A stretch of 64,000 nt of DNA from Natronoflexus pectinivorans. GTDB taxonomy: Bacteria > Bacteroidota > Bacteroidia > Bacteroidales > Marinilabiliaceae. The position numbers and the translations under genes were made by a program. The stretch is taken from assembly GCF_004345615.1 (NCBI RefSeq), contig NZ_SLWK01000004.1, positions 248,001 through 312,000 of the forward strand, written 5' to 3'. Below are positions 1-64,000 of this stretch, one piece after another (position 1 is the first letter of the stretch; every line of letters starts with the position of its first letter). The notes under the pieces are model-generated. The model had not been told where the DNA came from. It did no database searches and worked only from the letters and a program-made list of their open reading frames with translations.

Positions 1-1
1 A

Positions 2-955
2 GCCAATGCACCTGAGACCAAAGACAACGACTTCACCTGGAAAGATTTCCAGGCCCGAAACAACAACGAGCTGGTTGCCATTTTAGGGAACTTTGTTAAC
101 CGAAGTATGGTTCTCACGCACAAATACTACAATGGTGCCGTTCCAACACCCGGCGCATTCACTGATTTTGACAACGAAACTCTCGACGCCATTTCAACAT
201 ACGTTGAAAAAACTGAAAACGCTTTAAGGAACTTCAAATTCAGAGAAGCCATAAAAGAAGCCATGAACCTGGCCAGATTGGGCAACAAATACCTGGCCGA
301 CACAGAACCCTGGAAATTAATTAAATCTGACGAAGGCAGAGTACCTACCATTATGTATGTCTCGCTACAAATCACTGCAAATCTTGCCATTCTTCTGGAA
401 CCATTCCTTCCCTTCTCTGCTCAGAAACTTCGCAACATGTTAAACATGAGTGAAGTTGATTGGAGTCTTTGTGGTAAAAAAGAAGTTCTGGCTTCTGATC
501 ACCAAATTGGAAAAGCAGCTTTGCTTTTTGAAAAAATTGAAGACACCGAGATAGAACAGCAACTAAACAAACTAAAAGAATCAAAAACTGCCAACGAAGC
601 AGCAGGAAAGCAATCGTCACCTGCCAAACCAGACATCAGCTATGATGAATTCGTAAAAATGGACATCCGCACCGGAACCATTCTGGAAGCAGAGAAAGTT
701 CCAAAAACAAAAAAACTGATGAAGCTTTTAGTTGATACCGGATTAGACCAAAGAACTGTGGTATCGGGTATTGCTGAGTTTTTTGAAGCAACTCAAATCA
801 TTGGTCGACAAGTATCAATTTTGGTAAATCTTGCTCCCCGTAAAATAAAAGGAATTGAATCTCAGGGTATGATTCTAATGGCCGAGGATGCTGATGGAAA
901 GCTGGTTTTTGTAAGTCCTTCAGAAAAAGTAAAAAATGGGTCGGAAGTGAAGTAA
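2..955 (+). CDS. metG: Methionyl-tRNA synthetase, C-terminal part (5' end outside window)
   Basis: The frame is open from base 2 and holds the last 317 residues of methionyl-tRNA synthetase, which charges tRNA-Met with methionine in the cytoplasm. The catalytic Rossmann fold and the KMSKS loop lie upstream of the window. Visible parts are the anticodon-binding helical bundle (for example NLARLGNKYLADTEPWK near 270-315), a charged linker, and from about base 629 to the end an EMAP/Trbp111-type tRNA-binding OB fold (DIRTGTILEAEKVP, then VSGIAEFF and LAPRKIKGIESQGMIL). This appended domain promotes dimerisation and tRNA binding in the long MetRS type common in Bacteroidota. A strong terminator follows 39 bases after the stop. 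The identification is firm; only the start is missing. Confidence 0.96.
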   Translation, partial: ANAPETKDNDFTWKDFQARNNNELVAILGNFVNRSMVLTHKYYNGAVPTPGAFTDFDNETLDAISTYVEKTENALRNFKFREAIKEAMNLARLGNKYLADTEPWKLIKSDEGRVPTIMYVSLQITANLAILLEPFLPFSAQKLRNMLNMSEVDWSLCGKKEVLASDHQIGKAALLFEKIEDTEIEQQLNKLKESKTANEAAGKQSSPAKPDISYDEFVKMDIRTGTILEAEKVPKTKKLMKLLVDTGLDQRTVVSGIAEFFEATQIIGRQVSILVNLAPRKIKGIESQGMILMAEDADGKLVFVSPSEKVKNGSEVK

Positions 956-994
956 ATTCAATTTGTTTCCTGAAAATATCAGAATTTTAATTTA

Positions 995-1029
995 AGAGAA
1001 AAGCCTGAAAGCTTTTCTCTTTTTTATTT
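995..1029 (+). terminator. Rho-independent terminator of metG
   Basis: A perfect 10-bp stem (995-1004 with 1011-1020), a 6-base loop CTGAAA and a T-rich tail (1021-1029). Confidence 0.9.
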
Positions 1030-1653
1030 AATCAGATATTAAGGACGAAGACATCTGCCAGTCTTCTCATTTCTTGCAAGTGAATCATCTTATTCTTAAA
1101 TTTAAGTCTCTTATAACGTATATTTTATCATCAATTCCTTTGTCTATAAAAGAGGAAATATCTCCAGATCTTCCAAACCCTAATACTATTTTTTCTTTAC
1201 ATACTGCTGCTGTCCATGAAAATATTCCATTAATCAAAAGTTTCATGCATTTAATAACAATTTCTGCCATTAGGCAGTTTATTGTCATATATTTGTTAAT
1301 AACAAATAATTAAAGAAATGTTTTGTAACCTTAATAACACATATACGAAACATTAATGCAGCTTTTCTTATTATTTAACGTTACTAATTAATCATAATAA
1401 TCTATTATGCTGAAATCCTCTACCATTTCGGCACAAACAACATAATCAATTATATATCAGCACACAGCATGCCAGAACTGAGAATAATACCTATTATTGT
1501 GATTGGTGATAAAACAGACAAAACCCTTTTGAATGCTTTTTTAACATTTTGTTTGGTTGCTTTTTTCTTTTAAATGAGTTTCGTTTTGTTTTTTTCTTCC
1601 CATTCATATCATCTTTTTTTTACATTCGATCCGAAAATTAAAGCATTTATCAT
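1030..1653. other. Gene-poor gap between metG and the DUF4954 gene
   Basis: This is 624 AT-rich bases with no convincing gene. A 67-codon minus-strand frame (1085-1288) and an overlapping 79-codon plus-strand frame (1074-1313) are both open, but neither has a recognisable family or ribosome binding site. From about 1540 to 1625 the plus strand is very T-rich, just upstream of the DUF4954 start. I found no exact TAnnTTTG promoter close to 1654. Confidence 0.5.
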
Positions 1654-3639
1654 ATGACCTATCGAAAACTAACAGAAGAAGAGATTAAAAGCCTCATATT
1701 AAATGGATCTTTCTGCGAAGATTGGAGTACCATTGAAGTGCACTCTGCCTTTTCTCCTCATAACATTCGAAATGTTTCGTTTTCCGGGCATGTAAAAATC
1801 GGACTTCTATTAAAGAAATTCACCTCACCCGGTGGAGTGCCAAAACAGTCCGGGATATATAATGCCACAATTCATAATTGCATTATTGATGATGATGTGT
1901 ACATAAATCAGGTGAAAAATCATCTTGCCAATTATCACATTAAAAAAAATGTGATAATTGAAAATGTGGATTCATTGTTTGTTTCGGAAGAGACATCCTT
2001 TGGAAACGGTATACGAGTTGCCGTTTTGAACGAAACCGGCGGAAGAGAAATAGCCATGTATGATGAACTTTCAGCCCATACTGCCTACCTAATGGCATTT
2101 TATCGTCATAGACCAGTCTTAATTGACCAGTTACTAAAAAAGGCCGATGATTTTGCAAAGGGGGTTACTTCTGCCATGGGTACTATTGAAGAGGGAGCTC
2201 ACCTGGTCAATTGCCGTACCATTCAAAATGTGCGAATTGGCAAACACGCCTTTATTGAAGGCGTTTACCGACTTGTAAACGGAACCATCAACAGCAGCCT
2301 GGAAGATCCGTCTTACATCGGACCTGGAGTTATAGCCCAGGATTTTATAACTGCCAGCGGAAGTGAAGTTACCGAATCATCTATGATTTCGAAATGTTTC
2401 GTAGGTCAGGGAACTGTTTTGGCAAAACAATACTCAGCTGAAAACTCTGTATTTTTTGCCAATTGTCAAGGTTTCCATGGAGAGGCTTGTTCCATATTTG
2501 CTGGACCATATACTGTTTCACATCACAAATCAACGCTACTTATTGCCGGTTATTACTCCTTTCTAAATGCAGGAAGCGGTTCAAACCAGAGCAATCACAT
2601 GTACAAATTGGGGCCAATCCACCAAGGTGTAGTTGAGCGGGGAAGTAAAACCACCAGTGACTCATATTTGTTGTGGCCTGCCAAAATCGGAGCATTTTCA
2701 CTCGTTATGGGACGACATTATCGTAATCCCGATACCGCAGATCTTCCTTTTTCCTATTTGATTGAAAACACTGATGAGAGTTTTCTTGCTCCGGGAGTAA
2801 ATCTCAGAAGTATTGGAACCATTCGTGATGCCCGCAAATGGCCCCGCAGAGACAGACGAAAAGACCCAGTACTGCTTGATGCCATTGTATTTAACCTGCT
2901 TAGTCCCTATTCAATTCAAAAAATGATAAAAGGGATAAAGGTGTTAATTGATTTAAAATCAACCTCTGGCCCAACTTCTGAGTACTACATGTACAACAGT
3001 GTGAAAATCACGGCATCTGCACTCGACAGAGGGATTCAGATGTATCGCATTGGGATCACAAAGTTCTTAGGTAATGGCTTGGTAAAAAAACTTGAATTGG
3101 CTGATTTTTCAAACCGGGAAGAGATGTTAAAAGCCATTGCTCCGATAAGCAAACAAGGTTCAGGAGAGTGGGTTGACATGGCTGGTTTGCTGGTTCCAAA
3201 GGAAGAGGTAGATCAATTGGTAAATGACGTTGAAAAGGGAATTGTAACCACAGCAGGTGAATTAAACAAACGTTTTGTGAGTTTCAAAGATCACTATTTC
3301 GACTGGGCATGGAACTGGATTGTCCCACGACTGAAAACTGAAGCAGGCCTTGATGTTGAGTCTGTATCTGTTCAGCAAGTAATGGACTACGTGGAGGAGT
3401 GGAAAAATGCTGTAGTAAAGCTGGATCAGATGATGTATGAAGATGCCCGAAAGGAATTTACACTAAAATCGCAAACCGGATTTGGTATAGATGGAAAGGA
3501 AGAGACCCGAATGTGCGATTTTGAGAACGTAAGGGGCGAATTCACCAGCCACCCTGCAGTTACTGACATACTGGAACATATTGAAAAGAAAAGCAACCTT
3601 GCTTCAAAGGTATTGGATAAATTAAGTAAGATTTTATAA
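1654..3639 (+). CDS. DUF4954 family protein, LpxA-like left-handed beta-helix
   Basis: This 661-residue protein belongs to DUF4954, a family known mainly from Bacteroidota and without an established function. The N-terminal two thirds contain the irregular hexapeptide-like turns typical of left-handed beta-helix acyl/nucleotidyl transferases (around GAHLVNCRTIQNVRIG, SYIGPGVIAQDF, SMISKCFVGQGTVLA). The C-terminal third (about residues 430-660) is helical. No signal peptide or membrane segment is seen, so it should be cytoplasmic. It lies only 15 bases before glmS, which implies co-transcription and suggests a role near amino-sugar or nucleotide-sugar metabolism; that link is inference. The ATG at 1654 is the first good start and the length suits the family. 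Confidence 0.85.
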   Translation: MTYRKLTEEEIKSLILNGSFCEDWSTIEVHSAFSPHNIRNVSFSGHVKIGLLLKKFTSPGGVPKQSGIYNATIHNCIIDDDVYINQVKNHLANYHIKKNVIIENVDSLFVSEETSFGNGIRVAVLNETGGREIAMYDELSAHTAYLMAFYRHRPVLIDQLLKKADDFAKGVTSAMGTIEEGAHLVNCRTIQNVRIGKHAFIEGVYRLVNGTINSSLEDPSYIGPGVIAQDFITASGSEVTESSMISKCFVGQGTVLAKQYSAENSVFFANCQGFHGEACSIFAGPYTVSHHKSTLLIAGYYSFLNAGSGSNQSNHMYKLGPIHQGVVERGSKTTSDSYLLWPAKIGAFSLVMGRHYRNPDTADLPFSYLIENTDESFLAPGVNLRSIGTIRDARKWPRRDRRKDPVLLDAIVFNLLSPYSIQKMIKGIKVLIDLKSTSGPTSEYYMYNSVKITASALDRGIQMYRIGITKFLGNGLVKKLELADFSNREEMLKAIAPISKQGSGEWVDMAGLLVPKEEVDQLVNDVEKGIVTTAGELNKRFVSFKDHYFDWAWNWIVPRLKTEAGLDVESVSVQQVMDYVEEWKNAVVKLDQMMYEDARKEFTLKSQTGFGIDGKEETRMCDFENVRGEFTSHPAVTDILEHIEKKSNLASKVLDKLSKIL

Positions 3640-3654
3640 TTAAAACAGATAGTT

Positions 3655-5490
3655 ATGTGTGGAATTGTTGCATATGTAGGGGATCGCACAGCTTATCCCA
3701 TATTAATAAAAGGACTTCAGAGATTAGAATACAGAGGTTATGATTCTGCAGGAATTGCTTTGCTCAATGGTCAGACTAATGTTTATAAATGTAAAGGCAA
3801 AGTAAAGGATTTGCAGGCCTTATCGAAAGATAAGGAAATATCCGGGACTGTTGGCATGGGGCATACACGCTGGGCAACTCATGGAGAACCGAGTGACCAT
3901 AACGCACATCCACACAGATCGATGAACGGAAAGTTCTTCGTTGTTCACAATGGCATCATTGAAAACTACACTCACCTTAAAAAGGAGCTCTCCAACAGGG
4001 GATACAAATTCCAAAGCGAAACGGATACCGAAGTACTGGCAAACCTGATAGAGAACATTTATCTTGAAAAATCGGTGAGTGCAGAACTAGCAGTTCGCCT
4101 TGCACTAACAAAGGTTGTAGGAGCCTATGGGTTGGTTATTTCATGTGAAGATGAACCTGGAATGCTAATTGCTGCGCGTAAAGGAAGTCCCTTGGTGGTT
4201 GGCGTTGGGGAACACGAGTATTTCCTTGCATCAGATGCAACCCCAATTGTTGAATACACCGATCAGGTTATGTACCTGAACGATGAAGAGGTAGCCGTCA
4301 TAACCAGGGACGGACTGGATCTAAAGAACCTTGAAAACGACAGCAAAACGCCTGATTTCAAAAAAATCACACTATCAATAGATCACATTGACAAAGGAGA
4401 TTATGAGCATTTCATGCTAAAAGAGATTCATGAGCAACCCATGTCGATTCGTGATACATTCCGTGGCCGTGTTGCCATGGATGAAAGCAAGATCTTTCTT
4501 GGAGGAGTTCTCGATATTATGCCTCAATTAATAAAAGCCAAACGTATAATAATCGTGGCATGTGGAACTTCATGGCATGCTGGTTTGGTTGGGGAGTATC
4601 TCTTTGAAAAATACGGCCGCATACCTGTTGAAGTGGAATACGCATCTGAGTTTCGTTATCGCGATCCAATCATACAGGAGGACGATCTGGTAATTGCAAT
4701 TTCCCAAAGCGGAGAAACTGCAGACACCCTTGCTGCCATTCGAAAAGTCAGAGAAACGGGTGCAACAATCCTTGGAATTTGCAATGTGGCAGGTTCATCC
4801 ATCGCACGTGAAACCGACGCAGGTGTATACACCCATGCAGGCATTGAGATTGGGGTAGCGTCAACAAAAGCCTTTACTTCCCAAATCACCGTATTAACCA
4901 TGATGGCTCTTTTATTGGGAAGCAAGAGACAGGTACTGCCTGCCTCAGAGTACAAAGAATTAATTCATGAACTGATTCAGGTTCCTTCTAAAATAGAAGA
5001 AATACTGAAACAGGAATCGGAAATAGAGAAGATTGCCGCTGTTTACAAAGACGTGACCAACGCACTTTATATGGGGCGAGGAATTTTATTTCCAGTAGCA
5101 CTCGAAGGGGCTCTAAAGCTAAAGGAAATCTCCTACATACATGCTGAAGGATATCCTGCTGCAGAGATGAAACATGGTCCGATAGCTCTAATCGATGAAA
5201 ACATGCCTGTTTTCGCTCTTGCTGCCAATGATCAGTCATACGAAAAAATGGTTAGTAACATTCAGGAAGTAAAAGCACGCAAAGGGAAAGTGATAGCCAT
5301 TGCAACAAAAGGCGATAAAGGGATCAGAAAAATGGCCGATCATGTAATAGAAATTCCTGAATGCCATGAGGCAGTTTCGCCTTTATTGGCAGTTGTTCCT
5401 CTTCAAATTCTATCTTATCATATTGCCGTTATGAGAGGTTGTAATGTAGATCAGCCTCGCAATCTGGCAAAATCTGTAACGGTAGAATAG
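3655..5490 (+). CDS. glmS: Glutamine--fructose-6-phosphate aminotransferase (isomerizing)
   Basis: GlmS makes glucosamine-6-phosphate from fructose-6-phosphate and glutamine, the first step to UDP-GlcNAc for peptidoglycan and LPS. The protein has 611 residues, the usual length. It begins MCGIVAYVGD, so Cys2 is the N-terminal nucleophile of the class II glutaminase domain (about 1-225); HTRWATHG and HNGIIENY are the glutamine-site motifs. Two SIS sugar-isomerase domains follow (about 280-425 and 455-600), with ISQSGETADTLAA and the C-terminal DQPRNLAKSVTVE signature. It is downstream of, and probably co-transcribed with, the DUF4954 gene. I see no glmS ribozyme, as expected outside Firmicutes. 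A large palindrome follows the stop. Confidence 0.98.
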   Translation: MCGIVAYVGDRTAYPILIKGLQRLEYRGYDSAGIALLNGQTNVYKCKGKVKDLQALSKDKEISGTVGMGHTRWATHGEPSDHNAHPHRSMNGKFFVVHNGIIENYTHLKKELSNRGYKFQSETDTEVLANLIENIYLEKSVSAELAVRLALTKVVGAYGLVISCEDEPGMLIAARKGSPLVVGVGEHEYFLASDATPIVEYTDQVMYLNDEEVAVITRDGLDLKNLENDSKTPDFKKITLSIDHIDKGDYEHFMLKEIHEQPMSIRDTFRGRVAMDESKIFLGGVLDIMPQLIKAKRIIIVACGTSWHAGLVGEYLFEKYGRIPVEVEYASEFRYRDPIIQEDDLVIAISQSGETADTLAAIRKVRETGATILGICNVAGSSIARETDAGVYTHAGIEIGVASTKAFTSQITVLTMMALLLGSKRQVLPASEYKELIHELIQVPSKIEEILKQESEIEKIAAVYKDVTNALYMGRGILFPVALEGALKLKEISYIHAEGYPAAEMKHGPIALIDENMPVFALAANDQSYEKMVSNIQEVKARKGKVIAIATKGDKGIRKMADHVIEIPECHEAVSPLLAVVPLQILSYHIAVMRGCNVDQPRNLAKSVTVE

Positions 5491-5508
5491 ATAATAGCAG
5501 GAGATATT

Positions 5509-5648
5509 AAAAAACGAAGTTGTCCTGAATTACTACAGACAAGTTTTGGGGGTTGAGAAAAGTAGATATAACAGGTTCTACCTGTTATATTTAGTCTGCA
5601 ATAGTTAAATTGTCTGTAAAGGGAGGTCACAGGACAACATTGTTTTTT
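5509..5648. repeat. 140-bp imperfect palindrome downstream of glmS
   Basis: The outer arms 5509-5527 and 5630-5648 are inverted repeats matching at 17 of 19 positions (core GTTGTCCTG / CAGGACAAC). A second pair, TACAGACAA (5534-5542) with TTGTCTGTA (5610-5618), lies inside. At the centre is a perfect 10-bp hairpin (5566-5575 with 5581-5590, loop TTCTA). No U-tract follows the central hairpin. It may end glmS transcription or be a MITE-like insertion; I saw no clear target duplication. Confidence 0.75.
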
Positions 5649-5687
5649 GGATCAGGGGTTGTTGATATTTTTATAGAACAAATCGTT

Positions 5688-5918
5688 TTACAATATACTT
5701 ATTGCACCAACAGACATAAAATACTCTATTTGTTGATGTTTCAAAAATCTATCAAGTTCTTGAATTGTATCCGGTTGTTCCTGATGATGGATTAAATCAA
5801 TTGAAGTTTTTTGGAGTTGTTCCTTCCCGAGATCATCTGCTTCTGAATAATTAGATGCAATAGACAATACAGATAGAGCAACAACAGCCGAGGTTAGGTG
5901 TACTATTTTTTTATGCAT
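5688..5918 (-). CDS. Small hypothetical protein with a signal-peptide-like N-terminus
   Basis: This 76-codon frame encodes a peptide that starts with basic residues (MHKKIVH), continues with a hydrophobic stretch (about residues 9-21, TSAVVALSVLSIAS) and then turns polar and acidic. That pattern suggests a secreted or periplasmic peptide. I recognise no family. It stands alone between the glmS palindrome and the rfbB terminator, in the same direction as rfbB. No convincing ribosome binding site or exact TAnnTTTG element was found upstream, so it could be a chance frame. The hydrophobic segment directly behind a basic start is the main support. Confidence 0.4.
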   Translation of the reverse strand: MHKKIVHLTSAVVALSVLSIASNYSEADDLGKEQLQKTSIDLIHHQEQPDTIQELDRFLKHQQIEYFMSVGAISIL

Positions 5919-6085
5919 TTTCGGATTATAATGGGTTATTAAATTTACTACAGTAAAAATAGCAAACTTTACTGAATAAAATATTGCAATTTTGTGAATG
6001 GTCAGTTTTGCCTTATTAATATCTGAATTTTATTGATGAAAGTTTGAACAAATTAAGATTTGTTCAAACAAGGTTGATAGTAATA

Positions 6086-6123
6086 CAACAAAAAAGGAAC
6101 ATTTTATTGTTCCTTTTTTGTTG
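6086..6123 (-). terminator. Terminator of rfbB (palindromic)
   Basis: A perfect 16-bp inverted repeat (6086-6101 with 6108-6123) around a 6-base loop. Runs of A on one side and T on the other let it work in both directions. It starts 15 bases after the rfbB stop. Confidence 0.88.
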
Positions 6124-6137
6124 CAGTATTTGAAGAT

Positions 6138-7190
6138 CTACCTGTCCCCATATTGGGTATTGTAGTATGATTCATATTCTCCGGAGAGAATCCTGCTCAT
6201 CCATTTCTGATTGTTTAAATACCAGTCAACAGTTTTTTCTAAACCCTCTTCAAACTGTAAGGAAGGCTTCCAGTTCAACTCCTTCATCAATTTTGACGAA
6301 TCAATGGCATATCGCTGATCATGACCGGCACGGTCTTTCACAAAAGTGATGAGCTTTGCCGACTCACCTTCTGCCCGGTGGAGGGCTTTATCCATAATTT
6401 TGCATAGAAGATGTATCAAATCGATATTCTTCCATTCATTTAATCCGCCAATGTTGTAGGTTTCTCCATTTTTCCCATTGTGAAAAATCTCGTCAATGGC
6501 GGATGCATGATCTTCAACAAAAAGCCAATCACGAATGTTATCTCCCTTTCCGTATATTGGAATTGGTTTGTTGTTTTTTATGTTATTTATAGCCAATGGA
6601 ATAAGTTTTTCAGGGAACTGGTTAGGGCCGTAATTGTTTGAGCAGTTACTTATGACCACAGGCAAACCGTATGTATGAAAATAAGCCCGTACCAGATGAT
6701 CGGAACTGGCTTTGGATGCAGAATAAGGACTTCTTGGGTCGTAAGAGGTTGTTTCGGTAAACAATCCAGTTTCCCCCAATGAGCCATAAACTTCATCAGT
6801 AGAAATATGATAAAAAAGTTTATCCTCAAATTGATCTTTCCACTGCATGCGAGCAGCATTCAACAGATTTACAGTTCCGATGATATTGGTTTGGATAAAT
6901 TCTAAAGGATTACTTATGGATCTGTCCACATGTGATTCCGCAGCCAAATGAATGACCCCGTCAAAATTATGCGTGGCGAATAACCGGCTAACAAGCTTTG
7001 CATCTGTGATGTCACCTTTAACAAATTCGTAGTTTGAGGCATGCTCTATGTCAGTCAGATTTTCCAGATTACCCGCATAGGTTAAAGCATCCAGATTTAC
7101 AATCTGATAGTTGGGGTATTTCTTCACCATTAATCTTACAACGTGCGACCCAATAAAGCCGGCACCTCCTGTAATTAATATGTTTTTCAT
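6138..7190 (-). CDS. rfbB: dTDP-glucose 4,6-dehydratase
   Basis: RfbB/RmlB converts dTDP-glucose to dTDP-4-keto-6-deoxyglucose, the branch point to dTDP-rhamnose and other deoxysugars of surface glycans. It is a 350-residue extended short-chain dehydrogenase. It has the NAD-binding motif GGAGFIGSH at the N-terminus, STDEVYG with the acidic active-site residues, and the catalytic YSASK (Tyr-x3-Lys). GDNIRDWLFVEDHASAI is the usual sugar-nucleotide binding signature. The partner genes rfbA, rfbC and rfbD are not nearby; the neighbour is galE (90 bases upstream, same strand), making a short nucleotide-sugar pair. Length is normal. Confidence 0.95.
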   Translation of the reverse strand: MKNILITGGAGFIGSHVVRLMVKKYPNYQIVNLDALTYAGNLENLTDIEHASNYEFVKGDITDAKLVSRLFATHNFDGVIHLAAESHVDRSISNPLEFIQTNIIGTVNLLNAARMQWKDQFEDKLFYHISTDEVYGSLGETGLFTETTSYDPRSPYSASKASSDHLVRAYFHTYGLPVVISNCSNNYGPNQFPEKLIPLAINNIKNNKPIPIYGKGDNIRDWLFVEDHASAIDEIFHNGKNGETYNIGGLNEWKNIDLIHLLCKIMDKALHRAEGESAKLITFVKDRAGHDQRYAIDSSKLMKELNWKPSLQFEEGLEKTVDWYLNNQKWMSRILSGEYESYYNTQYGDR

Positions 7191-7280
7191 TATTCTGTTT
7201 TTGTTTTGATGATGTTAAACACCTGCAAAAACGTAAATTTTCCGGTGTAAAGCAATAAATCGATGTAATATTCCGAAAAC

Positions 7281-8309
7281 TTAATCTAAATTTCTCACAT
7301 TTTTCTCCCATTCCCACGCTGATAGAAGCGTCTCCTCAATGCTCTTTTGGGCTTTCCATCCAAGTTCGGAATTGGCATAGGAAGTATCGGCCCATATTTT
7401 TTCGATATCCCCAGCCCGACGATCAGTAATCTTGTATGGAAGATTAACTTTATTCACTTCGATAAACGTTTTCACCAGCTGCATCACAGAAAATCCGTTA
7501 CCGGTTCCAATGTTGAAGAATTCGTAGTTTACTTTCTGTTTGCCTTCAAGTAAACGGTTAATTGCTACCACATGAGCCTGCGAAAGATCAACTACATTGA
7601 TGTAATCTCTTATGGCAGTACCATCGGGAGTATTGTAGTCATCGCCAAATACAGAGAGTTCCTTTCTTATTCCGGCTGCTGTTTGTGTAATAAATGGAAC
7701 CAGATTGTTGGGTAGCCCAAGCGGCAGTTCACCAATAAGTGCCGATGGATGAGCACCAATTGGATTAAAATACCTGAGAGCGATACTGTTGATTTCAGGG
7801 TTTACTTTGCTGAAGTCGCGCAATATATCCTCGCATATGGCTTTTGTATTACCATATGGGGATTCGGCAGGTTTGCGTGGTGTGCTTTCGGTTACGGGGA
7901 GCTTATCGGGCTGACCGTATACAGTACAGCTGGAGCTGAATACCAGATGTTGAATTTGATGTCTTTTCATGTTTTCCAACAAATTCATCAGTGAATTAAG
8001 GTTGTTTTGATAGTAATCCAAAGGTTTCTGAACCGATTCTCCAACTGCCTTGTAAGCGGCAAAATGTATAATGGCTTCAATTTTATTATATTTTTCAAAG
8101 AAATCTGATGTTGATTTTTTACAAGCCAGATCAAGTTTTTCAAAACCTGGTTGTTGTCCGCTTATTTTTGTAATGGCGTCTAACACCTCAATATTTGAAT
8201 TGGATAAATTATCAATGATTACCACTTCAAACCCAGCTTCCTGTAATTCAACTACCGTATGAGAACCTATGTAACCGGTGCCTCCGGTTACCAATATTTG
8301 CTTTTTCAT
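7281..8309 (-). CDS. galE: UDP-glucose 4-epimerase
   Basis: GalE interconverts UDP-glucose and UDP-galactose (often also the N-acetyl forms) for the Leloir pathway and glycan synthesis. It has 342 residues and the extended SDR fold. Key motifs are GGTGYIGSHTVVELQ (NAD binding), SSSCTVYG, the catalytic YGNTK (Tyr-x3-Lys) and the C-terminal RRAGDIEKIWAD typical of GalE. It probably heads a two-gene unit with rfbB. Its upstream region carries three diverged tandem repeat units, which is unusual and may matter for its expression. No exact TAnnTTTG element was seen just before the start. Confidence 0.96.
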   Translation of the reverse strand: MKKQILVTGGTGYIGSHTVVELQEAGFEVVIIDNLSNSNIEVLDAITKISGQQPGFEKLDLACKKSTSDFFEKYNKIEAIIHFAAYKAVGESVQKPLDYYQNNLNSLMNLLENMKRHQIQHLVFSSSCTVYGQPDKLPVTESTPRKPAESPYGNTKAICEDILRDFSKVNPEINSIALRYFNPIGAHPSALIGELPLGLPNNLVPFITQTAAGIRKELSVFGDDYNTPDGTAIRDYINVVDLSQAHVVAINRLLEGKQKVNYEFFNIGTGNGFSVMQLVKTFIEVNKVNLPYKITDRRAGDIEKIWADTSYANSELGWKAQKSIEETLLSAWEWEKNVRNLD

Positions 8310-8341
8310 TTTTCAGACCTGATTTAATTATGATGTATCAA

Positions 8342-8688
8342 TTTCATCTGTTTATAATTTGTTTTTTATAGGCCAGATGGAACTCGCCAATAATCATTGG
8401 CTACGCCGATCTTGGATTCTCCTGTGTGAGAACTTTTTCTCATGGCTCGTTTCATCTGTTAAGATTTTGTTTTTTATTTGTCAGATGTAACATCCGTGAA
8501 TAATCATTCGCCTGTGTGTCACTTTTACTAGATATGGATGTTTCATGTGTCTATAATTTGTATTTTAAGGTTCCCGAATACTCGGGATGGAACTCGCTTT
8601 CATAATCATATTTACTTCGACTGGCCTCAGAACATCGCCTTTGTGAGAAATGCTTTGACTTCGTCGATCTGGCGATTCTCAAGGCTCG
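8342..8688. repeat. Three diverged tandem repeat units upstream of galE
   Basis: Units 8342-8449, 8450-8540 and 8541-8688 each open with TTTCAT(C/G)TGT followed by an AT-rich segment. Units 1 and 2 then carry CAGATG, which pairs with the opening CATCTG to form a hairpin with a loop of about 22-23 bases. Unit 3 has a different hairpin, CCCGA/TCGGG, at the same place. All share a TAATCAT and CGCC part, and units 1 and 3 end in GGCTCG. A fourth TTTCAT follows at 8689. Confidence 0.7.
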
Positions 8689-9208
8689 TTTCATATTATT
8701 GAGCTAAACTTTTGTCCGCATAACCGGATCTTAACTCAAAAGAAGACAAGAAATTAGGGGATCGCTTGCTATTAATGTATGATGCGAATTCCATAAAAAA
8801 AGAAATCCGGCATTCTATAACATTAATCAGATTCAGACAACCTCATCAATAAATCATCAAGATTTAATGTGTCTATCTCTGTTAATAGTTCGCTAATCTT
8901 TTTATTTGCCTAATTATCAAACGTTTAAAAACTCGATGTAACATTACACAATCAACTAATAATAAGAAACTTTCTTGTGTATAATCCCGCTGAGCGGGAC
9001 TTCGCTGTGTTCAGTATCTTACATCTATAATTCTAAAAGTCTAACGATCTATTCTCTGCAAAAGTACTCAATATAGATAATTTTTGAAGGTTTTATTGAT
9101 AAAAGAGCGCTCATGAGAGGGAGATTACAGTGGTAGCTTGATAAAAGTAATCAACAATTTTTCAACAGGTGTTAAAAAATAAGGGATGCACATCGTTTAA
9201 TTTTTATA
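8689..9208. other. Rest of the galE / HU-SPOR divergent intergenic region
   Basis: About 520 AT-rich bases without a supported gene. The only structure noticed is a GC-rich near-palindrome, TCCCGCTGAGCGGGA, at 8985-8999, which lacks a U-tract. Confidence 0.4.
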
Positions 9209-9216
9209 TATCTTTG
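9209..9216 (+). promoter_or_regulatory. TAnnTTTG promoter element of the HU-SPOR gene
   Basis: TATCTTTG matches the Bacteroidota -7 consensus exactly. It ends only 5 bases before the ATG at 9222 and 11 before the ATG at 9228, so the mRNA would be leaderless or nearly so, and the second ATG is the likelier start. Confidence 0.6.
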
Positions 9217-9221
9217 TAAAT

Positions 9222-10175
9222 ATGACAATGATAATTCAACATATATCTTCTCTGTTACACAATCATGATTGTGTAATAGTACCTGGATTGGGTGGTTTTG
9301 TGGCAAACCACCGTGCATCTGTTATAAAAGAGGACAAGAATCTTTTTTTACCACCAGCTAAGGAAATCGGCTTTAACCGAAGTTTGATTCACAATGATGG
9401 ACTACTTGCAAATTGTATTTCAAGGAGCGAGGGAATTAGCTTTGAAGAAGCGCTTATTGCCATAGAAGACTTTGTCTCTGTAGTACGTGCTGATGTTGCA
9501 GTTGGCAAGAGTGTAGATTTGTGCGACATTGGAAGTTTGCGAGGAGATGCAATTGGGAATATATTGTTTACTCCCTCAACAACAAATAGTTTTTTACCGG
9601 AAGCTTTTGGCCTTGCCTCATTCCGGTTTGAACCTCTTGATTACAATCACACAGTGAAGTTTGAGAGGGAAATTCGTGTCCCAAGAGCGCTAAAACAAAA
9701 AACTTCGAGATATTATTGGGGAGCAGTTGCCGCCATGATGGCAGGATTACTGTTTCTTACCACCTCAGAGTTAAAAACACCGGAACTGAATCAGGAAGCA
9801 GGCTTTTTAAGCTTGCTACAGCCCACCACGGTTTTCAACAACACAGAAACCCAATCAACTGAGGTTATAGAACCTGTTGAAGTTATCCAAGAAGTACAAG
9901 ATATTTATACTGCAACCAATAACGTGAAGGCAAAGGCCAACAAGTCTTTTCATATAATAGCTGCCAGTTTTGTAAAACAAGAACCTGCCCGGGAAGCATT
10001 ACAATCTTTTATTCAGGAAGGATTTACCAATGCTCAGATTCTTGATGACGAGGCCGGAAAAATACGAATTGCCATTGAATCGTTTGAGCATAGAGAAACC
10101 GCTATTCAAAAAATGGACTCTCTGAGAAACATGCCCCACTTTAGCTCAGTTTGGGTGTACAGAAGTAAAAAGTAA
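9222..10175 (+). CDS. CCDC81-like HU domain protein with membrane segment and SPOR domain
   Basis: This 317-residue protein joins an HU-like DNA-binding module to the cell wall. Residues 3-137 match the two CCDC81-like prokaryotic HU domains of Bacteroidota (IIQHISSLLHNHDCVIVPGL, then GFNRSLIHNDGLLANCIS and an NxxFxPLD-like end). A membrane segment follows at about 164-181 (YYWGAVAAMMAGLLFLTT). Residues 240-317 form a SPOR domain (FHIIAASFVKQEPAREAL to SSVWVYRS), a fold that binds denuded septal peptidoglycan in other bacteria. The layout suggests a cytoplasmic HU part and a periplasmic SPOR part, perhaps linking nucleoid to septum; that is inference. Translation may begin at 9222 or 9228. 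Confidence 0.88.
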   Translation: MTMIIQHISSLLHNHDCVIVPGLGGFVANHRASVIKEDKNLFLPPAKEIGFNRSLIHNDGLLANCISRSEGISFEEALIAIEDFVSVVRADVAVGKSVDLCDIGSLRGDAIGNILFTPSTTNSFLPEAFGLASFRFEPLDYNHTVKFEREIRVPRALKQKTSRYYWGAVAAMMAGLLFLTTSELKTPELNQEAGFLSLLQPTTVFNNTETQSTEVIEPVEVIQEVQDIYTATNNVKAKANKSFHIIAASFVKQEPAREALQSFIQEGFTNAQILDDEAGKIRIAIESFEHRETAIQKMDSLRNMPHFSSVWVYRSKK

Positions 10176-10529
10176 AATTTCCGACGACCCACAGATACAA
10201 ATCACATCTTACAAATTCTTTTATTCTTCTGTATTTCAGGAAAACATAATAAAGGCAATATAGTGATAATCACCGAGCAATAAATTTGTTTGGTGATTAC
10301 TTCTTGGCATGCCAAAATTTAAACCATATCACTGTTTCGTCTTGAGGGATCATTTTCTTCTTCATAGAACTTCCTTTGCAATCTGAGATTATTTTTATCG
10401 GCCTTCAAAAAGTGCGATATTTAAACTAAATGCTCCGCAACAAGAGAAATAAGTAATCCATCAGCTTTGAATGGTTCAGAATTTTTCTTAACTTTTAATT
10501 GAATTAAAATCAGTTAATTAAAATTTAAA
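10176..10529. other. Gap with a possible 22-codon minus-strand ORF
   Basis: This region holds no full gene. On the minus strand 10365-10297 there is a 22-codon ORF (MKKKMIPQDETVIWFKFWHA followed by KK and TAA) preceded by AAAGGAAG, a good Shine-Dalgarno sequence four bases before its ATG. An inverted repeat, TAATCACC (about 10267-10274) with GGTGATTA (10292-10299), lies at its end. It could be a tiny real gene; no family is recognised. Confidence 0.3.
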
Positions 10530-11201
10530 ATGATGGACTATATAGTTAAAATCAGCAGCGCTGAATGGATAAATCATGATGTTTTAAAAGTTACAACGAA
10601 TAAACCGAAGGGGTATACATTTATTCCGGGGCAGGCGACCAATCTTACTATAAACAAGCCGGGACTGGATAAAAAATCAGCACCCTTTACATTTACATCA
10701 ACCCCCGACAAACCCTATTTGGAATTCATAATTAAAATATACGCCGATCATAATGGGTTTACCAATGAATTACAACAGGTAAAACCAGGGGATGAGCTTA
10801 AGATTGGCGATCCCTGAGGTTCCATTGAGCATCGTGGATCCGGCATTTTCATTGCCGGAGGTGCAGGTATTACACCTTTTATTTCAATTCTGCGTCAATT
10901 ACAAGAGGATTGGGAATCGGAAGAAAACAAACTCATTTATGCCAATAAAACGACAAAAGACATCATCCTTAAAGAGGAACTTGAAAAGATGCCCGGATTG
11001 AGCGTGATTCATATTTTATCGGAGGAAAACAATCCTGATTACAAACATGGATTCATTGACTATAAAACTGTAAGTTCTAACATCTCCTCTAAAAATCAGA
11101 AAATATATCTATGCGGTCCGGGAAAAATGATGGAGTCCATAGAGATCATCCTGAAAGAGTTAAACATTGAATCGGACAGAATAATTAAGGAAGAGTTTTA
11201 A
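10530..11201 (+). pseudogene. Flavodoxin/ferredoxin reductase-like protein interrupted by one in-frame TGA
   Basis: The frame encodes an FAD- and NAD-binding reductase of the ferredoxin-NADP reductase superfamily, about 223 residues long. The N-terminal FAD-binding barrel has PGQATNLTINKPG and APFTFTSTPD. The NAD-binding half has IFIAGGAGITPFISILRQL and the C-terminal LCGPGKMMESI. At 10815-10817 the codon is TGA where the family motif GDPWG needs Trp, so TGG to TGA is the simplest explanation. The frame continues undamaged on both sides with no frameshift. The upstream piece (10530-10817) would be 95 residues and lack the NAD-binding half. It may be a recent nonsense mutation, a sequencing error, or rarely read-through. 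It stands alone. Confidence 0.85.
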
Positions 11202-11451
11202 AAAGCAAGTCGAATGAGGGAAAACGCAAAATACATGAAGAAAAACATGGAAAAACAAGGCCTTATCATTTAAATATCTGAAGATTACATCAACAATCTT
11301 AATCTTTGTGTTATACTATAGTTTTTGTCGACCGACAATCTCTATACACATCCTATTTAACTGCTTCAATCATATTCACCTCGAAGGGTGAAGATGAAAG
11401 ATCTGTGAAATAATACATTTGCCACTTCGGGATTATCAGCCCAAACGTATC

Positions 11452-12429
11452 TCAAAAATGTAGGATTGGATATTTGATCAATCCAGCAGAAAGAAGCATC
11501 CAAACCCCATATATCCCCAATAAAATAATAGACTCCCAACGATCGAGCTGCCGCTTTCTGCCTGTAAACATTGCCAGAATAAGGAATACGGTTCCAGCTA
11601 CTAAAAACAAGAGATCAATATTGTATGAACCAGAAAAGTTAATAGGCATAATAACAGAACCGATTCCTAAAATCCATAAAACATTAAATATATTAGAGCC
11701 AATAATATTTCCAATGGCGATATTAACATTCTTTTTGCGCATGGCAACGATTGAAGTTACCAGTTCAGGTAATGAGGTACCAATCGCCAAAACAGTTAAA
11801 CCTATTACCTTCTCGCTGATATTAATTGCTTTGGCAAGATTTACAGCAGAAGTGACAGAAACTTGTCCTCCAACCAGAAGAAAGCCCAATCCGGAAACGA
11901 TTAATAACCATCCCTTTTTCTTCGATACAATTATTCCTGTCTTCTGGTCTTCGGTTCTATCCAATTTTGACTGATGAAACAGATATATCAGAAACAGAGT
12001 GAAAACAATAAGCATAAATATACCATCCAACCTGGAAACAGAATCAGTACGCGAAGAAATAAAAAAATCATTTCCAAATAGCAAAAGCATTACAACAGCC
12101 AATAAAGAAACCGGGATCTCTCTGCGAATGGTCTCTTTCTGAATGGACAATGGCATCATCAGGCCACACACACCCAGAATCACCAATAAATTAAAGTTAT
12201 TACTCCCTATTACATTAGCGAGGGCAATGTCTGAATGATCATCTATAATAGCCAGTAGGCTGACTACAAACTCAGGCACTGAAGTCCCAAAGGCAACAAT
12301 CGTAAGCCCAATTAACATCTCAGAAAACCCATATCTACGAGCAATTCCTGAGGCTCCAGCAACAAGCCAGTCACCACCCTTTACTGTAATAGCCAACCCG
12401 AAGATAAGCAGTATAACATGTAGCATCAT
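11452..12429 (-). CDS. Calcium/sodium antiporter, CaCA family (YrbG-like)
   Basis: This 325-residue inner-membrane protein exchanges Ca2+ for Na+ or H+. It shows the internal duplication of the CaCA superfamily: two alpha repeats with the ion-binding signatures GTSVPEFVVS and, in the second half, GTSLPELVTS, each followed by an IGSNNFN / IGSNIFN motif. About ten hydrophobic helices are visible. Length and layout fit the bacterial YrbG/K+-independent group. It is transcribed alone and divergently from corA, so the two ion transporters share a 247-base upstream region in which I found no clear promoter. Precise ion specificity cannot be read from the sequence. Confidence 0.93.
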   Translation of the reverse strand: MMLHVILLIFGLAITVKGGDWLVAGASGIARRYGFSEMLIGLTIVAFGTSVPEFVVSLLAIIDDHSDIALANVIGSNNFNLLVILGVCGLMMPLSIQKETIRREIPVSLLAVVMLLLFGNDFFISSRTDSVSRLDGIFMLIVFTLFLIYLFHQSKLDRTEDQKTGIIVSKKKGWLLIVSGLGFLLVGGQVSVTSAVNLAKAINISEKVIGLTVLAIGTSLPELVTSIVAMRKKNVNIAIGNIIGSNIFNVLWILGIGSVIMPINFSGSYNIDLLFLVAGTVFLILAMFTGRKRQLDRWESIILLGIYGVWMLLSAGLIKYPILHF

Positions 12430-12676
12430 AAGATCAAACAGATCATTTGGATAAAAAACAGATCATATTGAATTAATAATTTGCAAACGACTCCAACAAA
12501 TGCAGATATAAAAATTAAGCACGAATCACAAAAAAGTATGAAATTAGCGTAACAAACAAATGAACCATTCTTGAGTGAGAAACCAATAACCCAAATCATA
12601 CGAAACCAACAACTTAAACAAATCATTTTCAAATGAAAGTTCCATGAGACCAGCAAATTAGATTAATTATACACAA

Positions 12677-13813
12677 ATGAAATATAAAACAAAAAAATCA
12701 GCAGTTCAAATCCGGGGTCTTTTTGGCTCGGTAATTCAGCACAAAGTAAAACGAAAACCACCAGGTCAGCCACCCGGAACTGTTCTCCACACCGGGATAA
12801 AAAAAATAGAAGAGTTAAAAATGACTCTTCATGATTTTGATGAAAACCATTACGAGAACATATCCATAGAAAAAATAACAGACGCAGAAAGATATATTAA
12901 AAGTGCATCAAAAACATGGATTCAAATACATGGTCTTCATGACATCGAAAAATTAATGGAAATATGGAACTTTTTTGACATTCATCCATTGGTACAGGAA
13001 GACATCGTAAGTGTAAATCAACGTCCCAAAGTAGAGCCATACGATGACATAATTTTTATTGTATTGCGAATGATTAAAGGGGTTAACAACACAAACGAGG
13101 AACTACAAACAGAACAACTCAGTATTGTTTTGGGAAAAAACTATGTACTTTCATTTCAGGAGAGTGATGATTCGCTATTTGATCCAATAATACGAAGACT
13201 TACTTTGAGTAATACCCGATTACGTAGATTATCCTGTGACTATCTTGCATACGCATTGCTCGATAACGTGGTAGATCATTATTTCTCGGCACTGGACATG
13301 ACCGGAGAACTATTAGAATCAATCGAAGAACAAGTGATCAGCAATCCTAAGCCAATTAACCTTCGACATATTCATGCATTGAGGAGGGATCTTATCTTTC
13401 TTCGAAAATCAGTCTGGTCGTTGAGGGATGGACTAAATAGTTTAATACGTGATGAATCTCCTTTGATTAGCACCGACGTAAAAGTCTTTTTAAGGGATGT
13501 TTACGATCACATCGTTCAGGTCATTGACAGTATTGAAAACCATCGTGAGATGGTATTCAGTTTGTACGACATGTACATGTCCGGTCTTAGCAATCGCATG
13601 AATGAAATCATGAAAGTGCTCACCATCATCGCCACCATTTTTATTCCACTTACATTTATTGCAGGAATTTATGGAATGAATTTCAATCCGGAAACGAGCC
13701 CATTAAATATGCCTGAACTCAACTGGGAATGGGGCTATCCGGCCTCACTGCTCATAATGGCAACGGTAGCTGCCATCATGATGTTTTATTTTAAACGAAA
13801 GGGCTGGTTGTAG
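12677..13813 (+). CDS. corA: Magnesium/cobalt transporter CorA
   Basis: CorA is a pentameric Mg2+ channel of the inner membrane that also passes Co2+ and Ni2+. The protein has 378 residues: a large cytoplasmic N-terminal funnel (about 1-310, with EDIVSVNQRPKVEPYDD near the start of the alpha/beta part) and two C-terminal transmembrane helices. The signature YGMNF at the end of the first helix is the selectivity GMN motif. The C-terminus is short and basic (YFKRKGWL), as usual. The gene converges on nifJ, with a shared terminator between them. Confidence 0.96.
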   Translation: MKYKTKKSAVQIRGLFGSVIQHKVKRKPPGQPPGTVLHTGIKKIEELKMTLHDFDENHYENISIEKITDAERYIKSASKTWIQIHGLHDIEKLMEIWNFFDIHPLVQEDIVSVNQRPKVEPYDDIIFIVLRMIKGVNNTNEELQTEQLSIVLGKNYVLSFQESDDSLFDPIIRRLTLSNTRLRRLSCDYLAYALLDNVVDHYFSALDMTGELLESIEEQVISNPKPINLRHIHALRRDLIFLRKSVWSLRDGLNSLIRDESPLISTDVKVFLRDVYDHIVQVIDSIENHREMVFSLYDMYMSGLSNRMNEIMKVLTIIATIFIPLTFIAGIYGMNFNPETSPLNMPELNWEWGYPASLLIMATVAAIMMFYFKRKGWL

Positions 13814-13839
13814 TCTTAATCTGATGTTAATATCACAAA

Positions 13840-13867
13840 AAAAGCTGCCCCGTAGGGGGCAGCTTTT
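13840..13867. terminator. Bidirectional terminator between corA and nifJ
   Basis: A perfect 12-bp GC-rich stem (13840-13851 with 13856-13867) and a GTAG loop, flanked by A-rich and T-rich sequence, between two convergent genes. Confidence 0.92.
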
Positions 13868-13888
13868 AATTTTATCGAAAAGTTTCGA

Positions 13889-16800
13889 CTACTCTACAAC
13901 TTTGTAATCCACCTCGGCAAGTCGCTTATAAGTGCTGTAACGCCATTTTGCATTTTCCTCAGCAGCAACAAACAACTCTTTTGCTGCATCGGGGAATGCT
14001 TTCATCAATGATGTATAACGCACTTCGCCTTTCAGGAAGTCCTGGAACTTACTCCAATCCGGCTCTTTACTATCAAGCACAAACGGGTTCTTTCCTTCCG
14101 CTTCCAACATTGGGTTGTAACGGTACAGTTGCCAGTAACCAGCCTCAACAGCTAATTTGGTTTCATTTTGTGCGTTGCCCATACCGCCGCGTAATCCATG
14201 ACTAATACATGGAGAATAAGCGATAATAACAGATGGTCCGGGATAAGCTTCAGCTTCTTTCAACGCTTTGAAGTATTGAGCCTGATTTGCTCCCATTCCA
14301 ACCTGAGCTACATACACATATCCGTACGTGGTGGCCATCAAGCCAAGATCCTTTTTCCGGATACGTTTTCCAGCAGCAGCAAACTTGGCAACGGCACCTA
14401 CTGGAGTCGATTTAGAAGCCTGACCTCCGGTATTTGAATAAACCTCGGTATCCATTACCAGGATGTTAATGTCTTTACCTGACGCAATAACGTGGTCAAG
14501 ACCACCAAAACCGATGTCATAAGCCCATCCGTCACCACCGAACACCCAAACAGATTTCTTAGCCAGATAATCTTTCAGAGCAAGGATTTCTTTTGCAACG
14601 GCATGCTTTTCAGATTCAAGAGCTTTCAGAACAGCATTTGAAACTTCACGGGTTTTACTACCATCATCTTTCGCTGCCAACCACGCTTCAAATGCTGCTT
14701 TAGTAGCAGGTGCAACCTCGTTCAGGGAGGCTTTCATTTTAAGTTCAATGCGATCGCGCAACTTGTCAACTGCGGTAACCATACCCATACCGTACTCAGC
14801 ATTGTCTTCGAATAGAGAGTTGGCCCATGCTGGTCCACGTCCGTCTTTGTCGGCACAATATGGAGTTGCAGGTGCTGAACCACCATAAATTGAAGAACAA
14901 CCTGTTGCATTGGCAATCATCATTCTGTCGCCATACAATTGGGTAATCAGCTTGATATAAGGCGTTTCACCACACCCAGCACAAGCTCCGGAGAACTCAA
15001 ACAATGGCTGAGCAAACTGCGAAGCCTTAACGTTCATATCTTTTGCCTGGATGGTATCCTTTATGGTCACCTTCTCAGCCATGTAGTCCCAACGATCAGT
15101 CTCTACCATTTGGCTATCCAGAGACTTCATTACCAAAGCCTTTGTTTTTGAAGGACAAACTTCAGCACAGTTACCGCAACCTGTACAATCAAGTACACTT
15201 ACTTGAATACGGTACTGTAAACCGTCAAATCCTTTCCCGTTTGGCTTAATGGTTACTGTTCCATCTGGAGCAGATGCCAACTCTTTTTCATCCAACAGGA
15301 ATGGACGGATAGCAGCATGAGGACAAACATAAGCACACTGGTTGCACTGAATACAGTTGTCAGACTGCCACTCGGGAACGTTAACAGCAATACCACGTTT
15401 TTCGTAAGCGGTAGTTCCGGCAGGGAAAGTTCCGTCTTCACGCCCTAAAAATGCACTAACAGGCAGATCGTCACCTTTTTGAGCATTGATTGGGAACACC
15501 ATATCTTTGATAAACTCTGGCAACACTTTTCCATTTCCATTAGACTTGGCATCAGCAAGAGAAGCCCAATCTGCAGGAACTTCAACTTTTGTAACATCCC
15601 CTCCTTTGTCAATAGCACTGTAGTTCATGTTAACGATGTCTTCACCTTTCATTCCGAAAGACTTCACAACAAATTTCTTCATCTCATCAACTGCCTGTTC
15701 GTAAGGAATTACTCCGGCAATTTTAAAGAATGCAGACTGCATGATTGTATTGGTACGGTTCCCCAACCCAATCTCCTCTGCAATGGCAGTTGCATTAATG
15801 ATGTAGAATTGAATGTCGTTCTCAGCCATGTAGCGTTTCACATCATTGGGAAGACGATTCTTGGTTTCTTCAACATCCCAGTGACTGTTCAACAGGAATG
15901 TTCCTCCCTTTTTCAGTCCCTTAAGCATATCGTAGCGTCCAAGGTAAGCAGGTACGTGACATGCAACAAAGTCAGGTGTATTTACTAAATATGGTGAACG
16001 AATTGGTGTATCACCAAAACGAAGATGAGAAATGGTAATACCACCAGATTTTTTGGAGTCGTATGAGAAGTAGGCTTGAGCGTATTTGTCAGTGGTGTTA
16101 CCAATAATCATAATGCTGTTCTTATTGGCACCTACGGTTCCATCAGAACCTAAACCATAAAATTTACCGGCAAAAGTTCCCTCTGCACTCAAATCAATCT
16201 CTGGCAATAATGGCAGAGAAGTAAAAGTAACATCATCAACAATACCTACAGTAAATTTATTCTTAGGCTCATTTCTTTTCAGGTTTTCAAACACAGAAAC
16301 CATCATGGCCGGAGTTGTGTCTTTTGAAGAGAGACCGTAACGTCCGCTGATGATCATTGGTGCATTTTCCTTACCTTGGAAAAGTTCGCAAATATCAAGA
16401 TAAAGTGGGTCTCCGTTTGCTCCTGGTTCTTTGGTACGATCCAAAACAGCAATGCGCTTACAGCTTTTTGGGAAAGCTTCGAAGAAATATTTGGCGGAGA
16501 ATGGACGATAAAGATGTACAGCGATCAGACCTGTTTTTTCACCTTTAGCGTTAAGATAATCTATGGTTTCTTTGATGGTATCGGTAATCGACCCCATTGC
16601 CACAATAACATTTTCAGCATCAGCAGCTCCATAGTAATCAAATGGACGATACTTACGACCAGTGATTTCTGAAATCTTATCCATATACTCAGCGACCATA
16701 TCAGGAATGGCGTTATAGAATGGATTAGCAGCTTCACGACTCTGGAAATAGATATCCGGATTTTGAGCTGTACCACGGGTAACTGGGCGCTCAGGGTTCA

Positions 16801-17428
16801 ATGAGTTATCACGGAATTTCTGAAGCGCCTCCTTATCAAGAAGTGGCTCAAGAGCATCTTGCTCCATCAATTCAACTTTCTGAATTTCATGAGAAGTACG
16901 GAATCCATCAAAGAAATGAAGGAATGGAACCCTCGACTTAATGGATGTAAGGTGAGCAACACCAGCCAAGTCCATTACTTCCTGCACACTGCCGGTAGCC
17001 AGCATAGCAAAACCAGTTTGACGTGCGGACATAACATCACTGTGGTCTCCAAAAATTGATAGTGCCTGAGCAGCCAAACTACGTGCACTCACATGAAATA
17101 CTCCGGGTAACAACTCACCCGCAATTTTGTACATATTTGGGATCATCAATAACAGTCCCTGAGAAGCAGTAAAGGTTGATGTTAACGCACCAGCCTGAAG
17201 AGCTCCATGCACAGCACCGGCAGCACCGGCTTCTGACTGCATTTCTTCCAACTTTACAGTTTCTCCAAAAATGTTCTTTCTTCCATTAGCCGCCCACTCA
17301 TCTACGTACTCAGCCATATTGGAAGAGGGTGTAATGGGATAGATAGCAGCCACTTCGCTAAACATATAAGCGATATGTGAGGCAGCATAGTTCCCGTCAC
17401 AGGTAATAAACTTTTTTGCTTTTGCCAT
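13889..17428 (-). CDS. nifJ: Pyruvate:ferredoxin (flavodoxin) oxidoreductase
   Basis: This 1179-residue single-chain enzyme oxidises pyruvate with CoA to acetyl-CoA and CO2 and reduces ferredoxin or flavodoxin. All subunit-equivalents are fused in the standard order: N-terminal pyruvate-binding domains (SEVAAIYPITPSS), gamma domain, a 2x[4Fe-4S] ferredoxin domain near residues 690-760 (CIQCNQCAYVCP and CTGCGNCAEVCP), and the C-terminal TPP domain with GDGWAYDIGFGGLDH near residue 970 plus CAGCGETPY. The four-cysteine motifs are complete. Such enzymes are oxygen-sensitive, so the cell probably has an anaerobic phase. It is a single-gene unit ending at the terminator shared with corA. Confidence 0.98.
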   Translation of the reverse strand: MAKAKKFITCDGNYAASHIAYMFSEVAAIYPITPSSNMAEYVDEWAANGRKNIFGETVKLEEMQSEAGAAGAVHGALQAGALTSTFTASQGLLLMIPNMYKIAGELLPGVFHVSARSLAAQALSIFGDHSDVMSARQTGFAMLATGSVQEVMDLAGVAHLTSIKSRVPFLHFFDGFRTSHEIQKVELMEQDALEPLLDKEALQKFRDNSLNPERPVTRGTAQNPDIYFQSREAANPFYNAIPDMVAEYMDKISEITGRKYRPFDYYGAADAENVIVAMGSITDTIKETIDYLNAKGEKTGLIAVHLYRPFSAKYFFEAFPKSCKRIAVLDRTKEPGANGDPLYLDICELFQGKENAPMIISGRYGLSSKDTTPAMMVSVFENLKRNEPKNKFTVGIVDDVTFTSLPLLPEIDLSAEGTFAGKFYGLGSDGTVGANKNSIMIIGNTTDKYAQAYFSYDSKKSGGITISHLRFGDTPIRSPYLVNTPDFVACHVPAYLGRYDMLKGLKKGGTFLLNSHWDVEETKNRLPNDVKRYMAENDIQFYIINATAIAEEIGLGNRTNTIMQSAFFKIAGVIPYEQAVDEMKKFVVKSFGMKGEDIVNMNYSAIDKGGDVTKVEVPADWASLADAKSNGNGKVLPEFIKDMVFPINAQKGDDLPVSAFLGREDGTFPAGTTAYEKRGIAVNVPEWQSDNCIQCNQCAYVCPHAAIRPFLLDEKELASAPDGTVTIKPNGKGFDGLQYRIQVSVLDCTGCGNCAEVCPSKTKALVMKSLDSQMVETDRWDYMAEKVTIKDTIQAKDMNVKASQFAQPLFEFSGACAGCGETPYIKLITQLYGDRMMIANATGCSSIYGGSAPATPYCADKDGRGPAWANSLFEDNAEYGMGMVTAVDKLRDRIELKMKASLNEVAPATKAAFEAWLAAKDDGSKTREVSNAVLKALESEKHAVAKEILALKDYLAKKSVWVFGGDGWAYDIGFGGLDHVIASGKDINILVMDTEVYSNTGGQASKSTPVGAVAKFAAAGKRIRKKDLGLMATTYGYVYVAQVGMGANQAQYFKALKEAEAYPGPSVIIAYSPCISHGLRGGMGNAQNETKLAVEAGYWQLYRYNPMLEAEGKNPFVLDSKEPDWSKFQDFLKGEVRYTSLMKAFPDAAKELFVAAEENAKWRYSTYKRLAEVDYKVVE

Positions 17429-17521
17429 TTGTCTATTCTCTTTTACAGTTTATAAATCAATTAGTTATTTCGCTTTATCGAATTTTATATCTATTAACTC
17501 CACTATTTAGATCACACTGAA

Positions 17522-18700
17522 CTACTCCAAAAAACCAAACAGCCATAATGGAACATCCTTTCCATGACCTACTTCAAGCATATTGCAGGCATGCCACACA
17601 TCCTCGTTCTTTCCCTTTCCTGTTTTTGGTCTGTTTCCTACATTAAACAGATGAGTCTCATCTATAATAAAATCGGTAGTTCGACTATATCCAACCTGAT
17701 GATTATAGCCTATCTGATTGCTAAAGAACGTTTTGTTTAAAACCTCATTTTCAACATCTCCTCTTGCCACCGAATACAAAAGATTTGGGTTCTGCAAGTA
17801 TATCTCCGAGGGTTTCTTCAAAGGTTCTGATTGGCCTTCATATAATAGGTTTATTAAACGGGCTTGATTCAGATACTTTAAATAATTTATAATGGTTGCG
17901 CGACTTGTTTCCACTTCCTGACTCAATCGACTCACATTTGGTTGAAAAGGAGCTGAACAGGCAATAATATACAATAATTTCCTTAGTTTGGGAAGATATT
18001 TAAGTTCAATTTGTTGCAAATAGCTAATGTCGATTTCAAGTACCAAATTGATGTTTTTCAATAAATTCTCAAGGTAGTTGCTTTTCTCAAGGAAGAATGG
18101 ATAATACCCATGATGCAGATAATCGTTGTAATAAGCCAAAGGTTTTATGGAATCAACAATATCTGTTGCAATGCGAGTATGATCAGTTAAAATTTCGTCT
18201 AGCTTAAATGCAGGAAATTTATTATCGCTTTTATGGTTAATGTATTCACGAAAAGAGAAGCCCTCCAAAGAGTATATATCAGCTTTTACAAGCAAGTCGT
18301 GCCCTTTTTCGGGTAGCATCAGTGGTGAGCCACTAAAGATAATTTGCAAATCAGGGAAACTGTCATAACAGGTAACCAATTCTGAAGCCCATTCGGGATA
18401 TTTAAAAACCTGATCTAAAACCAGGGTTTTTCCACCTGTCTTCTGAAATTCATCCGCAAAAGATATGATGGTGCGATCAGAGAAATAAAGATTATTCAAG
18501 TTTACGTATAGACATGATTTATCGTTGCCATATACAGTCGAAACAAAATCCAGCAAAAAACTGGTTTTTCCTACCCCACGAGCACCAACAATTCCGATTA
18601 ACCGGCTATTCCAGTTAACCTGATCCATTAATCCTCTACGAATAGGTACACTTAAATGATCCAGCAGGTACTTATGCGTTTTAAAAAAAGCCTGCATCAT
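17522..18700 (-). CDS. AAA family ATPase with degenerate DUF4143-like C-terminal part
   Basis: This 392-residue protein is of the AAA_14/DUF4143 type common in Bacteroidota, with no settled function. The P-loop GARGVGKTS is at residues 39-47. The Walker B region reads TLVLDQVF, so the usual acidic pair (DE) is DQ, which may weaken hydrolysis. A winged-helix part (about 255-310, SRLSQEVETSRATIINYLKY) and a C-terminal nuclease-like region follow, but the expected acidic-x-Lys active site is not apparent (TDFIIDETHLFNVG). It is monocistronic. A 9-bp dyad brackets the start codon. The promoter element TAACTTTG lies at 18727-18734 on this strand. Function remains unknown. Confidence 0.8.
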   Translation of the reverse strand: MMQAFFKTHKYLLDHLSVPIRRGLMDQVNWNSRLIGIVGARGVGKTSFLLDFVSTVYGNDKSCLYVNLNNLYFSDRTIISFADEFQKTGGKTLVLDQVFKYPEWASELVTCYDSFPDLQIIFSGSPLMLPEKGHDLLVKADIYSLEGFSFREYINHKSDNKFPAFKLDEILTDHTRIATDIVDSIKPLAYYNDYLHHGYYPFFLEKSNYLENLLKNINLVLEIDISYLQQIELKYLPKLRKLLYIIACSAPFQPNVSRLSQEVETSRATIINYLKYLNQARLINLLYEGQSEPLKKPSEIYLQNPNLLYSVARGDVENEVLNKTFFSNQIGYNHQVGYSRTTDFIIDETHLFNVGNRPKTGKGKNEDVWHACNMLEVGHGKDVPLWLFGFLE

Positions 18701-18734
18701 AACAAAAAATGTTTCTTTTTATGATGCAAAGTTA
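18693..18734 (-). promoter_or_regulatory. Promoter element and 9-bp dyad over the AAA ATPase start
   Basis: TAACTTTG (minus strand, 18734-18727) matches TAnnTTTG. A perfect inverted repeat TGCATCATA (18693-18701) / TATGATGCA (18720-18728) overlaps both the start codon and the -7 element. This is the geometry of an operator; the bound protein is unknown. Confidence 0.5.
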
Positions 18735-19062
18735 AGTTTTGTTTTCATGAAATTGCAATTTCTACATTGCAATTTACCCTTTATAGTGTTATTTATATTT
18801 AGTAAAAATAAAGACAAAGCATTAGAACAATTCAGATGATTGAACCTATTGAAAGAATAAATCTTAATGTAAATTATGACACTTATCACACACAAAATGT
18901 GAAACATCAGAGAACAAATCTACGTAATATTATAAATGCTGTTTCTTGCATATCTATTACTGCCTTGATTAATGTAGAACATATATACCAATAAAAATCT
19001 CAGACAGACACAACCCTTTACCAAAAAAGAAAAGATGTCAAATTCGCACTAATTTCAATTAA
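18735..19062. other. Intergenic region before the GAF histidine kinase
   Basis: About 330 AT-rich bases between divergent genes. No gene, exact promoter element or repeat was recognised. Confidence 0.4.
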
Positions 19063-20337
19063 ATGGCAACAAGGTATTCCAAAGTAAAGGTTCGTGGTGA
19101 GAATGACCTAAAACAGGTGGAAATTGGAACTCTCAAGCCCAAAATAGTAAAAGTGATTACTAATAAATGGCAAGCACTTATTGATACAGCGGCAAACATT
19201 TGCAACGTACCCTCCGGTCTCATTACCCAGCTAAAGGAAGAACATCTTGAAGTCTTTTTGAACAGCAGTAATGAGGACAATCCAATTAAAGCTACCGATA
19301 CATTTGAACTGGGGTTCGGGCACTATTGCGAGAAGGTAATTGGTTCACAAAAGGAACTGGTAATTCATAATGCAACCCAAGATCCTGTATGGAGAAATGA
19401 AGACCCGGAAGTAAAGGTTGAGATGATTTCATATTTAGGAGTTCCGCTTAACTGGCCTGATGGAGAAGTTTTTGGAACAGTATGCCTTCTTGACAACAAA
19501 GAAAACTCGTTTAATAGTAATTTCATTTCGCTGGTTAGGCAACTAAAAGAACACATAGAAACAGATTTAAAGTTACTTATTGCAAACTACGAACTAAAAG
19601 CAAAGAATAAAAACATTGAAAATCTAAACCAGATCAACAACAAATTCATAAGCATTATATCTCACGATGTGCGAGGCAGCATCAGCTCAATTGAACAACT
19701 TCTTAATATAATGCTTTGCAATTTTGCGGCATATAACGAAGTTAGAATGAAACAATTTCTAAAATCCATCAGCAGAACCAGTAGTTCTGTTCTGCTTACT
19801 TTGGAGAATTTGTTAAGTTGGAAAAAAATAGATCTGCTTGAACTAAAGACCAATAAAACACACTTCAATATAGTAAAAACCATTAAGGATCTGCTGGTAT
19901 ATTTTAATCTATCAATTGCTTTAAAACAATTAAAAGTAACAGAATCTTATGAAAGCAAGGAAATTTTGGTATATGCCGATCAAGAAATGATATGTACATC
20001 ATTACGCAACATCTTAAGTAATGCGATTAAGTTTACGAAATCCGAAAAAGACATATACATCAGAGTTTACAATAATAACAATTTAATTGTTGTTGAAATT
20101 GAGGACACTGGAATTGGCATGAGCCAAAATCAGATTGAACATCTATTTAAATATAAAATCAATCATCAAAAAACAGGGACAGAAGGGGAAAAGAGCACAG
20201 GTATTGGTTTGCTTCTTGTTAAAGAATTCTTAATCAAGAACGAAGTACAACTGTCAGTTGAAAGCATAATAAACGCAGGAACTAAATTCAAACTTAATTT
20301 TACAGCAAATAAACCGATGAATAAAAAAGGCCTATAA
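19063..20337 (+). CDS. Sensor histidine kinase with GAF domain
   Basis: This 424-residue kinase has no membrane segment and should sense a cytoplasmic signal. Residues about 35-170 form a GAF domain (IDTAANICNVPSGLI to LGVPLNWPDGEVFGTVCLLD), like those that bind small ligands or chromophores. Next are a dimerisation region with phospho-acceptor His201 (SHDVRGSI) and a C-terminal ATPase domain with N-box NILSNAIKFT, G1 DTGIGMS and G2 STGIGLLLV. The H-box has D after H where E is usual, a common variant in this phylum. No response regulator is adjacent, so it is an orphan; its partner could be any lone regulator. Confidence 0.88.
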   Translation: MATRYSKVKVRGENDLKQVEIGTLKPKIVKVITNKWQALIDTAANICNVPSGLITQLKEEHLEVFLNSSNEDNPIKATDTFELGFGHYCEKVIGSQKELVIHNATQDPVWRNEDPEVKVEMISYLGVPLNWPDGEVFGTVCLLDNKENSFNSNFISLVRQLKEHIETDLKLLIANYELKAKNKNIENLNQINNKFISIISHDVRGSISSIEQLLNIMLCNFAAYNEVRMKQFLKSISRTSSSVLLTLENLLSWKKIDLLELKTNKTHFNIVKTIKDLLVYFNLSIALKQLKVTESYESKEILVYADQEMICTSLRNILSNAIKFTKSEKDIYIRVYNNNNLIVVEIEDTGIGMSQNQIEHLFKYKINHQKTGTEGEKSTGIGLLLVKEFLIKNEVQLSVESIINAGTKFKLNFTANKPMNKKGL

Positions 20338-20363
20338 TCTCCTATTTAGGAGTGTTATAGACC
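20329..20363. terminator. Hairpin between the histidine kinase and cysN (convergent)
   Basis: A nested stem-loop: outer arms 20329-20337 and 20355-20363 (8 of 9 paired) and an inner perfect CTCCTA/TAGGAG stem (20339-20352). It overlaps the kinase stop codon. Only a weak T-rich tail follows. Confidence 0.6.
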
Positions 20364-20393
20364 TTAAAATCATCGACAAGCTAAAAACTTCAT

Positions 20394-21671
20394 CTATACG
20401 ATCATTCCGGCAGCCACTGTTTCGTTGGTACCTTCATCAATCAGAATAATGCTGCCGGTGTTTCTGTTTACGTTATAAGAGTCAAAAAACAGAGGTTTCG
20501 TTGTTCGAATTGAAACCCTTGCTATATCATTCATTCCCACTTCAACGTTATCATACACCTTTTCAAGTTCATTGATATCTACCCGATACTGCGCCTCTTT
20601 AATCATACAGCGCACCTCTGTAGAGGTATGTTTTAGCGCATATTTCCCTCCCGGGATCAATTTCTTTTCGTTGAACCAGCAAAGCATCACATCAATATTT
20701 TGATCAATTCGGGGCTGTTGTCCGTTGGTTTCTTTAATGATCATATCTCCCCGACTGATATCAATGTCATCCTCCAGTGTGATGCAAACCGACTGTGGAG
20801 CGAATGCTTTGTCCTGGGTTTCGGTGAAAAGGTCTATGCTTTTTACAACCGAACTAAACCCGGAGGGCAAAACAGTTACTTTGTCTCCAACATTTACTAC
20901 ACCACTTGCAACCCTGCCAGCATAGCCACGATAATCCGGCCAATCTTTTGATTGAGGCCTCACTACATATTGAACAGGGAAACGAAAATCAGAACGATTA
21001 ATATCGCTGCCAATATGAATGTTTTCAAGCAAATACATCAGGGTTGGACCCTGATACCAGTCCATTTTGGTGCTTCTGTCCACAACGTTATCTCCTTCGA
21101 GAGCACTGATGGGAACGAAACGCACGTCCTTAACAGACAATTTTGAAGCAATGGCTTCAAAATCGCTTACAATATTTTCAAAAACAGTTTGGTCATAATC
21201 AACCAAATCCATTTTATTAACACAAACAATGATGTGGGGAATCTGCAATAAAGAAGCAATGTATGCATGCCTACGAGTTTGCTCAAGCACTCCATGTCTG
21301 GCATCAACAAGAATTAATGCGACATTGGCAGTACTGGCTCCTGTAACCATGTTACGGGTATATTGAATATGCCCGGGAGTATCAGCGATGATAAATTTGC
21401 GTTTTGGGGTAGCAAAGTACCGGTAAGCCACGTCGATGGTTATACCTTGCTCACGCTCGGCACGCAAACCATCGGTAAGTAGCGCTAAATTAACCTGTTC
21501 ACCACCGGCTCTAACGCTTGCACGTTCAATGGCTTCCATCTGATCTTCAAAAATGGCCTTTGAATCGTATAGTAAACGTCCGATCAGGGTACTTTTACCA
21601 TCATCCACACTGCCTGCGGTGGTAAACCGCAACAGTTCCATGTCCAGATATCCGGAATTTTTTCCACTCAT
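20394..21671 (-). CDS. cysN: Sulfate adenylyltransferase subunit 1 (GTPase)
   Basis: CysN is the GTPase subunit that drives sulfate activation to APS by CysD. The 425-residue protein has the translation-factor type GTP-binding domain: P-loop GSVDDGKSTLIGR, switch II DTPGHIQYTRNM and the guanine motif NKMD. EF-Tu-like beta-barrel domains follow. It ends after the barrels, so there is no fused APS kinase (CysC). It lies 58 bases after cysD in the same transcript. No reductase (cysH) or APS kinase gene is adjacent, so the APS could feed assimilation or sulfation elsewhere. Confidence 0.96.
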   Translation of the reverse strand: MSGKNSGYLDMELLRFTTAGSVDDGKSTLIGRLLYDSKAIFEDQMEAIERASVRAGGEQVNLALLTDGLRAEREQGITIDVAYRYFATPKRKFIIADTPGHIQYTRNMVTGASTANVALILVDARHGVLEQTRRHAYIASLLQIPHIIVCVNKMDLVDYDQTVFENIVSDFEAIASKLSVKDVRFVPISALEGDNVVDRSTKMDWYQGPTLMYLLENIHIGSDINRSDFRFPVQYVVRPQSKDWPDYRGYAGRVASGVVNVGDKVTVLPSGFSSVVKSIDLFTETQDKAFAPQSVCITLEDDIDISRGDMIIKETNGQQPRIDQNIDVMLCWFNEKKLIPGGKYALKHTSTEVRCMIKEAQYRVDINELEKVYDNVEVGMNDIARVSIRTTKPLFFDSYNVNRNTGSIILIDEGTNETVAAGMIV

Positions 21672-21729
21672 AACAACATTAATATTATAGAGGTGTTTGG
21701 AGTCACCAACTTATGATACAAAATAAGAA

Positions 21730-22635
21730 TTAAAAATACCCTTCCTTCTTACGGTCTTCCATGGCGGCTTCTGATCGTTTATCGTCTGCCCGTCCACCTC
21801 GCTCCGTAACCCGTGAAGCTGCAACCTCCTGAATGATATCTTCAAGAGAGTTCGCAGTAGAAAGAGTAAGTCCTGTACAACTTATATCACCAATGGTACG
21901 ACAACGCACCTTCATGATTTGCGGTTTCTCATTTTCACGAAGTTTCATAAAAGGAGCCGTTGCTAGTAATGTTCCGTCCCTTTCAAAAACTTCACGCTCA
22001 TGAGTATAATACAAGGATGGAAGTTCAATATTTTCCATATAGATGTATTGCCATACATCCATCTCAGTCCAGTTGCTGATTGGAAAAACCCGGAAATGCT
22101 CGCCCATATTTTTACGTCCGTTGAATAAGTTCCAAAGTTCGGGGCGCTGATTTTTAGGATCCCACTGTCCAAATTCATCACGATGGCTAAAGAAACGCTC
22201 CTTTGCTCTTGCCTTTTCCTCATCGCGTCGTCCGCCTCCCATCGCAGCATCAAACTTATGCTCTTCCAGAGCATCCAATAAAGTAACAGTTTGCAACTTG
22301 TTACGGCTTGCATTATATCCTGATTCTTCTTTAACCCTCCCTTTATCGATGGAATCCTGCACCAATTTAACAATACAAACAGAACCGGTTTCTTGCATTA
22401 GCTTGTCACGATAATCAAGCGCTTCAGGGAAGTTGTGCCCAGTATCAATATGCATCAAAGGGAAAGGCACTTTTGCAGGCCAAAAAGCTTTACGCGCAAG
22501 ATGAAACATCACAATTGAATCTTTCCCTCCCGAGAATAGCATCACAGGATTTTCGAACTGAGCTGCGACTTCGCGAATTACAAATATCGACTCAGCCTCT
22601 AACTCCTTAAGGTGATTGATCTGATAATTATCCAT
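21730..22635 (-). CDS. cysD: Sulfate adenylyltransferase subunit 2
   Basis: CysD is the catalytic subunit that joins sulfate to ATP, making adenosine 5'-phosphosulfate. The 301-residue protein is a PP-loop ATPase with the signature FSGGKDSIVM near the N-terminus and the family motifs MHIDTGHNFPEAL and GGGRRDEEKARAKER. The C-terminal tail RGGRADDKRSEAAMEDRKKEGYF-like ending is typical. It is the first gene of the cysDN pair. A TAnnTTTG element (TAATTTTG, 22721-22714) lies about 80 bases upstream. Confidence 0.97.
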   Translation of the reverse strand: MDNYQINHLKELEAESIFVIREVAAQFENPVMLFSGGKDSIVMFHLARKAFWPAKVPFPLMHIDTGHNFPEALDYRDKLMQETGSVCIVKLVQDSIDKGRVKEESGYNASRNKLQTVTLLDALEEHKFDAAMGGGRRDEEKARAKERFFSHRDEFGQWDPKNQRPELWNLFNGRKNMGEHFRVFPISNWTEMDVWQYIYMENIELPSLYYTHEREVFERDGTLLATAPFMKLRENEKPQIMKVRCRTIGDISCTGLTLSTANSLEDIIQEVAASRVTERGGRADDKRSEAAMEDRKKEGYF

Positions 22636-22713
22636 GTTTAATAATTATAAATATTTCGGGTTTAAATAACAGACTAAAAATATCTGATTTATACCAGTTA
22701 TAAATAAGAATGA

Positions 22714-22721
22714 CAAAATTA
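22714..22721 (-). promoter_or_regulatory. TAnnTTTG promoter element of cysDN
   Basis: TAATTTTG on the minus strand, about 80 bases before the cysD start and downstream of the fabI terminator, so it is well placed for a cysDN promoter. Confidence 0.5.
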
Positions 22722-22769
22722 ATGTTTTAAAAGGAGATTCAGAAATTTACAGCTTGCAGGATACATATA

Positions 22770-22796
22770 AAAAGCCTCCTTGAAAAGGAGGCTTTT
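22770..22796 (-). terminator. Terminator of fabI
   Basis: A perfect 11-bp stem (22770-22780 with 22786-22796) with a 5-base loop, flanked by A/T runs, about 107 bases after the fabI stop. Confidence 0.9.
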
Positions 22797-22903
22797 ACAC
22801 TGTGTATCAAAAGACTAGTCAATTTATCATATTTTTTTATTCCCATCCGAGCGATATGAAATCGCAAATTCAGGTAAATAAAATGATAAACTTAATCAGT
22901 TTT

Positions 22904-23749
22904 CTAATATAAATCCTGAACATCATCAGAGTCGAAGCTCTTGTTGTATTGCTTCATTGCTCTTAAACTCATACCTATGCTGGAGAATCCACCATCGTGG
23001 AAAAGGTTCTGCATGGTAACTTTACGAGTCAGATCTGAAAACATAGCAACACAATACTTGGCACAATCTTCTGCATCGGCATTACCAAGCGGAGACATAC
23101 GATCAGAAAAGTCTATCAAGCCATCAATACCTTTTACTCCGCTACCGGCTGTGGTAACGGTTGGCGATTGGCTGATGGTATTAACCCTTACTTTCCTTTC
23201 GCGTCCGTAAATGTACCCAAAACTACGGGCAATGGACTCCAACAAAGCTTTTGCATCGGCCATATCATTGTAGCCGTAAAGCGTACGTTGTGCAGCTACA
23301 TAAGAGAGAGCAACGATGGAACCATACTCATTCATAGCATCCATTTTGAATGCCGTTTGAATCAGCTTATGAAAAGAAATGGCTGAAATATCAAGGGTTT
23401 TAGCCAGATAATTGTAATCCAAATCGTGATAAACACGTTTCTTTCTTACATTTAAAGACATCCCAATGGAGTGCAGTACAAAATCTATTTTACCGCCCAA
23501 AACCTCGGTGGATGTTTTTACGACGTTCTGCAGATCCTCCAGATTGGTGGCATCAGCCGGAATTACTTCTGATCCGGTTTTTTGTGCCAATTCTGTAACA
23601 CTGCCCATTCTGCATGCTACGTGTGTATTAGAGAGCGTAAAAGTGGCTCCTTCGGCATGTGCCAGCTCTGCTACTTTCCAGGCAATTGACATGTCGTTAA
23701 GGGCACCAAATATGATCCCTCTTTTCCCTTTTAATAGATTATATCCCAT
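22904..23749 (-). CDS. fabI: Enoyl-[acyl-carrier-protein] reductase (NADH)
   Basis: FabI catalyses the last reduction in each round of fatty-acid elongation. From the ATG at 23749 it has 281 residues. The N-terminal MGYNLLKGKRGIIFGALND carries the FabI-type nucleotide motif. The active-site pattern Tyr-x6-Lys is present in YNDMADAK, and SPTVTTAGSGVKGI is the substrate-loop region. The frame is open 15 codons further upstream, but the promoter element TATATTTG (23780-23773) lies inside that extension, so the transcript should begin downstream of the longer start. This form resembles the Bacteroidota FabI. It sits after recN in the same direction, with its own promoter. Confidence 0.95.
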   Translation of the reverse strand: MGYNLLKGKRGIIFGALNDMSIAWKVAELAHAEGATFTLSNTHVACRMGSVTELAQKTGSEVIPADATNLEDLQNVVKTSTEVLGGKIDFVLHSIGMSLNVRKKRVYHDLDYNYLAKTLDISAISFHKLIQTAFKMDAMNEYGSIVALSYVAAQRTLYGYNDMADAKALLESIARSFGYIYGRERKVRVNTISQSPTVTTAGSGVKGIDGLIDFSDRMSPLGNADAEDCAKYCVAMFSDLTRKVTMQNLFHDGGFSSIGMSLRAMKQYNKSFDSDDVQDLY

Positions 23750-23772
23750 TTTCGTTTTGATTTTTGAGGCTA

Positions 23773-23780
23773 CAAATATA
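23773..23780 (-). promoter_or_regulatory. TAnnTTTG promoter element of fabI
   Basis: TATATTTG on the minus strand, 23 bases before the chosen ATG. It decides against the longer open frame starting at 23794. Confidence 0.7.
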
Positions 23781-23895
23781 AGGTATAATTGCACAGAAAT
23801 AAAGTCATAACTTTTTTTTGACTTTATTAAGACAATTTAAGACGGTGAAAGCCAACGCATCCACCTGTCTACCTGCACATTAACACAACGACCAA

Positions 23896-25551
23896 TCAGT
23901 TTTTCAATAAATCTTTGGCATTGTGAATGGCTGCATCAGAGAGTTTGGCACCACTCAACATTCCGGCAATTTCACGGATGCGTTCTTCATCGGAAAGTAG
24001 TCTGATGTGAGAAACGGTGCGGTCGCTCTCTTCAGATTTAAAGACTTTAAAATGGTGCTGACCTTTACCCGCAATCTGCGGCAAGTGCGTAATGCTGATT
24101 ACCTGAATGCTATTCCCCATCTGCTGCATAATACGCCCCATTTTGTCGGCAATTTCTCCAGATACTCCGGTGTCAATCTCATCAAATATGATGGTAGGTA
24201 ATCTTTTTGCAGAAGATAAAAGCGATTTTATACACAACATCAGTCTTGACAATTCACCTCCTGATGCAACTTTAGGAATATCAGCCAACTCCCCACTTTT
24301 GTTTGCACTGAACAAAAATTTGATCTCATCGACTCCGTTTCGTGTAAACACTTCCAAGAGTTCATGTTCGACACTGAAACGTGCATGCGGCATCCCAAGT
24401 TCGTGCAGTTGATCAGTTATAGTGCTTTCTATTTTTTCAAAAACATCTTTTCGGGACTGGGACAATCGAGATGCCATCTTCTCGACGATCTCTTTCTCTT
24501 TTTCGATGGTATCATCCAGTTTCTTTAGTTTTTCATCAAACGAATCCAACGAGAGCAGTTTGCTTTCAAGATCACCCTTCAATTCCAGAAGCTCACCAAT
24601 ACTGTTCTTCTGATGTTTCTGTTGCAATTCATAAATCAGATTTAGCCGATCCTGCAATCGCTGTAAACGAACCGGGTCAAATTCCAATTCCGATGCTTTA
24701 ACAGAAACCTCTCCGGCAATATCCTTTAATTCTATATAAACCGACTCAAGCCGAGACAAAAGTTCATCTCCACCAGATAAAAAATCACTGATTTTTTTAA
24801 TCTCATTTACAACCTGGTGCATTCCATCCACCAAAGGAAACTCATGCTCGTTTAGTAAAACTCCCGCATTGGCCAATGCCAGCTTTATCTCTTCAACATG
24901 TGAAAGCTGTTCCACTTCCTGCTCTACCAACTCTTGCTCATCGACTTGCAATTCAGCACTTTGAAGTTGATTAAACTGGAAATCCCAATAGTCGCGATCG
25001 GCCTTTTGTTGATTATTCATTTGCATCAACGCCTCCCTATCTCTCTCCAACTCACGAAGCACATGGTATTTTTGCTGATATTCTTGCAGAATATTCTTAT
25101 TATTTGCCACTATATCCACCACGTTAAGCTGAAACAGACCATCGCCAAGAAGCAGATTTTGGTGTTGAGAATGAATATCAATCAACTTTTGAGTCAAATC
25201 CTTTAAAAATGGCAATGTTACAGGGGTATCATTGATAAAAGCTCGTGATTTTCCGGAAGGTAAAATTTCACGCCGGATGACAGTTTCAACATCATAATCC
25301 ACATCGGCCTCTTCAAACATCTGCTCAAGTTGATAACCATTCAGATAAAAATGCGCTTCTACGACGCATTTTTGCGTTTTATCACGAATTGCAGATGTAT
25401 CACTTCTCTGTCCCAAAATCAGAGATAGGGCACCAAGCATTATTGATTTACCTGCTCCTGTTTCACCAGTAATGGCCGTAAAACCTTCGTGTAAAACAAG
25501 TTCAGCGGAATCTATTAATGCGTAATTAGATATGGAAAGTTGCCTTAGCAT
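23896..25551 (-). CDS. recN: DNA repair protein RecN
   Basis: RecN is an SMC-like ATPase that helps double-strand break repair. The protein has 551 residues, the normal length. It has Walker A GETGAGKSIMLGA near residue 32, a central coiled-coil region (about 150-370, rich in Glu, Lys and Leu), the ABC signature ASGGELSRLMLCIK, and Walker B PTIIFDEIDTGVSGEIA. The start ATG at 25551 is 14-20 bases after a promoter element that lies in a 30-bp perfect palindrome. It follows porD by 83 bases, so it can be read from both its own promoter and the upstream operon. Confidence 0.96.
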   Translation of the reverse strand: MLRQLSISNYALIDSAELVLHEGFTAITGETGAGKSIMLGALSLILGQRSDTSAIRDKTQKCVVEAHFYLNGYQLEQMFEEADVDYDVETVIRREILPSGKSRAFINDTPVTLPFLKDLTQKLIDIHSQHQNLLLGDGLFQLNVVDIVANNKNILQEYQQKYHVLRELERDREALMQMNNQQKADRDYWDFQFNQLQSAELQVDEQELVEQEVEQLSHVEEIKLALANAGVLLNEHEFPLVDGMHQVVNEIKKISDFLSGGDELLSRLESVYIELKDIAGEVSVKASELEFDPVRLQRLQDRLNLIYELQQKHQKNSIGELLELKGDLESKLLSLDSFDEKLKKLDDTIEKEKEIVEKMASRLSQSRKDVFEKIESTITDQLHELGMPHARFSVEHELLEVFTRNGVDEIKFLFSANKSGELADIPKVASGGELSRLMLCIKSLLSSAKRLPTIIFDEIDTGVSGEIADKMGRIMQQMGNSIQVISITHLPQIAGKGQHHFKVFKSEESDRTVSHIRLLSDEERIREIAGMLSGAKLSDAAIHNAKDLLKN

Positions 25552-25553
25552 AG

Positions 25554-25583
25554 TTTATATCTTTGTTAAAACAAAGATATAAA
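25554..25583. promoter_or_regulatory. 30-bp perfect palindrome with TATCTTTG on both strands
   Basis: The arms 25554-25567 and 25570-25583 are perfect inverted repeats with a 2-base centre. Each contains TATCTTTG, so one promoter element faces recN (25579-25572) and one faces back into porD (25558-25565). The same hairpin could also end the porD transcript. Confidence 0.6.
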
Positions 25584-25634
25584 GAAAGTCTTGAATTTCA
25601 TTTTCGAAATCAAAAAGATAAGGAATCACACAAA

Positions 25635-26582
25635 TTACATGCGCCCCCGCTCAGAAAGAATTTGTTGATACTTATCTGAATTGGTTGGATCTACTTCTGA
25701 AAGAAGATTTACAACCCTTCCACGTTCCATAGAAGGAGAGTTTGAAAAGATATTAACCAACTCTTCAGATTTAGCATCAAAGAAAAAACCAAGCGCAAAA
25801 CTATTAGGACGCTGACGGTGCACTCGTTGCAGCAATTCCAAAGAGGATGCAATATTTGACCGTCCTTCATCAACTCGATCGGCCATCATATCCAGCCCTC
25901 GTCTGTGGTACTGATAGAAGGCGTTACGCAGAGGAGTATGGTGTTCGTTTAGTAAGTTCTCCACCAACCAATAACGGTTGCGTTGACTTTCGAAGGATCT
26001 CCAACCACTTTCCCTTGCATTCTGCATCATATTAACAATTTGCTCGGCGCGTTGAAAATATGGTGTCCCACCACGTTGAGAAAACGAGTCGTAATCAAAA
26101 CCAAGAACGATGTAAGCATAATAAGCAAGAATGGCTACTAAATTGGATTCAATATTCGATGGATTATATACAAGGGTTTCGTACTCTATGTATCTGAAAT
26201 GCAAATTCTGATCGAGATAGTTTAAAAGCGGCGTATTGTAGGATGAGTTATAAACCGGTCTTCGAGCCTGTATTTGTATGGTGCCTCGAAATTCATCACT
26301 TCCTATAACTTCACGAATATTAATAAGAATGGTGCAATCGATTCGTTCCTCGGGATTAAATTTGTGCTCGGTCCATTGCTGTCCGTTCAAAAACTCCATA
26401 ATGGATGTTTGCAGCGTCTCAAACACAGCACGATTGGTTCCCTGAACTCCGGGAGCCACAACCTGAACTCTGGCTCGTAACTCTTGAGCAGCCAATGGAT
26501 AACTGATTATGAACATCAGTAAAACCATCAGTGCTGCACGGAACAAATATTTAAAATTATGCTTTACCATTTTTCGGGACAA
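25635..26582 (-). CDS. porD: Type IX secretion system protein PorD (DUF4835)
   Basis: This 315-residue protein belongs to DUF4835, known as PorD and linked with the type IX secretion system in Bacteroidota. It has an N-terminal signal peptide (hydrophobic stretch about 13-30, then PLAAQELRA) and is likely periplasmic or outer-membrane associated. Characteristic segments are VQGTNRAVFETLQTSIMEFL, RRPVYNSSYNTPLLNYLD and ILAYYAYIVLGFDYDSFS. It follows coaBC by 6 bases, so translation is probably coupled. The downstream palindrome may end the transcript. The exact role in secretion is not known from sequence. No other secretion genes are present in the window. Confidence 0.88.
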   Translation of the reverse strand: MSRKMVKHNFKYLFRAALMVLLMFIISYPLAAQELRARVQVVAPGVQGTNRAVFETLQTSIMEFLNGQQWTEHKFNPEERIDCTILINIREVIGSDEFRGTIQIQARRPVYNSSYNTPLLNYLDQNLHFRYIEYETLVYNPSNIESNLVAILAYYAYIVLGFDYDSFSQRGGTPYFQRAEQIVNMMQNARESGWRSFESQRNRYWLVENLLNEHHTPLRNAFYQYHRRGLDMMADRVDEGRSNIASSLELLQRVHRQRPNSFALGFFFDAKSEELVNIFSNSPSMERGRVVNLLSEVDPTNSDKYQQILSERGRM

Positions 26583-26588
26583 AATATC

Positions 26589-27797
26589 TTATACCATCAT
26601 CGACTCTAAATAATTTACAATATCAACGGCCACCTCTCTTTTACTCTTTAACGGAAAATCCATATGTTTATTTTCTTTACTGATGATGGTTATTTGATTT
26701 GTATCAGTCATAAAACCGGCTCCTTCCTTAGCTAAAGAGTTGAGAACGATAAAATCCAAATGCTTCTTTTTCAATTTTTCACAGGCATTTGCAATTTCAT
26801 TGTCAGTCTCCAATGCAAAACCAGCAAGAATCTGGCCAGATTTTTTAATCTCTCCCATTTTTTTTGCAATATCAGGATTGGGTTTCAATGAAATATTGAA
26901 ATGATCAGAGGAACGCTTAATTTTATTATCCGAGACAATTGCCGGTGTATAGTCACTCACAGCAGCGGCCATAATGGCCGCATCTGTGTTTGGAAAAAGC
27001 TCCACAGATTTATCATGCATCTGCTGTGCCGTAACAACATCGTGACGATAAACCCCGGGATGCTCTATTTTAATTTGAACAGGACCACTAACCAGATCTA
27101 CATGCGCACCTCGCTTTGCCAATTCCTCGGCAATGGCAAATCCCATTTTTCCGGATGAGTAGTTTCCAATGAACCGAACTGGATCAATGGCTTCATAGGT
27201 AGGACCTGCCGTTATCATGATGCGCTTTCCCGTAAGTGTTTTTTTAACCAGCACACCTTTAAAATGATTAATCAACCGATCCAGTATAACTTCCGGTTCT
27301 TCCATGCGTCCTTTACCTGACAAACCGCTAGCGAGATCTCCGGTTCCTGGTTCAATGATTGTACAGCCCCACTCTTCCAGAGTTTGCATATTCCTTATGG
27401 TTGAAGGATGCTGAAACATATCAAGATCCATCGCCGGGGCCAAAAAAACCGGACAACGTGCGGACATATAGGTGGTGACTAAAAGATTATCACAAACACC
27501 TCCTACCATTTTTGCCATGGTATTTGCAGTGGCCGGAGCAATAATCATGGCATCGGCCCATAAACCTAAATCCACATGACTGTGCCATGTTCCATCTTTA
27601 TTTTCAAAGAAGTCGCCTAAAACCGGTCGACCGGACAGTGCTGACAATGTAACTGGGGTAATGAATTCCTTCCCAGCGGAACTCATTATAACTTGAACCT
27701 CAGCTCCCGCTTTAACAAATAAACGAGTAAGCAATGCAGCTTTGTAAGCTGCGATGCTTCCAGTAATTCCTAATATGATTTTCTTACCCGATAACAT
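26589..27797 (-). CDS. coaBC: Bifunctional phosphopantothenoylcysteine decarboxylase / phosphopantothenate--cysteine ligase
   Basis: CoaBC performs two consecutive steps of coenzyme A synthesis. The 402-residue protein has an N-terminal FMN-binding decarboxylase domain (about 1-180, GSIAAYKAALLTR, catalytic His in WHSHVDLG, and APAMDLDMF) and a C-terminal CTP-dependent ligase domain (about 190-400, AGPTYEAIDPVRFIGNYSSG, then AAVSDYTP and the Lys-rich KIKR). Length is typical. It is part of the bamD-rpoZ-coaBC-porD-recN gene order, but a terminator-like hairpin lies between rpoZ and coaBC, so it may be read separately. Confidence 0.97.
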   Translation of the reverse strand: MLSGKKIILGITGSIAAYKAALLTRLFVKAGAEVQVIMSSAGKEFITPVTLSALSGRPVLGDFFENKDGTWHSHVDLGLWADAMIIAPATANTMAKMVGGVCDNLLVTTYMSARCPVFLAPAMDLDMFQHPSTIRNMQTLEEWGCTIIEPGTGDLASGLSGKGRMEEPEVILDRLINHFKGVLVKKTLTGKRIMITAGPTYEAIDPVRFIGNYSSGKMGFAIAEELAKRGAHVDLVSGPVQIKIEHPGVYRHDVVTAQQMHDKSVELFPNTDAAIMAAAVSDYTPAIVSDNKIKRSSDHFNISLKPNPDIAKKMGEIKKSGQILAGFALETDNEIANACEKLKKKHLDFIVLNSLAKEGAGFMTDTNQITIISKENKHMDFPLKSKREVAVDIVNYLESMMV

Positions 27798-27999
27798 AAG
27801 ATATAGCTACAGTAAACTATAGATTTCCAAATCTTTATCCAGATAGTATAGAATGTAGACCTATAGATTAGATATAACAAAAACAATATAGCAACTAAAA
27901 ACCTCATAGATGAAAACTTGCATTCTTAGAAAACAAATAAGCCGAAATTAAGAATCCATGGTTAACAACAACAAATATAACCAACTATATATGAACAAA

Positions 28000-28034
28000 A
28001 AAGATAAAAGAAACAATAAGTTTCTTTTATCTTT
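28000..28034 (-). terminator. Terminator downstream of rpoZ
   Basis: A perfect 15-bp AT-rich stem (28000-28014 with 28020-28034) and loop AATAA, 31 bases after the rpoZ stop, followed on the minus strand by a short T run. Confidence 0.8.
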
Positions 28035-28065
28035 CAAAATTCTTTATAAAATGAGCTATTAATCC

Positions 28066-28410
28066 CTATTCAATATCTGCATCCTGAACATCTTCTCTTG
28101 CAGGATTCCGAAAATAGACATTTTCATCAGCAAATTCTGTAGTAGCTAAGGCAGATGGTTTTGGTAAACGCTCATAAAATCTGGATATTTCAATCTGTTC
28201 GCGGTTCTCAAAAACCTCTTCCAAATTATCGGTGTAAGAAGCAAACTCTTGAAGTTTGCGGTTAAGCTCTTCTTTCATTTCCACACCAATTTGATTTGCT
28301 CTTTTAGCAATAATCACAACCGACTCGTAAATATTACCGGTTGGTTCAGCCAATTTGGCCGTATCCCATGTGACGGTATTTGCCGGAGCTTTTGATTTTT
28401 TGTAGTCCAT
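28066..28410 (-). CDS. rpoZ: DNA-directed RNA polymerase omega subunit (Rpb6 type)
   Basis: This 114-residue protein is the Bacteroidota omega subunit, an Rpb6/RpoK-like factor that helps RNA polymerase assemble. The core motif AEPTGNIYESVVIIAKRANQIG corresponds to the conserved helix of the family (given here as residues about 22-43), followed by a charged helical tail. The gene lies 29 bases after bamD in the same transcript, an order common in this phylum. A strong hairpin follows. Identification rests on the family pattern and neighbours. Confidence 0.9.
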   Translation of the reverse strand: MDYKKSKAPANTVTWDTAKLAEPTGNIYESVVIIAKRANQIGVEMKEELNRKLQEFASYTDNLEEVFENREQIEISRFYERLPKPSALATTEFADENVYFRNPAREDVQDADIE

Positions 28411-28439
28411 AGCTATGTAAATAAAATCACTTTAAATTT

Positions 28440-29237
28440 CTAATTCAATAACGAAGATGTTTCTTCAAAAATTCGGTGTGCCCTACGTATGTATTGACTG
28501 TTGGGAAATTCATTTATAAAGGTGTAATACTCATCAATGGTTTCCCTTAATCTTTCCTGCATTCGTTCTTCAATACTATTCACCGCCTGAATGTACTTTG
28601 CGTCCAAAATCAGGAAAGAAAGCTCTTCCCTATGTTGGGTGTCGGGAAACTCATCCAGTGTGTTTCTTGCTGCTATAACAGCCGACTGGTAGTTATTTCC
28701 CATGTAAGTACCCAGATTATAATATAATTTTGCGTTAAGATAGGCTTTATATACTAACTTATCCCTCAACTCATCCATCAGTTGAGTAGCCTCTACAACT
28801 CGCTCACTATTAGGATATAGATTAATAAATAATTGAAATCCTTCCAACGCCTGATAAGTATCTGTTTGATCAAGACGGGGATTTGGGGAGAGTTTATAAT
28901 GACAATATGCAGCCATAAACTGTGCATCCTCAGCCCGGTCACTGGTTGGATAATTTTGTACAAACATACGGAAATGATGAGCTGCCATCAAATAATTACG
29001 CATCCTGAAGAGGCAGTCGGCATATATGTAATGCGAAATTTCGGAACGTTCCGTTCCTCTGAAAATTGAAATCAAACCTCCAAACAGAGTGGATGCCCGC
29101 ATGTAATCCCCAGCTTCGTAGTATTCCATTGCCCGGGTATATTGCAGATCATAATCATTACTTTTTAGTAGTTTTTGATATTCACTACACGATGATGTAA
29201 ACAAGGCAATTAATACAACAATAATCAGGTTTCTCAT
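28440..29237 (-). CDS. bamD: Outer membrane assembly lipoprotein BamD
   Basis: BamD is an essential lipoprotein of the BAM complex that inserts beta-barrels into the outer membrane. The 265-residue protein starts with a lipoprotein signal (MRNLIIVVLIALFTSSCSEY, Cys17 as lipid site). It continues with TPR-like helical repeats (YYEAGDYMRASTLFGGLI, NYPTSDRAEDAQFMAAYCHY, LYPNSERVVEATQLMDEL), which fit the five-TPR BamD fold. A promoter element TATCTTTG (29316-29309) lies about 70 bases upstream. It heads the unit with rpoZ. Confidence 0.95.
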   Translation of the reverse strand: MRNLIIVVLIALFTSSCSEYQKLLKSNDYDLQYTRAMEYYEAGDYMRASTLFGGLISIFRGTERSEISHYIYADCLFRMRNYLMAAHHFRMFVQNYPTSDRAEDAQFMAAYCHYKLSPNPRLDQTDTYQALEGFQLFINLYPNSERVVEATQLMDELRDKLVYKAYLNAKLYYNLGTYMGNNYQSAVIAARNTLDEFPDTQHREELSFLILDAKYIQAVNSIEERMQERLRETIDEYYTFINEFPNSQYIRRAHRIFEETSSLLN

Positions 29238-29308
29238 AAAAGACTATACTTTTCCTTAATTGAACAAATATGAAGGTTTCACATCTGTTGTCCATACAAA
29301 ATATCGTG

Positions 29309-29316
29309 CAAAGATA
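29309..29316 (-). promoter_or_regulatory. TAnnTTTG promoter element of bamD-rpoZ
   Basis: TATCTTTG on the minus strand, 71 bases before the bamD ATG. Apart from this element and the fecA-like terminator, the 29238-29597 gap shows nothing recognisable. Confidence 0.6.
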
Positions 29317-29425
29317 ATCAATAAGTTTCAAATCTCTAATTCTGATATAGATATTTTTATGGATGATGCTAAACCCTGAAAAATCTTCATTGTACATTGC
29401 AAAAAGCAGGCCATAAAAGAGAGAA

Positions 29426-29452
29426 ACGGCAAGGAATATTATTCCTTGCCGT
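29426..29452 (-). terminator. Terminator downstream of the FecA-like receptor
   Basis: A perfect 12-bp GC-rich stem (29426-29437 with 29441-29452) and a 3-base loop, 146 bases after the receptor stop. No long T run, so it may need Rho or act as an RNA end. Confidence 0.65.
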
Positions 29453-29597
29453 ATGCTGTTTTAACTCAAAGACTTTGTTTCTTTATATTGGCTTGATCGT
29501 TTTTTTATCTGCTTAATCTTAAGGTATATACAAAACAGATTGTCGAACACATCATATTTCCAGCATCTTACTACTAAAAATCTAACATCTATTGGTC

Positions 29598-32060
29598 TTA
29601 AAAAGTATAATTAATTCCTGCTGTTATTAATCTTGGCATTCCTGCCCTTATTCCTTGTGGGCGACGAGTGGCAATATATCTTTGGTTGGTAATATTTTTC
29701 ACCCCGGCATTAATTGCAAGGCCACTGCCGGAGAAATTATACCAAACATTCAGATTTGTAATGAAAAAACTATCCAGCTTTCCAATTCGACCATTTGTTA
29801 CTGCTTGTACATATTGATAGTCTGAATCGGCTTCATGAATATCAATCCAGTCGTATACATTGTCAGTATTCAACACATCGGTGTACTGACTGCCTGTATA
29901 ATTTCCGGTCACGCTTAAACCTAAACCTGCCGGAAGTTCAATCTGAAATCCCCCATTGATGGCCAAATCAGGTGCATACGGAGTTCTATTGCCCTTTACA
30001 TTCACATAAACATCATCCAACCCTGCAACCAATGACCTTTTTTGCAGTATGTATCTGTCTGACGAAAATTCTGAAACGACATAAGTAGCCGAAAGAGAGA
30101 GGCTACCTTTCCAATTTGCAGGCAGCATGCCGGCAATGTCCATTAGAGCAGAAGCTTCAATTCCGTAATGTAATGTTTTCCCTCCATTAACATATCCGGT
30201 TCCGGCTCCTCCGGAGGATTCGGATACCGGAATCACCTGGTTGGAGAAATTCATGTGAAAAAAGGCCGTCTCAAAACTCAGGTTTCCGGTTGCAAGCCTT
30301 AGCCCTATTTCGCTGTTCCAGCTTTTCTCTGCATCCAGTTGCAAATCTTCTCCTTCATTACTAATTGCATCTTTGGTACGCGGAGGAGCAAATCCTCTGT
30401 GCAAACCAGCAAAAAAACCAATCTCATCAGTCAGATTATAATTGATTCCCGCACCTGGAATCAATGCAAATACATCTGTGGTATTTGTAATAAGCGTGTC
30501 AGTGGATCCCATCCTCAAAATTTCACGTTCATAACGAACATTCTCGTTTCTAAGACCAGCCATTATTGAGAGCCTGTTGCTCAACATGATATTATTCTGC
30601 ACATAAGCACTAACGGCATGGCCGGTTCTCACCTCATCATTAATGAGGTCACCGGAAAGAACTCCGGGTTTTATTCCATTGACCCTCTGCTCAAAAGCAC
30701 GTTCATACAGATACCTCACTCCGGCATCAGTTTTAACGATAAAGCCACCCAAATCATATCTGTACTGGAGACGTGGCTCAATACCGGCCACTTCAAACTG
30801 ACGGTTCCTTTGCCCGGTTGAGTTTCTTAAATAGATGGATCCCTGGTAGCCATCGGGCTCTCCGTGAACAACACCTGATAAATTGCTGGCTGTAGAACTA
30901 TAGGTGAAATCCTGACGATTCCAGTTACGCGTTGTGGTATAGCCAAACGCGGTGGTATTAAGCTGCAACCCTGGACTTAGCAGATATTTGTGATTAATAC
31001 TGACTGAATACCTTCTGACATTTAGTTCGTCATCCGGTGCGATTCTCAAATCATCATACCCACCCCGATCATACATTGGCTGCGTTAACCCCACATAGGT
31101 TGCATTGCTGTTTTCATCATAAACGCCAAGTTTAAAAACCATTTGTGATACCGGAGAAAACCGGGTTTGAATCTTAGTATTAAAATCATGAAACAAAAAC
31201 CGGGTTGGCCCAAAATTATCTGCTTGTTTTCGCGAATAATTCATAATGACTCCAGTATTATTCCAAGTTCCACCATACTCCAAATAGGAGTTGAAGAAGC
31301 CAAAATCACCACCACGTATTGAAAGTCTGCCTTCAGGATTTTCAGGTGCATCTGGCGTTAAATAATTAATTACCCCTCCAATGGTTTGAGGGCCAAACAA
31401 AATAGAACCATTTCCCTTTAGAACCTCGACGCCACTCATCCGGTCAATATTTGGGGAAAAATACATCTCAGGTTCGCCGTAAGGAGCCAGCGCAACAGGT
31501 ACGCCATCCTCTAGCATCAATACGTTGCGGCTTTTATCAGGATCTAACCCCCTGATACCAATATTTGCCCTAAGTCCGGCTCCCTCCTCTTCCACCACGT
31601 GAACGCCGGCAATATTCCTTAACACCTCGTTAGCACTTACGGGGCGCGTATTTTCCAGTTGTGCTTTATTTATAAAGCTAACAGAGCCAGGAAGAAATCT
31701 GAGAACCCCTACACGACTTCCGGATACAAGGACCTGCTCAAGTAACAGCGTATCTGGTTCGATATTTATATCCAAGTTACCTTCCTTTTCATCTTGTGAG
31801 AGATCAATAAACGTAGTTTTATATCCAAGTCCCTGAACCCCAAGCACCAATTGATCAAAATCGCCATAAGGCAAGGTAAATTGACCCGTCTCATCCGTAA
31901 TTGTTCCGGTATTGGTACCTTTAATGTAAACAGCGATGTAAGGGACTCCGGCTCCATCACTTAGAACCCGACCTCCCAATATGTTGTGAGCATCTGATGC
32001 TTCTACTTTTGTCTGTAATTGTATAAAAACAAACAGAAATGATAGATATATAGATTTCAT
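29598..32060 (-). CDS. TonB-dependent receptor, FecA-like (ferric chelate uptake)
   Basis: This 820-residue outer-membrane receptor probably imports a ferric chelate. From the ATG at 32060 it has a signal peptide (MKSIYLSFLFVFIQLQ...VEASDA), a carboxypeptidase-regulatory-like domain (about 28-105), a plug (NEVLRNIAGVHVVEEEGAGL, IGIRGLDPDKSR, VEVLKGNGSILFGPQTIGG) that resembles E. coli FecA, and a 22-strand barrel ending in ITAGINYTF with a terminal aromatic. The frame is open 39 codons further upstream, but a promoter element TATGTTTG (32178-32171) sits at that longer start, so 32060 is preferred. No fecI/fecR genes are adjacent. A run of 13 G lies about 245 bases upstream. The true ligand is not certain. 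Confidence 0.9.
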   Translation of the reverse strand: MKSIYLSFLFVFIQLQTKVEASDAHNILGGRVLSDGAGVPYIAVYIKGTNTGTITDETGQFTLPYGDFDQLVLGVQGLGYKTTFIDLSQDEKEGNLDINIEPDTLLLEQVLVSGSRVGVLRFLPGSVSFINKAQLENTRPVSANEVLRNIAGVHVVEEEGAGLRANIGIRGLDPDKSRNVLMLEDGVPVALAPYGEPEMYFSPNIDRMSGVEVLKGNGSILFGPQTIGGVINYLTPDAPENPEGRLSIRGGDFGFFNSYLEYGGTWNNTGVIMNYSRKQADNFGPTRFLFHDFNTKIQTRFSPVSQMVFKLGVYDENSNATYVGLTQPMYDRGGYDDLRIAPDDELNVRRYSVSINHKYLLSPGLQLNTTAFGYTTTRNWNRQDFTYSSTASNLSGVVHGEPDGYQGSIYLRNSTGQRNRQFEVAGIEPRLQYRYDLGGFIVKTDAGVRYLYERAFEQRVNGIKPGVLSGDLINDEVRTGHAVSAYVQNNIMLSNRLSIMAGLRNENVRYEREILRMGSTDTLITNTTDVFALIPGAGINYNLTDEIGFFAGLHRGFAPPRTKDAISNEGEDLQLDAEKSWNSEIGLRLATGNLSFETAFFHMNFSNQVIPVSESSGGAGTGYVNGGKTLHYGIEASALMDIAGMLPANWKGSLSLSATYVVSEFSSDRYILQKRSLVAGLDDVYVNVKGNRTPYAPDLAINGGFQIELPAGLGLSVTGNYTGSQYTDVLNTDNVYDWIDIHEADSDYQYVQAVTNGRIGKLDSFFITNLNVWYNFSGSGLAINAGVKNITNQRYIATRRPQGIRAGMPRLITAGINYTF

Positions 32061-32170
32061 AACTAAATAAGTTTGGTTTAAACGTATTGCCAATTGAGTA
32101 CTTTTTTGCTTTTTCTTTAATAAAAAATCGCCTTTCATAAAAGACAATAAACTCCTTTGAAATTCTACTG

Positions 32171-32178
32171 CAAACATA
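32171..32178 (-). promoter_or_regulatory. TAnnTTTG promoter element of the FecA-like gene
   Basis: TATGTTTG on the minus strand, about 110 bases before the chosen start. It overlaps the ATG of the longer open frame (32177), arguing against that start. Confidence 0.6.
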
Positions 32179-32297
32179 CTACCGTGACTCTTGTCTCACA
32201 ATCCCAACTTTTAGGGGTTTTGCATGAAAAATATGTTAAAATAAAAGAACAACCATTGTCAAGCCAAAACTGAATTGTCTCCTTCGCTCACACATAA

Positions 32298-32316
32298 CCC
32301 CCAGGGGGGGGGGGGG
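32298..32316. repeat. Run of 13 G next to a run of 5 C in a divergent promoter region
   Basis: CCCCCA at 32298-32303 is followed by 13 consecutive G (32304-32316), in an otherwise AT-rich intergenic region between the FecA-like gene and the oxoamine synthase gene. Such tracts change length easily. Confidence 0.95.
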
Positions 32317-32433
32317 ATACCAAGTGCACAACACTAACCCGTCATTTTAAGGTTGACTTGACATTAGCAAGCAGTTATTAAGCACTCAACGTAAAATTTA
32401 ACCTGCAAAAATGGTGGAAAGCGATAAAAAGAT

Positions 32434-32441
32434 TACATTTG
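32434..32441 (+). promoter_or_regulatory. TAnnTTTG promoter element of the oxoamine synthase gene
   Basis: TACATTTG on the plus strand, 28 bases before the GTG start at 32470. No clear -33 TTG was found at the usual distance. Confidence 0.55.
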
Positions 32442-32469
32442 CCATGGAAATAATTAAAAACTTATTAAC

Positions 32470-33711
32470 GTGGATATATTTAATAAGATAAGCGCTAACA
32501 TGGGACCGCTGGGTCAATACGGAAAAGAGGCTCACGGTTATTTCATGTTCCCCAAATTGGAAGGGGAAATTAATCCGAAAATGAAATTTAGGGGAAAAGA
32601 AGTCCTCACCTGGAGCTTGAACAACTACCTGGGGCTGGCCAACCATCCGGAAGTCCGTAAAGCAGATGCCGAAGCAGCAAAAGAGTACGGCATGGCATAT
32701 CCTATGGGTGCCAGAATGATGTCAGGCCATACCAGCAAGCATGAAGAGCTTGAAAGCGCGCTTGCTGAATTTGTAAAAAAAGAGGATGCTTACCTTCTTA
32801 ACTTTGGTTACCAGGGTATGGTTTCCATTATTGATACTTTATGTAACAGAAACGACGTTATCGTTTACGATTCCGAGTCGCATGCATGTATTCTTGATGG
32901 ATTACGGCTGCATATGGGAAAACGCTACGTGTTTCCCCATAACAACATTGAGAACCTGAGAAAACAACTTGAACGCGCAACTGCACTGGCAGATAAGCAA
33001 GGCGGCGGTGTTCTCGTGATTACTGAAGGAGTTTTTGGGATGGCAGGTGACTTAGGAAAACTTGATGACATAGTTAAACTAAAGAAAGATTTCAATTTCC
33101 GCATATTGGTTGATGATGCACACGGTTTTGGAACCATGGGTAAAACCGGAGCCGGTGTAGCAGAGCACTTTGATGTTGAAAGTGAAATTGACCTGATATT
33201 TGGAACTTTTGCCAAATCCATGGCCGGAATTGGAGGTTTTGTTGCCGGACGTGAAGATGTAATCAGCTATTTAAGATACAACATGCGTTCACAGATCTTT
33301 GCAAAATCGCTGCCCATGCCAATGGTAATGGGCGCTTTAAAAAGACTGGAACTGTTAAAAACCAAACCGGAATTAAGAGAAAATCTTTGGAAGGTCGTAA
33401 ACGCTTTACAATCCGGATTGCGTGAAAAAGGTTTCAACCTCGGCAAAACAGAAAGCCCTGTAACGCCTGTATTTCTTGACGGAACCGTACCTGAGGCAAC
33501 CACATTAACAATGGATTTGAGAGAAAATTACAACATATTTTGCTCCATCGTGGTGTACCCGGTTATTCCCAAAGGACAAATCATGCTAAGAATTATCCCT
33601 ACAGCAGTGCACACTTTAGAAGACGTGGATTACACCATTAAAGCTTTTGCTGAAGTGGCCGAAAAATTAAAAGCAGGACATTATAAGGCAGATAAAATTG
33701 CAAGTATTTAA
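32470..33711 (+). CDS. PLP-dependent alpha-oxoamine synthase (serine palmitoyltransferase or relative)
   Basis: This 413-residue PLP enzyme condenses an amino acid with an acyl thioester and releases CO2. It has family residues His138 stacking on PLP (DSESHAC), VDDAHG (Asp216, His218) and the Schiff-base Lys249 in GTFAKSMAGIGGF. The sequence resembles the Bacteroidota group used for sphingolipid base synthesis (serine palmitoyltransferase) and the related cysteate acyltransferase of sulfonolipid producers. Glycine C-acetyltransferase and BioF are less likely because no tdh or bio genes are nearby. The start is GTG at 32470, which gives the expected N-terminus. It is monocistronic with a strong terminator. 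Exact substrates cannot be read from sequence alone. Confidence 0.85.
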   Translation: MDIFNKISANMGPLGQYGKEAHGYFMFPKLEGEINPKMKFRGKEVLTWSLNNYLGLANHPEVRKADAEAAKEYGMAYPMGARMMSGHTSKHEELESALAEFVKKEDAYLLNFGYQGMVSIIDTLCNRNDVIVYDSESHACILDGLRLHMGKRYVFPHNNIENLRKQLERATALADKQGGGVLVITEGVFGMAGDLGKLDDIVKLKKDFNFRILVDDAHGFGTMGKTGAGVAEHFDVESEIDLIFGTFAKSMAGIGGFVAGREDVISYLRYNMRSQIFAKSLPMPMVMGALKRLELLKTKPELRENLWKVVNALQSGLREKGFNLGKTESPVTPVFLDGTVPEATTLTMDLRENYNIFCSIVVYPVIPKGQIMLRIIPTAVHTLEDVDYTIKAFAEVAEKLKAGHYKADKIASI

Positions 33712-33734
33712 TATTAAGTGATAACGCATAATCG

Positions 33735-33764
33735 AAAAAGCTGTCGGAAACGACAGCTTTTTTT
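33735..33764 (+). terminator. Terminator of the oxoamine synthase gene
   Basis: A perfect 12-bp stem (33735-33746 with 33751-33762), GAAA tetraloop and a run of seven T (33758-33764). Confidence 0.95.
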
Positions 33765-33965
33765 GTATCTATATTTAATTTAAAATCCTTATACAACAAA
33801 AAAACATTCATTGGTCAATAAAAATCAAACAGTTAACAAAATTTCATCAACAAAACATTTCATAGTATCGTATTTATATCTATATTAAATGTCTATATCT
33901 CTACCACTTATTAAGAGCAACTGATAAATTCAGGTTGTTACTTAAAAAACATAACCCCAAAACCA

Positions 33966-35135
33966 ATGAACAAAGCCAAGAGTAAAATACTAATTGTGGA
34001 CGACAGCAAGGTAAATCTCACCCTTCTGAATAAATCCTTAAGTCTGGAAGGCTATCCGTTCGATCAGGCTATGAATGGATTTGAAGCAATAGACTTGCTG
34101 TGGAATAATCATTACGATCTGGTTTTACTTGATATTCACATGCCGGGGATGGACGGTTTTGAAGTATGCAGGAAAATAAGAAACAATCCTGACTTTATAA
34201 ACCTGCCGGTAATTTTTCTCACCGCTCAAAGTGATCGCGAAAGTATTCTCGAAGGTTTCAGAGTAGGTGCACAGGATTATATCATCAAACCCTTTGACCA
34301 CCAGGAACTAATCATGAGGGTTGAAACTCATCTGACTTTAAAACATAGTTTGGAGCAACTTAAAACATTAAATGCATCTTTAGAAACCGAGGTAAAAGCA
34401 AGAACAGAAGAGTTACTGAAAGCCAAGGAAAAAGCTGAAGAGAGCGACCAATTAAAAACCGCTTTCCTTCAGAACCTATCACATGAGATCAGAACGCCCA
34501 TGAATGGAATTCTCGGATTTACACAGTTATTAAAAAGAAAACCGGACGACCCAAGCAGCTATGCATATTATGTTGAAATGATTGAATTATCGGGGATACG
34601 CATGATGAACACCATCAATGCTTTGGTCGATATCTCAAAAATTGAAACCGGTCAAATATTTTTGAATCGAACAGACTTTAGCATCAATAATCTATTGATG
34701 GAAATTATGCAACTACATGAAAACTTTGCAGAAAAGAGAAAACTCTCAATTGAAATTAAAAATCATTTACCGCCATCATTTAGAACCATTCATTCAGATT
34801 ACGACAAACTTAGTAAAATACTATCAAATCTGGTTGATAACGCCATAAAATTTAGTTACTCAGGTTCTATAATTATCGAATGCACCAAAGATACTGACTT
34901 AGTTAATTTTTATATTAAAGATTCAGGAATAGGTATTCCAAAAGAAATGCATGAAGCAATATTTGAGAGATTTATTCAAGCTAATACAGAGCTTTCGAGA
35001 GGACACGAAGGTATAGGGCTTGGACTTCCAATCTCAAAAGCGTATATTGAAGTACTCGGCGGAACAATATCATTAGAGAGTGAACCTGGTAGAGGTTCAG
35101 TTTTTCATTTCACAATTCCCGCTAATAATGATTAA
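33966..35135 (+). CDS. Receiver-histidine kinase hybrid (cytoplasmic)
   Basis: This 389-residue protein begins with a receiver domain (about 7-120) with acidic pocket VDD, phospho-acceptor Asp56 (VLLDIHMPG) and Lys108 (IKPF). A coiled-coil linker leads to a histidine kinase core with His173 (NLSHEIRTPMNG), N-box NLVDNAIKFS, G1 DSGIGIPK and G2 GIGLGLPIS. It has no membrane segment, so its input comes through the receiver. The next gene, 41 bases on, is a lone receiver, which makes the pair a likely phosphorelay; a phosphotransfer protein is missing locally. Two-component hybrids of this receiver-first order are common in Bacteroidota. Confidence 0.92.
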   Translation: MNKAKSKILIVDDSKVNLTLLNKSLSLEGYPFDQAMNGFEAIDLLWNNHYDLVLLDIHMPGMDGFEVCRKIRNNPDFINLPVIFLTAQSDRESILEGFRVGAQDYIIKPFDHQELIMRVETHLTLKHSLEQLKTLNASLETEVKARTEELLKAKEKAEESDQLKTAFLQNLSHEIRTPMNGILGFTQLLKRKPDDPSSYAYYVEMIELSGIRMMNTINALVDISKIETGQIFLNRTDFSINNLLMEIMQLHENFAEKRKLSIEIKNHLPPSFRTIHSDYDKLSKILSNLVDNAIKFSYSGSIIIECTKDTDLVNFYIKDSGIGIPKEMHEAIFERFIQANTELSRGHEGIGLGLPISKAYIEVLGGTISLESEPGRGSVFHFTIPANND

Positions 35136-35176
35136 TGCAATAAAGGAGAGATGCATAATCTTTGAATGAGAGTTAT

Positions 35177-35560
35177 ATGGAGACATCAGAACAGTTAAGC
35201 CGGCTAAAAGTCCTTATTGTTGAGGATGACTTTATTAACATGGAATTTCTCATTGAAATTCTCGGGCCATATGTTGCTGAATTATTTCGTGCTACCAATG
35301 GCCAAGAAGCCATTGACATGACATTAAACCAAAGCTTAGCCATTGATTTAATTTTAATGGATATTAAAATGCCTTTCATGGATGGATTTGAAGCAACCAG
35401 ACTCATACGAGAACATGGCATTTTAATACCTGTGATAGCACAAACGGCCTATGCTAGCGACTTCGACAAAAAGAAAATTAATCAGGCCGGTTTTGATGGT
35501 TATCTTGCAAAACCTATTGATGAGTCATTGCTGTTTCAAACCATACTAAAAGTATTGTAG
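35177..35560 (+). CDS. Single-domain response regulator
   Basis: The protein is almost only a receiver domain: acidic pair EDD near the N-terminus, phospho-acceptor Asp in LILMDIKMPF (residue 62 from this start), Thr in AQTAYAS and Lys in LAKPID. It has no output domain, so it likely relays phosphate or acts by protein contact, as CheY or Spo0F do. It is downstream of the receiver-kinase hybrid and probably co-transcribed. The ATG at 35177 is chosen; a TTG at 35162 in the same frame would add five residues. A Shine-Dalgarno AAAGGAGAG lies at 35141-35149, a little far from both. Confidence 0.88.
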   Translation: METSEQLSRLKVLIVEDDFINMEFLIEILGPYVAELFRATNGQEAIDMTLNQSLAIDLILMDIKMPFMDGFEATRLIREHGILIPVIAQTAYASDFDKKKINQAGFDGYLAKPIDESLLFQTILKVL

Positions 35561-35804
35561 AAAATAAATTCTATTTTGCTTATTCCCATAAACCCCAATT
35601 TTATTTTGCATTTCGATGCATTACATCGAAATTTGCATCATATCTCATTAATCTTCAGACATAGCTTCTGCCAATTTGGCGATATTCAGTGTATATTATT
35701 TGTAGACAAAGGAACTTAATGATACTATCATGCTGGTTCAAACCTTTGTACAAAACATTTTCCATAAATCTATCTCCCTCAAAACAATTCAATTAAGATT
35801 ATTT

Positions 35805-35869
35805 AACTAACTTCTTAGTCGTTTTTTGTCAAAAAGCATTGACTGACTAATTATTTAGTCGTACGTTTG
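35805..35869 (+). promoter_or_regulatory. Twin BlaI-type operator dyads and promoter of the M56/BlaI locus
   Basis: Two similar dyads, ACTAA-CTTC-TTAGT (35806-35819) and GACTAA-TTAT-TTAGTC (35845-35860), have centres exactly 40 bp apart. The second lies between a -33 TTG (35839-35841) and a -7 TACGTTTG (35862-35869), with 20-base spacing. A repressor bound there would block the promoter. The BlaI-type protein encoded in the operon is the obvious candidate. Confidence 0.75.
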
Positions 35870-35919
35870 TATTGACGGATTGAAAATCTAATTAAAGGAA
35901 CCTTACAACTACTCATAAA

Positions 35920-37683
35920 ATGGAATCTATAATCGGATACATTCTGAAATCTTCGCTTTGGTTAAGCTGTTTCGCATCTATATACTTCCTATTTCTGCGA
36001 AACGAAAGATATTTTTTTCTAAACCGTTTGTACCTGATTTCAGGAATACTAGCAGCATTCATATTTCCATTCATAAACTTTAGCTATAAGGTACTTTTAA
36101 CTTCCTTACCAGTTCCTAATTCATTACCTCCTATCAATTCTGAATCATCACAAATAACAGAGGCAGTAATTATTGATCAAGCATTTCATTTTAATTGGAC
36201 TGCCTATCTAGCAATAATATTCACAACAGGTTTTGCCATATTTCTTTTTCGAATACTAAAACAAAGCTATTCTCTATATAAAATTATTAAACGTTCAGAA
36301 GTTGTTGTCAAGCAAGAAATAAAAATAGTTGAATCCGAAGAATTCAAAACTCATTTTTCATTTTTTACTTATGTGTTTGTCAATCCTTTAGTCTCAGGCA
36401 CGTCAACAACGGAAATATTGAAACATGAAAAAGAACATATCCGCCAAATGCACTGGATTGATCTTATACTTTCGGAACTCATTATTCTTTTTCAATGGTT
36501 TAATCCAACAGCTTGGATTTATGGGCGTTTTATAAGGCAAAACCATGAATATCTGGCCGACACAAAAGCTATACAACATTCTGAAAACCCGGCTCTTTAT
36601 AAAGCCACTCTCATTAACTACCTATTTGGTGGTGAAGTAATCCGACTTGCTAACTCATTTAACTATTCCCTAAACAAAAAAAGATTTGCCATGATGACTA
36701 ATAAAAAAACTTCAACATTAAGAAAATCAAAAATTCTTTTGATTGTGCCCGTTGTAATGTTCGTTTTTTATGCATTTGCTCAACCTGAGCATGTTTTCGC
36801 CGATAGCGAAAGCATTGTAGTAAACGAAAATACAGATCAATCGACTAATACTATTTCAGGCATTGTTTACAGAGAAGATGGAACTCCATTGCATGGTGCA
36901 AGCGTCATCATCAGGGGCACTTCGAACGGAACTGTTTCAAATAAAGATGGAGTCTTTAATCTTTCAGATGTACCTACAGAAAGCCAAATAGTTTTCTCCT
37001 TTGTTGGCCTTAAGTCTGTAATAACTAGACCTGAATTTACGGAAACGATGAAAGTTGTACTAATTAATATAAACGAGCCACTTGAAAACATAGTAGTTGT
37101 AGGATATGGTCATAAAAGTGAACTGGATACTGCAATAAAAACTACAGTACACCATAAAAATGATAATGAACCATTATATATTTTAGACGGACAAGTAATC
37201 AGCAAATCAGAATTCAATAAACTAAACCATGATAACATTGAACACATAAGTGTATACAAAATCGATGAAGCCATAAAAATATATGGAGAAAAAGGTCAAT
37301 ATGGCGTGATTGAAATCACAACAAAAAAAACAGTTACAACTGATCTGGAAAACGAGGATAACAGTAAAGAAATTTTTATAGTCGTTGAACAAATGCCTGA
37401 ATTTCTGGGAGGTAAAGACGCCTTAATGCGTTTTATAGCTACCTCCATTAGATATCCGATAAGCGCACAAGAGAAAAACATGCAAGGTCAAGTTTTGGTG
37501 CAATTTATTGTTCAGAAAACTGGACAAATTACCAATGCTACCATTTTAAAGGGTGTTGATCCTTCTTTAGATAGTGAAGCTTTAAGAGTTGTACAGTCCA
37601 TGCCCGAGTGGAATCCAGGAAAACAAAGAAACATCCCAGTTGATGTGGCATATACTTTATCAATCGACTTCATTTTGCAATAA
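35920..37683 (+). CDS. BlaR1-like M56 membrane peptidase with carboxypeptidase-regulatory, SusC-plug-like and TonB C-terminal parts
   Basis: This 587-residue inner-membrane protein has four hydrophobic helices (about 8-26, 36-56, 94-112, 271-287) and an M56 zinc peptidase site HEKEH at 169-173 with NHEYLAD downstream. After the last helix come a carboxypeptidase-regulatory-like domain (about 312-382, SGIVYREDGTPLHGA), a segment like the end of a SusC plug (PLYILDGQ to KGQYGVIEITTK, about 418-469), and a TonB C-terminal domain (about 495-585). M56 proteins of the BlaR1/MecR1 type cleave a BlaI repressor when a signal arrives. The penicillin-binding sensor of true BlaR1 is absent. It is first in the operon, 8 bases before the BlaI-type gene. 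Confidence 0.9.
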   Translation: MESIIGYILKSSLWLSCFASIYFLFLRNERYFFLNRLYLISGILAAFIFPFINFSYKVLLTSLPVPNSLPPINSESSQITEAVIIDQAFHFNWTAYLAIIFTTGFAIFLFRILKQSYSLYKIIKRSEVVVKQEIKIVESEEFKTHFSFFTYVFVNPLVSGTSTTEILKHEKEHIRQMHWIDLILSELIILFQWFNPTAWIYGRFIRQNHEYLADTKAIQHSENPALYKATLINYLFGGEVIRLANSFNYSLNKKRFAMMTNKKTSTLRKSKILLIVPVVMFVFYAFAQPEHVFADSESIVVNENTDQSTNTISGIVYREDGTPLHGASVIIRGTSNGTVSNKDGVFNLSDVPTESQIVFSFVGLKSVITRPEFTETMKVVLININEPLENIVVVGYGHKSELDTAIKTTVHHKNDNEPLYILDGQVISKSEFNKLNHDNIEHISVYKIDEAIKIYGEKGQYGVIEITTKKTVTTDLENEDNSKEIFIVVEQMPEFLGGKDALMRFIATSIRYPISAQEKNMQGQVLVQFIVQKTGQITNATILKGVDPSLDSEALRVVQSMPEWNPGKQRNIPVDVAYTLSIDFILQ

Positions 37684-37691
37684 AACGAACT

Positions 37692-38090
37692 ATGCAACTA
37701 ACGAAAGCAGAAGAACAAATAATGCAGATTTTATGGAAACTGGAAGAAGGGCCGGTGCGAGATGTCAGGGAACAATTTCCTGACCCAAAACCTGCCCGCA
37801 ATACTGTATCAACCATAATACGAATACTAGAAAAAAAAGGGTTTGTTGACCACAAAACCTATGGCAATGTGCACGTATATTTCCCTCTAATTAAAAAGGA
37901 AGATTATTCAAAAAATCAACTTTTTGGATTAATGAATGACTATTTCAACAATTCATTTCCTGCCATGGCCTCCTTTTTTGCTAAAGAAAAAGATTTGTCG
38001 ATTAGAGAACTGGAGGAGCTTATGGAACAAACAAAGCTGGAGTTAAAGCAATTTAAACCTGGCTCGAATAACAACAAGAATAAAGATTAA
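37692..38090 (+). CDS. BlaI/MecI/CopY family transcriptional repressor
   Basis: This 132-residue protein has the N-terminal winged helix of the BlaI family (LTKAEEQIMQILWKLEEG, then RNTVSTIIRILEKKGFVDH) and a C-terminal dimerisation helix region. BlaI proteins bind short dyads and are inactivated by proteolysis from a partner M56 membrane peptidase. Here it sits between two such peptidases, 8 bases after the first and 17 before the second, so the three genes are one transcript. The twin ACTAA/TTAGT dyads at the operon promoter are its likely sites, giving autorepression. The actual inducer is unknown; there is no beta-lactamase gene nearby. Confidence 0.93.
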   Translation: MQLTKAEEQIMQILWKLEEGPVRDVREQFPDPKPARNTVSTIIRILEKKGFVDHKTYGNVHVYFPLIKKEDYSKNQLFGLMNDYFNNSFPAMASFFAKEKDLSIRELEELMEQTKLELKQFKPGSNNNKNKD

Positions 38091-38107
38091 CCCTTTAAAG
38101 TATAATT

Positions 38108-39628
38108 ATGAATGCTCTAATCCTCTATCTTTTAAAATCGTCGCTGTGGCTTTCAGCCTTTGCCTTGGTCTATTATCTTTTTTTACGCAACCAACGACTA
38201 TTCTTTGCAAACCGAATATTCCTGATTGTAGGAATACTGGCATCGATCATATTACCCTTATTTACTTTTTCCTATCCAACTCTGTTAGTTGACTCGTTAA
38301 CACATACCGAACAGGTGATTGTTGGGGAATTAGTTGCAGGAGAAGTCATCACTGATGATATCACCAGACGCATAAATTGGGTGTTCATTTTACCGATACT
38401 GTTTGCCATAGGTCTGCTTGCCTTAGCCTCCAGACTCCTCTACCAAACCAGCATTCTATTCAAAGAAATTGTTAATTCACCACGAACTTACGTCAATGAC
38501 TTTACAGTTATAGAATCAAACCGATACCCTGCCCCGTTTTCATTCTTCTCTTATGTTTTTATTAATCCCTCTGTTAATAAAAGCGATATGAGAGAAATTG
38601 TGAGACACGAGGCGGAGCACATTAAGCAATATCATTGTATTGACCTGATGCTCTCCGAAATTGTCCGTTTATTGCTTTGGTTTAATCCGGTTGCTTGGTT
38701 ATATGGTCATTTCGTTCGCCAAAACCATGAATATCTGGCAGATAATCACGCAATACAAAACTGCAGTAATCCGGCAATTTACAGAGCTGTTCTCATTAAC
38801 CAGATGGTAGGTGGAGAAGCCATTCGTCTGGGCAATATGTTCTGTTACTCACTCAACAAAAAACGATTTACCATGATGACAAAACAAACAACAACAGCAT
38901 TACAGAAGTTAAAATTCTTATGGATTTTACCAGCCATTGCCTTTACAGTTTATGCGTGTACAAAACTGGATGAGAACTATGGCTCCATCGAAAAAGGGGA
39001 ACACTCACCCTCCACAATCCCCCCACATGAAGAGGGAGTCATTTACTTCATTGACGGCGTCATTACAGACGTGCATGAGGAAGTTTTAAATAAAGTACTG
39101 ACTCCTGACATGATAGCTTCAATTCAGATTTATAAAGATGAGTTTGCTCTTGAGAAATTCGGAAATCTTGGGAAAAATGGAGTCATTGAGATAAACACCC
39201 GAACTCAGGATTTTGGTAAAACGCTGGCTGATTTTTATCGAAATATGACTGAAGATCAAAGAGCAAACCTTCCAAGAGAAACAATTCGCAGCAGTGATGG
39301 AGAGGCCGTTTTCGTGATGGTAGAAAACATGCCCGAATTTCCAGGAGGTATAGAAGCTCTTCAAGACTACCTCAGAAGCAGTATAAGGTATCCTACACTG
39401 GCAGCTGCAGACGGAATTCAAGGGCGCGTATATGTTCAATTCGTCATTACGAAAGAAGGTGAAATAGACAAGGTTAAGATACTACGTGGAGTTCATCCTT
39501 TACTTGATAATGAAGCATACAGGGTAGTCAGCCAAATGCCCAACTGGCAACCCGGAACACAAAGAAACATCCCAGTGGCCGTAAGTTACACCGTTCCCAT
39601 AAACTTTGTTCTAAACAACGAAGTGTAA
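38108..39628 (+). CDS. Second BlaR1-like M56 membrane peptidase with TonB C-terminal domain
   Basis: This 506-residue protein is a paralogue of the one two genes upstream. It has the same four-helix plan, zinc site HEAEH at 167-171 and NHEYLAD, then a short SusC-plug-like segment (about 311-365, IYFIDGVITDV and GKNGVIEINTRT) and a TonB C-terminal domain (about 410-500, NMPEFPGGIEAL to NIPVAVSYTVPINF). It lacks the carboxypeptidase-regulatory domain, so the two copies differ mostly in the periplasmic part. YACTKLDEN after helix 4 contains a Cys. The pair with one repressor suggests two inputs to one regulator; that is inference. Confidence 0.9.
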   Translation: MNALILYLLKSSLWLSAFALVYYLFLRNQRLFFANRIFLIVGILASIILPLFTFSYPTLLVDSLTHTEQVIVGELVAGEVITDDITRRINWVFILPILFAIGLLALASRLLYQTSILFKEIVNSPRTYVNDFTVIESNRYPAPFSFFSYVFINPSVNKSDMREIVRHEAEHIKQYHCIDLMLSEIVRLLLWFNPVAWLYGHFVRQNHEYLADNHAIQNCSNPAIYRAVLINQMVGGEAIRLGNMFCYSLNKKRFTMMTKQTTTALQKLKFLWILPAIAFTVYACTKLDENYGSIEKGEHSPSTIPPHEEGVIYFIDGVITDVHEEVLNKVLTPDMIASIQIYKDEFALEKFGNLGKNGVIEINTRTQDFGKTLADFYRNMTEDQRANLPRETIRSSDGEAVFVMVENMPEFPGGIEALQDYLRSSIRYPTLAAADGIQGRVYVQFVITKEGEIDKVKILRGVHPLLDNEAYRVVSQMPNWQPGTQRNIPVAVSYTVPINFVLNNEV

Positions 39629-39653
39629 CAGTTAAATCCCTAACCCACAAAGC

Positions 39654-39724
39654 AGAAGTTGCCTGACAAGTGCAAGTATACTCTTTAAATAAGAGATGAA
39701 CTTAAAACAGATCAGGCAACTTCT
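39654..39724. repeat. 71-bp palindromic element after the M56 operon
   Basis: Perfect 13-bp inverted repeats (39654-39666 with 39712-39724; AGAAGTTGCCTGA) enclose 45 bases that contain a smaller hairpin CTCTT/AAGAG (about 39681-39695). It may terminate the M56 operon. Confidence 0.8.
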
Positions 39725-39760
39725 CCTATTACTTTGAATGCTAACCCAAAAACAAGCTAT

Positions 39761-41032
39761 ATGCATAGATTTATCTTAATACTAATAGTCCTGATAGTGA
39801 CAAACCATATCTCAGCTTCAAATCAGGAAGCAATTGCAAAACTCGTTGCTGAGCACAAATATGATGAAGCACTGGAGCAAATCAGACTCGCAGAATCATT
39901 AGAAACAGGATTACTCCATCTTAAAATTACGGCACTCAGAAATACAAACAGATTTGAAGAGGCCATAAAGTTTCAGGAGCTGTTATATAAACAGGACACC
40001 ACAAATGTCTATTCCATTTTGGAATTAGCCAACGGATATATGTCGATGTACAACTACAATAATGCCATTTCATATTACCGAAAAGCACGTGAAATAGAAC
40101 CGAAAAACTTTTATATCAGTCAGAGACTTGGAGACGCATTGTTTAATAACAGCCAGTTTTCAGAAGCGAAACAATACTATATAAAATGCCGAAACAATCA
40201 TTCAACACAGCATTTGAATAAACAATTGGGAAGAATTTATGAAAATATAAACCAGCCTGATTCTGCCATCTATTACTATGAGATATCTTTAGACCAAAAT
40301 CCTCGGGATTATTCAGTAGTACTAAGGTTGTCAAATCTATACCGAAGAAATGAGCAATTTAAAGAGGCTTTGGCCACGTCAGACAGATATTTAAAGACTA
40401 ACGACAACAATCTCCGTGTATTGAGATTAAATGGTCAACTACAATTCATTACCGGAAATTACAAAAAAGCACTTCAGAGATATGAAAGATGCTTAACTCT
40501 TGGGGATTCCGGCCTGCATGTGTTGCAATACACAGGTATGTCATATTACAAGACGGATGACTATGACAAAGCCATACCTTTTCTGGAGAAAGCTTTCATC
40601 GAAGCCGAGAAAAACAGCAACATTTGTCTGGTGCTTGCATTAGCATACATCTACACCGGAAGAACTGAATCAGCCATTAATCAATTTCACAAACTAATCG
40701 AAATAGTAACACCCTCTCCCACTCTTTTGGCAACAGCCTACCAACATATAGGGGAAAGCTATACAGATATCAACCAACACGAAATGGCACTGGATATATA
40801 CAAACAGGCCATGATTTCGGTGCCGGGCGACTATCGGTTTCATTACTTCCTGGCTGACTTGTATGACAATTGGTTTAAAAATACTGAAAAGGCGCTCGCT
40901 TATTATGAGAAGATCTTACAGGCTGACACCAATTATGAAGAATTGCCTCCCGGCATGAATCATTTATTGATTAAATATATTGAAAATCGCGTGAACCAAA
41001 TAAAAAAAGAGGCCTTTTGGAGTGCTAACTGA
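39761..41032 (+). CDS. Secreted tetratricopeptide repeat protein
   Basis: From the ATG at 39761 the protein has 423 residues. It starts with a signal peptide (MHRFILILIVLIVTNHISAS) and then consists of TPR helices through its length, with typical repeats such as YNNAISYYRKAREIEPKNF and YDKAIPFLEKAFIEAEK. TPR proteins serve as protein-protein scaffolds; this one should act in the periplasm. The open frame begins 27 bases earlier at a TTG, but the ATG places the basic residue and hydrophobic core correctly. It follows the M56/BlaI operon but after a palindromic element, so a shared role is uncertain. Its stop is directly next to the stop of the convergent gene. Confidence 0.85.
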   Translation: MHRFILILIVLIVTNHISASNQEAIAKLVAEHKYDEALEQIRLAESLETGLLHLKITALRNTNRFEEAIKFQELLYKQDTTNVYSILELANGYMSMYNYNNAISYYRKAREIEPKNFYISQRLGDALFNNSQFSEAKQYYIKCRNNHSTQHLNKQLGRIYENINQPDSAIYYYEISLDQNPRDYSVVLRLSNLYRRNEQFKEALATSDRYLKTNDNNLRVLRLNGQLQFITGNYKKALQRYERCLTLGDSGLHVLQYTGMSYYKTDDYDKAIPFLEKAFIEAEKNSNICLVLALAYIYTGRTESAINQFHKLIEIVTPSPTLLATAYQHIGESYTDINQHEMALDIYKQAMISVPGDYRFHYFLADLYDNWFKNTEKALAYYEKILQADTNYEELPPGMNHLLIKYIENRVNQIKKEAFWSAN

Positions 41033-41914
41033 TTAACCGGAAATATCTCCAAAAAGTGATAGCAATTCCTGCATTTCGTTTGCTTTTTCCTTATGACCTG
41101 CCGTTTCATATGCATAGTAAATATTGTTCAGCATACGCTGAACAATATCTTTATTGCTACATGGCAAAAAGTAATTTACTTTTGGTTCCAGCTTTTGTTG
41201 TTTTACAAAAAACTCAATTTCCTTCCGTCCCAAAACAGCACCTTTGTTAATGGGATTTATGTAAAAAAGAACTGACATTTCGGTATCCTGAGCCACATTA
41301 TTCAAGTCAGCTGCATCGTCAAGATAAGCCAAAATAAAATTCTTGGGCAAATTAACTCCGTAAACAGGAATCCCTAATCGCAAAGCGATTACTGAATATA
41401 TGACTGACAATGAAATGGGATTGCCTTTTCTTGTATCAAGCACGTCGCAAATAAAAGAGTTTTGCGGAGCCATAAAATTGCTATTGTTCCGTGTGTAACC
41501 GTGCACATCAAAAAGAATGTGATTGATGATGCGAACTTTTTCAAGTGCTGTGAGGTGATCATTTAATTCCAACCAGACGTCCTTGCGTAGCTGGTTAATT
41601 TTATCGTTAATTGACTCATAAGTTAATTCAGGATATTGATATTTTGAAACCAGAAAAGCACCGTACAACAAATCATCTTCTGAATTTGCCAACCAATTGC
41701 GAAATCCACTTTTTACATTTTTAAATTGGATGTTATGAATCAGATTTTCAAGGCGTTTTTGGTGAGTAGAGTCAAAGGTCATCTCCCAGGCTTTTTCAAG
41801 ATCGGGAATAATATCAACCTCCTCTTTTAAAAGCTCTCCTTCTACCGTGCTAAATATCTCCTCATTTGGATCATCAAGCAGAGTAATAAGTGCCTGAATT
41901 TTATTCTTATCCAT
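41033..41914 (-). CDS. Transglutaminase-like protein (SirB1/Transglut_core2 type)
   Basis: This 293-residue cytoplasmic-looking protein belongs to the transglutaminase-like superfamily of the SirB1 type, whose function is unsettled. The core motif NSFICDVLDTRKGNPISLSVIYSVIALRLGIPVYGVNLPKNF (residues about 151-192) is diagnostic: it has the segment in which the catalytic Cys normally lies and the hydrophobic helix behind it. The N-terminal 100 residues are helical. No signal peptide is seen. It lies 41 bases after the nucleoside phosphorylase gene on the same strand, so co-transcription is likely. No space remains between its stop and the TPR gene's stop. Confidence 0.82.
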   Translation of the reverse strand: MDKNKIQALITLLDDPNEEIFSTVEGELLKEEVDIIPDLEKAWEMTFDSTHQKRLENLIHNIQFKNVKSGFRNWLANSEDDLLYGAFLVSKYQYPELTYESINDKINQLRKDVWLELNDHLTALEKVRIINHILFDVHGYTRNNSNFMAPQNSFICDVLDTRKGNPISLSVIYSVIALRLGIPVYGVNLPKNFILAYLDDAADLNNVAQDTEMSVLFYINPINKGAVLGRKEIEFFVKQQKLEPKVNYFLPCSNKDIVQRMLNNIYYAYETAGHKEKANEMQELLSLFGDISG

Positions 41915-41955
41915 AATTTTAAAACATCATGTTGGTAAAACGGACAGAAAATTGT

Positions 41956-42831
41956 CTATTTGGCTAATGCATTTAATACATATTCAATCAAACGATTAAC
42001 AACTACCTTGTAATCTTTGCTATAGGTTCCTGCCAACCTGTTAGCAATGATGGCGCATACAGTGGCCGACTGATGCCCCAATAAAGCGGATAAACCATAT
42101 ATGGCTGAACACTCCATTTCATAGTTGGTTATCCGGTAGTCCTCGTATCGAAATGCCGTAATTCGCTCATTTATATCGCTCATAGCCAACGGGAGTCTTA
42201 TAATTCTACCCTGTGGACCATAGAAGCCGGGAGCGGAAATGGTGACACCTTTTATCACCTCATTAGAATCCAACTGTTTCAACAGAGACTCCTCTGCATT
42301 AACAACATAGGGCGCCGAAAGGTTCGAGAGAAAACCAGTTGATTCAACAAAAGACTTTTCAAACATTACATCACAAACCTCATCCCGCTTATCATAAAAA
42401 TTAAGTAAGCCATCAAACCCAATGGCTTTCTCACTCAACAACCAACTGTCAACAGGCAAATCAGCCTGAAGCGAACCGGAAGTGCCAATTCTGACAATCT
42501 TTAATGACTTATGCTCTTTTTTGGGTAATCTGGTGGAAAAATCAACATTTACAAGTGCATCTAGTTCATTTAAAACAATATCAATGTTGTCAGTTCCAAT
42601 TCCGGACGAAAGTACAGTAAAAGATTTATCTTGGTAAACACCGGTTTTCCATACAAACTCACGATTGGCGCCTTCAAAATCAATTTGGTCAAAGAAAGCA
42701 GCAACACCTTCCACTCTGCCCGGGTCTCCAACAAGTATGACCCTGTCACTTAATTCACCGGGCTTAATGTGTAAATGAAACACCGATCCATCGGGATTAA
42801 TGATCAACTCTGACTCTGCAATTCTTTCCAT
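41956..42831 (-). CDS. udp: Nucleoside phosphorylase (uridine phosphorylase type)
   Basis: This 291-residue enzyme is of the PNP/UDP family and splits nucleosides with phosphate to base and ribose-1-phosphate. Conserved parts are VGDPGRVEGVA (phosphate site), SSGIGTDNIDIVLNELDAL, RIGTSGSLQ and the nucleoside-binding YEMECSAIYGLS. The sequence fits the Bacteroidota uridine-phosphorylase-like group; activity on other nucleosides is possible. A TAnnTTTG element (TAATTTTG at 42913-42906) precedes it by about 75 bases, and the leader can form a small GGTTTC/GAAACC hairpin. Confidence 0.88.
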   Translation of the reverse strand: MERIAESELIINPDGSVFHLHIKPGELSDRVILVGDPGRVEGVAAFFDQIDFEGANREFVWKTGVYQDKSFTVLSSGIGTDNIDIVLNELDALVNVDFSTRLPKKEHKSLKIVRIGTSGSLQADLPVDSWLLSEKAIGFDGLLNFYDKRDEVCDVMFEKSFVESTGFLSNLSAPYVVNAEESLLKQLDSNEVIKGVTISAPGFYGPQGRIIRLPLAMSDINERITAFRYEDYRITNYEMECSAIYGLSALLGHQSATVCAIIANRLAGTYSKDYKVVVNRLIEYVLNALAK

Positions 42832-43217
42832 TTATATCATCTTTCATTTATATCGAAAAAGGGTTTCGATAGAAACCTTTGAGCCAATTACTGCAATCGA
42901 CTTTACAAAATTAAGAGAATTAAAACAATCACATTATTCAATTTAATAAAAATTTAAGAATTTACAAAACATAAGTTATCAACATAGCTGTTAATTTCTT
43001 TAGAAAGAAGAGATGAAATAATGTTAACAAAGCAATATGTTTTGTTAAAATAAACCAATCTAAAATATCCAAGCAAATCATATCACACTAATATCCTGAA
43101 ACATACAACCCAAACAAACCCGGCAAAATTCATCACCGCACACGAATCAACAGAATGCAACCATGCTGTCAGTTATACAAAATTACTTTTGTTAGGATGC
43201 GATTCGTTTTTTCTTCC
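42832..43217. other. Divergent intergenic region between udp and DUF4293 genes
   Basis: About 390 very AT-rich bases. It contains the udp promoter element at 42906-42913 and, at the far end, the DUF4293 promoter. Nothing else was recognised. Confidence 0.45.
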
Positions 43218-43225
43218 TATTTTTG
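43218..43225 (+). promoter_or_regulatory. TAnnTTTG promoter element of the DUF4293 gene
   Basis: TATTTTTG overlaps the TTG at 43223 that opens the longer frame, so translation more likely starts at the ATG at 43238, behind AAAAGAG. Confidence 0.6.
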
Positions 43226-43237
43226 CAAAAAAAAGAG

Positions 43238-43693
43238 ATGATACAACGGATTCAAACGGTATACTTATTAATTGCCCTTACACTTACTGCCATATTGTTT
43301 TTTGTGAATATGGCCGAACTTGCATCTGTCACCGATAATTACATACTTACATTTAAAGGGGTAACTGATATTACTACCAGCGAAATGGCAATCAGTAGCC
43401 TTGCTTTAGCTTTGTTAATAACAGTGACAACCGTAGTGATTCTGGTTTCGATTTTCATGTTCAAAAACAGAATTCTTCAAATACGTATTTGCGGCCTTGC
43501 CATCGGGTTACTCATAGGAATTTCAGCCATGATTTATTTCGTTGGAAAAACATCTGCCAACGAATTAGGCGCTGAACTTGCTTTTAAATGGCCCATCATT
43601 GCGCCTTTAATCTCATTGATTTTTATTGTAATGGCCATGCGTGCCATAGGCAAAGATGAAGCACTGGTAAGAAGTCTGAACAGAATCAGGTAG
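43238..43693 (+). CDS. DUF4293 family membrane protein
   Basis: This small inner-membrane protein (151 residues from the ATG at 43238) belongs to DUF4293, a Bacteroidota family of unknown function. It begins MIQRIQTVYLL, as family members do, and has four hydrophobic helices (roughly 8-28, 52-75, 80-100, 115-135), a soluble loop after the first helix, and a basic C-terminal tail (SLNRIR). It is a single gene that converges on the M28 peptidase gene with only 15 bases between stops. The longer frame from TTG at 43223 overlaps the promoter element and is rejected. Confidence 0.85.
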   Translation: MIQRIQTVYLLIALTLTAILFFVNMAELASVTDNYILTFKGVTDITTSEMAISSLALALLITVTTVVILVSIFMFKNRILQIRICGLAIGLLIGISAMIYFVGKTSANELGAELAFKWPIIAPLISLIFIVMAMRAIGKDEALVRSLNRIR

Positions 43694-43708
43694 CATTACA
43701 AGCGGGGT

Positions 43709-45199
43709 TCAAAAGCGGTAACCAATTCTGAAACGGTTGCTGCTGCTTCGTATTTTCATCTCAGCATCATCGATTACTCCAGTTAATGCCTGATGGTAAA
43801 CAAAGCCAAAGTGAAATTTCAGCATGTCCATTCCAAGTCCATACTGAAATCCCCATTCATGGTCTTTGTAGTATGTTGAAAAATCAATGGTTTCACCTCC
43901 GTTTTTCCCGTCAAAATGGTGTTGATAATAACCACCTACAAAAGGGTATAAGCGAAAGATTCCACCATGCATGCTTATTAAATTATACTGAATATTTAAT
44001 GGTAACATCAGAGAATGTCTTCTAAAAGTGCCTTCCGGCGATTTACTCCCATTATAATCATAAAGCACCTCAGGTTGAACAACAATTCTCTGCCCCATGT
44101 GAATTCTCAGAAAAAAACCTACACCATATCCAAACACATCATCGGCTGTAAAAAACTCATCGGGGTATAAGTGTCGGCTTCTTCCTAGCATGGCAACAGC
44201 GCCAAAATCAAATCGAACTTTTCCAGACTGAGCGAGAAACATTGCTGATGGCTCTATGGCTTCCTGAAACGATAGTATCCTAACCAATTCTACTGTAAAG
44301 TTTTTCACCTTTGCCATCTTTTCATATTGAAGAAGATGGGCTAAATCTCCCGGTTGATGATAAGGCGAATGTGGACCAGTATGTACATGAACAGAGGGAA
44401 TTCCGGCTAAGCCAAAATACCAGGTATCTGTCCGCTCCTCAATGCGGGCACCCTTCTTCCTAAGAATCAAGTTGTGATTTACTGCAAGGTATCCTGCCAA
44501 CTCCTCACCTCCGGCAATAGAACCTATCCCTTTTATATTTAATCCTTCATTACTTCGATACATCCCTACCATATCAAGACTAAACATAGTTTTGATGTCT
44601 TTGGATGCAAATCTCGCATCTTCAATAAACCAACGCGAGCCAATCAGTCCACTCTCTTCGGCGTCAAAAGCCACGAATATCAGACTCCTGCCATGACTTT
44701 CAGGGTTGGTAGCAAAATACCTGGCCATCTCAAGCATTAGAGACACTCCAGATGCGTTATCGTCCGCACCGGGAAAAATTACCCGCTCATCTCCTCGCAT
44801 TTCATATCCCAAATGGTCGTAGTGCGCACCAATTACGATGTACTCATCCTTTAGCTTTGAATCATGACCTTCCAGGAAACCGACCACATTGGTACCGTAG
44901 ATATTTGCTATTATTCCACTTGTACTTCTAAACTCAAAATGGTGGAAATAGTCCTCTTTGAATGAATTCAGCCCGATTTCAGCAAATTGATTCCGGATGT
45001 AATCCCTTGCGATCTCTTTCCCTCTGGTTCCAAGTCCGCGACCCTCAAGACTATCTGCTGCCAATATGGTAACATGCGTTTCAAGTCGCTCTCGAAGCTC
45101 TTGAGAATAAAGGTTGCCTGACGCAAAAGTCAGGAATAATAGTGTAATTAAAAAATGGTGCGTACGCACCATTTTTGGGGTCAGTTTATTATTTATCAT
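43709..45199 (-). CDS. M28 zinc aminopeptidase fused to a C-terminal outer-membrane beta-barrel-like domain
   Basis: The 496-residue protein has a signal peptide (hydrophobic LITLLFLTFASG, then SQELRERLE), an M28 peptidase domain (about 35-320) and a C-terminal part (about 325-496) that looks like an eight-stranded outer-membrane barrel of the PorT/OMP_b-brl_2 type, ending in FRIGYRF with terminal Phe. All five expected zinc ligands are visible: His in GAHYDHLG, Asp in PGADDNASG, Glu in DAEESGLIGS, Asp in SLDMVG and His in GPHSPYHQPGD. The barrel would anchor the peptidase in the outer membrane. Translation may start at 45199 or at ATG 45172, which lies inside a 26-bp palindrome. Confidence 0.85.
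   Translation of the reverse strand: MINNKLTPKMVRTHHFLITLLFLTFASGNLYSQELRERLETHVTILAADSLEGRGLGTRGKEIARDYIRNQFAEIGLNSFKEDYFHHFEFRSTSGIIANIYGTNVVGFLEGHDSKLKDEYIVIGAHYDHLGYEMRGDERVIFPGADDNASGVSLMLEMARYFATNPESHGRSLIFVAFDAEESGLIGSRWFIEDARFASKDIKTMFSLDMVGMYRSNEGLNIKGIGSIAGGEELAGYLAVNHNLILRKKGARIEERTDTWYFGLAGIPSVHVHTGPHSPYHQPGDLAHLLQYEKMAKVKNFTVELVRILSFQEAIEPSAMFLAQSGKVRFDFGAVAMLGRSRHLYPDEFFTADDVFGYGVGFFLRIHMGQRIVVQPEVLYDYNGSKSPEGTFRRHSLMLPLNIQYNLISMHGGIFRLYPFVGGYYQHHFDGKNGGETIDFSTYYKDHEWGFQYGLGMDMLKFHFGFVYHQALTGVIDDAEMKIRSSSNRFRIGYRF
45151..45176. promoter_or_regulatory. Perfect 26-bp palindrome over a possible start codon of the M28 gene
   Basis: The two 13-base arms (45151-45163 and 45164-45176) are exact inverted copies, core GGTGCGTACGCACC. 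It contains ATG on each strand; the minus-strand one (45172-45170) is the second in-frame ATG of the M28 gene. Confidence 0.85.
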
Positions 45200-45246
45200 G
45201 TGGTATATTAAATGAAAATAAAACTAATCAATTTCTCCCAATAAAA

Positions 45247-46503
45247 CTACAACCCCAACAAAGTTTCCTCAGCACTTTTCCCTCCAAGTAACATAGATAC
45301 CGGGTTTTCAATCATTTTTTTAACATCTACCAAAAAACCAACAGAGTCTTTACCGTCGATGATGCGATGGTCGTAACTCAAAGCAACATACATCATTGGT
45401 CTGATTTCAACTTTACCGTTAACAGCAACCGGACGCTCAACAATGTTATGCATTCCAATAATGGCCGATTGCGGTGGGTTAATCAAAGGCGTGGAGAGCA
45501 TGGAGCCAAAAACGCCTCCGTTGGTCAGTGTAAATGTGCCGCCGGTCATCTCTTCCAGCGAAACTTTTCCGGTTCGGGCTTTATCTGCTAATTCTTTCAG
45601 TGCTGACTCTATTTGTGCCAACGATAAAGAATCAACATTTCTGATTACCGGAACCATTAGTCCTTTTGGTGATTGAACTGCCACAGAGATATCAACATAA
45701 TTGGGAGTCACTATCTCCTCCTCATCAATCATGCTGTTTACCATTGGGTGCTTTTTTAATGCGTAAGCCGAAGCCTTTAAAAAGAATGATATCAACCCGA
45801 TTTTAAATCCATATTTTTCAACAAAAGCTCCCTGGTGATTTTTGCGCAAATCCATAAGTGCAGACATATCCACCTCGTTGAAAGTGGTGAGCATGGCCGT
45901 TTCGTTTTTAACCTGCACCAGCCGCTTGCTCAATTGCTTTCGCAATTGAGTCATTCGCTTTCGCTCTACATCGCGGGAAACTTCACCCCGAGAGGATTCC
46001 AGAATTCCTCCGCCGCTTTTCAATTCTATGACCTCATCAATCTCCTTAGTCGTCAACTTTTTTAAACCGGCCAACACATCGTTAAGGTTCAATCCTTCAG
46101 CCTCCATTTTACTTCTGGCCAACGGAGTTATCTTAACATCTGAATCCGTTGTTTTATCTTTATCGGAGGGTTCGGGCTTGATTTCTTCAGTTTTCTCTTC
46201 CTGCTTATCGACTCCTGCAACAGACTCATCATCAGCTTCCTCAGCATTTTCCTCATCGGGCACCTCTACGGAAGTATCAATTTTGCAAACTACTGAGTTT
46301 ACCTTCACCGTATCGCCTTCCGATGCCAAAAGCTCTATTCGTCCTGATTCCGGAGCAGTTAATGACAAGGTGGCTTTATCAGATTCTATCTCAGCCAAAT
46401 CCTGATTTTTCCTTACAAGGGCGCCATCTGACACCAGCCAGGAGGAGATTTCTACTTCTGATATTGACTCGCCGGGAGTTGGAACTTTTACTTCTATTAT
46501 CAT
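45247..46503 (-). CDS. sucB: 2-Oxoglutarate dehydrogenase E2 (dihydrolipoyl succinyltransferase)
   Basis: SucB is the core of the 2-oxoglutarate dehydrogenase complex and transfers the succinyl group from lipoamide to CoA. The 418-residue protein has one lipoyl domain (1-76, lysine in IESDKATLS), an acidic Glu-rich linker (about 80-122), a peripheral subunit-binding region ([20 protein letters not shown]) and a catalytic acyltransferase domain with the C-terminal His motif [14 protein letters not shown]. It follows sucA by 142 bases filled with a 14-bp tandem repeat, so the two are probably co-transcribed. The E3 gene is elsewhere. Confidence 0.97.
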
Positions 46504-46507
46504 ATTT

Positions 46508-46632
46508 CAGTGTTCAGTTAGCAGTGTTCAGTTAACAGTGTTCAGTTAGCAGTGTTCAGTTAGCAGTGTTCAGTTAGCAGTGTTCATTGGTCACTGTACA
46601 TTGAACACTGGTCACTGGTCATTGGTTACTGG
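46508..46632. repeat. 14-bp tandem repeat between sucA and sucB
   Basis: Five full copies of CAGTGTTCAGTTA(G/A) run from 46508 to 46577, then a partial copy (46578-46587). The next part to about 46632 has several TGGTCACTG-like words and TGAACACTG, the inverse of CAGTGTTCA, so hairpins can form. It fills nearly the whole gap between the two genes. Confidence 0.95.
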
Positions 46633-46645
46633 TCACTGTTTTCAG

Positions 46646-49465
46646 TTATATAGAGAACTTGTCTGATTCAGCAAAATAGTAATGTGCTTTGAGGATTTCC
46701 TCGCGAGGTTTTCCTTCAAGGCAATCTAAGTTACAATATGGCAATTTTAAATCACAATGGCACATTTTAAATACTTTACCCATGATTTCATTCTGCCCTA
46801 ACAAATGCAAACCGGCCAGACCGGTTGCCGGGCTGGCACTGGCAATCCGGGCAACGGGAACAATATTTTTACCTGGCAACATGCTCCGAATATAATTCCA
46901 TGCTCCCATGTTCTCAGGTTCTTCCTGTACCCATAATGCTAAAAGAGCTTTAGAATATTTCTTAAAAATGGCTTCTACGTTCTCTTTTGGGAACGGGTGC
47001 AGTTGTTCTATCCGAATCAATGCCACATTGGTGGCATTGAGTTCCTCTTTGCGTGCCAATAAATCGTAGTAGATTTTACCGGTACAGAACACCAGCCTGG
47101 TGACATTCTTTTCATCAACGTTGTCATCATCAATCACCTCCTGAAAATGACCGTCCTGCATATCTTCAAGCGAAGAGACGCATTTTGGATGACGCAACAG
47201 ACTTTTTGGTGTAAATATGACCATCGGAACTCTGAAATCTCTCTTAATATGCCGCCTTAAGGCATGAAACAGGTTAGCCGGCGTGGTAAAATTCATAATC
47301 TGCATATTATTTCGGGCGGATAAAGAGAGAAAACGTTCCATTCGGGCACTCGAATGCTCAGGCCCCTGCCCTTCGTATGCATGCGGCAAATATAAAACCA
47401 GTCCATTCATAAGCCCCCATTTTTCCTCTGCTGAACTAATGTACTGGTCAATGACCACCTGAGCTGTGTTGGCAAAATCTCCAAACTGAGCCTCCCAAAT
47501 GGTCAATCCATTTGGAACCCCGAGGGAATAACCATATTCGAAACCCAAAACCCCGTATTCGGAAAGGGATGAATTATAAACATTAAAGGATAACGGGTTT
47601 TCGTCCAGATGCTTTAGAGGGATGTAACGCTCGTTCATATCCTCAACCGTAAAGCCGGCATGTCGATGGGCAAATGTTCCTCTCTCAGAGTCCTGTCCGC
47701 TTAAACGGACTGGATGACCTTCGGCAACCAACGTGGCATAACCCATCATCTCGGCCATGGCCCAATCCATTTTATTGGCCTGCATCATTTTTTTTCGGTC
47801 GGCCAGGATTTTGTGAACCTTATTAAAAAACGGCTTATCTTCCGGTAAGTGGTTCAATTTGTCGCACAACTCCTTCATTCGCGATATCGGCACGCCTGTT
47901 TTCATCTCACCGTTGAAATCTTCACGTTTAGGATATCTGAAGTTACTCCACAAATCAGGCATAAACCGGGCGATGGACATCTTTTTGATTTCTGTGGAAG
48001 CATCAAACTCCTTCTCCAGATGGTTCTCAAAATCAATGACCTTTTGTTTCATCTCCTGGCGTCCCATAACACCTGTCACTTCCAGATGTTTAGCATAAAT
48101 ATCACGTGGATTGTGATGATTGGCAATGGCTTTATACAACGTAGGTTGTGTAAAGCGTGGTTCATCGCCTTCGTTATGGCCATATTTGCGATAGGATAAT
48201 ATATCAATAAAAATATCGACATTAAACCTGTGGCGAAACTCCATGGCCAATTCAAATACGTAAGCTACCGCTTCCGCATCATCTCCATTAACATGGAAAA
48301 CAGGGCTGTTGATGACTTTTCCAACATCGGTACAATAGGTACTGGAACGTGCTTCCAGATAGTTGGTTGTGAAACCAACCTGGTTGTTTACCACCACGTG
48401 AATGGTTCCCCCGGTTCGATATCCAGGAAGTTTTGACATTTGCACCACTTCGTAAACCACCCCCTGTCCGGCAATGGCTGCATCGCCATGAATAACAACA
48501 GGCACAACTTTATCCACATCCTGGTTGTATGTATGGTCAATGCGGGCACGAGCCAACCCAACGGTGACGGGAGTCACCGCCTCCAGATGCGAAGGGTTGG
48601 GCAAGAGGCACAAACGAACCTTCTCTCCATTGTCCAAATCCATATAATTATCGTAACCCAGATGGTATTTAACATCACCAAGAGATACATCATCATCGTA
48701 TTCATCGGCAACAAACTCTTTAAACACTTTGCGATAGGGCTTTCCTAAAACATTGGTGAGTACATTTAATCTTCCACGGTGTGCCATACCCATAACAAAC
48801 TCTTTGGCTCCCATGGACGCACCTTTCTTAATCAGCGCCTTGAGACCGGGAATCAAGCCTTCAGACCCTTCAAGAGAGAAGCGCTTTTGACCCACAAATT
48901 TTTTATGGACAAAAGCCTCAAATCCAACAGCATGATTGAGATGTTTAAAGATGGATTTCTTTTTTGCGTTGGGATAATCGGGCATATTACGGACAGACTC
49001 CATCCGGTCGCGGAGCCAACTCACCATTTCAGGGTGGCGGACATAGAGATACTCCACTCCTACCGATTGGCAGTATGTATCCTGCAAGTGCTTTATGATT
49101 TCGCGCAAAGAAGCTGCACCAATCCCGATTTGACTACCTGCCTCGAAAACAGTGTCCAAATCTTGCTCTTCCAGACCAAAATTTTCAATATCCAGGGTTG
49201 GAAAGTACTTCCGCCTGGCACGTACCGGGTTTGTTTTGGTAAAAAAATGTCCCCGCTGGCGATAGCCGTGAATCAAATTTATCACGTTAAACTCCTTGCT
49301 TATAATTTTCCCGGGAACTGCCTGGAAATGTTTAAGCGCAAAATCAAAGCCTTTAAAGAATTTGGCAAAACTCTCATCCACTGAGTCGGGGTTTTGCTTA
49401 TACTGCTCGTACAATGCTTCGATGGACTGAACGTCACTGTTACCTATAAACGAAAAATCATCCAT
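46646..49465 (-). CDS. sucA: 2-Oxoglutarate dehydrogenase E1
   Basis: SucA is the thiamine-diphosphate decarboxylase of the 2-oxoglutarate dehydrogenase complex in the TCA cycle. The 939-residue protein has the N-terminal E2-binding helix (DDFSFIGNSDVQSIEALYEQ), the E1 dehydrogenase domain with MAHRGRLNVLTNVLGKP, the TPP motif HGDAAIAGQGVVYE, then the transketolase-like domain (SERGTFAHRHA, HAYEGQGPEHSSAR) and the C-terminal domain with VQEEPENMGAWNY. All parts are complete and the length is standard. It heads the sucAB unit. It is divergent from the AddB-like gene. Confidence 0.97.
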   Translation of the reverse strand: MDDFSFIGNSDVQSIEALYEQYKQNPDSVDESFAKFFKGFDFALKHFQAVPGKIISKEFNVINLIHGYRQRGHFFTKTNPVRARRKYFPTLDIENFGLEEQDLDTVFEAGSQIGIGAASLREIIKHLQDTYCQSVGVEYLYVRHPEMVSWLRDRMESVRNMPDYPNAKKKSIFKHLNHAVGFEAFVHKKFVGQKRFSLEGSEGLIPGLKALIKKGASMGAKEFVMGMAHRGRLNVLTNVLGKPYRKVFKEFVADEYDDDVSLGDVKYHLGYDNYMDLDNGEKVRLCLLPNPSHLEAVTPVTVGLARARIDHTYNQDVDKVVPVVIHGDAAIAGQGVVYEVVQMSKLPGYRTGGTIHVVVNNQVGFTTNYLEARSSTYCTDVGKVINSPVFHVNGDDAEAVAYVFELAMEFRHRFNVDIFIDILSYRKYGHNEGDEPRFTQPTLYKAIANHHNPRDIYAKHLEVTGVMGRQEMKQKVIDFENHLEKEFDASTEIKKMSIARFMPDLWSNFRYPKREDFNGEMKTGVPISRMKELCDKLNHLPEDKPFFNKVHKILADRKKMMQANKMDWAMAEMMGYATLVAEGHPVRLSGQDSERGTFAHRHAGFTVEDMNERYIPLKHLDENPLSFNVYNSSLSEYGVLGFEYGYSLGVPNGLTIWEAQFGDFANTAQVVIDQYISSAEEKWGLMNGLVLYLPHAYEGQGPEHSSARMERFLSLSARNNMQIMNFTTPANLFHALRRHIKRDFRVPMVIFTPKSLLRHPKCVSSLEDMQDGHFQEVIDDDNVDEKNVTRLVFCTGKIYYDLLARKEELNATNVALIRIEQLHPFPKENVEAIFKKYSKALLALWVQEEPENMGAWNYIRSMLPGKNIVPVARIASASPATGLAGLHLLGQNEIMGKVFKMCHCDLKLPYCNLDCLEGKPREEILKAHYYFAESDKFSI

Positions 49466-49592
49466 AATGAACTTTATCTCTCAGTTTAGAAGGGCATTCA
49501 AAGTCGTTGTCAACTGACAAAGCCAACGTTCTATCTTTTTCAAAAACGACGACTCCCTTCACGGATTTGGCAAAATATTTAAAGGACAATTG

Positions 49593-49600
49593 TATATTTG
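49593..49600 (+). promoter_or_regulatory. TAnnTTTG promoter element of the AddB-like gene
   Basis: TATATTTG, 17 bases before the ATG at 49618. It lies inside the longer open frame that begins at 49507 and so argues for the shorter protein. Confidence 0.65.
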
Positions 49601-49617
49601 TAAAAATAGTAAATAAT

Positions 49618-52476
49618 ATGCAAACTTTCCTTGAGCAGTTAGCACACCATTATACCAGTAAACATTTAACAGAAATAAACGATTTTTGTTTTGTTTTCCC
49701 CAGCCGTCGTGCGGGGCTTTTTTTCAGCCGATATCTTTCGCAACAAATATCGCGTCCGGTATGGGCACCCAAAATACTCACCATTAACGAGTTCTTCTCA
49801 GAAATAGACCCCACGCCGGTTGCCGATTCTATTACCCTTCTTTTCAAACTCCATTTATCTTACCAAAAAGTGATGGAATCGGACATCTCCATCGATGAAT
49901 TTATCCCCATTGGAGAGATGCTTTTGGGCGATTTTAATGACATTGACAAATACCTGGCCAAACCGGCTCAACTTTTCTCAAATCTTGCTGCCATTAAGGC
50001 TTTGGACGATGATTTCTCGCATCTTTCACCTGAACAGGTAAAGGCCATTCAAAGTTTCTGGAGTAGTTTTAATCCCGAAAAAATTTCGGAACAACAGGCC
50101 TATTTCCTCGCTCAATGGGAAAAAATGCACGATTTGTACAACTGTTTCAGAGACGATTTGAAATCGGGAAACGAAGCCTACGAAGGAATGGTTTTCCGCT
50201 CTGTGGCGGAAAACGCTGTTAAAGAAAAATCAATTTCCATCCCATGGAAAAAAGTTGTATTTGCAGGTTTTAACGCACTCAACGAATGCGAAAAAGAGGT
50301 GTTTCGCATCCTTCAAAACCAAAAAAAAGCACACTTTTTTTGGGATTATCCGGAGTGGGTTTTTCATGACACCAACGATAAATACGCGGTTCAACACGAA
50401 GCAGCGCGCTTTCTGCAAAGCAACCTGCTCAACTATCCCGCTCCAGATGACTGGCAACCGCCATTTTCGAAAAAAATGGCGGATATAACCATTGCATCGG
50501 CTACCAATGAGCTGGAGCAAACCCGGCTTGCCAATCATTATCTCAAAAACATGGCCGAGAACCGTCCCGACCCGGAAAAAACGGCGCTGGTTTTGGCCGA
50601 CGAGCAACAACTTCTGCCGGTTTTACATGCCATTCCGGAAGATTTCTCGGCCATCAATATTACCATTGGTTATTCCTTAAAAAACACCCCTGCCTATGCT
50701 TTGGTGGAGAATCTTTTGGCCATGCAAAAAACCACCAGAAAAACCAAGGAGGGCAAAACGTGGTTCTACCATCGCGATGTGCTGGCTCTTTTGCGACATC
50801 AGTATATGCACATCATTACCGACGGAAAAAATCTTGAATTGATTAATAAACTGATAAAAGCAAACCAGCTGTTCATCGCAGATGAACAACTGAAAGATGA
50901 TTCGGTAATATCCTCCATTTTCAAAAAAACTGACACAACAGAGGAGTTAACCGAATATCTCAACGATATTCTTGTAAAAATTTATAAAGACCTCGAAAAG
51001 GGCAGCAACAACCAGGTGGAGATGGAGTTTATTTATCACCTCTACACGGTAATAAAAAAGTTGTCGGATATATTGGCCACACTTCCTCAAAAGCCGGCAC
51101 CGGAAACATGGCAGTCGCTTTTCAAAAAAATTGCCGCACAAGAGATGGTCCCTTTCAAGGGAGAGCCTTTACAAGGGCTTCAGGTAATGGGAATTCTGGA
51201 AACGAGAGCCATTGATTTTGAAAACCTGGTCATCATTGGACTTAACGAAGGAATTTTTCCAAAAACTTCGCCGCCTAATACATCCATCCCTTTCAATTTA
51301 AGAAAAGGACATGGATTACCAACCATTGAAAATCAGGATTCTATATTTGCCTACTATTTTTATCGGCTGATTCATCGCGCCAAAAATATAAAACTGATAC
51401 ATACCACCACCCGTTCGGTCACCGAAGAGGGCGAAAAGAGCCGCTTTTTGCAACAGCTCTATTACGAATATGGTGGAAATGTAACCATGGAATCCATCCA
51501 TCAAAATGTAACGGTTCCGGTTCATCCCGAGATTACCGCATCAAAAACCGAGGATGTGATGGAAATACTGCATCAATGGACTGAATCGGGAAAAGAGGCA
51601 TTATCTCCAAGTGCATTAAGTTCATATGTGGAGTGTCCGTTGCGCTTTTATTACCGATATGTAGCAAAAATAAAGGAGCCGGATGACATCAGTGAAGACC
51701 TTGACCCGAGAGTTTTTGGAAACCTGTTCCACCAAATGGTGGAAGATCTCTACAAACCGTTTGTGGGAAAAGAGGTCAACCCGGAAATGATTAAAGAGCT
51801 CCGTGCCAACAAGGAGTTCATCAGGGATACAATGGACTCCATCTTTGTACAAAACATCCCTTTTATCAGGCAAAAATCCAACATTTTTACCGACTTACAG
51901 GGAAAAAACAGCCTTATATATGAAATTCTGTATAAATACATACTCCGTTTTCTGGAGTGTGAGCAGCAGGATGCGCCGTTTCAACTATTGGCTTTGGAAG
52001 AGCGTGTTCTAGGGAAATTGAGAATCAGTGACCAGCTGACTATCAACATTGGAGGAACCATTGACCGCACGGATGAAAAAAACGGAATACTGAGAATCAC
52101 CGATTATAAAACAGGAAAAGCTGAGAAAACCATCCCGAACATTGAGAGGCTTTTTGATGAAAACCACCATCCCGCCAATAAAGCTATTTTTCAGACCTTG
52201 CTCTATTCGCTTATTAAATCAGAAACGGCAAATCAATCCATAATCACTCCCGGGGTCATTTCGGTAAAAGACCTATACGGAGAGTATGACAACCAACTTT
52301 ATCTGAAAAGCAGACAAAATAAAGAAGTGATAACGCTTAACCTGGTTAAAGAGGAGTTTGTTGAACAAATAACCACTAAACTATCAGAGCTTTTTAACCC
52401 GGAGATTCCATTCAGACAAACATCCAATGTGAAGAGTTGTGATTATTGTACGTTTAAGGAGAATTGTAGTAAGTAG
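49618..52476 (+). CDS. AddB-like PD-(D/E)XK nuclease / inactivated helicase
   Basis: This protein of 952 residues from the ATG at 49618 is a UvrD-like helicase relative with a C-terminal RecB-type nuclease domain, as in AddB, and should act in double-strand break processing. The N-terminal part has CFVFPSRRAGLFFSRYL, corresponding to a degenerate P-loop region. The nuclease domain has GGTIDRTD and ITDYKTG (active-site Asp and Lys). Four cysteines typical of the AddB iron-sulfur staple are present: one in VECPLRFYYRY and three in CDYCTFKENC. The partner AddA is not in the window. The start was chosen by the promoter element. Confidence 0.87.
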   Translation: MQTFLEQLAHHYTSKHLTEINDFCFVFPSRRAGLFFSRYLSQQISRPVWAPKILTINEFFSEIDPTPVADSITLLFKLHLSYQKVMESDISIDEFIPIGEMLLGDFNDIDKYLAKPAQLFSNLAAIKALDDDFSHLSPEQVKAIQSFWSSFNPEKISEQQAYFLAQWEKMHDLYNCFRDDLKSGNEAYEGMVFRSVAENAVKEKSISIPWKKVVFAGFNALNECEKEVFRILQNQKKAHFFWDYPEWVFHDTNDKYAVQHEAARFLQSNLLNYPAPDDWQPPFSKKMADITIASATNELEQTRLANHYLKNMAENRPDPEKTALVLADEQQLLPVLHAIPEDFSAINITIGYSLKNTPAYALVENLLAMQKTTRKTKEGKTWFYHRDVLALLRHQYMHIITDGKNLELINKLIKANQLFIADEQLKDDSVISSIFKKTDTTEELTEYLNDILVKIYKDLEKGSNNQVEMEFIYHLYTVIKKLSDILATLPQKPAPETWQSLFKKIAAQEMVPFKGEPLQGLQVMGILETRAIDFENLVIIGLNEGIFPKTSPPNTSIPFNLRKGHGLPTIENQDSIFAYYFYRLIHRAKNIKLIHTTTRSVTEEGEKSRFLQQLYYEYGGNVTMESIHQNVTVPVHPEITASKTEDVMEILHQWTESGKEALSPSALSSYVECPLRFYYRYVAKIKEPDDISEDLDPRVFGNLFHQMVEDLYKPFVGKEVNPEMIKELRANKEFIRDTMDSIFVQNIPFIRQKSNIFTDLQGKNSLIYEILYKYILRFLECEQQDAPFQLLALEERVLGKLRISDQLTINIGGTIDRTDEKNGILRITDYKTGKAEKTIPNIERLFDENHHPANKAIFQTLLYSLIKSETANQSIITPGVISVKDLYGEYDNQLYLKSRQNKEVITLNLVKEEFVEQITTKLSELFNPEIPFRQTSNVKSCDYCTFKENCSK

Positions 52477-52483
52477 TCTTGAT

Positions 52484-52632
52484 AAGAAAACGCCAAATAC
52501 TGCGTTATGCTTGTCAGAAAAATACTCATCCCGAAGTTGATTTTGTAAGGTTTTTTGAATAAAAACCAACAAAAATCTAGGTCGGGACTCCGTTTTTTCT
52601 GCCTTCGCAAGCCTTGTCTTTGACGCTTTCTT
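52484..52632. repeat. About 145-bp imperfect palindrome between convergent genes
   Basis: A central hairpin GATTTTG..GGTTTTTT with AAAAACC..CAAAAATC (about 52539-52577) is extended by imperfect outer arms. For example CAGAAAAA near 52515-52522 faces TTTTTCTG near 52594-52601, TCCCGA faces TCGGGA, and ACGCC near 52490 faces GACGCTT near 52622. The arms align over roughly 65 bases each. It fills the gap between the AddB-like gene and trmD. Confidence 0.7.
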
Positions 52633-52675
52633 ACAAAGACTTTGAAAAAAATAGTTTTCATATTGACAGTATTAG

Positions 52676-53356
52676 TCACTCCTCATCCAGTAAATCAGGT
52701 CTCAAATTTTTCGTTCTTTTCCAGGCTTGCTCTTCGCGCCATTGGTCAATTTTGGCCTGATGACCCGACAACAAAACATCAGGGACTCTCCACCCGCGAA
52801 ATTCGGCCGGACGTGTATAAACCGGCGGAGCTAAAAGATTGTCCTGAAAAGAATCGGTCAGCGCCGAAGTTTCGTCAGAAATAACCCCGGGAATCAATCG
52901 AACCACAGCATCTACAACCACGGCAGCAGCCAACTCACCGCCTGTCAGGACAAAGTCGCCAATTGATATTTCACGCGTTACGTAGTGGTCTCTAACTCGC
53001 TGGTCAACCCCTTTGTAATGACCGCAAAGAATTATGATGTTACCCAACAAGGAAAACTGATTGGCTATTGCTTGAGAGAAGCGCGACCCATCGGGAGTCA
53101 TATAAATAATTTCCTCATAGTCCCTTTCGCCCTTTAATTTGTCCAACAATAGCGCAATGGGTTCAATTTGCATCACCATACCGGCTCCTCCACCAAAAGC
53201 ATAATCATCTACCTTTTTATGCTTATCCTGAGAATAGTCTCTGATGTCGTGCAAAACAATTTCAACAAATCCCTTTTCCTGCGCCCGTCTTAGGATTGAT
53301 TCGTTAAACGGACCTTCAAACATTTCGGGGAAAAGTGTGAGTATATCTATACGCAT
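52676..53356 (-). CDS. trmD: tRNA (guanine-N1-)-methyltransferase
   Basis: TrmD methylates G37 next to the anticodon using S-adenosylmethionine. From the ATG at 53356 the protein has 226 residues, the usual size. It begins [17 protein letters not shown] and has the trefoil-knot motifs [35 protein letters not shown] and the C-terminal [24 protein letters not shown]-like stretch (here [10 protein letters not shown]). A GTG start 21 bases upstream overlaps the promoter element TATCTTTG (53384-53377) and is rejected. The gene stands alone; its usual ribosomal neighbours rpsP, rimM and rplS are not here. Confidence 0.97.
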
Positions 53357-53376
53357 GAAACCATATTTATTAAGCA

Positions 53377-53384
53377 CAAAGATA
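53377..53384 (-). promoter_or_regulatory. TAnnTTTG promoter element of trmD
   Basis: TATCTTTG on the minus strand, 20 bases before the ATG at 53356. Confidence 0.65.
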
Positions 53385-53541
53385 ACAATAAGATGCTTAC
53401 AGGACTCTTTTATCGGGATAAGTTAAAATAAGGAAATGGCAAAAAAACTTTGACCATTCCATGATAAGTAATATATTCGTAGATTAGAATTAAATAAGAT
53501 AAACTCCATCAGGAGTTTATATGTAGGATCCCCAAACACCC

Positions 53542-55542
53542 ATGGTGATGGAAGCAAATGAACTAAACAAATCATCCGAAGAACGGACGAATTTGAATAC
53601 CGGCGAGCAACCCGGTAATTCCGAAAAGAGCACAGAGCAACAATCCCCCGAGAAGATATCCGATTCTGAGAAGGAAGAGGAAACTCCGGAACAGGTAGAG
53701 AAAAAGCCGGAACCACAAGCGGAGGAAGAAACGAGTGCCGAAAATAGCGAATCAAAAACATCAGATTCGGATGATTCGAATGAATTAAAAGAGATGCAAC
53801 CGGATAAAAATGAATATCCGGAAGAGATGGATTATACTGCTTTATCGAGAGAACAGTTGATTGACAAATTCAAAGAAATCATTCAAAAATATCCTGTTTC
53901 GAATATAAAAACGCATGCAGAAGCCATTCGTTTAATATTTGAAAACAAGACCAAAGAGGAAGAAGAGGCCGCCAAACAAAAGTTCATTGAATCGGGAGAA
54001 CCTGAAGAATCATACGACCCTCAGCCCGATATGCTACAGAAAGATTTTGCCGGTCTTTTTGCCGAGTACCGCAGCAAAAGAGATGAAGAAAGACAGGCTC
54101 AGGAGAACGAGAAAGAGAAAAATCTTAAGAACAAGTATGAAGTAATAGAAGGTATAAAAGACCTTATAAACCGGCAGGAATCACTAAACGATACCTTTCA
54201 GGAATTTCGTACACTCCAACAAAAATGGAGAGACATAGGTCCGGTTCCTCAAAACAAACTACATGATTTATGGGAAACTTTCCATTTACATGTTGAGAAC
54301 TTCTACAATTACATCAAAATAAACAACGAGCTTCGGGATCTGGATCTTAAAAAGAACTATGAGTCCAAGCTTGCCTTGTGCGAAAAGGCAGAAACTTTGT
54401 TGCTGGAACCTTCCCCGGTTAAAGCTTTTAAAACACTTCAAAAGTACCATGATCAATGGAGGGAGATTGGCCCCGTTCCCAGAGATAAAAAAGAAGAGTT
54501 GTGGGACAGGTTTAAAGCAGCGACTTCCAAAATTAACCAGCGACAACATGAGCATTTTGAGTCGTTGAAAAATCAGTTGCATAAAAACCTTGAGGCAAAA
54601 ATAGAACTTTGCGAGAAGGCCGAAGCCCTTTTGCAACAAGAAATTACATCACCCAGAGAATGGGAGAACAAGAGCAAGCAACTGATTGATTTACAACAAA
54701 TATGGAAAACCATTGGGTTCGCCCCAAAAAAAGACAACAATCTGGTTTACGATAGATTCAGAAAAGCCTGCGATGAATTCTTTAACCGGAAACGCGACTT
54801 TTTCAAGAGCTATAAAGATGAGCAACAAAATAATCTGCAACTAAAAACAGAACTCTGCATTCAGGCCGAGGCCATGAAAGAGAGTAACGATTGGAAAAAA
54901 ACAACAGAAGAGTACATCCGCATACAGAAGAAATGGAAAGAGATTGGTCCGGTACCCCGAAAACAATCTGATGCCATTTGGAAACGTTTCAGGGAGGCTT
55001 GTGACTATTTCTTCGACAGAAAATCTAATTTTTTCAACAACATTGACGAAGAGCAGGCAGACAACCTCAACAAGAAAGAAGCAATTATTAAAGAGCTTCA
55101 GGAATTTGAGCTTCAGGATGACAGCGAAAAGTGTTTTGCAGTTTTACAGGATTTTCAGCGCAGATGGTCTGAAGTTGGTTTCGTTCCAATAAAAGATAAA
55201 GACCGCATCAATCAGGATTTTAGAAACCTGATTAATCAGAAATTTGACCATTTGAATCTGGATGAAGTCAACAAAAACCTTCAGAAATTCAGAAACAAAC
55301 TGGAAAACTGGAAATCCAACGACCAGTTTAATGAGAAAATTGGCCAGGAACGAAATAAAATCATGTTAAAACTCAAGCAACTAGAAGGTGACATTATCTT
55401 GTGGGAAAATAATATTGGATTCTTCACCAAATCTAAAAATTCAGAGGCTTTGGTGCGCGATTTCAAACACAAAATAGAAAATGGCAAACGAAACATTGAG
55501 TTATTGAATAAGAAACTTGATTTAATTGATGAAATGCTTTAG
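53542..55542 (+). CDS. DUF349 repeat protein
   Basis: This 666-residue acidic, highly charged protein carries five DUF349 repeats between about residues 215 and 585. Their marks are WRDIGPVPQ, WREIGPVPRD, WKTIGFAPKK, WKEIGPVPRK and WSEVGFVPIK, each followed by a helix with (L/I)W(D/K)RF-like sequence. The first 100 residues are a disordered Glu/Ser/Lys-rich stretch, and the C-terminus is coiled coil. DUF349 proteins are of unknown function; a few bacterial members have been linked with stress responses. No signal peptide is seen. It is a single gene with a strong terminator. The start ATG at 53542 has another Met two codons on. Confidence 0.87.
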   Translation: MVMEANELNKSSEERTNLNTGEQPGNSEKSTEQQSPEKISDSEKEEETPEQVEKKPEPQAEEETSAENSESKTSDSDDSNELKEMQPDKNEYPEEMDYTALSREQLIDKFKEIIQKYPVSNIKTHAEAIRLIFENKTKEEEEAAKQKFIESGEPEESYDPQPDMLQKDFAGLFAEYRSKRDEERQAQENEKEKNLKNKYEVIEGIKDLINRQESLNDTFQEFRTLQQKWRDIGPVPQNKLHDLWETFHLHVENFYNYIKINNELRDLDLKKNYESKLALCEKAETLLLEPSPVKAFKTLQKYHDQWREIGPVPRDKKEELWDRFKAATSKINQRQHEHFESLKNQLHKNLEAKIELCEKAEALLQQEITSPREWENKSKQLIDLQQIWKTIGFAPKKDNNLVYDRFRKACDEFFNRKRDFFKSYKDEQQNNLQLKTELCIQAEAMKESNDWKKTTEEYIRIQKKWKEIGPVPRKQSDAIWKRFREACDYFFDRKSNFFNNIDEEQADNLNKKEAIIKELQEFELQDDSEKCFAVLQDFQRRWSEVGFVPIKDKDRINQDFRNLINQKFDHLNLDEVNKNLQKFRNKLENWKSNDQFNEKIGQERNKIMLKLKQLEGDIILWENNIGFFTKSKNSEALVRDFKHKIENGKRNIELLNKKLDLIDEML

Positions 55543-55559
55543 CATTTCAATTTCAGATA

Positions 55560-55588
55560 AAAAAAGCTGCCCTGAAAGGCAGCTTTTT
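55560..55588 (+). terminator. Terminator of the DUF349 gene
   Basis: An 11-bp stem (55561-55571 with 55578-55588) and a 6-base loop with A and T tails. A second small palindrome, GAAATGCT/AGCATTTC, overlaps the stop codon (55531-55548). Confidence 0.92.
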
Positions 55589-55619
55589 CATTTTCGTCAT
55601 CTTTATGCAACATTAATAA

Positions 55620-55682
55620 TTCACCCCTAAATCCCCCGGGGGACTTAAGCCTCCCACTTGGGGGAGGTTTGGAGGGGTTAAA
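55620..55682. repeat. GC-rich REP-like palindrome
   Basis: Nested hairpins: ACCCCT (55623-55628) with AGGGGT (55673-55678), the palindrome TCCCCCGGGGGA, and CCTCCC facing GGGGGAGG. This type of C/G-rich word cluster is a familiar dispersed intergenic repeat of Bacteroidota genomes. It lies between convergent genes. Confidence 0.8.
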
Positions 55683-55785
55683 TCAAGGCTGCTTTCTAAT
55701 TATAAGTATTTAAATTCTATTCGACCTTTGAGTCAGCCTCTTCTTATTTCCCATCAATTTAAACAAACCAGACGCGAATCTGTAA

Positions 55786-57600
55786 TCATTCAATTCCTAA
55801 AGAGGAGCCAATTGCAACCATCAGCCATGAACCATGTTGCAACCATTGTTCTGACCAACGCCACATATGGCTTACATCGTCGCCCCATGGAGCAGGTCTG
55901 AACGCAATATCAGACTCATTACCAAAGCCCGCAGTAATTCCGTTCAAAACGCATCCTTTGACATTAAGTTCACGATAATCCGAATATGCAGGTGCATAAG
56001 AAGGATTGTTGTAGCCTCTGCCATGAAGCATAGTCATGTTAAAAGGATTAAGGCCAAGAATCCAGTTCTTTTGATCAGAAGCATACTCTAAAGCTTTTTT
56101 CTTTACATCTGAATCAAGATATGGGAAAGCCTGATACATGGCCGTAGCAAGGGAAGCCAGTCGTGCATTTTCGCCCTGCCACCAATAGCCAGTTTCGTTG
56201 TTTTGAGGAATGAAAAACGAAGTACGCTTACTATCTTCGTTCACTGCTTTTACATACTGCCGTGCATATCCGAAAGGATTATTTACTTCACTGGTGACGG
56301 CTAATTCAAAAGCTACTCCGCGGCGAACGCCATCAACAGCAATCGACTTATACTGTGGGTCTGTCTCAAAATTTAAATAGCGAACCAGAGAAACCACAGG
56401 AAGACCAGCTTCTGCTGCGTGAAAAAATGAACGTAGGTTCTCGTCATCAGCACGCCAAAAGTCAGTCATGGTTTCATCACTTGTAAGGCGAGATGTTAGG
56501 TTTTGCATTCTAGTTCTCGCGGCTTCAAGGAATTGACGATCACCAGTCGCATTATAAAGCTCACTTGCAGCCATTAAGGCACAATAATCATCAATAATGT
56601 TCTCTTTACCATCGGCAATATGCAGATGATTATATTTTTCGAGATGATGGAAACCACGAATAGCTGCCTCAAGGTACGTTTCTGTTGAAAATTCTCCGCT
56701 ATGCCCTTCAGCTGCAGCTCTGGCAAGTGCTGCAATTGACATACCGCCACCTTCTCTGTAGCCGGCTTCATAATTATCATTTTTAAAACCTTCCTGACCG
56801 ATGTATGCACATATTTCGCGCTGAGCAGGATCCCATGACCAATTGGCGAAGACATTAATGTAAAAGTACCCTTCTTCATCTTGCATCCTAATTAACCAAT
56901 CGGCGCCATGCACTGCTTCGGCAATAAGATTAGATTTAAGAACCTCTTTATCATCGCCTTTATAATATTTCTCAACATTTGTAAGGGTTTCAAGAAAATT
57001 CCAAACAACCATAGGTGCTTGCTGAGGATTCATGAAATTGGCATAACTTAAATGGCTTAGGTATTTACCCCTGTCACCAGATGCATCATACCAACCTCCA
57101 CTTGCGTCAATTATGTCATCTCTCTCACCAAAAAAACTAATATTTTTATCGGCCTCATTAAATTCTCCGGCTGCTCTTTGAGATCGGATTCCTTTGGTAA
57201 GTAAATCCAGTGTAGAAATAGCAAGTCCCTGGTCTTTTATTTCAAAAACCTTACTCTTAACCATACTGCCATTCATCTGAACTACAGCATAATATTTCCC
57301 GGGAAGATTAAAATCCGAAAAACACCCACGATATGCTTTTCCGGTATGCCAAGAGTCAATCGCCCCTCCTGATTCAAAATTTCCGCTAAACACTTCTTTA
57401 TCATTCATATTATGAATGGAAAAGTTGCGAGGTACAAAATCTCCAGTCGTTTGAAAGACAACAGTTTTTGATCCACCCGAAATATAACCAAGATGATTTA
57501 CCAAAACATCGGAACCTACACCAGCCCCTTCGGAACCAAATCCACAATGAGCAAATAACAAAAATGCAGGCATCATCGCAAATCTTAAAAAGTACTTCAT
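55786..57600 (-). CDS. Glycoside hydrolase family 9 protein with N-terminal Ig-like domain
   Basis: This 604-residue exported enzyme has a signal peptide (to about residue 22), a CelD_N-type Ig-like domain (about 30-122, VNHLGYISGGSKTVVF to KVFEI) and a GH9 (alpha/alpha)6 barrel. The catalytic base region GGWYDASGD is at 168-176 and the likely acid is Glu584 in WSEQWLQHGSW. Most GH9 enzymes are endo-beta-glucanases, but some act on glucosamine or other beta-1,4 substrates. The Cys at 19 follows FAH, a poor lipobox, so lipidation is doubtful. No C-terminal sorting domain for type IX secretion is seen. A LacI-type operator overlaps its promoter, so it is probably regulated by sugar. Confidence 0.93.
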   Translation of the reverse strand: MKYFLRFAMMPAFLLFAHCGFGSEGAGVGSDVLVNHLGYISGGSKTVVFQTTGDFVPRNFSIHNMNDKEVFSGNFESGGAIDSWHTGKAYRGCFSDFNLPGKYYAVVQMNGSMVKSKVFEIKDQGLAISTLDLLTKGIRSQRAAGEFNEADKNISFFGERDDIIDASGGWYDASGDRGKYLSHLSYANFMNPQQAPMVVWNFLETLTNVEKYYKGDDKEVLKSNLIAEAVHGADWLIRMQDEEGYFYINVFANWSWDPAQREICAYIGQEGFKNDNYEAGYREGGGMSIAALARAAAEGHSGEFSTETYLEAAIRGFHHLEKYNHLHIADGKENIIDDYCALMAASELYNATGDRQFLEAARTRMQNLTSRLTSDETMTDFWRADDENLRSFFHAAEAGLPVVSLVRYLNFETDPQYKSIAVDGVRRGVAFELAVTSEVNNPFGYARQYVKAVNEDSKRTSFFIPQNNETGYWWQGENARLASLATAMYQAFPYLDSDVKKKALEYASDQKNWILGLNPFNMTMLHGRGYNNPSYAPAYSDYRELNVKGCVLNGITAGFGNESDIAFRPAPWGDDVSHMWRWSEQWLQHGSWLMVAIGSSLGIE

Positions 57601-57640
57601 TATTAAATGGTTTTAGTTAAAATCTTAATCAACTTTAATA

Positions 57641-57648
57641 CAAAAATA
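57641..57648 (-). promoter_or_regulatory. TAnnTTTG promoter element of the GH9 gene
   Basis: TATTTTTG on the minus strand. A -33 TTG (57671-57669) lies 20 bases upstream, the right distance, and falls inside the operator at 57667-57680. Confidence 0.7.
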
Positions 57649-57666
57649 GAAAACAGTCTTTTTATA

Positions 57667-57680
57667 TGCAAGCGATTGCA
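57667..57680 (-). promoter_or_regulatory. LacI/CcpA-family operator upstream of GH9
   Basis: TGCAAGCGATTGCA matches the LacI-family consensus TGNAARCGNTTNCA at every defined position and is nearly palindromic (TGCAA/TTGCA around GCGA). It covers the -33 element of the GH9 promoter, the expected position for repression. Confidence 0.75.
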
Positions 57681-57844
57681 TTTTTTTAACACTTCATTCA
57701 CTGCGATGGTAATCATCCGCTTTAAATGAAAGATTTCAAAATCAAAAAGAATAAGTTTTAGCAAAAGTTAACCAAAAAACAACATATGACCCTGAAAAAA
57801 AACCAAACTAGGCTATGCAATTAATATTTTAGGATAGATTTTGT

Positions 57845-57852
57845 TACCTTTG
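57845..57852 (+). promoter_or_regulatory. TAnnTTTG promoter element of pyrG-yidC
   Basis: TACCTTTG, 111 bases before the pyrG start, giving a leader of about 105 bases. I saw no clear attenuator in the leader. Confidence 0.6.
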
Positions 57853-57951
57853 TACATTATTTTTTGCAACGCAAGCATACCTTGCTGAGATTGAGCCACT
57901 TCTAAACCAAGCATCTCTTTCCTGCAGGTTATTATAAAATGTAGAATTTAA

Positions 57952-59580
<1,629 letters not shown>

Positions 59581-59616
59581 AATTCTGATAAAGAATTAAT
59601 TCATAAGCTATAAAAA

Positions 59617-61491
59617 ATGGATAGAAATTCGATCACAGGTTTAATACTTATCACACTCATACTGATAGGCTTTTGGTTTGTAAACAGGCCATCACAGGAG
59701 CAGGTTGAAGCCAATCGTCAACAAAGAGACTCTCTTCGAATGGTAGAAATGCTTGAAGAAGAGCGTAGGTTAAGCGAAGAAGTTCGAAGAGAGGCCGAAG
59801 CAACTCCTGTATCTCTTGATGAAGAACCGATGGTTTCTGCGGAGAATGATACCATTCGGAAACAACGAGCAAGACAAATGTATGGTCAGTTGGCTCCTTT
59901 TGTTGAAGCTGAACAGGAATTCTTCACCCTGGAAAATGAGAAAATCATTATGACTTTCACCAATAAAGGTGGAAGAATCTATTCTGTGGAGTTAAAAGAA
60001 TATAAAACTCACGAAGGGGAGCCACTGATCCTATTCGAAGGAAAAAATAATAAATTTGGGTTCTCTTTTACCCACAACACCAGAGTGTTCAATACCAATG
60101 ACCTGTTCTTCAATGTTCAGTCACACTCCGACTCGGTTATCGTTTTCGAAATCGCTACAGAACAAAATGAATCTTTGAGGTTCAGGTATACTCTTCCGGA
60201 AGATGAGTATATGACTGGTTTTTCAATTCAAACACAAAACCTGAGAAATTTGATGGCAACTCCAAGGGGAACCATCGACATCAATTGGCACGTTGAAATG
60301 CCAGCTTTTGAGTTAAACCGTAACCAAGAGCAACAGAACACACGTCTTTACTATAAGCATCATCTTTCGGATGTAGACAATCTGAGACCCGGGCGCAATG
60401 ATAGCGAGAACATTAGAACACCCGTAAAGTGGATTGCCTTCAAAAGTCAATTTTTCTCATCGATTTTTATTGCAGAAGAAAACTTTACCGGCGCTTATCT
60501 ATCTGCCGTTCAAGAGGAGAACGAATTTAGCCCTTTCCTTAGTTACAAAACAGCTGAAGCACTTGTCCCGGTGGACTTTTCATTGAACCAGGAACACCGG
60601 TTCAATTTCTATTTTGGACCTAATCATTACTACACCCTAAACAGCTATGGTAAAGATCTTGAATTTAACAGGTTATTGCCATTGGGGTGGGGGATTTTTG
60701 GATGGATTAACCGCTTTGCGGTAATCCCGGTTTTTAATCTGTTGGAAAATCGCATCGCCAGTTATGGAATCATCATATTAATTCTAACCTTACTTATTAA
60801 ACTGGTATTATTCCCATTAACTTACAAATCATACATCTCAACTGCCAAAATGAAGGTGTTAAAACCTCAAATTGATGAGATCAATGAAAGAATACCGAAA
60901 GATAAGGCATTGGAGCGACAGCAGGCGGTAATGGGACTATACAAGAAAGCAGGAGTAAATCCGATGGGTGGATGTTTGCCCATGTTATTACAAATGCCAA
61001 TTCTGATAGCCCTGTTCCGGTTTTTCCCGGCTTCAATTGAGTTGAGACAAGAGGCCTTCTTATGGGCAACTGACCTTTCGACATACGATTCAATACTGGA
61101 ATTACCGTTTAACATTCCGTTTTACGGTGCTCATGTAAGTTTGTTTACCCTGCTAATGGCCATTACCAACATTGTTTACACTAAAATGAACATGGAAATG
61201 ACCCAGTCAACAAACCAAATGCCGGGTATGAAAGGTATGATGTATATGATGCCGGTGATGTTCCTGTTCTTCTTTAACAGCTATTCATCGGGATTGAGTT
61301 ACTATTACTTTATCTCAACCCTGATTACCATTTTCCAGACAATTATTATAAAACAATTTGTGGATGAGAAAAAGCTGTTGAAAAAGATTCAGGCCAATCA
61401 GAAAAAACCGGTTAAGAAATCAAAATTTGCCCAAAGACTTGAAGACATGGCAAAACAACAACAGCAACTTAAAAAGAAGGGCAAAAGATAG
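59617..61491 (+). CDS. yidC: Membrane protein insertase YidC
   Basis: YidC inserts proteins into the inner membrane, alone or with SecYEG. The 624-residue protein has an N-terminal membrane helix (about 5-22), a large periplasmic beta-domain (about 70-350), and the conserved five-helix insertase part from about residue 375 (LTLLIKLVLFPLTYKSYIS, NPMGGCLPMLLQMPILIALF, MPGMKGMMYMMPVMFLFFFN). The tail is Lys- and Gln-rich, which in Bacteroidota may contact ribosomes. It is the second gene of the pyrG-yidC unit and is followed by a strong terminator. Confidence 0.97.
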   Translation: MDRNSITGLILITLILIGFWFVNRPSQEQVEANRQQRDSLRMVEMLEEERRLSEEVRREAEATPVSLDEEPMVSAENDTIRKQRARQMYGQLAPFVEAEQEFFTLENEKIIMTFTNKGGRIYSVELKEYKTHEGEPLILFEGKNNKFGFSFTHNTRVFNTNDLFFNVQSHSDSVIVFEIATEQNESLRFRYTLPEDEYMTGFSIQTQNLRNLMATPRGTIDINWHVEMPAFELNRNQEQQNTRLYYKHHLSDVDNLRPGRNDSENIRTPVKWIAFKSQFFSSIFIAEENFTGAYLSAVQEENEFSPFLSYKTAEALVPVDFSLNQEHRFNFYFGPNHYYTLNSYGKDLEFNRLLPLGWGIFGWINRFAVIPVFNLLENRIASYGIIILILTLLIKLVLFPLTYKSYISTAKMKVLKPQIDEINERIPKDKALERQQAVMGLYKKAGVNPMGGCLPMLLQMPILIALFRFFPASIELRQEAFLWATDLSTYDSILELPFNIPFYGAHVSLFTLLMAITNIVYTKMNMEMTQSTNQMPGMKGMMYMMPVMFLFFFNSYSSGLSYYYFISTLITIFQTIIIKQFVDEKKLLKKIQANQKKPVKKSKFAQRLEDMAKQQQQLKKKGKR

Positions 61492-61514
61492 TTCATTCTA
61501 ATATAACTTTAATA

Positions 61515-61555
61515 AAAAACAGAAGGAGTGCTCTTACGGCACTCTTTCTGTTTTT
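61515..61555 (+). terminator. Terminator of pyrG-yidC
   Basis: A 17-bp stem with one mismatch (61515-61531 with 61539-61555) and a 7-base loop, ending in a T run. Confidence 0.93.
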
Positions 61556-61582
61556 TATCACGACTGACCGGCTATTTAATTT

Positions 61583-61684
61583 AGATTGCTCGTTCTGCTC
61601 GAAATGACAAAACTTTCAGTAGCTAATAACCCCTTCACCTCTCACAGGGTAACAGCTTGTCATTTCGAGTGAAGCGAGAAATCT
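61583..61684. repeat. REP-like inverted repeat (TCATTTCGA type)
   Basis: Arms 61583-61610 and 61657-61684 are inverted copies matching at 23 of 28 positions, each containing CTCGAAATGACAA or its complement. This word is typical of dispersed intergenic repeats in Bacteroidota. The rest of the 61492-61988 gap holds the next gene's promoter and leader. Confidence 0.85.
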
Positions 61685-61796
61685 ATTATTTGAATATCAT
61701 TGTGAAAAAATCTTAGTCTGACAGTAGTGGTTTTTTAAAATGCATTACTTTCAAATTAAATGACTAGGTATAAAATATTGTAATTTGTCAATTCAA

Positions 61797-61920
61797 TAAT
61801 TTTGCAACAAAATAGACTATACATTATGTCTATAAAGAAAAAAAGTATTAATTTAGCCATTGGTCTGTAAAATCAACTCTTATCAAATATCACTCAATCC
61901 CTTACGGAATTGATTGAGTG
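61797..61920 (+). promoter_or_regulatory. Promoter element and leader hairpin of the Gfo/Idh/MocA gene
   Basis: TAATTTTG (61797-61804) matches TAnnTTTG and would give a leader of about 180 bases. Within it a perfect 9-bp stem CACTCAATC (61891-61899) / GATTGAGTG (61912-61920) can form. Confidence 0.5.
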
Positions 61921-61988
61921 TGGTTTACGTGTAATTATAGTTAAGAAAGAATAATAAACACAAGTTCTATCTAATAATTATTACACCT

Positions 61989-63470
61989 ATGAAATCAAAA
62001 ATTGGAAGAAGGGATTTCCTTCAAAAGAGTGGTGCAGCAGCAGTAGGATTAAGTGTACTGCCTGGAATCGTATCAGCTTCACAACCGGCTAAACCAGCCA
62101 GAAGATCCCCCGGTGACAAATTAAGAATTGCAGGCGTTGGCGTAGGCGGACGCGGATTTGCAGTACTTCGTGCAATGGAAAGCGAAGAGATTGTTGCGCT
62201 TTGCGATGTTGACTGGAGGTATTCAAAAAACTGTTTTGATTATTGGCCCAAAGCGAAAAAGTATTGGGACTGGCGCAAAATGTTAGATGAGATGGGCGAT
62301 GAGATTGATGCTGTTATGGTTGCTACAGCCGATCACACCCATGCCGCTATTGCAGCGACTGCCATTACTATGGGAAAACACGTGTATGTGGAGAAACCAC
62401 TGACACACACGGTTTATGAATCCAGACTATTAACAAAACTGGCAAAAAAATACAAAGTTGCCACACAAATGGGTAACCAGGGAGCATCAGAAGAAGGTGT
62501 ATCGTTGGTAAAAGAGTGGATTCAAAACGGAGAAATTGGTGAAGTAACTCGTGTTGAAGCATTCACTGATCGCCCAATTTGGCCACAGGGACTAAATACT
62601 CCAACTCAAGGTCAGTGGGTACCAGATCATTTAAACTGGGATCTTTTCGTAGGACCTGCAAAAATGCGTCCATACAATGAAATTTATACTCCATGGAATT
62701 TCCGTGGATGGTGGGATTACGGAACAGGTGCTTTGGGAGATATGGCATGTCATATTTTGCATCCCGTTTTTAAAGGCCTGAATCTGGGGTATCCAACCCG
62801 TGTTCAGGGAAGTTCTACGTTATTGCTTCAGGATTGTGCACCCGTTGCAGAGAAAGTCCGCATGATATTCCCCGAAAGAGCTCGACTAAGAAGGGTTCGT
62901 ATGCCTGAAGTTGAGGTACACTGGTATGATGGCGGCTTACAACCATTAAAACCAGACAACTGGCCTGCCGGGAAAAGCCTGAATGTTCAGGGTGGCGGTG
63001 CTCTGTTTTATGGAACCAAAGATATCCTTCATGTAGGCTGTTATGGACGTGAGCCATTTCTGCTTTCCGGAAGAGTCCCCAATGCTCCTAAAACAGAACG
63101 CAGAATCAATGTAAGCCATGAAATGGACTGGGTACGTGCCTGTAAAGAGAGTCCTGAAAACAGAACCGAATGCTCATCAGCATTTGATGAGGCTGGACCT
63201 TTCAATGAAATGGTTGTCATGGGTGTTTTAGCTGTAAGACTTCAGGCATTAAACAAAGAATTGCACTGGGACGGCGAAAACATGCGTTTCACAAATATTG
63301 GTGATGACGAAACCATCCGCACAGTAATAAAAGATGGTTTTGAAATCAGAGACGGACATCCAACTTTTGATCAAACATGGACAGAGCCCGTTAACGCCAA
63401 AAAATTTGCTGAGGAGTTAATTAAGCATGAGTACAGGAAAGGTTGGTCATTACCAGATATGCCAGCTTAG
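61989..63470 (+). CDS. Tat-exported Gfo/Idh/MocA family oxidoreductase
   Basis: This 493-residue NAD(P)-dependent oxidoreductase carries an N-terminal twin-arginine signal (GRRDFLQKSGAAAVGLSVLP), so it is exported folded with its cofactor. The nucleotide-binding region is LRIAGVGVGGRGFAVL, followed by the family motif YVEKPLTHTV (Glu-Lys-Pro) near residue 135. The C-terminal domain forms the sugar-binding sheet. It sits 36 bases before a DUF1080 3-keto-disaccharide hydrolase gene. In characterised Bacteroides systems such pairs oxidise glycosides at C3 and then cleave them. That fits here, but the actual sugar is unknown. Confidence 0.92.
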   Translation: MKSKIGRRDFLQKSGAAAVGLSVLPGIVSASQPAKPARRSPGDKLRIAGVGVGGRGFAVLRAMESEEIVALCDVDWRYSKNCFDYWPKAKKYWDWRKMLDEMGDEIDAVMVATADHTHAAIAATAITMGKHVYVEKPLTHTVYESRLLTKLAKKYKVATQMGNQGASEEGVSLVKEWIQNGEIGEVTRVEAFTDRPIWPQGLNTPTQGQWVPDHLNWDLFVGPAKMRPYNEIYTPWNFRGWWDYGTGALGDMACHILHPVFKGLNLGYPTRVQGSSTLLLQDCAPVAEKVRMIFPERARLRRVRMPEVEVHWYDGGLQPLKPDNWPAGKSLNVQGGGALFYGTKDILHVGCYGREPFLLSGRVPNAPKTERRINVSHEMDWVRACKESPENRTECSSAFDEAGPFNEMVVMGVLAVRLQALNKELHWDGENMRFTNIGDDETIRTVIKDGFEIRDGHPTFDQTWTEPVNAKKFAEELIKHEYRKGWSLPDMPA

Positions 63471-63506
63471 TATTTTAAATCCCCAATTATTATTAATTTA
63501 AAAAAC

Positions 63507-64000
63507 ATGAAAAGACTATTTTTAGGACTGACAATGGTCGGTATTGTATTGTTATCGGCCTGTGGATCCGGGGCTTCACGACAGGAAGCCAAAGAAGCTC
63601 CATTAAATGCCCTTACTGAGCAGGAGAAAGCAGAAGGCTGGATTCTTCTATTTGATGGCGAAACTTTTGATGGTTGGCGTGGTTATGGTCGCGAAGATAT
63701 TCCATCTGCATGGATCATCGAAGACGATGCCATTAAAATCCAGGGCTCAGGAGCAGGTGAAGCCGGACATGAAGATGGCGGAGACATCATATTTGATCAA
63801 CAATTCCAGAATTTCGAACTGACATTTGAATGGAAGGTTTCGCGTGGTGGAAACAGCGGAGTCTTCTATTTGGCTCAGGAAATTGAAGATCTGCCTATTT
63901 GGCGTTCGGCTCCTGAATACCAGATTCTGGACAACGTAAACCACCTGGACGCACGTCTTGGAGTTGATGGAAACAGAAAATCAGCGTCTCTGTATGATCT
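63507..64000 (+). CDS. 3-keto-disaccharide hydrolase (DUF1080) lipoprotein, N-terminal part (runs off window)
   Basis: The frame from ATG 63507 stays open to the end of the window (164 complete codons). It begins with a lipoprotein signal (MKRLFLGLTMVGIVLLSACG, lipid site Cys19) and then enters the DUF1080 concanavalin-like fold: WILLFDGETFDGWRGYG, FELTFEWKVSRGGNSGVFY and APEYQILDN, all family marks. DUF1080 proteins hydrolyse 3-keto-glycosides. It follows the Gfo/Idh/MocA gene by 36 bases and is surely co-transcribed. The C-terminal part lies outside. Confidence 0.9.
   Translation, partial: MKRLFLGLTMVGIVLLSACGSGASRQEAKEAPLNALTEQEKAEGWILLFDGETFDGWRGYGREDIPSAWIIEDDAIKIQGSGAGEAGHEDGGDIIFDQQFQNFELTFEWKVSRGGNSGVFYLAQEIEDLPIWRSAPEYQILDNVNHLDARLGVDGNRKSASLYD

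Follow-up and report, generated by a model that had tools for sequence, protein, structure and literature searches.

A BlaI-type repressor between two BlaR1-like peptidases carrying SusC- and TonB-derived modules: a putative autoregulated switch in Natronoflexus pectinivorans

Introduction

What might a BlaR1-like peptidase sense when the place of its penicillin sensor is taken by parts of the outer membrane import machinery? This question is raised by a locus of Natronoflexus pectinivorans in which, as in the BlaR1/MecR1 and BlaI/MecI systems of Staphylococcus aureus, a four-helix M56 zinc protease lies beside a BlaI-type repressor. It differs from those systems in having two M56 genes around one BlaI gene with no resistance gene seen, and in carrying a SusC N-terminal extension (NTE), a TonB box, half of a plug and a TonB domain where BlaR1 and MecR1 have a class D beta-lactamase-like sensor. 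To our knowledge, little is known of routes from receptor or envelope state to transcription beyond sigma-factor and two-component systems. Many SusC-type import systems run in these bacteria, and working out one case might account for many genes whose annotation goes no further than M56 metallopeptidase or BlaR1-like antibiotic regulator, since BlaI is found within the same 5-kb stretch in 40/40 hand-picked class-wide M56 loci and interchangeable envelope modules appear to serve as sensors in many of them.

TonB proteins extended at the N-terminus by a MecR1-like part, which like the proteins described here join a MecR1-like membrane half to a TonB C-terminal domain (CTD), were reportedly described by Chu, Peacock and Vogel in BioMetals in 2007, an account not known to include the SusC NTE, TonB box, half-plug, BlaI linkage or promoter design. 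Judged by titles and abstract openings, none of the papers listed in literature searches treats the present architecture. The portion of PMC12204202 that was available contains no M56, and the mentions of M56 in the available portions of PMC12596196, PMC12578637 and PMC12502800 were discarded as a reagent number.

Results

The window, meaning the whole stretch of 64,000 nucleotides that was analyzed and to which all positions refer, contains three ORFs in the order M56(A)-BlaI-M56(B) that fill positions 35920–39628, all features being on the + strand. These are gene A (35920..37683; 587 aa), a BlaI/MecI-family repressor gene (37692..38090; 132 aa, Penicillinase_R 101.9 bits) and gene B (38108..39628; 506 aa), with A and B 46% identical over the whole protein. 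The trio is thus as proposed in the preliminary description of this DNA, and its proposal of a single shared repressor was supported by a Penicillinase_R search of the genome, which gave one full-length BlaI. A second match (22.7 bits, neighbours included, against a cut-off of 22.6) covered positions 7–63 only and was rejected as another BlaI, the 99-aa ORF resembling an ArsR-type regulator by eye. The window BlaI matched MecI (1okr) with E 2e-10, and its residues F95-F96 (37974..37979) aligned to the Asn-Phe of MecI, which we take to be the cleavage site in that protein. Among the sequences aligned, Phe is present at the first of these two positions in 66/84 and at the second in 71/84.

The BlaR1-like membrane and zinc-protease half of A (35920..36804) contains HExxH at 36424–36438 and E210 at 36547–36549, and the HExxH of B (H167–H171) lies at 38606..38620. 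Both proteins carry the zinc pattern HExxH-36-ExxxD, starting at H169 with E210 in A and at H167 with E208 in B, and HExxH and the downstream Glu of each align with those of BlaR1. AlphaFold models predict four likely membrane helices, assigned by hand, at residues 2–26, 32–51, 93–125 and 266–285 of A and 2–26, 32–51, 91–123 and 264–283 of B. The models matched BlaR1 with VIA Z 15.9 (215 aligned, 3.8 A) for A and 15.5 (222 aligned, 3.9 A) for B, and a search of the PDB with the family profile found BlaR1 8exp (E 2.5e-5). The expected HExxH is therefore present in both proteins, together with four likely membrane helices and a BlaR1 fold. In a Pfam search, Peptidase_M56 (36.6 bits, cut-off 31), CarbopepD_reg_2 (45.6, cut-off 32.2) and TonB_C (63.1, cut-off 24.6) scored over cut-off in A, whereas Plug in A (17.7, cut-off 23.9) and Peptidase_M56 in B (30.2, just below its cut-off) did not. 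The full zinc pattern is kept in 90/93 family M56 ORFs, and the three without it are an ORF truncated by a contig end (L128) and two fragments of a single frame-broken gene (L052). With Pfam and NCBIfam at E up to 1, neither A nor B gave a match to a transpeptidase or beta-lactamase family, the C-terminal halves being taken up by SusC/TonB-derived modules, in agreement with the proposed replacement of the penicillin sensor.

The sensor half of A begins with the NTE (CarbopepD_reg_2; 36841..37083), found with both Pfam and NCBIfam and matching 9hfj (VIA Z 14.6, 80 residues at 1.7 A). This is the domain that had been described as a carboxypeptidase-regulatory domain restricted to the first copy; the restriction to A held, and the identity is that of a SusC NTE. 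It is followed by a canonical TonB box, VVVGYG (residues 392–397; 37093..37110), which occupies the position of the SusC box in alignments and is an addition to the earlier description. The box is identical at 6/6 positions in the orthologue of genome G001, as against 8/42 in the linkers. The SusC-plug-like segment noted previously (37171..37326; pLDDT 91–94) is indeed plug-derived but consists of the C-terminal half of the plug only, the partial Pfam match covering profile positions 54–107 of 107. The family profile matched a SusC homologue, 8aa4, in the PDB (E 2.4e-32, profile positions 303–464), as well as RagA 6sml_B (E 2.9e-11) and 8ypt_C (E 8.6e-9), both of which were matched in the plug only, and the SusC/RagA NCBIfam model gave 107.5 bits against a cut-off of 368 that is set for whole receptors. 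A Foldseek search with the model of A returned no SusC plug among the matches listed (best 50 of 379), so that the plug assignment rests on sequence profiles. The protein ends with a TonB CTD (37372..37680; VIA 6i97_D Z 10.1) that shares 63% identity with the TonB of this genome, and TonB CTDs in the PDB were matched by the family profile with a best E of 9.5e-10. NTE, TonB box and half-plug are thus arranged in A in the same order as in SusC/RagA receptors, with the TonB CTD after them; the first plug half and the whole barrel, which those receptors have, are missing from A. Pairing in cis of the box with the TonB domain was rejected as a feature of the model of A, local pLDDT averaging ~46. 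DSSP assigned a strand at 391–395 and a VIA match to 6sly spans residues 388–587, a match rejected as evidence of pairing because it also spans 348–505 in B, which is boxless. With pTM values of 0.48 and 0.55, domain arrangement was not taken from the AlphaFold models.

In B, the sensor half consists of a half-plug (residues 312–364; 39041..39199), detected with a local HMM, and a TonB CTD (39314..39619; TonB_C 69.5 bits, cut-off 24.6; VIA 6i97_D Z 11.1) with 67% identity to the same TonB. The half-plug gave a weak VIA match to the SusC plug 6z9a_B (55 residues, 2.1 A, 34% identity, Z 4.3), level with unrelated rows, and CarbopepD and Plug were absent from the Pfam listing of B. Neither NTE nor TonB box was found. 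The two periplasmic halves therefore differ, as had been noted along with the proposal that they may give two inputs, in that A has NTE, box, half-plug and TonB domain and B half-plug and TonB domain, and a TonB CTD in each protein agrees with the earlier account. Both halves of a Ton contact, TonB box and CTD, are held in one chain by A, and only the CTD by B.

The control of BlaR1/MecR1 systems relies on palindromic operators in an autoregulated promoter, and the same design is apparent here. The Bacteroidetes promoter consensus is TTTG..TAnnTTTG. A predicted promoter upstream of gene A (35839..35869) comprises a -33-like TTG (35839–35841) and a -7 element, TACGTTTG (35862–35869), and the putative main BlaI-type operator (35845..35860; GACTAATTATTTAGTC), part of TGACTA-N6-TAGTCA, sits exactly between the two, a placement that is new here. 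No other exact GACTA-N6-TAGTC occurs in the genome (4.47 Mb). A second putative operator (35805..35820; AACTAACTTCTTAGTC), with 1 mismatch to GACTA-N6-TAGTC, lies 40 bp upstream of it, the same spacing being seen in many relatives: among 83 upstreams, site spacings of 39–41 were counted 36 times. ACTA-N6-TAGT was present in 49/83 upstreams, the runner-up among 12 permutations in 3, and GACTA-N6-TAGTC in 31/83, with 59 other permutations averaging 0.1 and reaching 3 at most. TAnnTTTG followed exactly 1 nt after the last palindrome in 40/64 site-bearing upstreams, against an expectation of 0.76 in an interval five times as wide as the exact 1-nt position. Of the 12 family genomes in which M56 was matched most strongly, 11 have a TGACTA site just upstream of the operon and one (G070) has none. 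These data point to the palindrome inside the promoter as the putative BlaI operator. The exact composite spelling GACTA-N6-TAGTYRTANNTTTG was matched in only 2/395 genomes class-wide, at this operon and at one site ahead of a BlaI ORF, and is thus lineage-restricted.

Of 32 genome sites with no more than one mismatch, the operators account for two, a further 25 fall within ORFs of at least 100 aa, some of which may be spurious, and five are intergenic. Candidates for a wider BlaI regulon were rejected, the third ACTAA-N4-TTAGT site of the genome lying inside a long ORF and additional exact matches in the genomes G001 and G039 also falling within ORFs (550 and 873 aa). With a single exact site at the operon and a sole full-length BlaI there is no other evident target; the circuit therefore looks autoregulatory, with a repressor, common to A and B, that seems to act mainly on its own operon.

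Discussion

These data suggest an uncharacterized, widespread switch that may report on outer membrane import. The reading that we prefer, to which we give about even chances, is that of an autoregulated proteolytic switch of the BlaR1-BlaI type with a sensor half built of Ton-pathway modules and engagement of the Ton pathway as its input. Its predicted wiring is well supported by sequence comparison, and the signal is what we infer from the modules. BlaI dimers on the two palindromes would repress A-BlaI-B. In the periplasm, A and B would most likely dock through their TonB CTDs on TonB boxes of SusC-type receptors, and the NTE, box and half-plug of A may mimic the receptor side of that contact. 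By analogy with BlaR1/MecR1, altered engagement would shift the last membrane helix and activate the zinc protease, and BlaI would be cut near the MecI-aligned position, inducing an operon whose main output is apparently the M56-TonB proteins themselves. The BlaR1 fold, zinc pattern, BlaI proximity, promoter operator with its single exact genome site, TonB-like CTDs and kept TonB box of A count for this switch; the rarity of the box (6/93 family M56 ORFs, a looser pattern marking a few more), the lack of any single Ton module universal among the 93, the low class-wide counts of TonB_C (12/40) and Plug (7/40), the Phe-Phe at the aligned scissile pair, and the want of an evident physiological output in an operon that would regulate itself alone count against it. 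TonB energy transducers share the CTD but have a single N-terminal helix and a proline-rich linker where A and B have a multi-helix M56 half, and since only a short linker, not rich in proline, precedes the TonB domain in each, it is uncertain whether they could span the distance to the outer membrane. The single promoter-embedded operator would offer a ready reporter.

A likeness in working only is offered by cell-surface signalling, in which, according to the available part of PMC7593790, a TonB-dependent receptor acts with a membrane anti-sigma factor. There, in that partial account, the state of an outer membrane receptor is read by an inner membrane regulator and relayed by proteolysis; the output is an ECF sigma factor, in contrast to a BlaI cut by an M56 protease as would be the case here.

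A different input, which we consider unlikely, is envelope stress, with the protease triggered when the NTE, half-plug and TonB modules, serving as bait, are occupied by assembly factors or by SusC that is misfolded or unassembled. The mosaic of modules fits such a role, as does the presence among class M56 proteins (Pfam, n=40) of Amidase_3 in 4/40 and POTRA in 1/40, which would point to general envelope surveillance, and an NTE-like fold occurs in an extended BAM complex of Flavobacterium johnsoniae (9n2d_E, Z 10.0). However, the TonB CTDs are 63–68% identical to housekeeping TonBs, suggesting specific TonB-box binding and not a generic sensing of stress. A further reading, presupposing M56 dimers as in BlaR1, would have the box of A held at rest by a CTD, its own or that of B, with the TonB boxes of active outer membrane receptors competing for those CTDs, giving a sensor of receptor demand; it is speculative and rather improbable but, if true, would represent a new type of transmembrane signalling with the docking motif of a pathway as latch. 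Slightly more doubtful still is a reporter of Ton-motor activity, in which A would be treated like a receptor, its box and half-plug being pulled by the real TonB, and B would serve as a second readout; the canonical box in SusC position, conserved in the G001 orthologue, is consistent with this, but B and most family members are boxless. The near-intact TonB CTDs would also suit alternative TonB energy transducers in which the M56 half is a mere membrane anchor or self-regulating domain, a reading made very unlikely by the zinc pattern kept in 90/93 ORFs, by BlaI lying close by in 40/40 loci of the class sample, and by the lack of a proline-rich linker like that in the TonB of this genome. 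A classical regulator of beta-lactam resistance, for all the BlaI and M56 homology, is scarcely credible given that no penicillin-binding or beta-lactamase domain is listed for A or B, that the sole exact operator is at the operon itself and that a class A search of the genome, the only class searched, found no class A beta-lactamase.

Fusion of M56 to Ton modules is widespread in the class and not peculiar to this locus. BlaI lay near M56 in 98/101 sources of a local HMM survey, pairs carrying mosaics of SusC/TonB modules are common across the class, and TonB_C was found in 12/40 and Plug in 7/40 of the class-wide M56 proteins. Cultivable relatives with a BlaI-M56-TonB operon are found in Marinilabilia and Thermophagus. 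The usual system is BlaI with one M56, and among the loci surveyed the order A-BlaI-B was seen in this genome and one other only. A comparison covering positions 33001–43000 of the window showed that the congeneric genome G041 matches 33774–35564 and 37692–43000 but not the 2.1 kb between. In the M56 tree, A and its counterpart in G001 form one group (96/92), and B forms another together with G041 and the B of G001 (99/86); path lengths are similar (A-A 1.34, B-B 1.2). Horizontal gain of A was rejected because these groupings and similar path lengths fit loss better; most simply, gene A would have been lost in G041. The NTE-plug segment of A is also matched at 39 other places in the genome.

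Operon organization and domain content

The locus consists of three closely spaced genes on the forward strand, A (35920-37683), blaI (37692-38090), which starts 8 bp after A, and B (38108-39628). Modules were assigned with Pfam and NCBIfam, the plug of A scoring under the Pfam cut-off and the M56 match of B slightly below it, and the M56-BlaI-M56 arrangement of the preliminary description was confirmed. The SusC-like portion of A matched the NCBIfam SusC/RagA model with 107.5 bits, and a family profile aligned PDB SusC homologues across the SusC N-terminal extension (NTE, CarbopepD_reg_2), the TonB-box region and the plug. In this alignment approximately 50 receptor residues, the first half of the plug, were absent from A between its TonB box (VVVGYG) and the remaining plug. 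The plug-like segments previously described in A and B are half-plugs, that of A being the C-terminal half by family profile. In B the half-plug is followed by the TonB domain; NTE and box were both sought in B and neither was found.

A profile of the M56 half matched BlaR1 across the entire membrane domain (E 3e-8), covering HExxH and the downstream Glu. HExxH was present in 91 of 93 surveyed M56 ORFs and the full zinc pattern in 90. AlphaFold models (mean pLDDT 80.8 for A, 80.0 for B) matched BlaR1 structures with Z scores of 15.9 and 15.5, respectively, bearing out the description of BlaR1-like peptidases with HExxH. Structural comparison of the periplasmic parts upheld a TonB domain in both peptidases (A to 6i97_D, Z 10.1; B to TonB, Z 11.1) and the NTE in A (9hfj, Z 14.6, 80 residues, 1.7 Å); the match of the B half-plug to a SusC plug was weak and tied (Z 4.3, 55 residues, 2.1 Å, 34% identity).

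Conservation and history of the Ton modules

Compared with the TonB domain of the 226-aa TonB of this genome, the TonB domain of A showed 63% identity and that of B 67%; the gene for the 226-aa TonB adjoins a second TonB-like ORF. Between A and its orthologue in G001, a relative with the same A-BlaI-B order, identical residues numbered 163/295 in M56, 41/77 in the NTE, 6/6 in the box, 33/52 in the half-plug and 62/103 in the TonB domain, with just 8/42 in the linkers, namely those flanking the box and the one leading into the TonB domain. The box is rare, occurring in 6 of 93 family M56 ORFs. In an 82-row M56 tree, the A proteins of the window and of G001 grouped together (96/92), and B was placed with its G001 counterpart and with the M56 protein of the congeneric G041 (99/86). 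G041 carries only BlaI-B at this locus, and its DNA matches the window on either side of A. Tree and locus comparison together indicate that A is a paralogue of long standing, and loss is the simplest account of its absence from G041.

Distribution among relatives

A was matched by something in all 71 family genomes, in some by the TonB domain alone among the matches listed. The 101 sources compared (the window and 100 fetched loci, some being one contig twice) were selected by similarity to A, and their module counts are therefore skewed to its modules. BlaI lay alongside an M56 gene in 98 of them, and M56 genes flanked it on both sides only in the window and the G001 locus, L038. At L056 (5362-8647) a tandem pair of M56 genes lies after BlaI; their products have half-plugs and TonB-box-like motifs and no clear C-terminal TonB domain. 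One M56 protein has four half-plug matches at each of L072, L081, L085 and L086, as if plug copy number were free to vary. At L052 (5151-6648; genome G022) an M56-TonB gene is divided between two overlapping frames, representing a broken gene or an assembly error.

A second set comprised 40 M56 loci hand-picked from matches of about 34-63 bits within the same class, taken as Bacteroidia from the named relatives; matches above 100 bits, representing another M56 type, were excluded. BlaI was found within the same 5-kb stretch as M56 in 40/40. Pfam detected TonB_C in 12/40, Plug in 7/40, CarbopepD_reg_2 in 3/40, Amidase_3 in 4/40 and POTRA in 1/40, and in several no C-terminal domain was recognized. 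The BlaI-M56 family is broad, and is open to testing through one promoter. BlaI-linked M56 proteins at L261 (2101-3765), L269 (1054-2718) and L292 (2317-3783) have an Amidase_3 (N-acetylmuramoyl-L-alanine amidase) C-terminal half (E 4e-30 to 8e-37) and may be peptidoglycan sensors built on the same plan. POTRA domains on a BlaI-linked M56 protein at L264 (2341-3819; E 2.8e-17) are a candidate further outer-membrane sensor module.

Proposed signalling

In BlaR1/MecR1, according to PMC7593790, a periplasmic signal is relayed to the membrane protease and the repressor is then removed. By homology, the periplasmic half of A or B would take the signal and relay it to the membrane protease, leading to BlaI removal. 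Of the earlier proposal that receptor state controls one shared repressor, the BlaR1-like protease half and the single full-length BlaI of the genome stand; that the signal is Ton engagement we infer only from domain identity and conservation. The searchable literature yielded no description of a BlaI-M56-Ton family. PMC10470040 lists a Porphyromonas gingivalis BlaI/MecI/CopY gene as differentially expressed with haemin and assigns a differentially methylated site to the adjoining M56 gene, an indirect hint that BlaI-M56 operons may respond to nutrient state.

Promoter, putative operators and regulon

Putative BlaI palindromes lie at 35805-35820 (one mismatch) and 35845-35860. The upstream set comprised 83 regions after removal of five loci (no BlaI or short upstream) and one duplicate; its members are related, some nearly identical, so operator counts are not independent events. 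ACTA-N6-TAGT occurred in 49/83 (next best of 12 permutations, 3), GACTA-N6-TAGTC in 31/83 (59 other permutations, mean 0.1, highest 3) and TGACTA-N6-TAGTCA in 17/83 (no more than 1 for any of the 179 others). When as many as two mismatches were allowed, 64/83 had at least one site and 48/83 at least two, against 15 and 1 for the reversed-pattern control, and the distance between sites was 39-41 in 36 counts and 20 in nine. TAnnTTTG, the -7 element of the -33/-7 promoter consensus of Bacteroidetes, began exactly 1 nt past the last palindrome in 40 of the 64 upstreams with a site, and 0-4 nt past it in 41 (0.76 expected). The window promoter TTGACTGACTAATTATTTAGTCGTACGTTTG (35839-35869) had no match in 100 shuffles. 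The palindrome alone, allowing one mismatch, was unremarkable in the 64-kb window (2 found, 0.88 expected); promoter setting, relatives and genome-wide rarity carry the operator argument and suggest that the putative operators bind BlaI.

The genome has two M56 genes and a single exact GACTA-N6-TAGTC; a search for class A beta-lactamase gave no match. Sites with at most one mismatch numbered 32, 25 within ORFs of at least 100 aa, two being the operators and five intergenic. One intergenic site is located 119 bp ahead of an ORF of 570 aa and another 37 bp ahead of one of 291 aa; both ORFs are therefore possible minor BlaI targets. When the 12 family genomes were taken whose M56 matches scored highest, a TGACTA site lay directly upstream of the operon in 11 and was absent in G070; two further exact sites checked in such genomes were both within ORFs. 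From site rarity, the single BlaI and the operon-upstream site in relatives, the circuit appears to be autoregulatory, and its main output is predicted to be the M56-TonB proteins. The reversed control pattern occurred 283 times in the genome, against 32 for the palindrome at the same stringency; the palindrome seems to be avoided outside the operon. An inverted repeat seen by eye in the gap that separates B from the TPR gene downstream (39654-39724; agaagttgcctga / tcaggcaacttct) is a possible terminator or hairpin.
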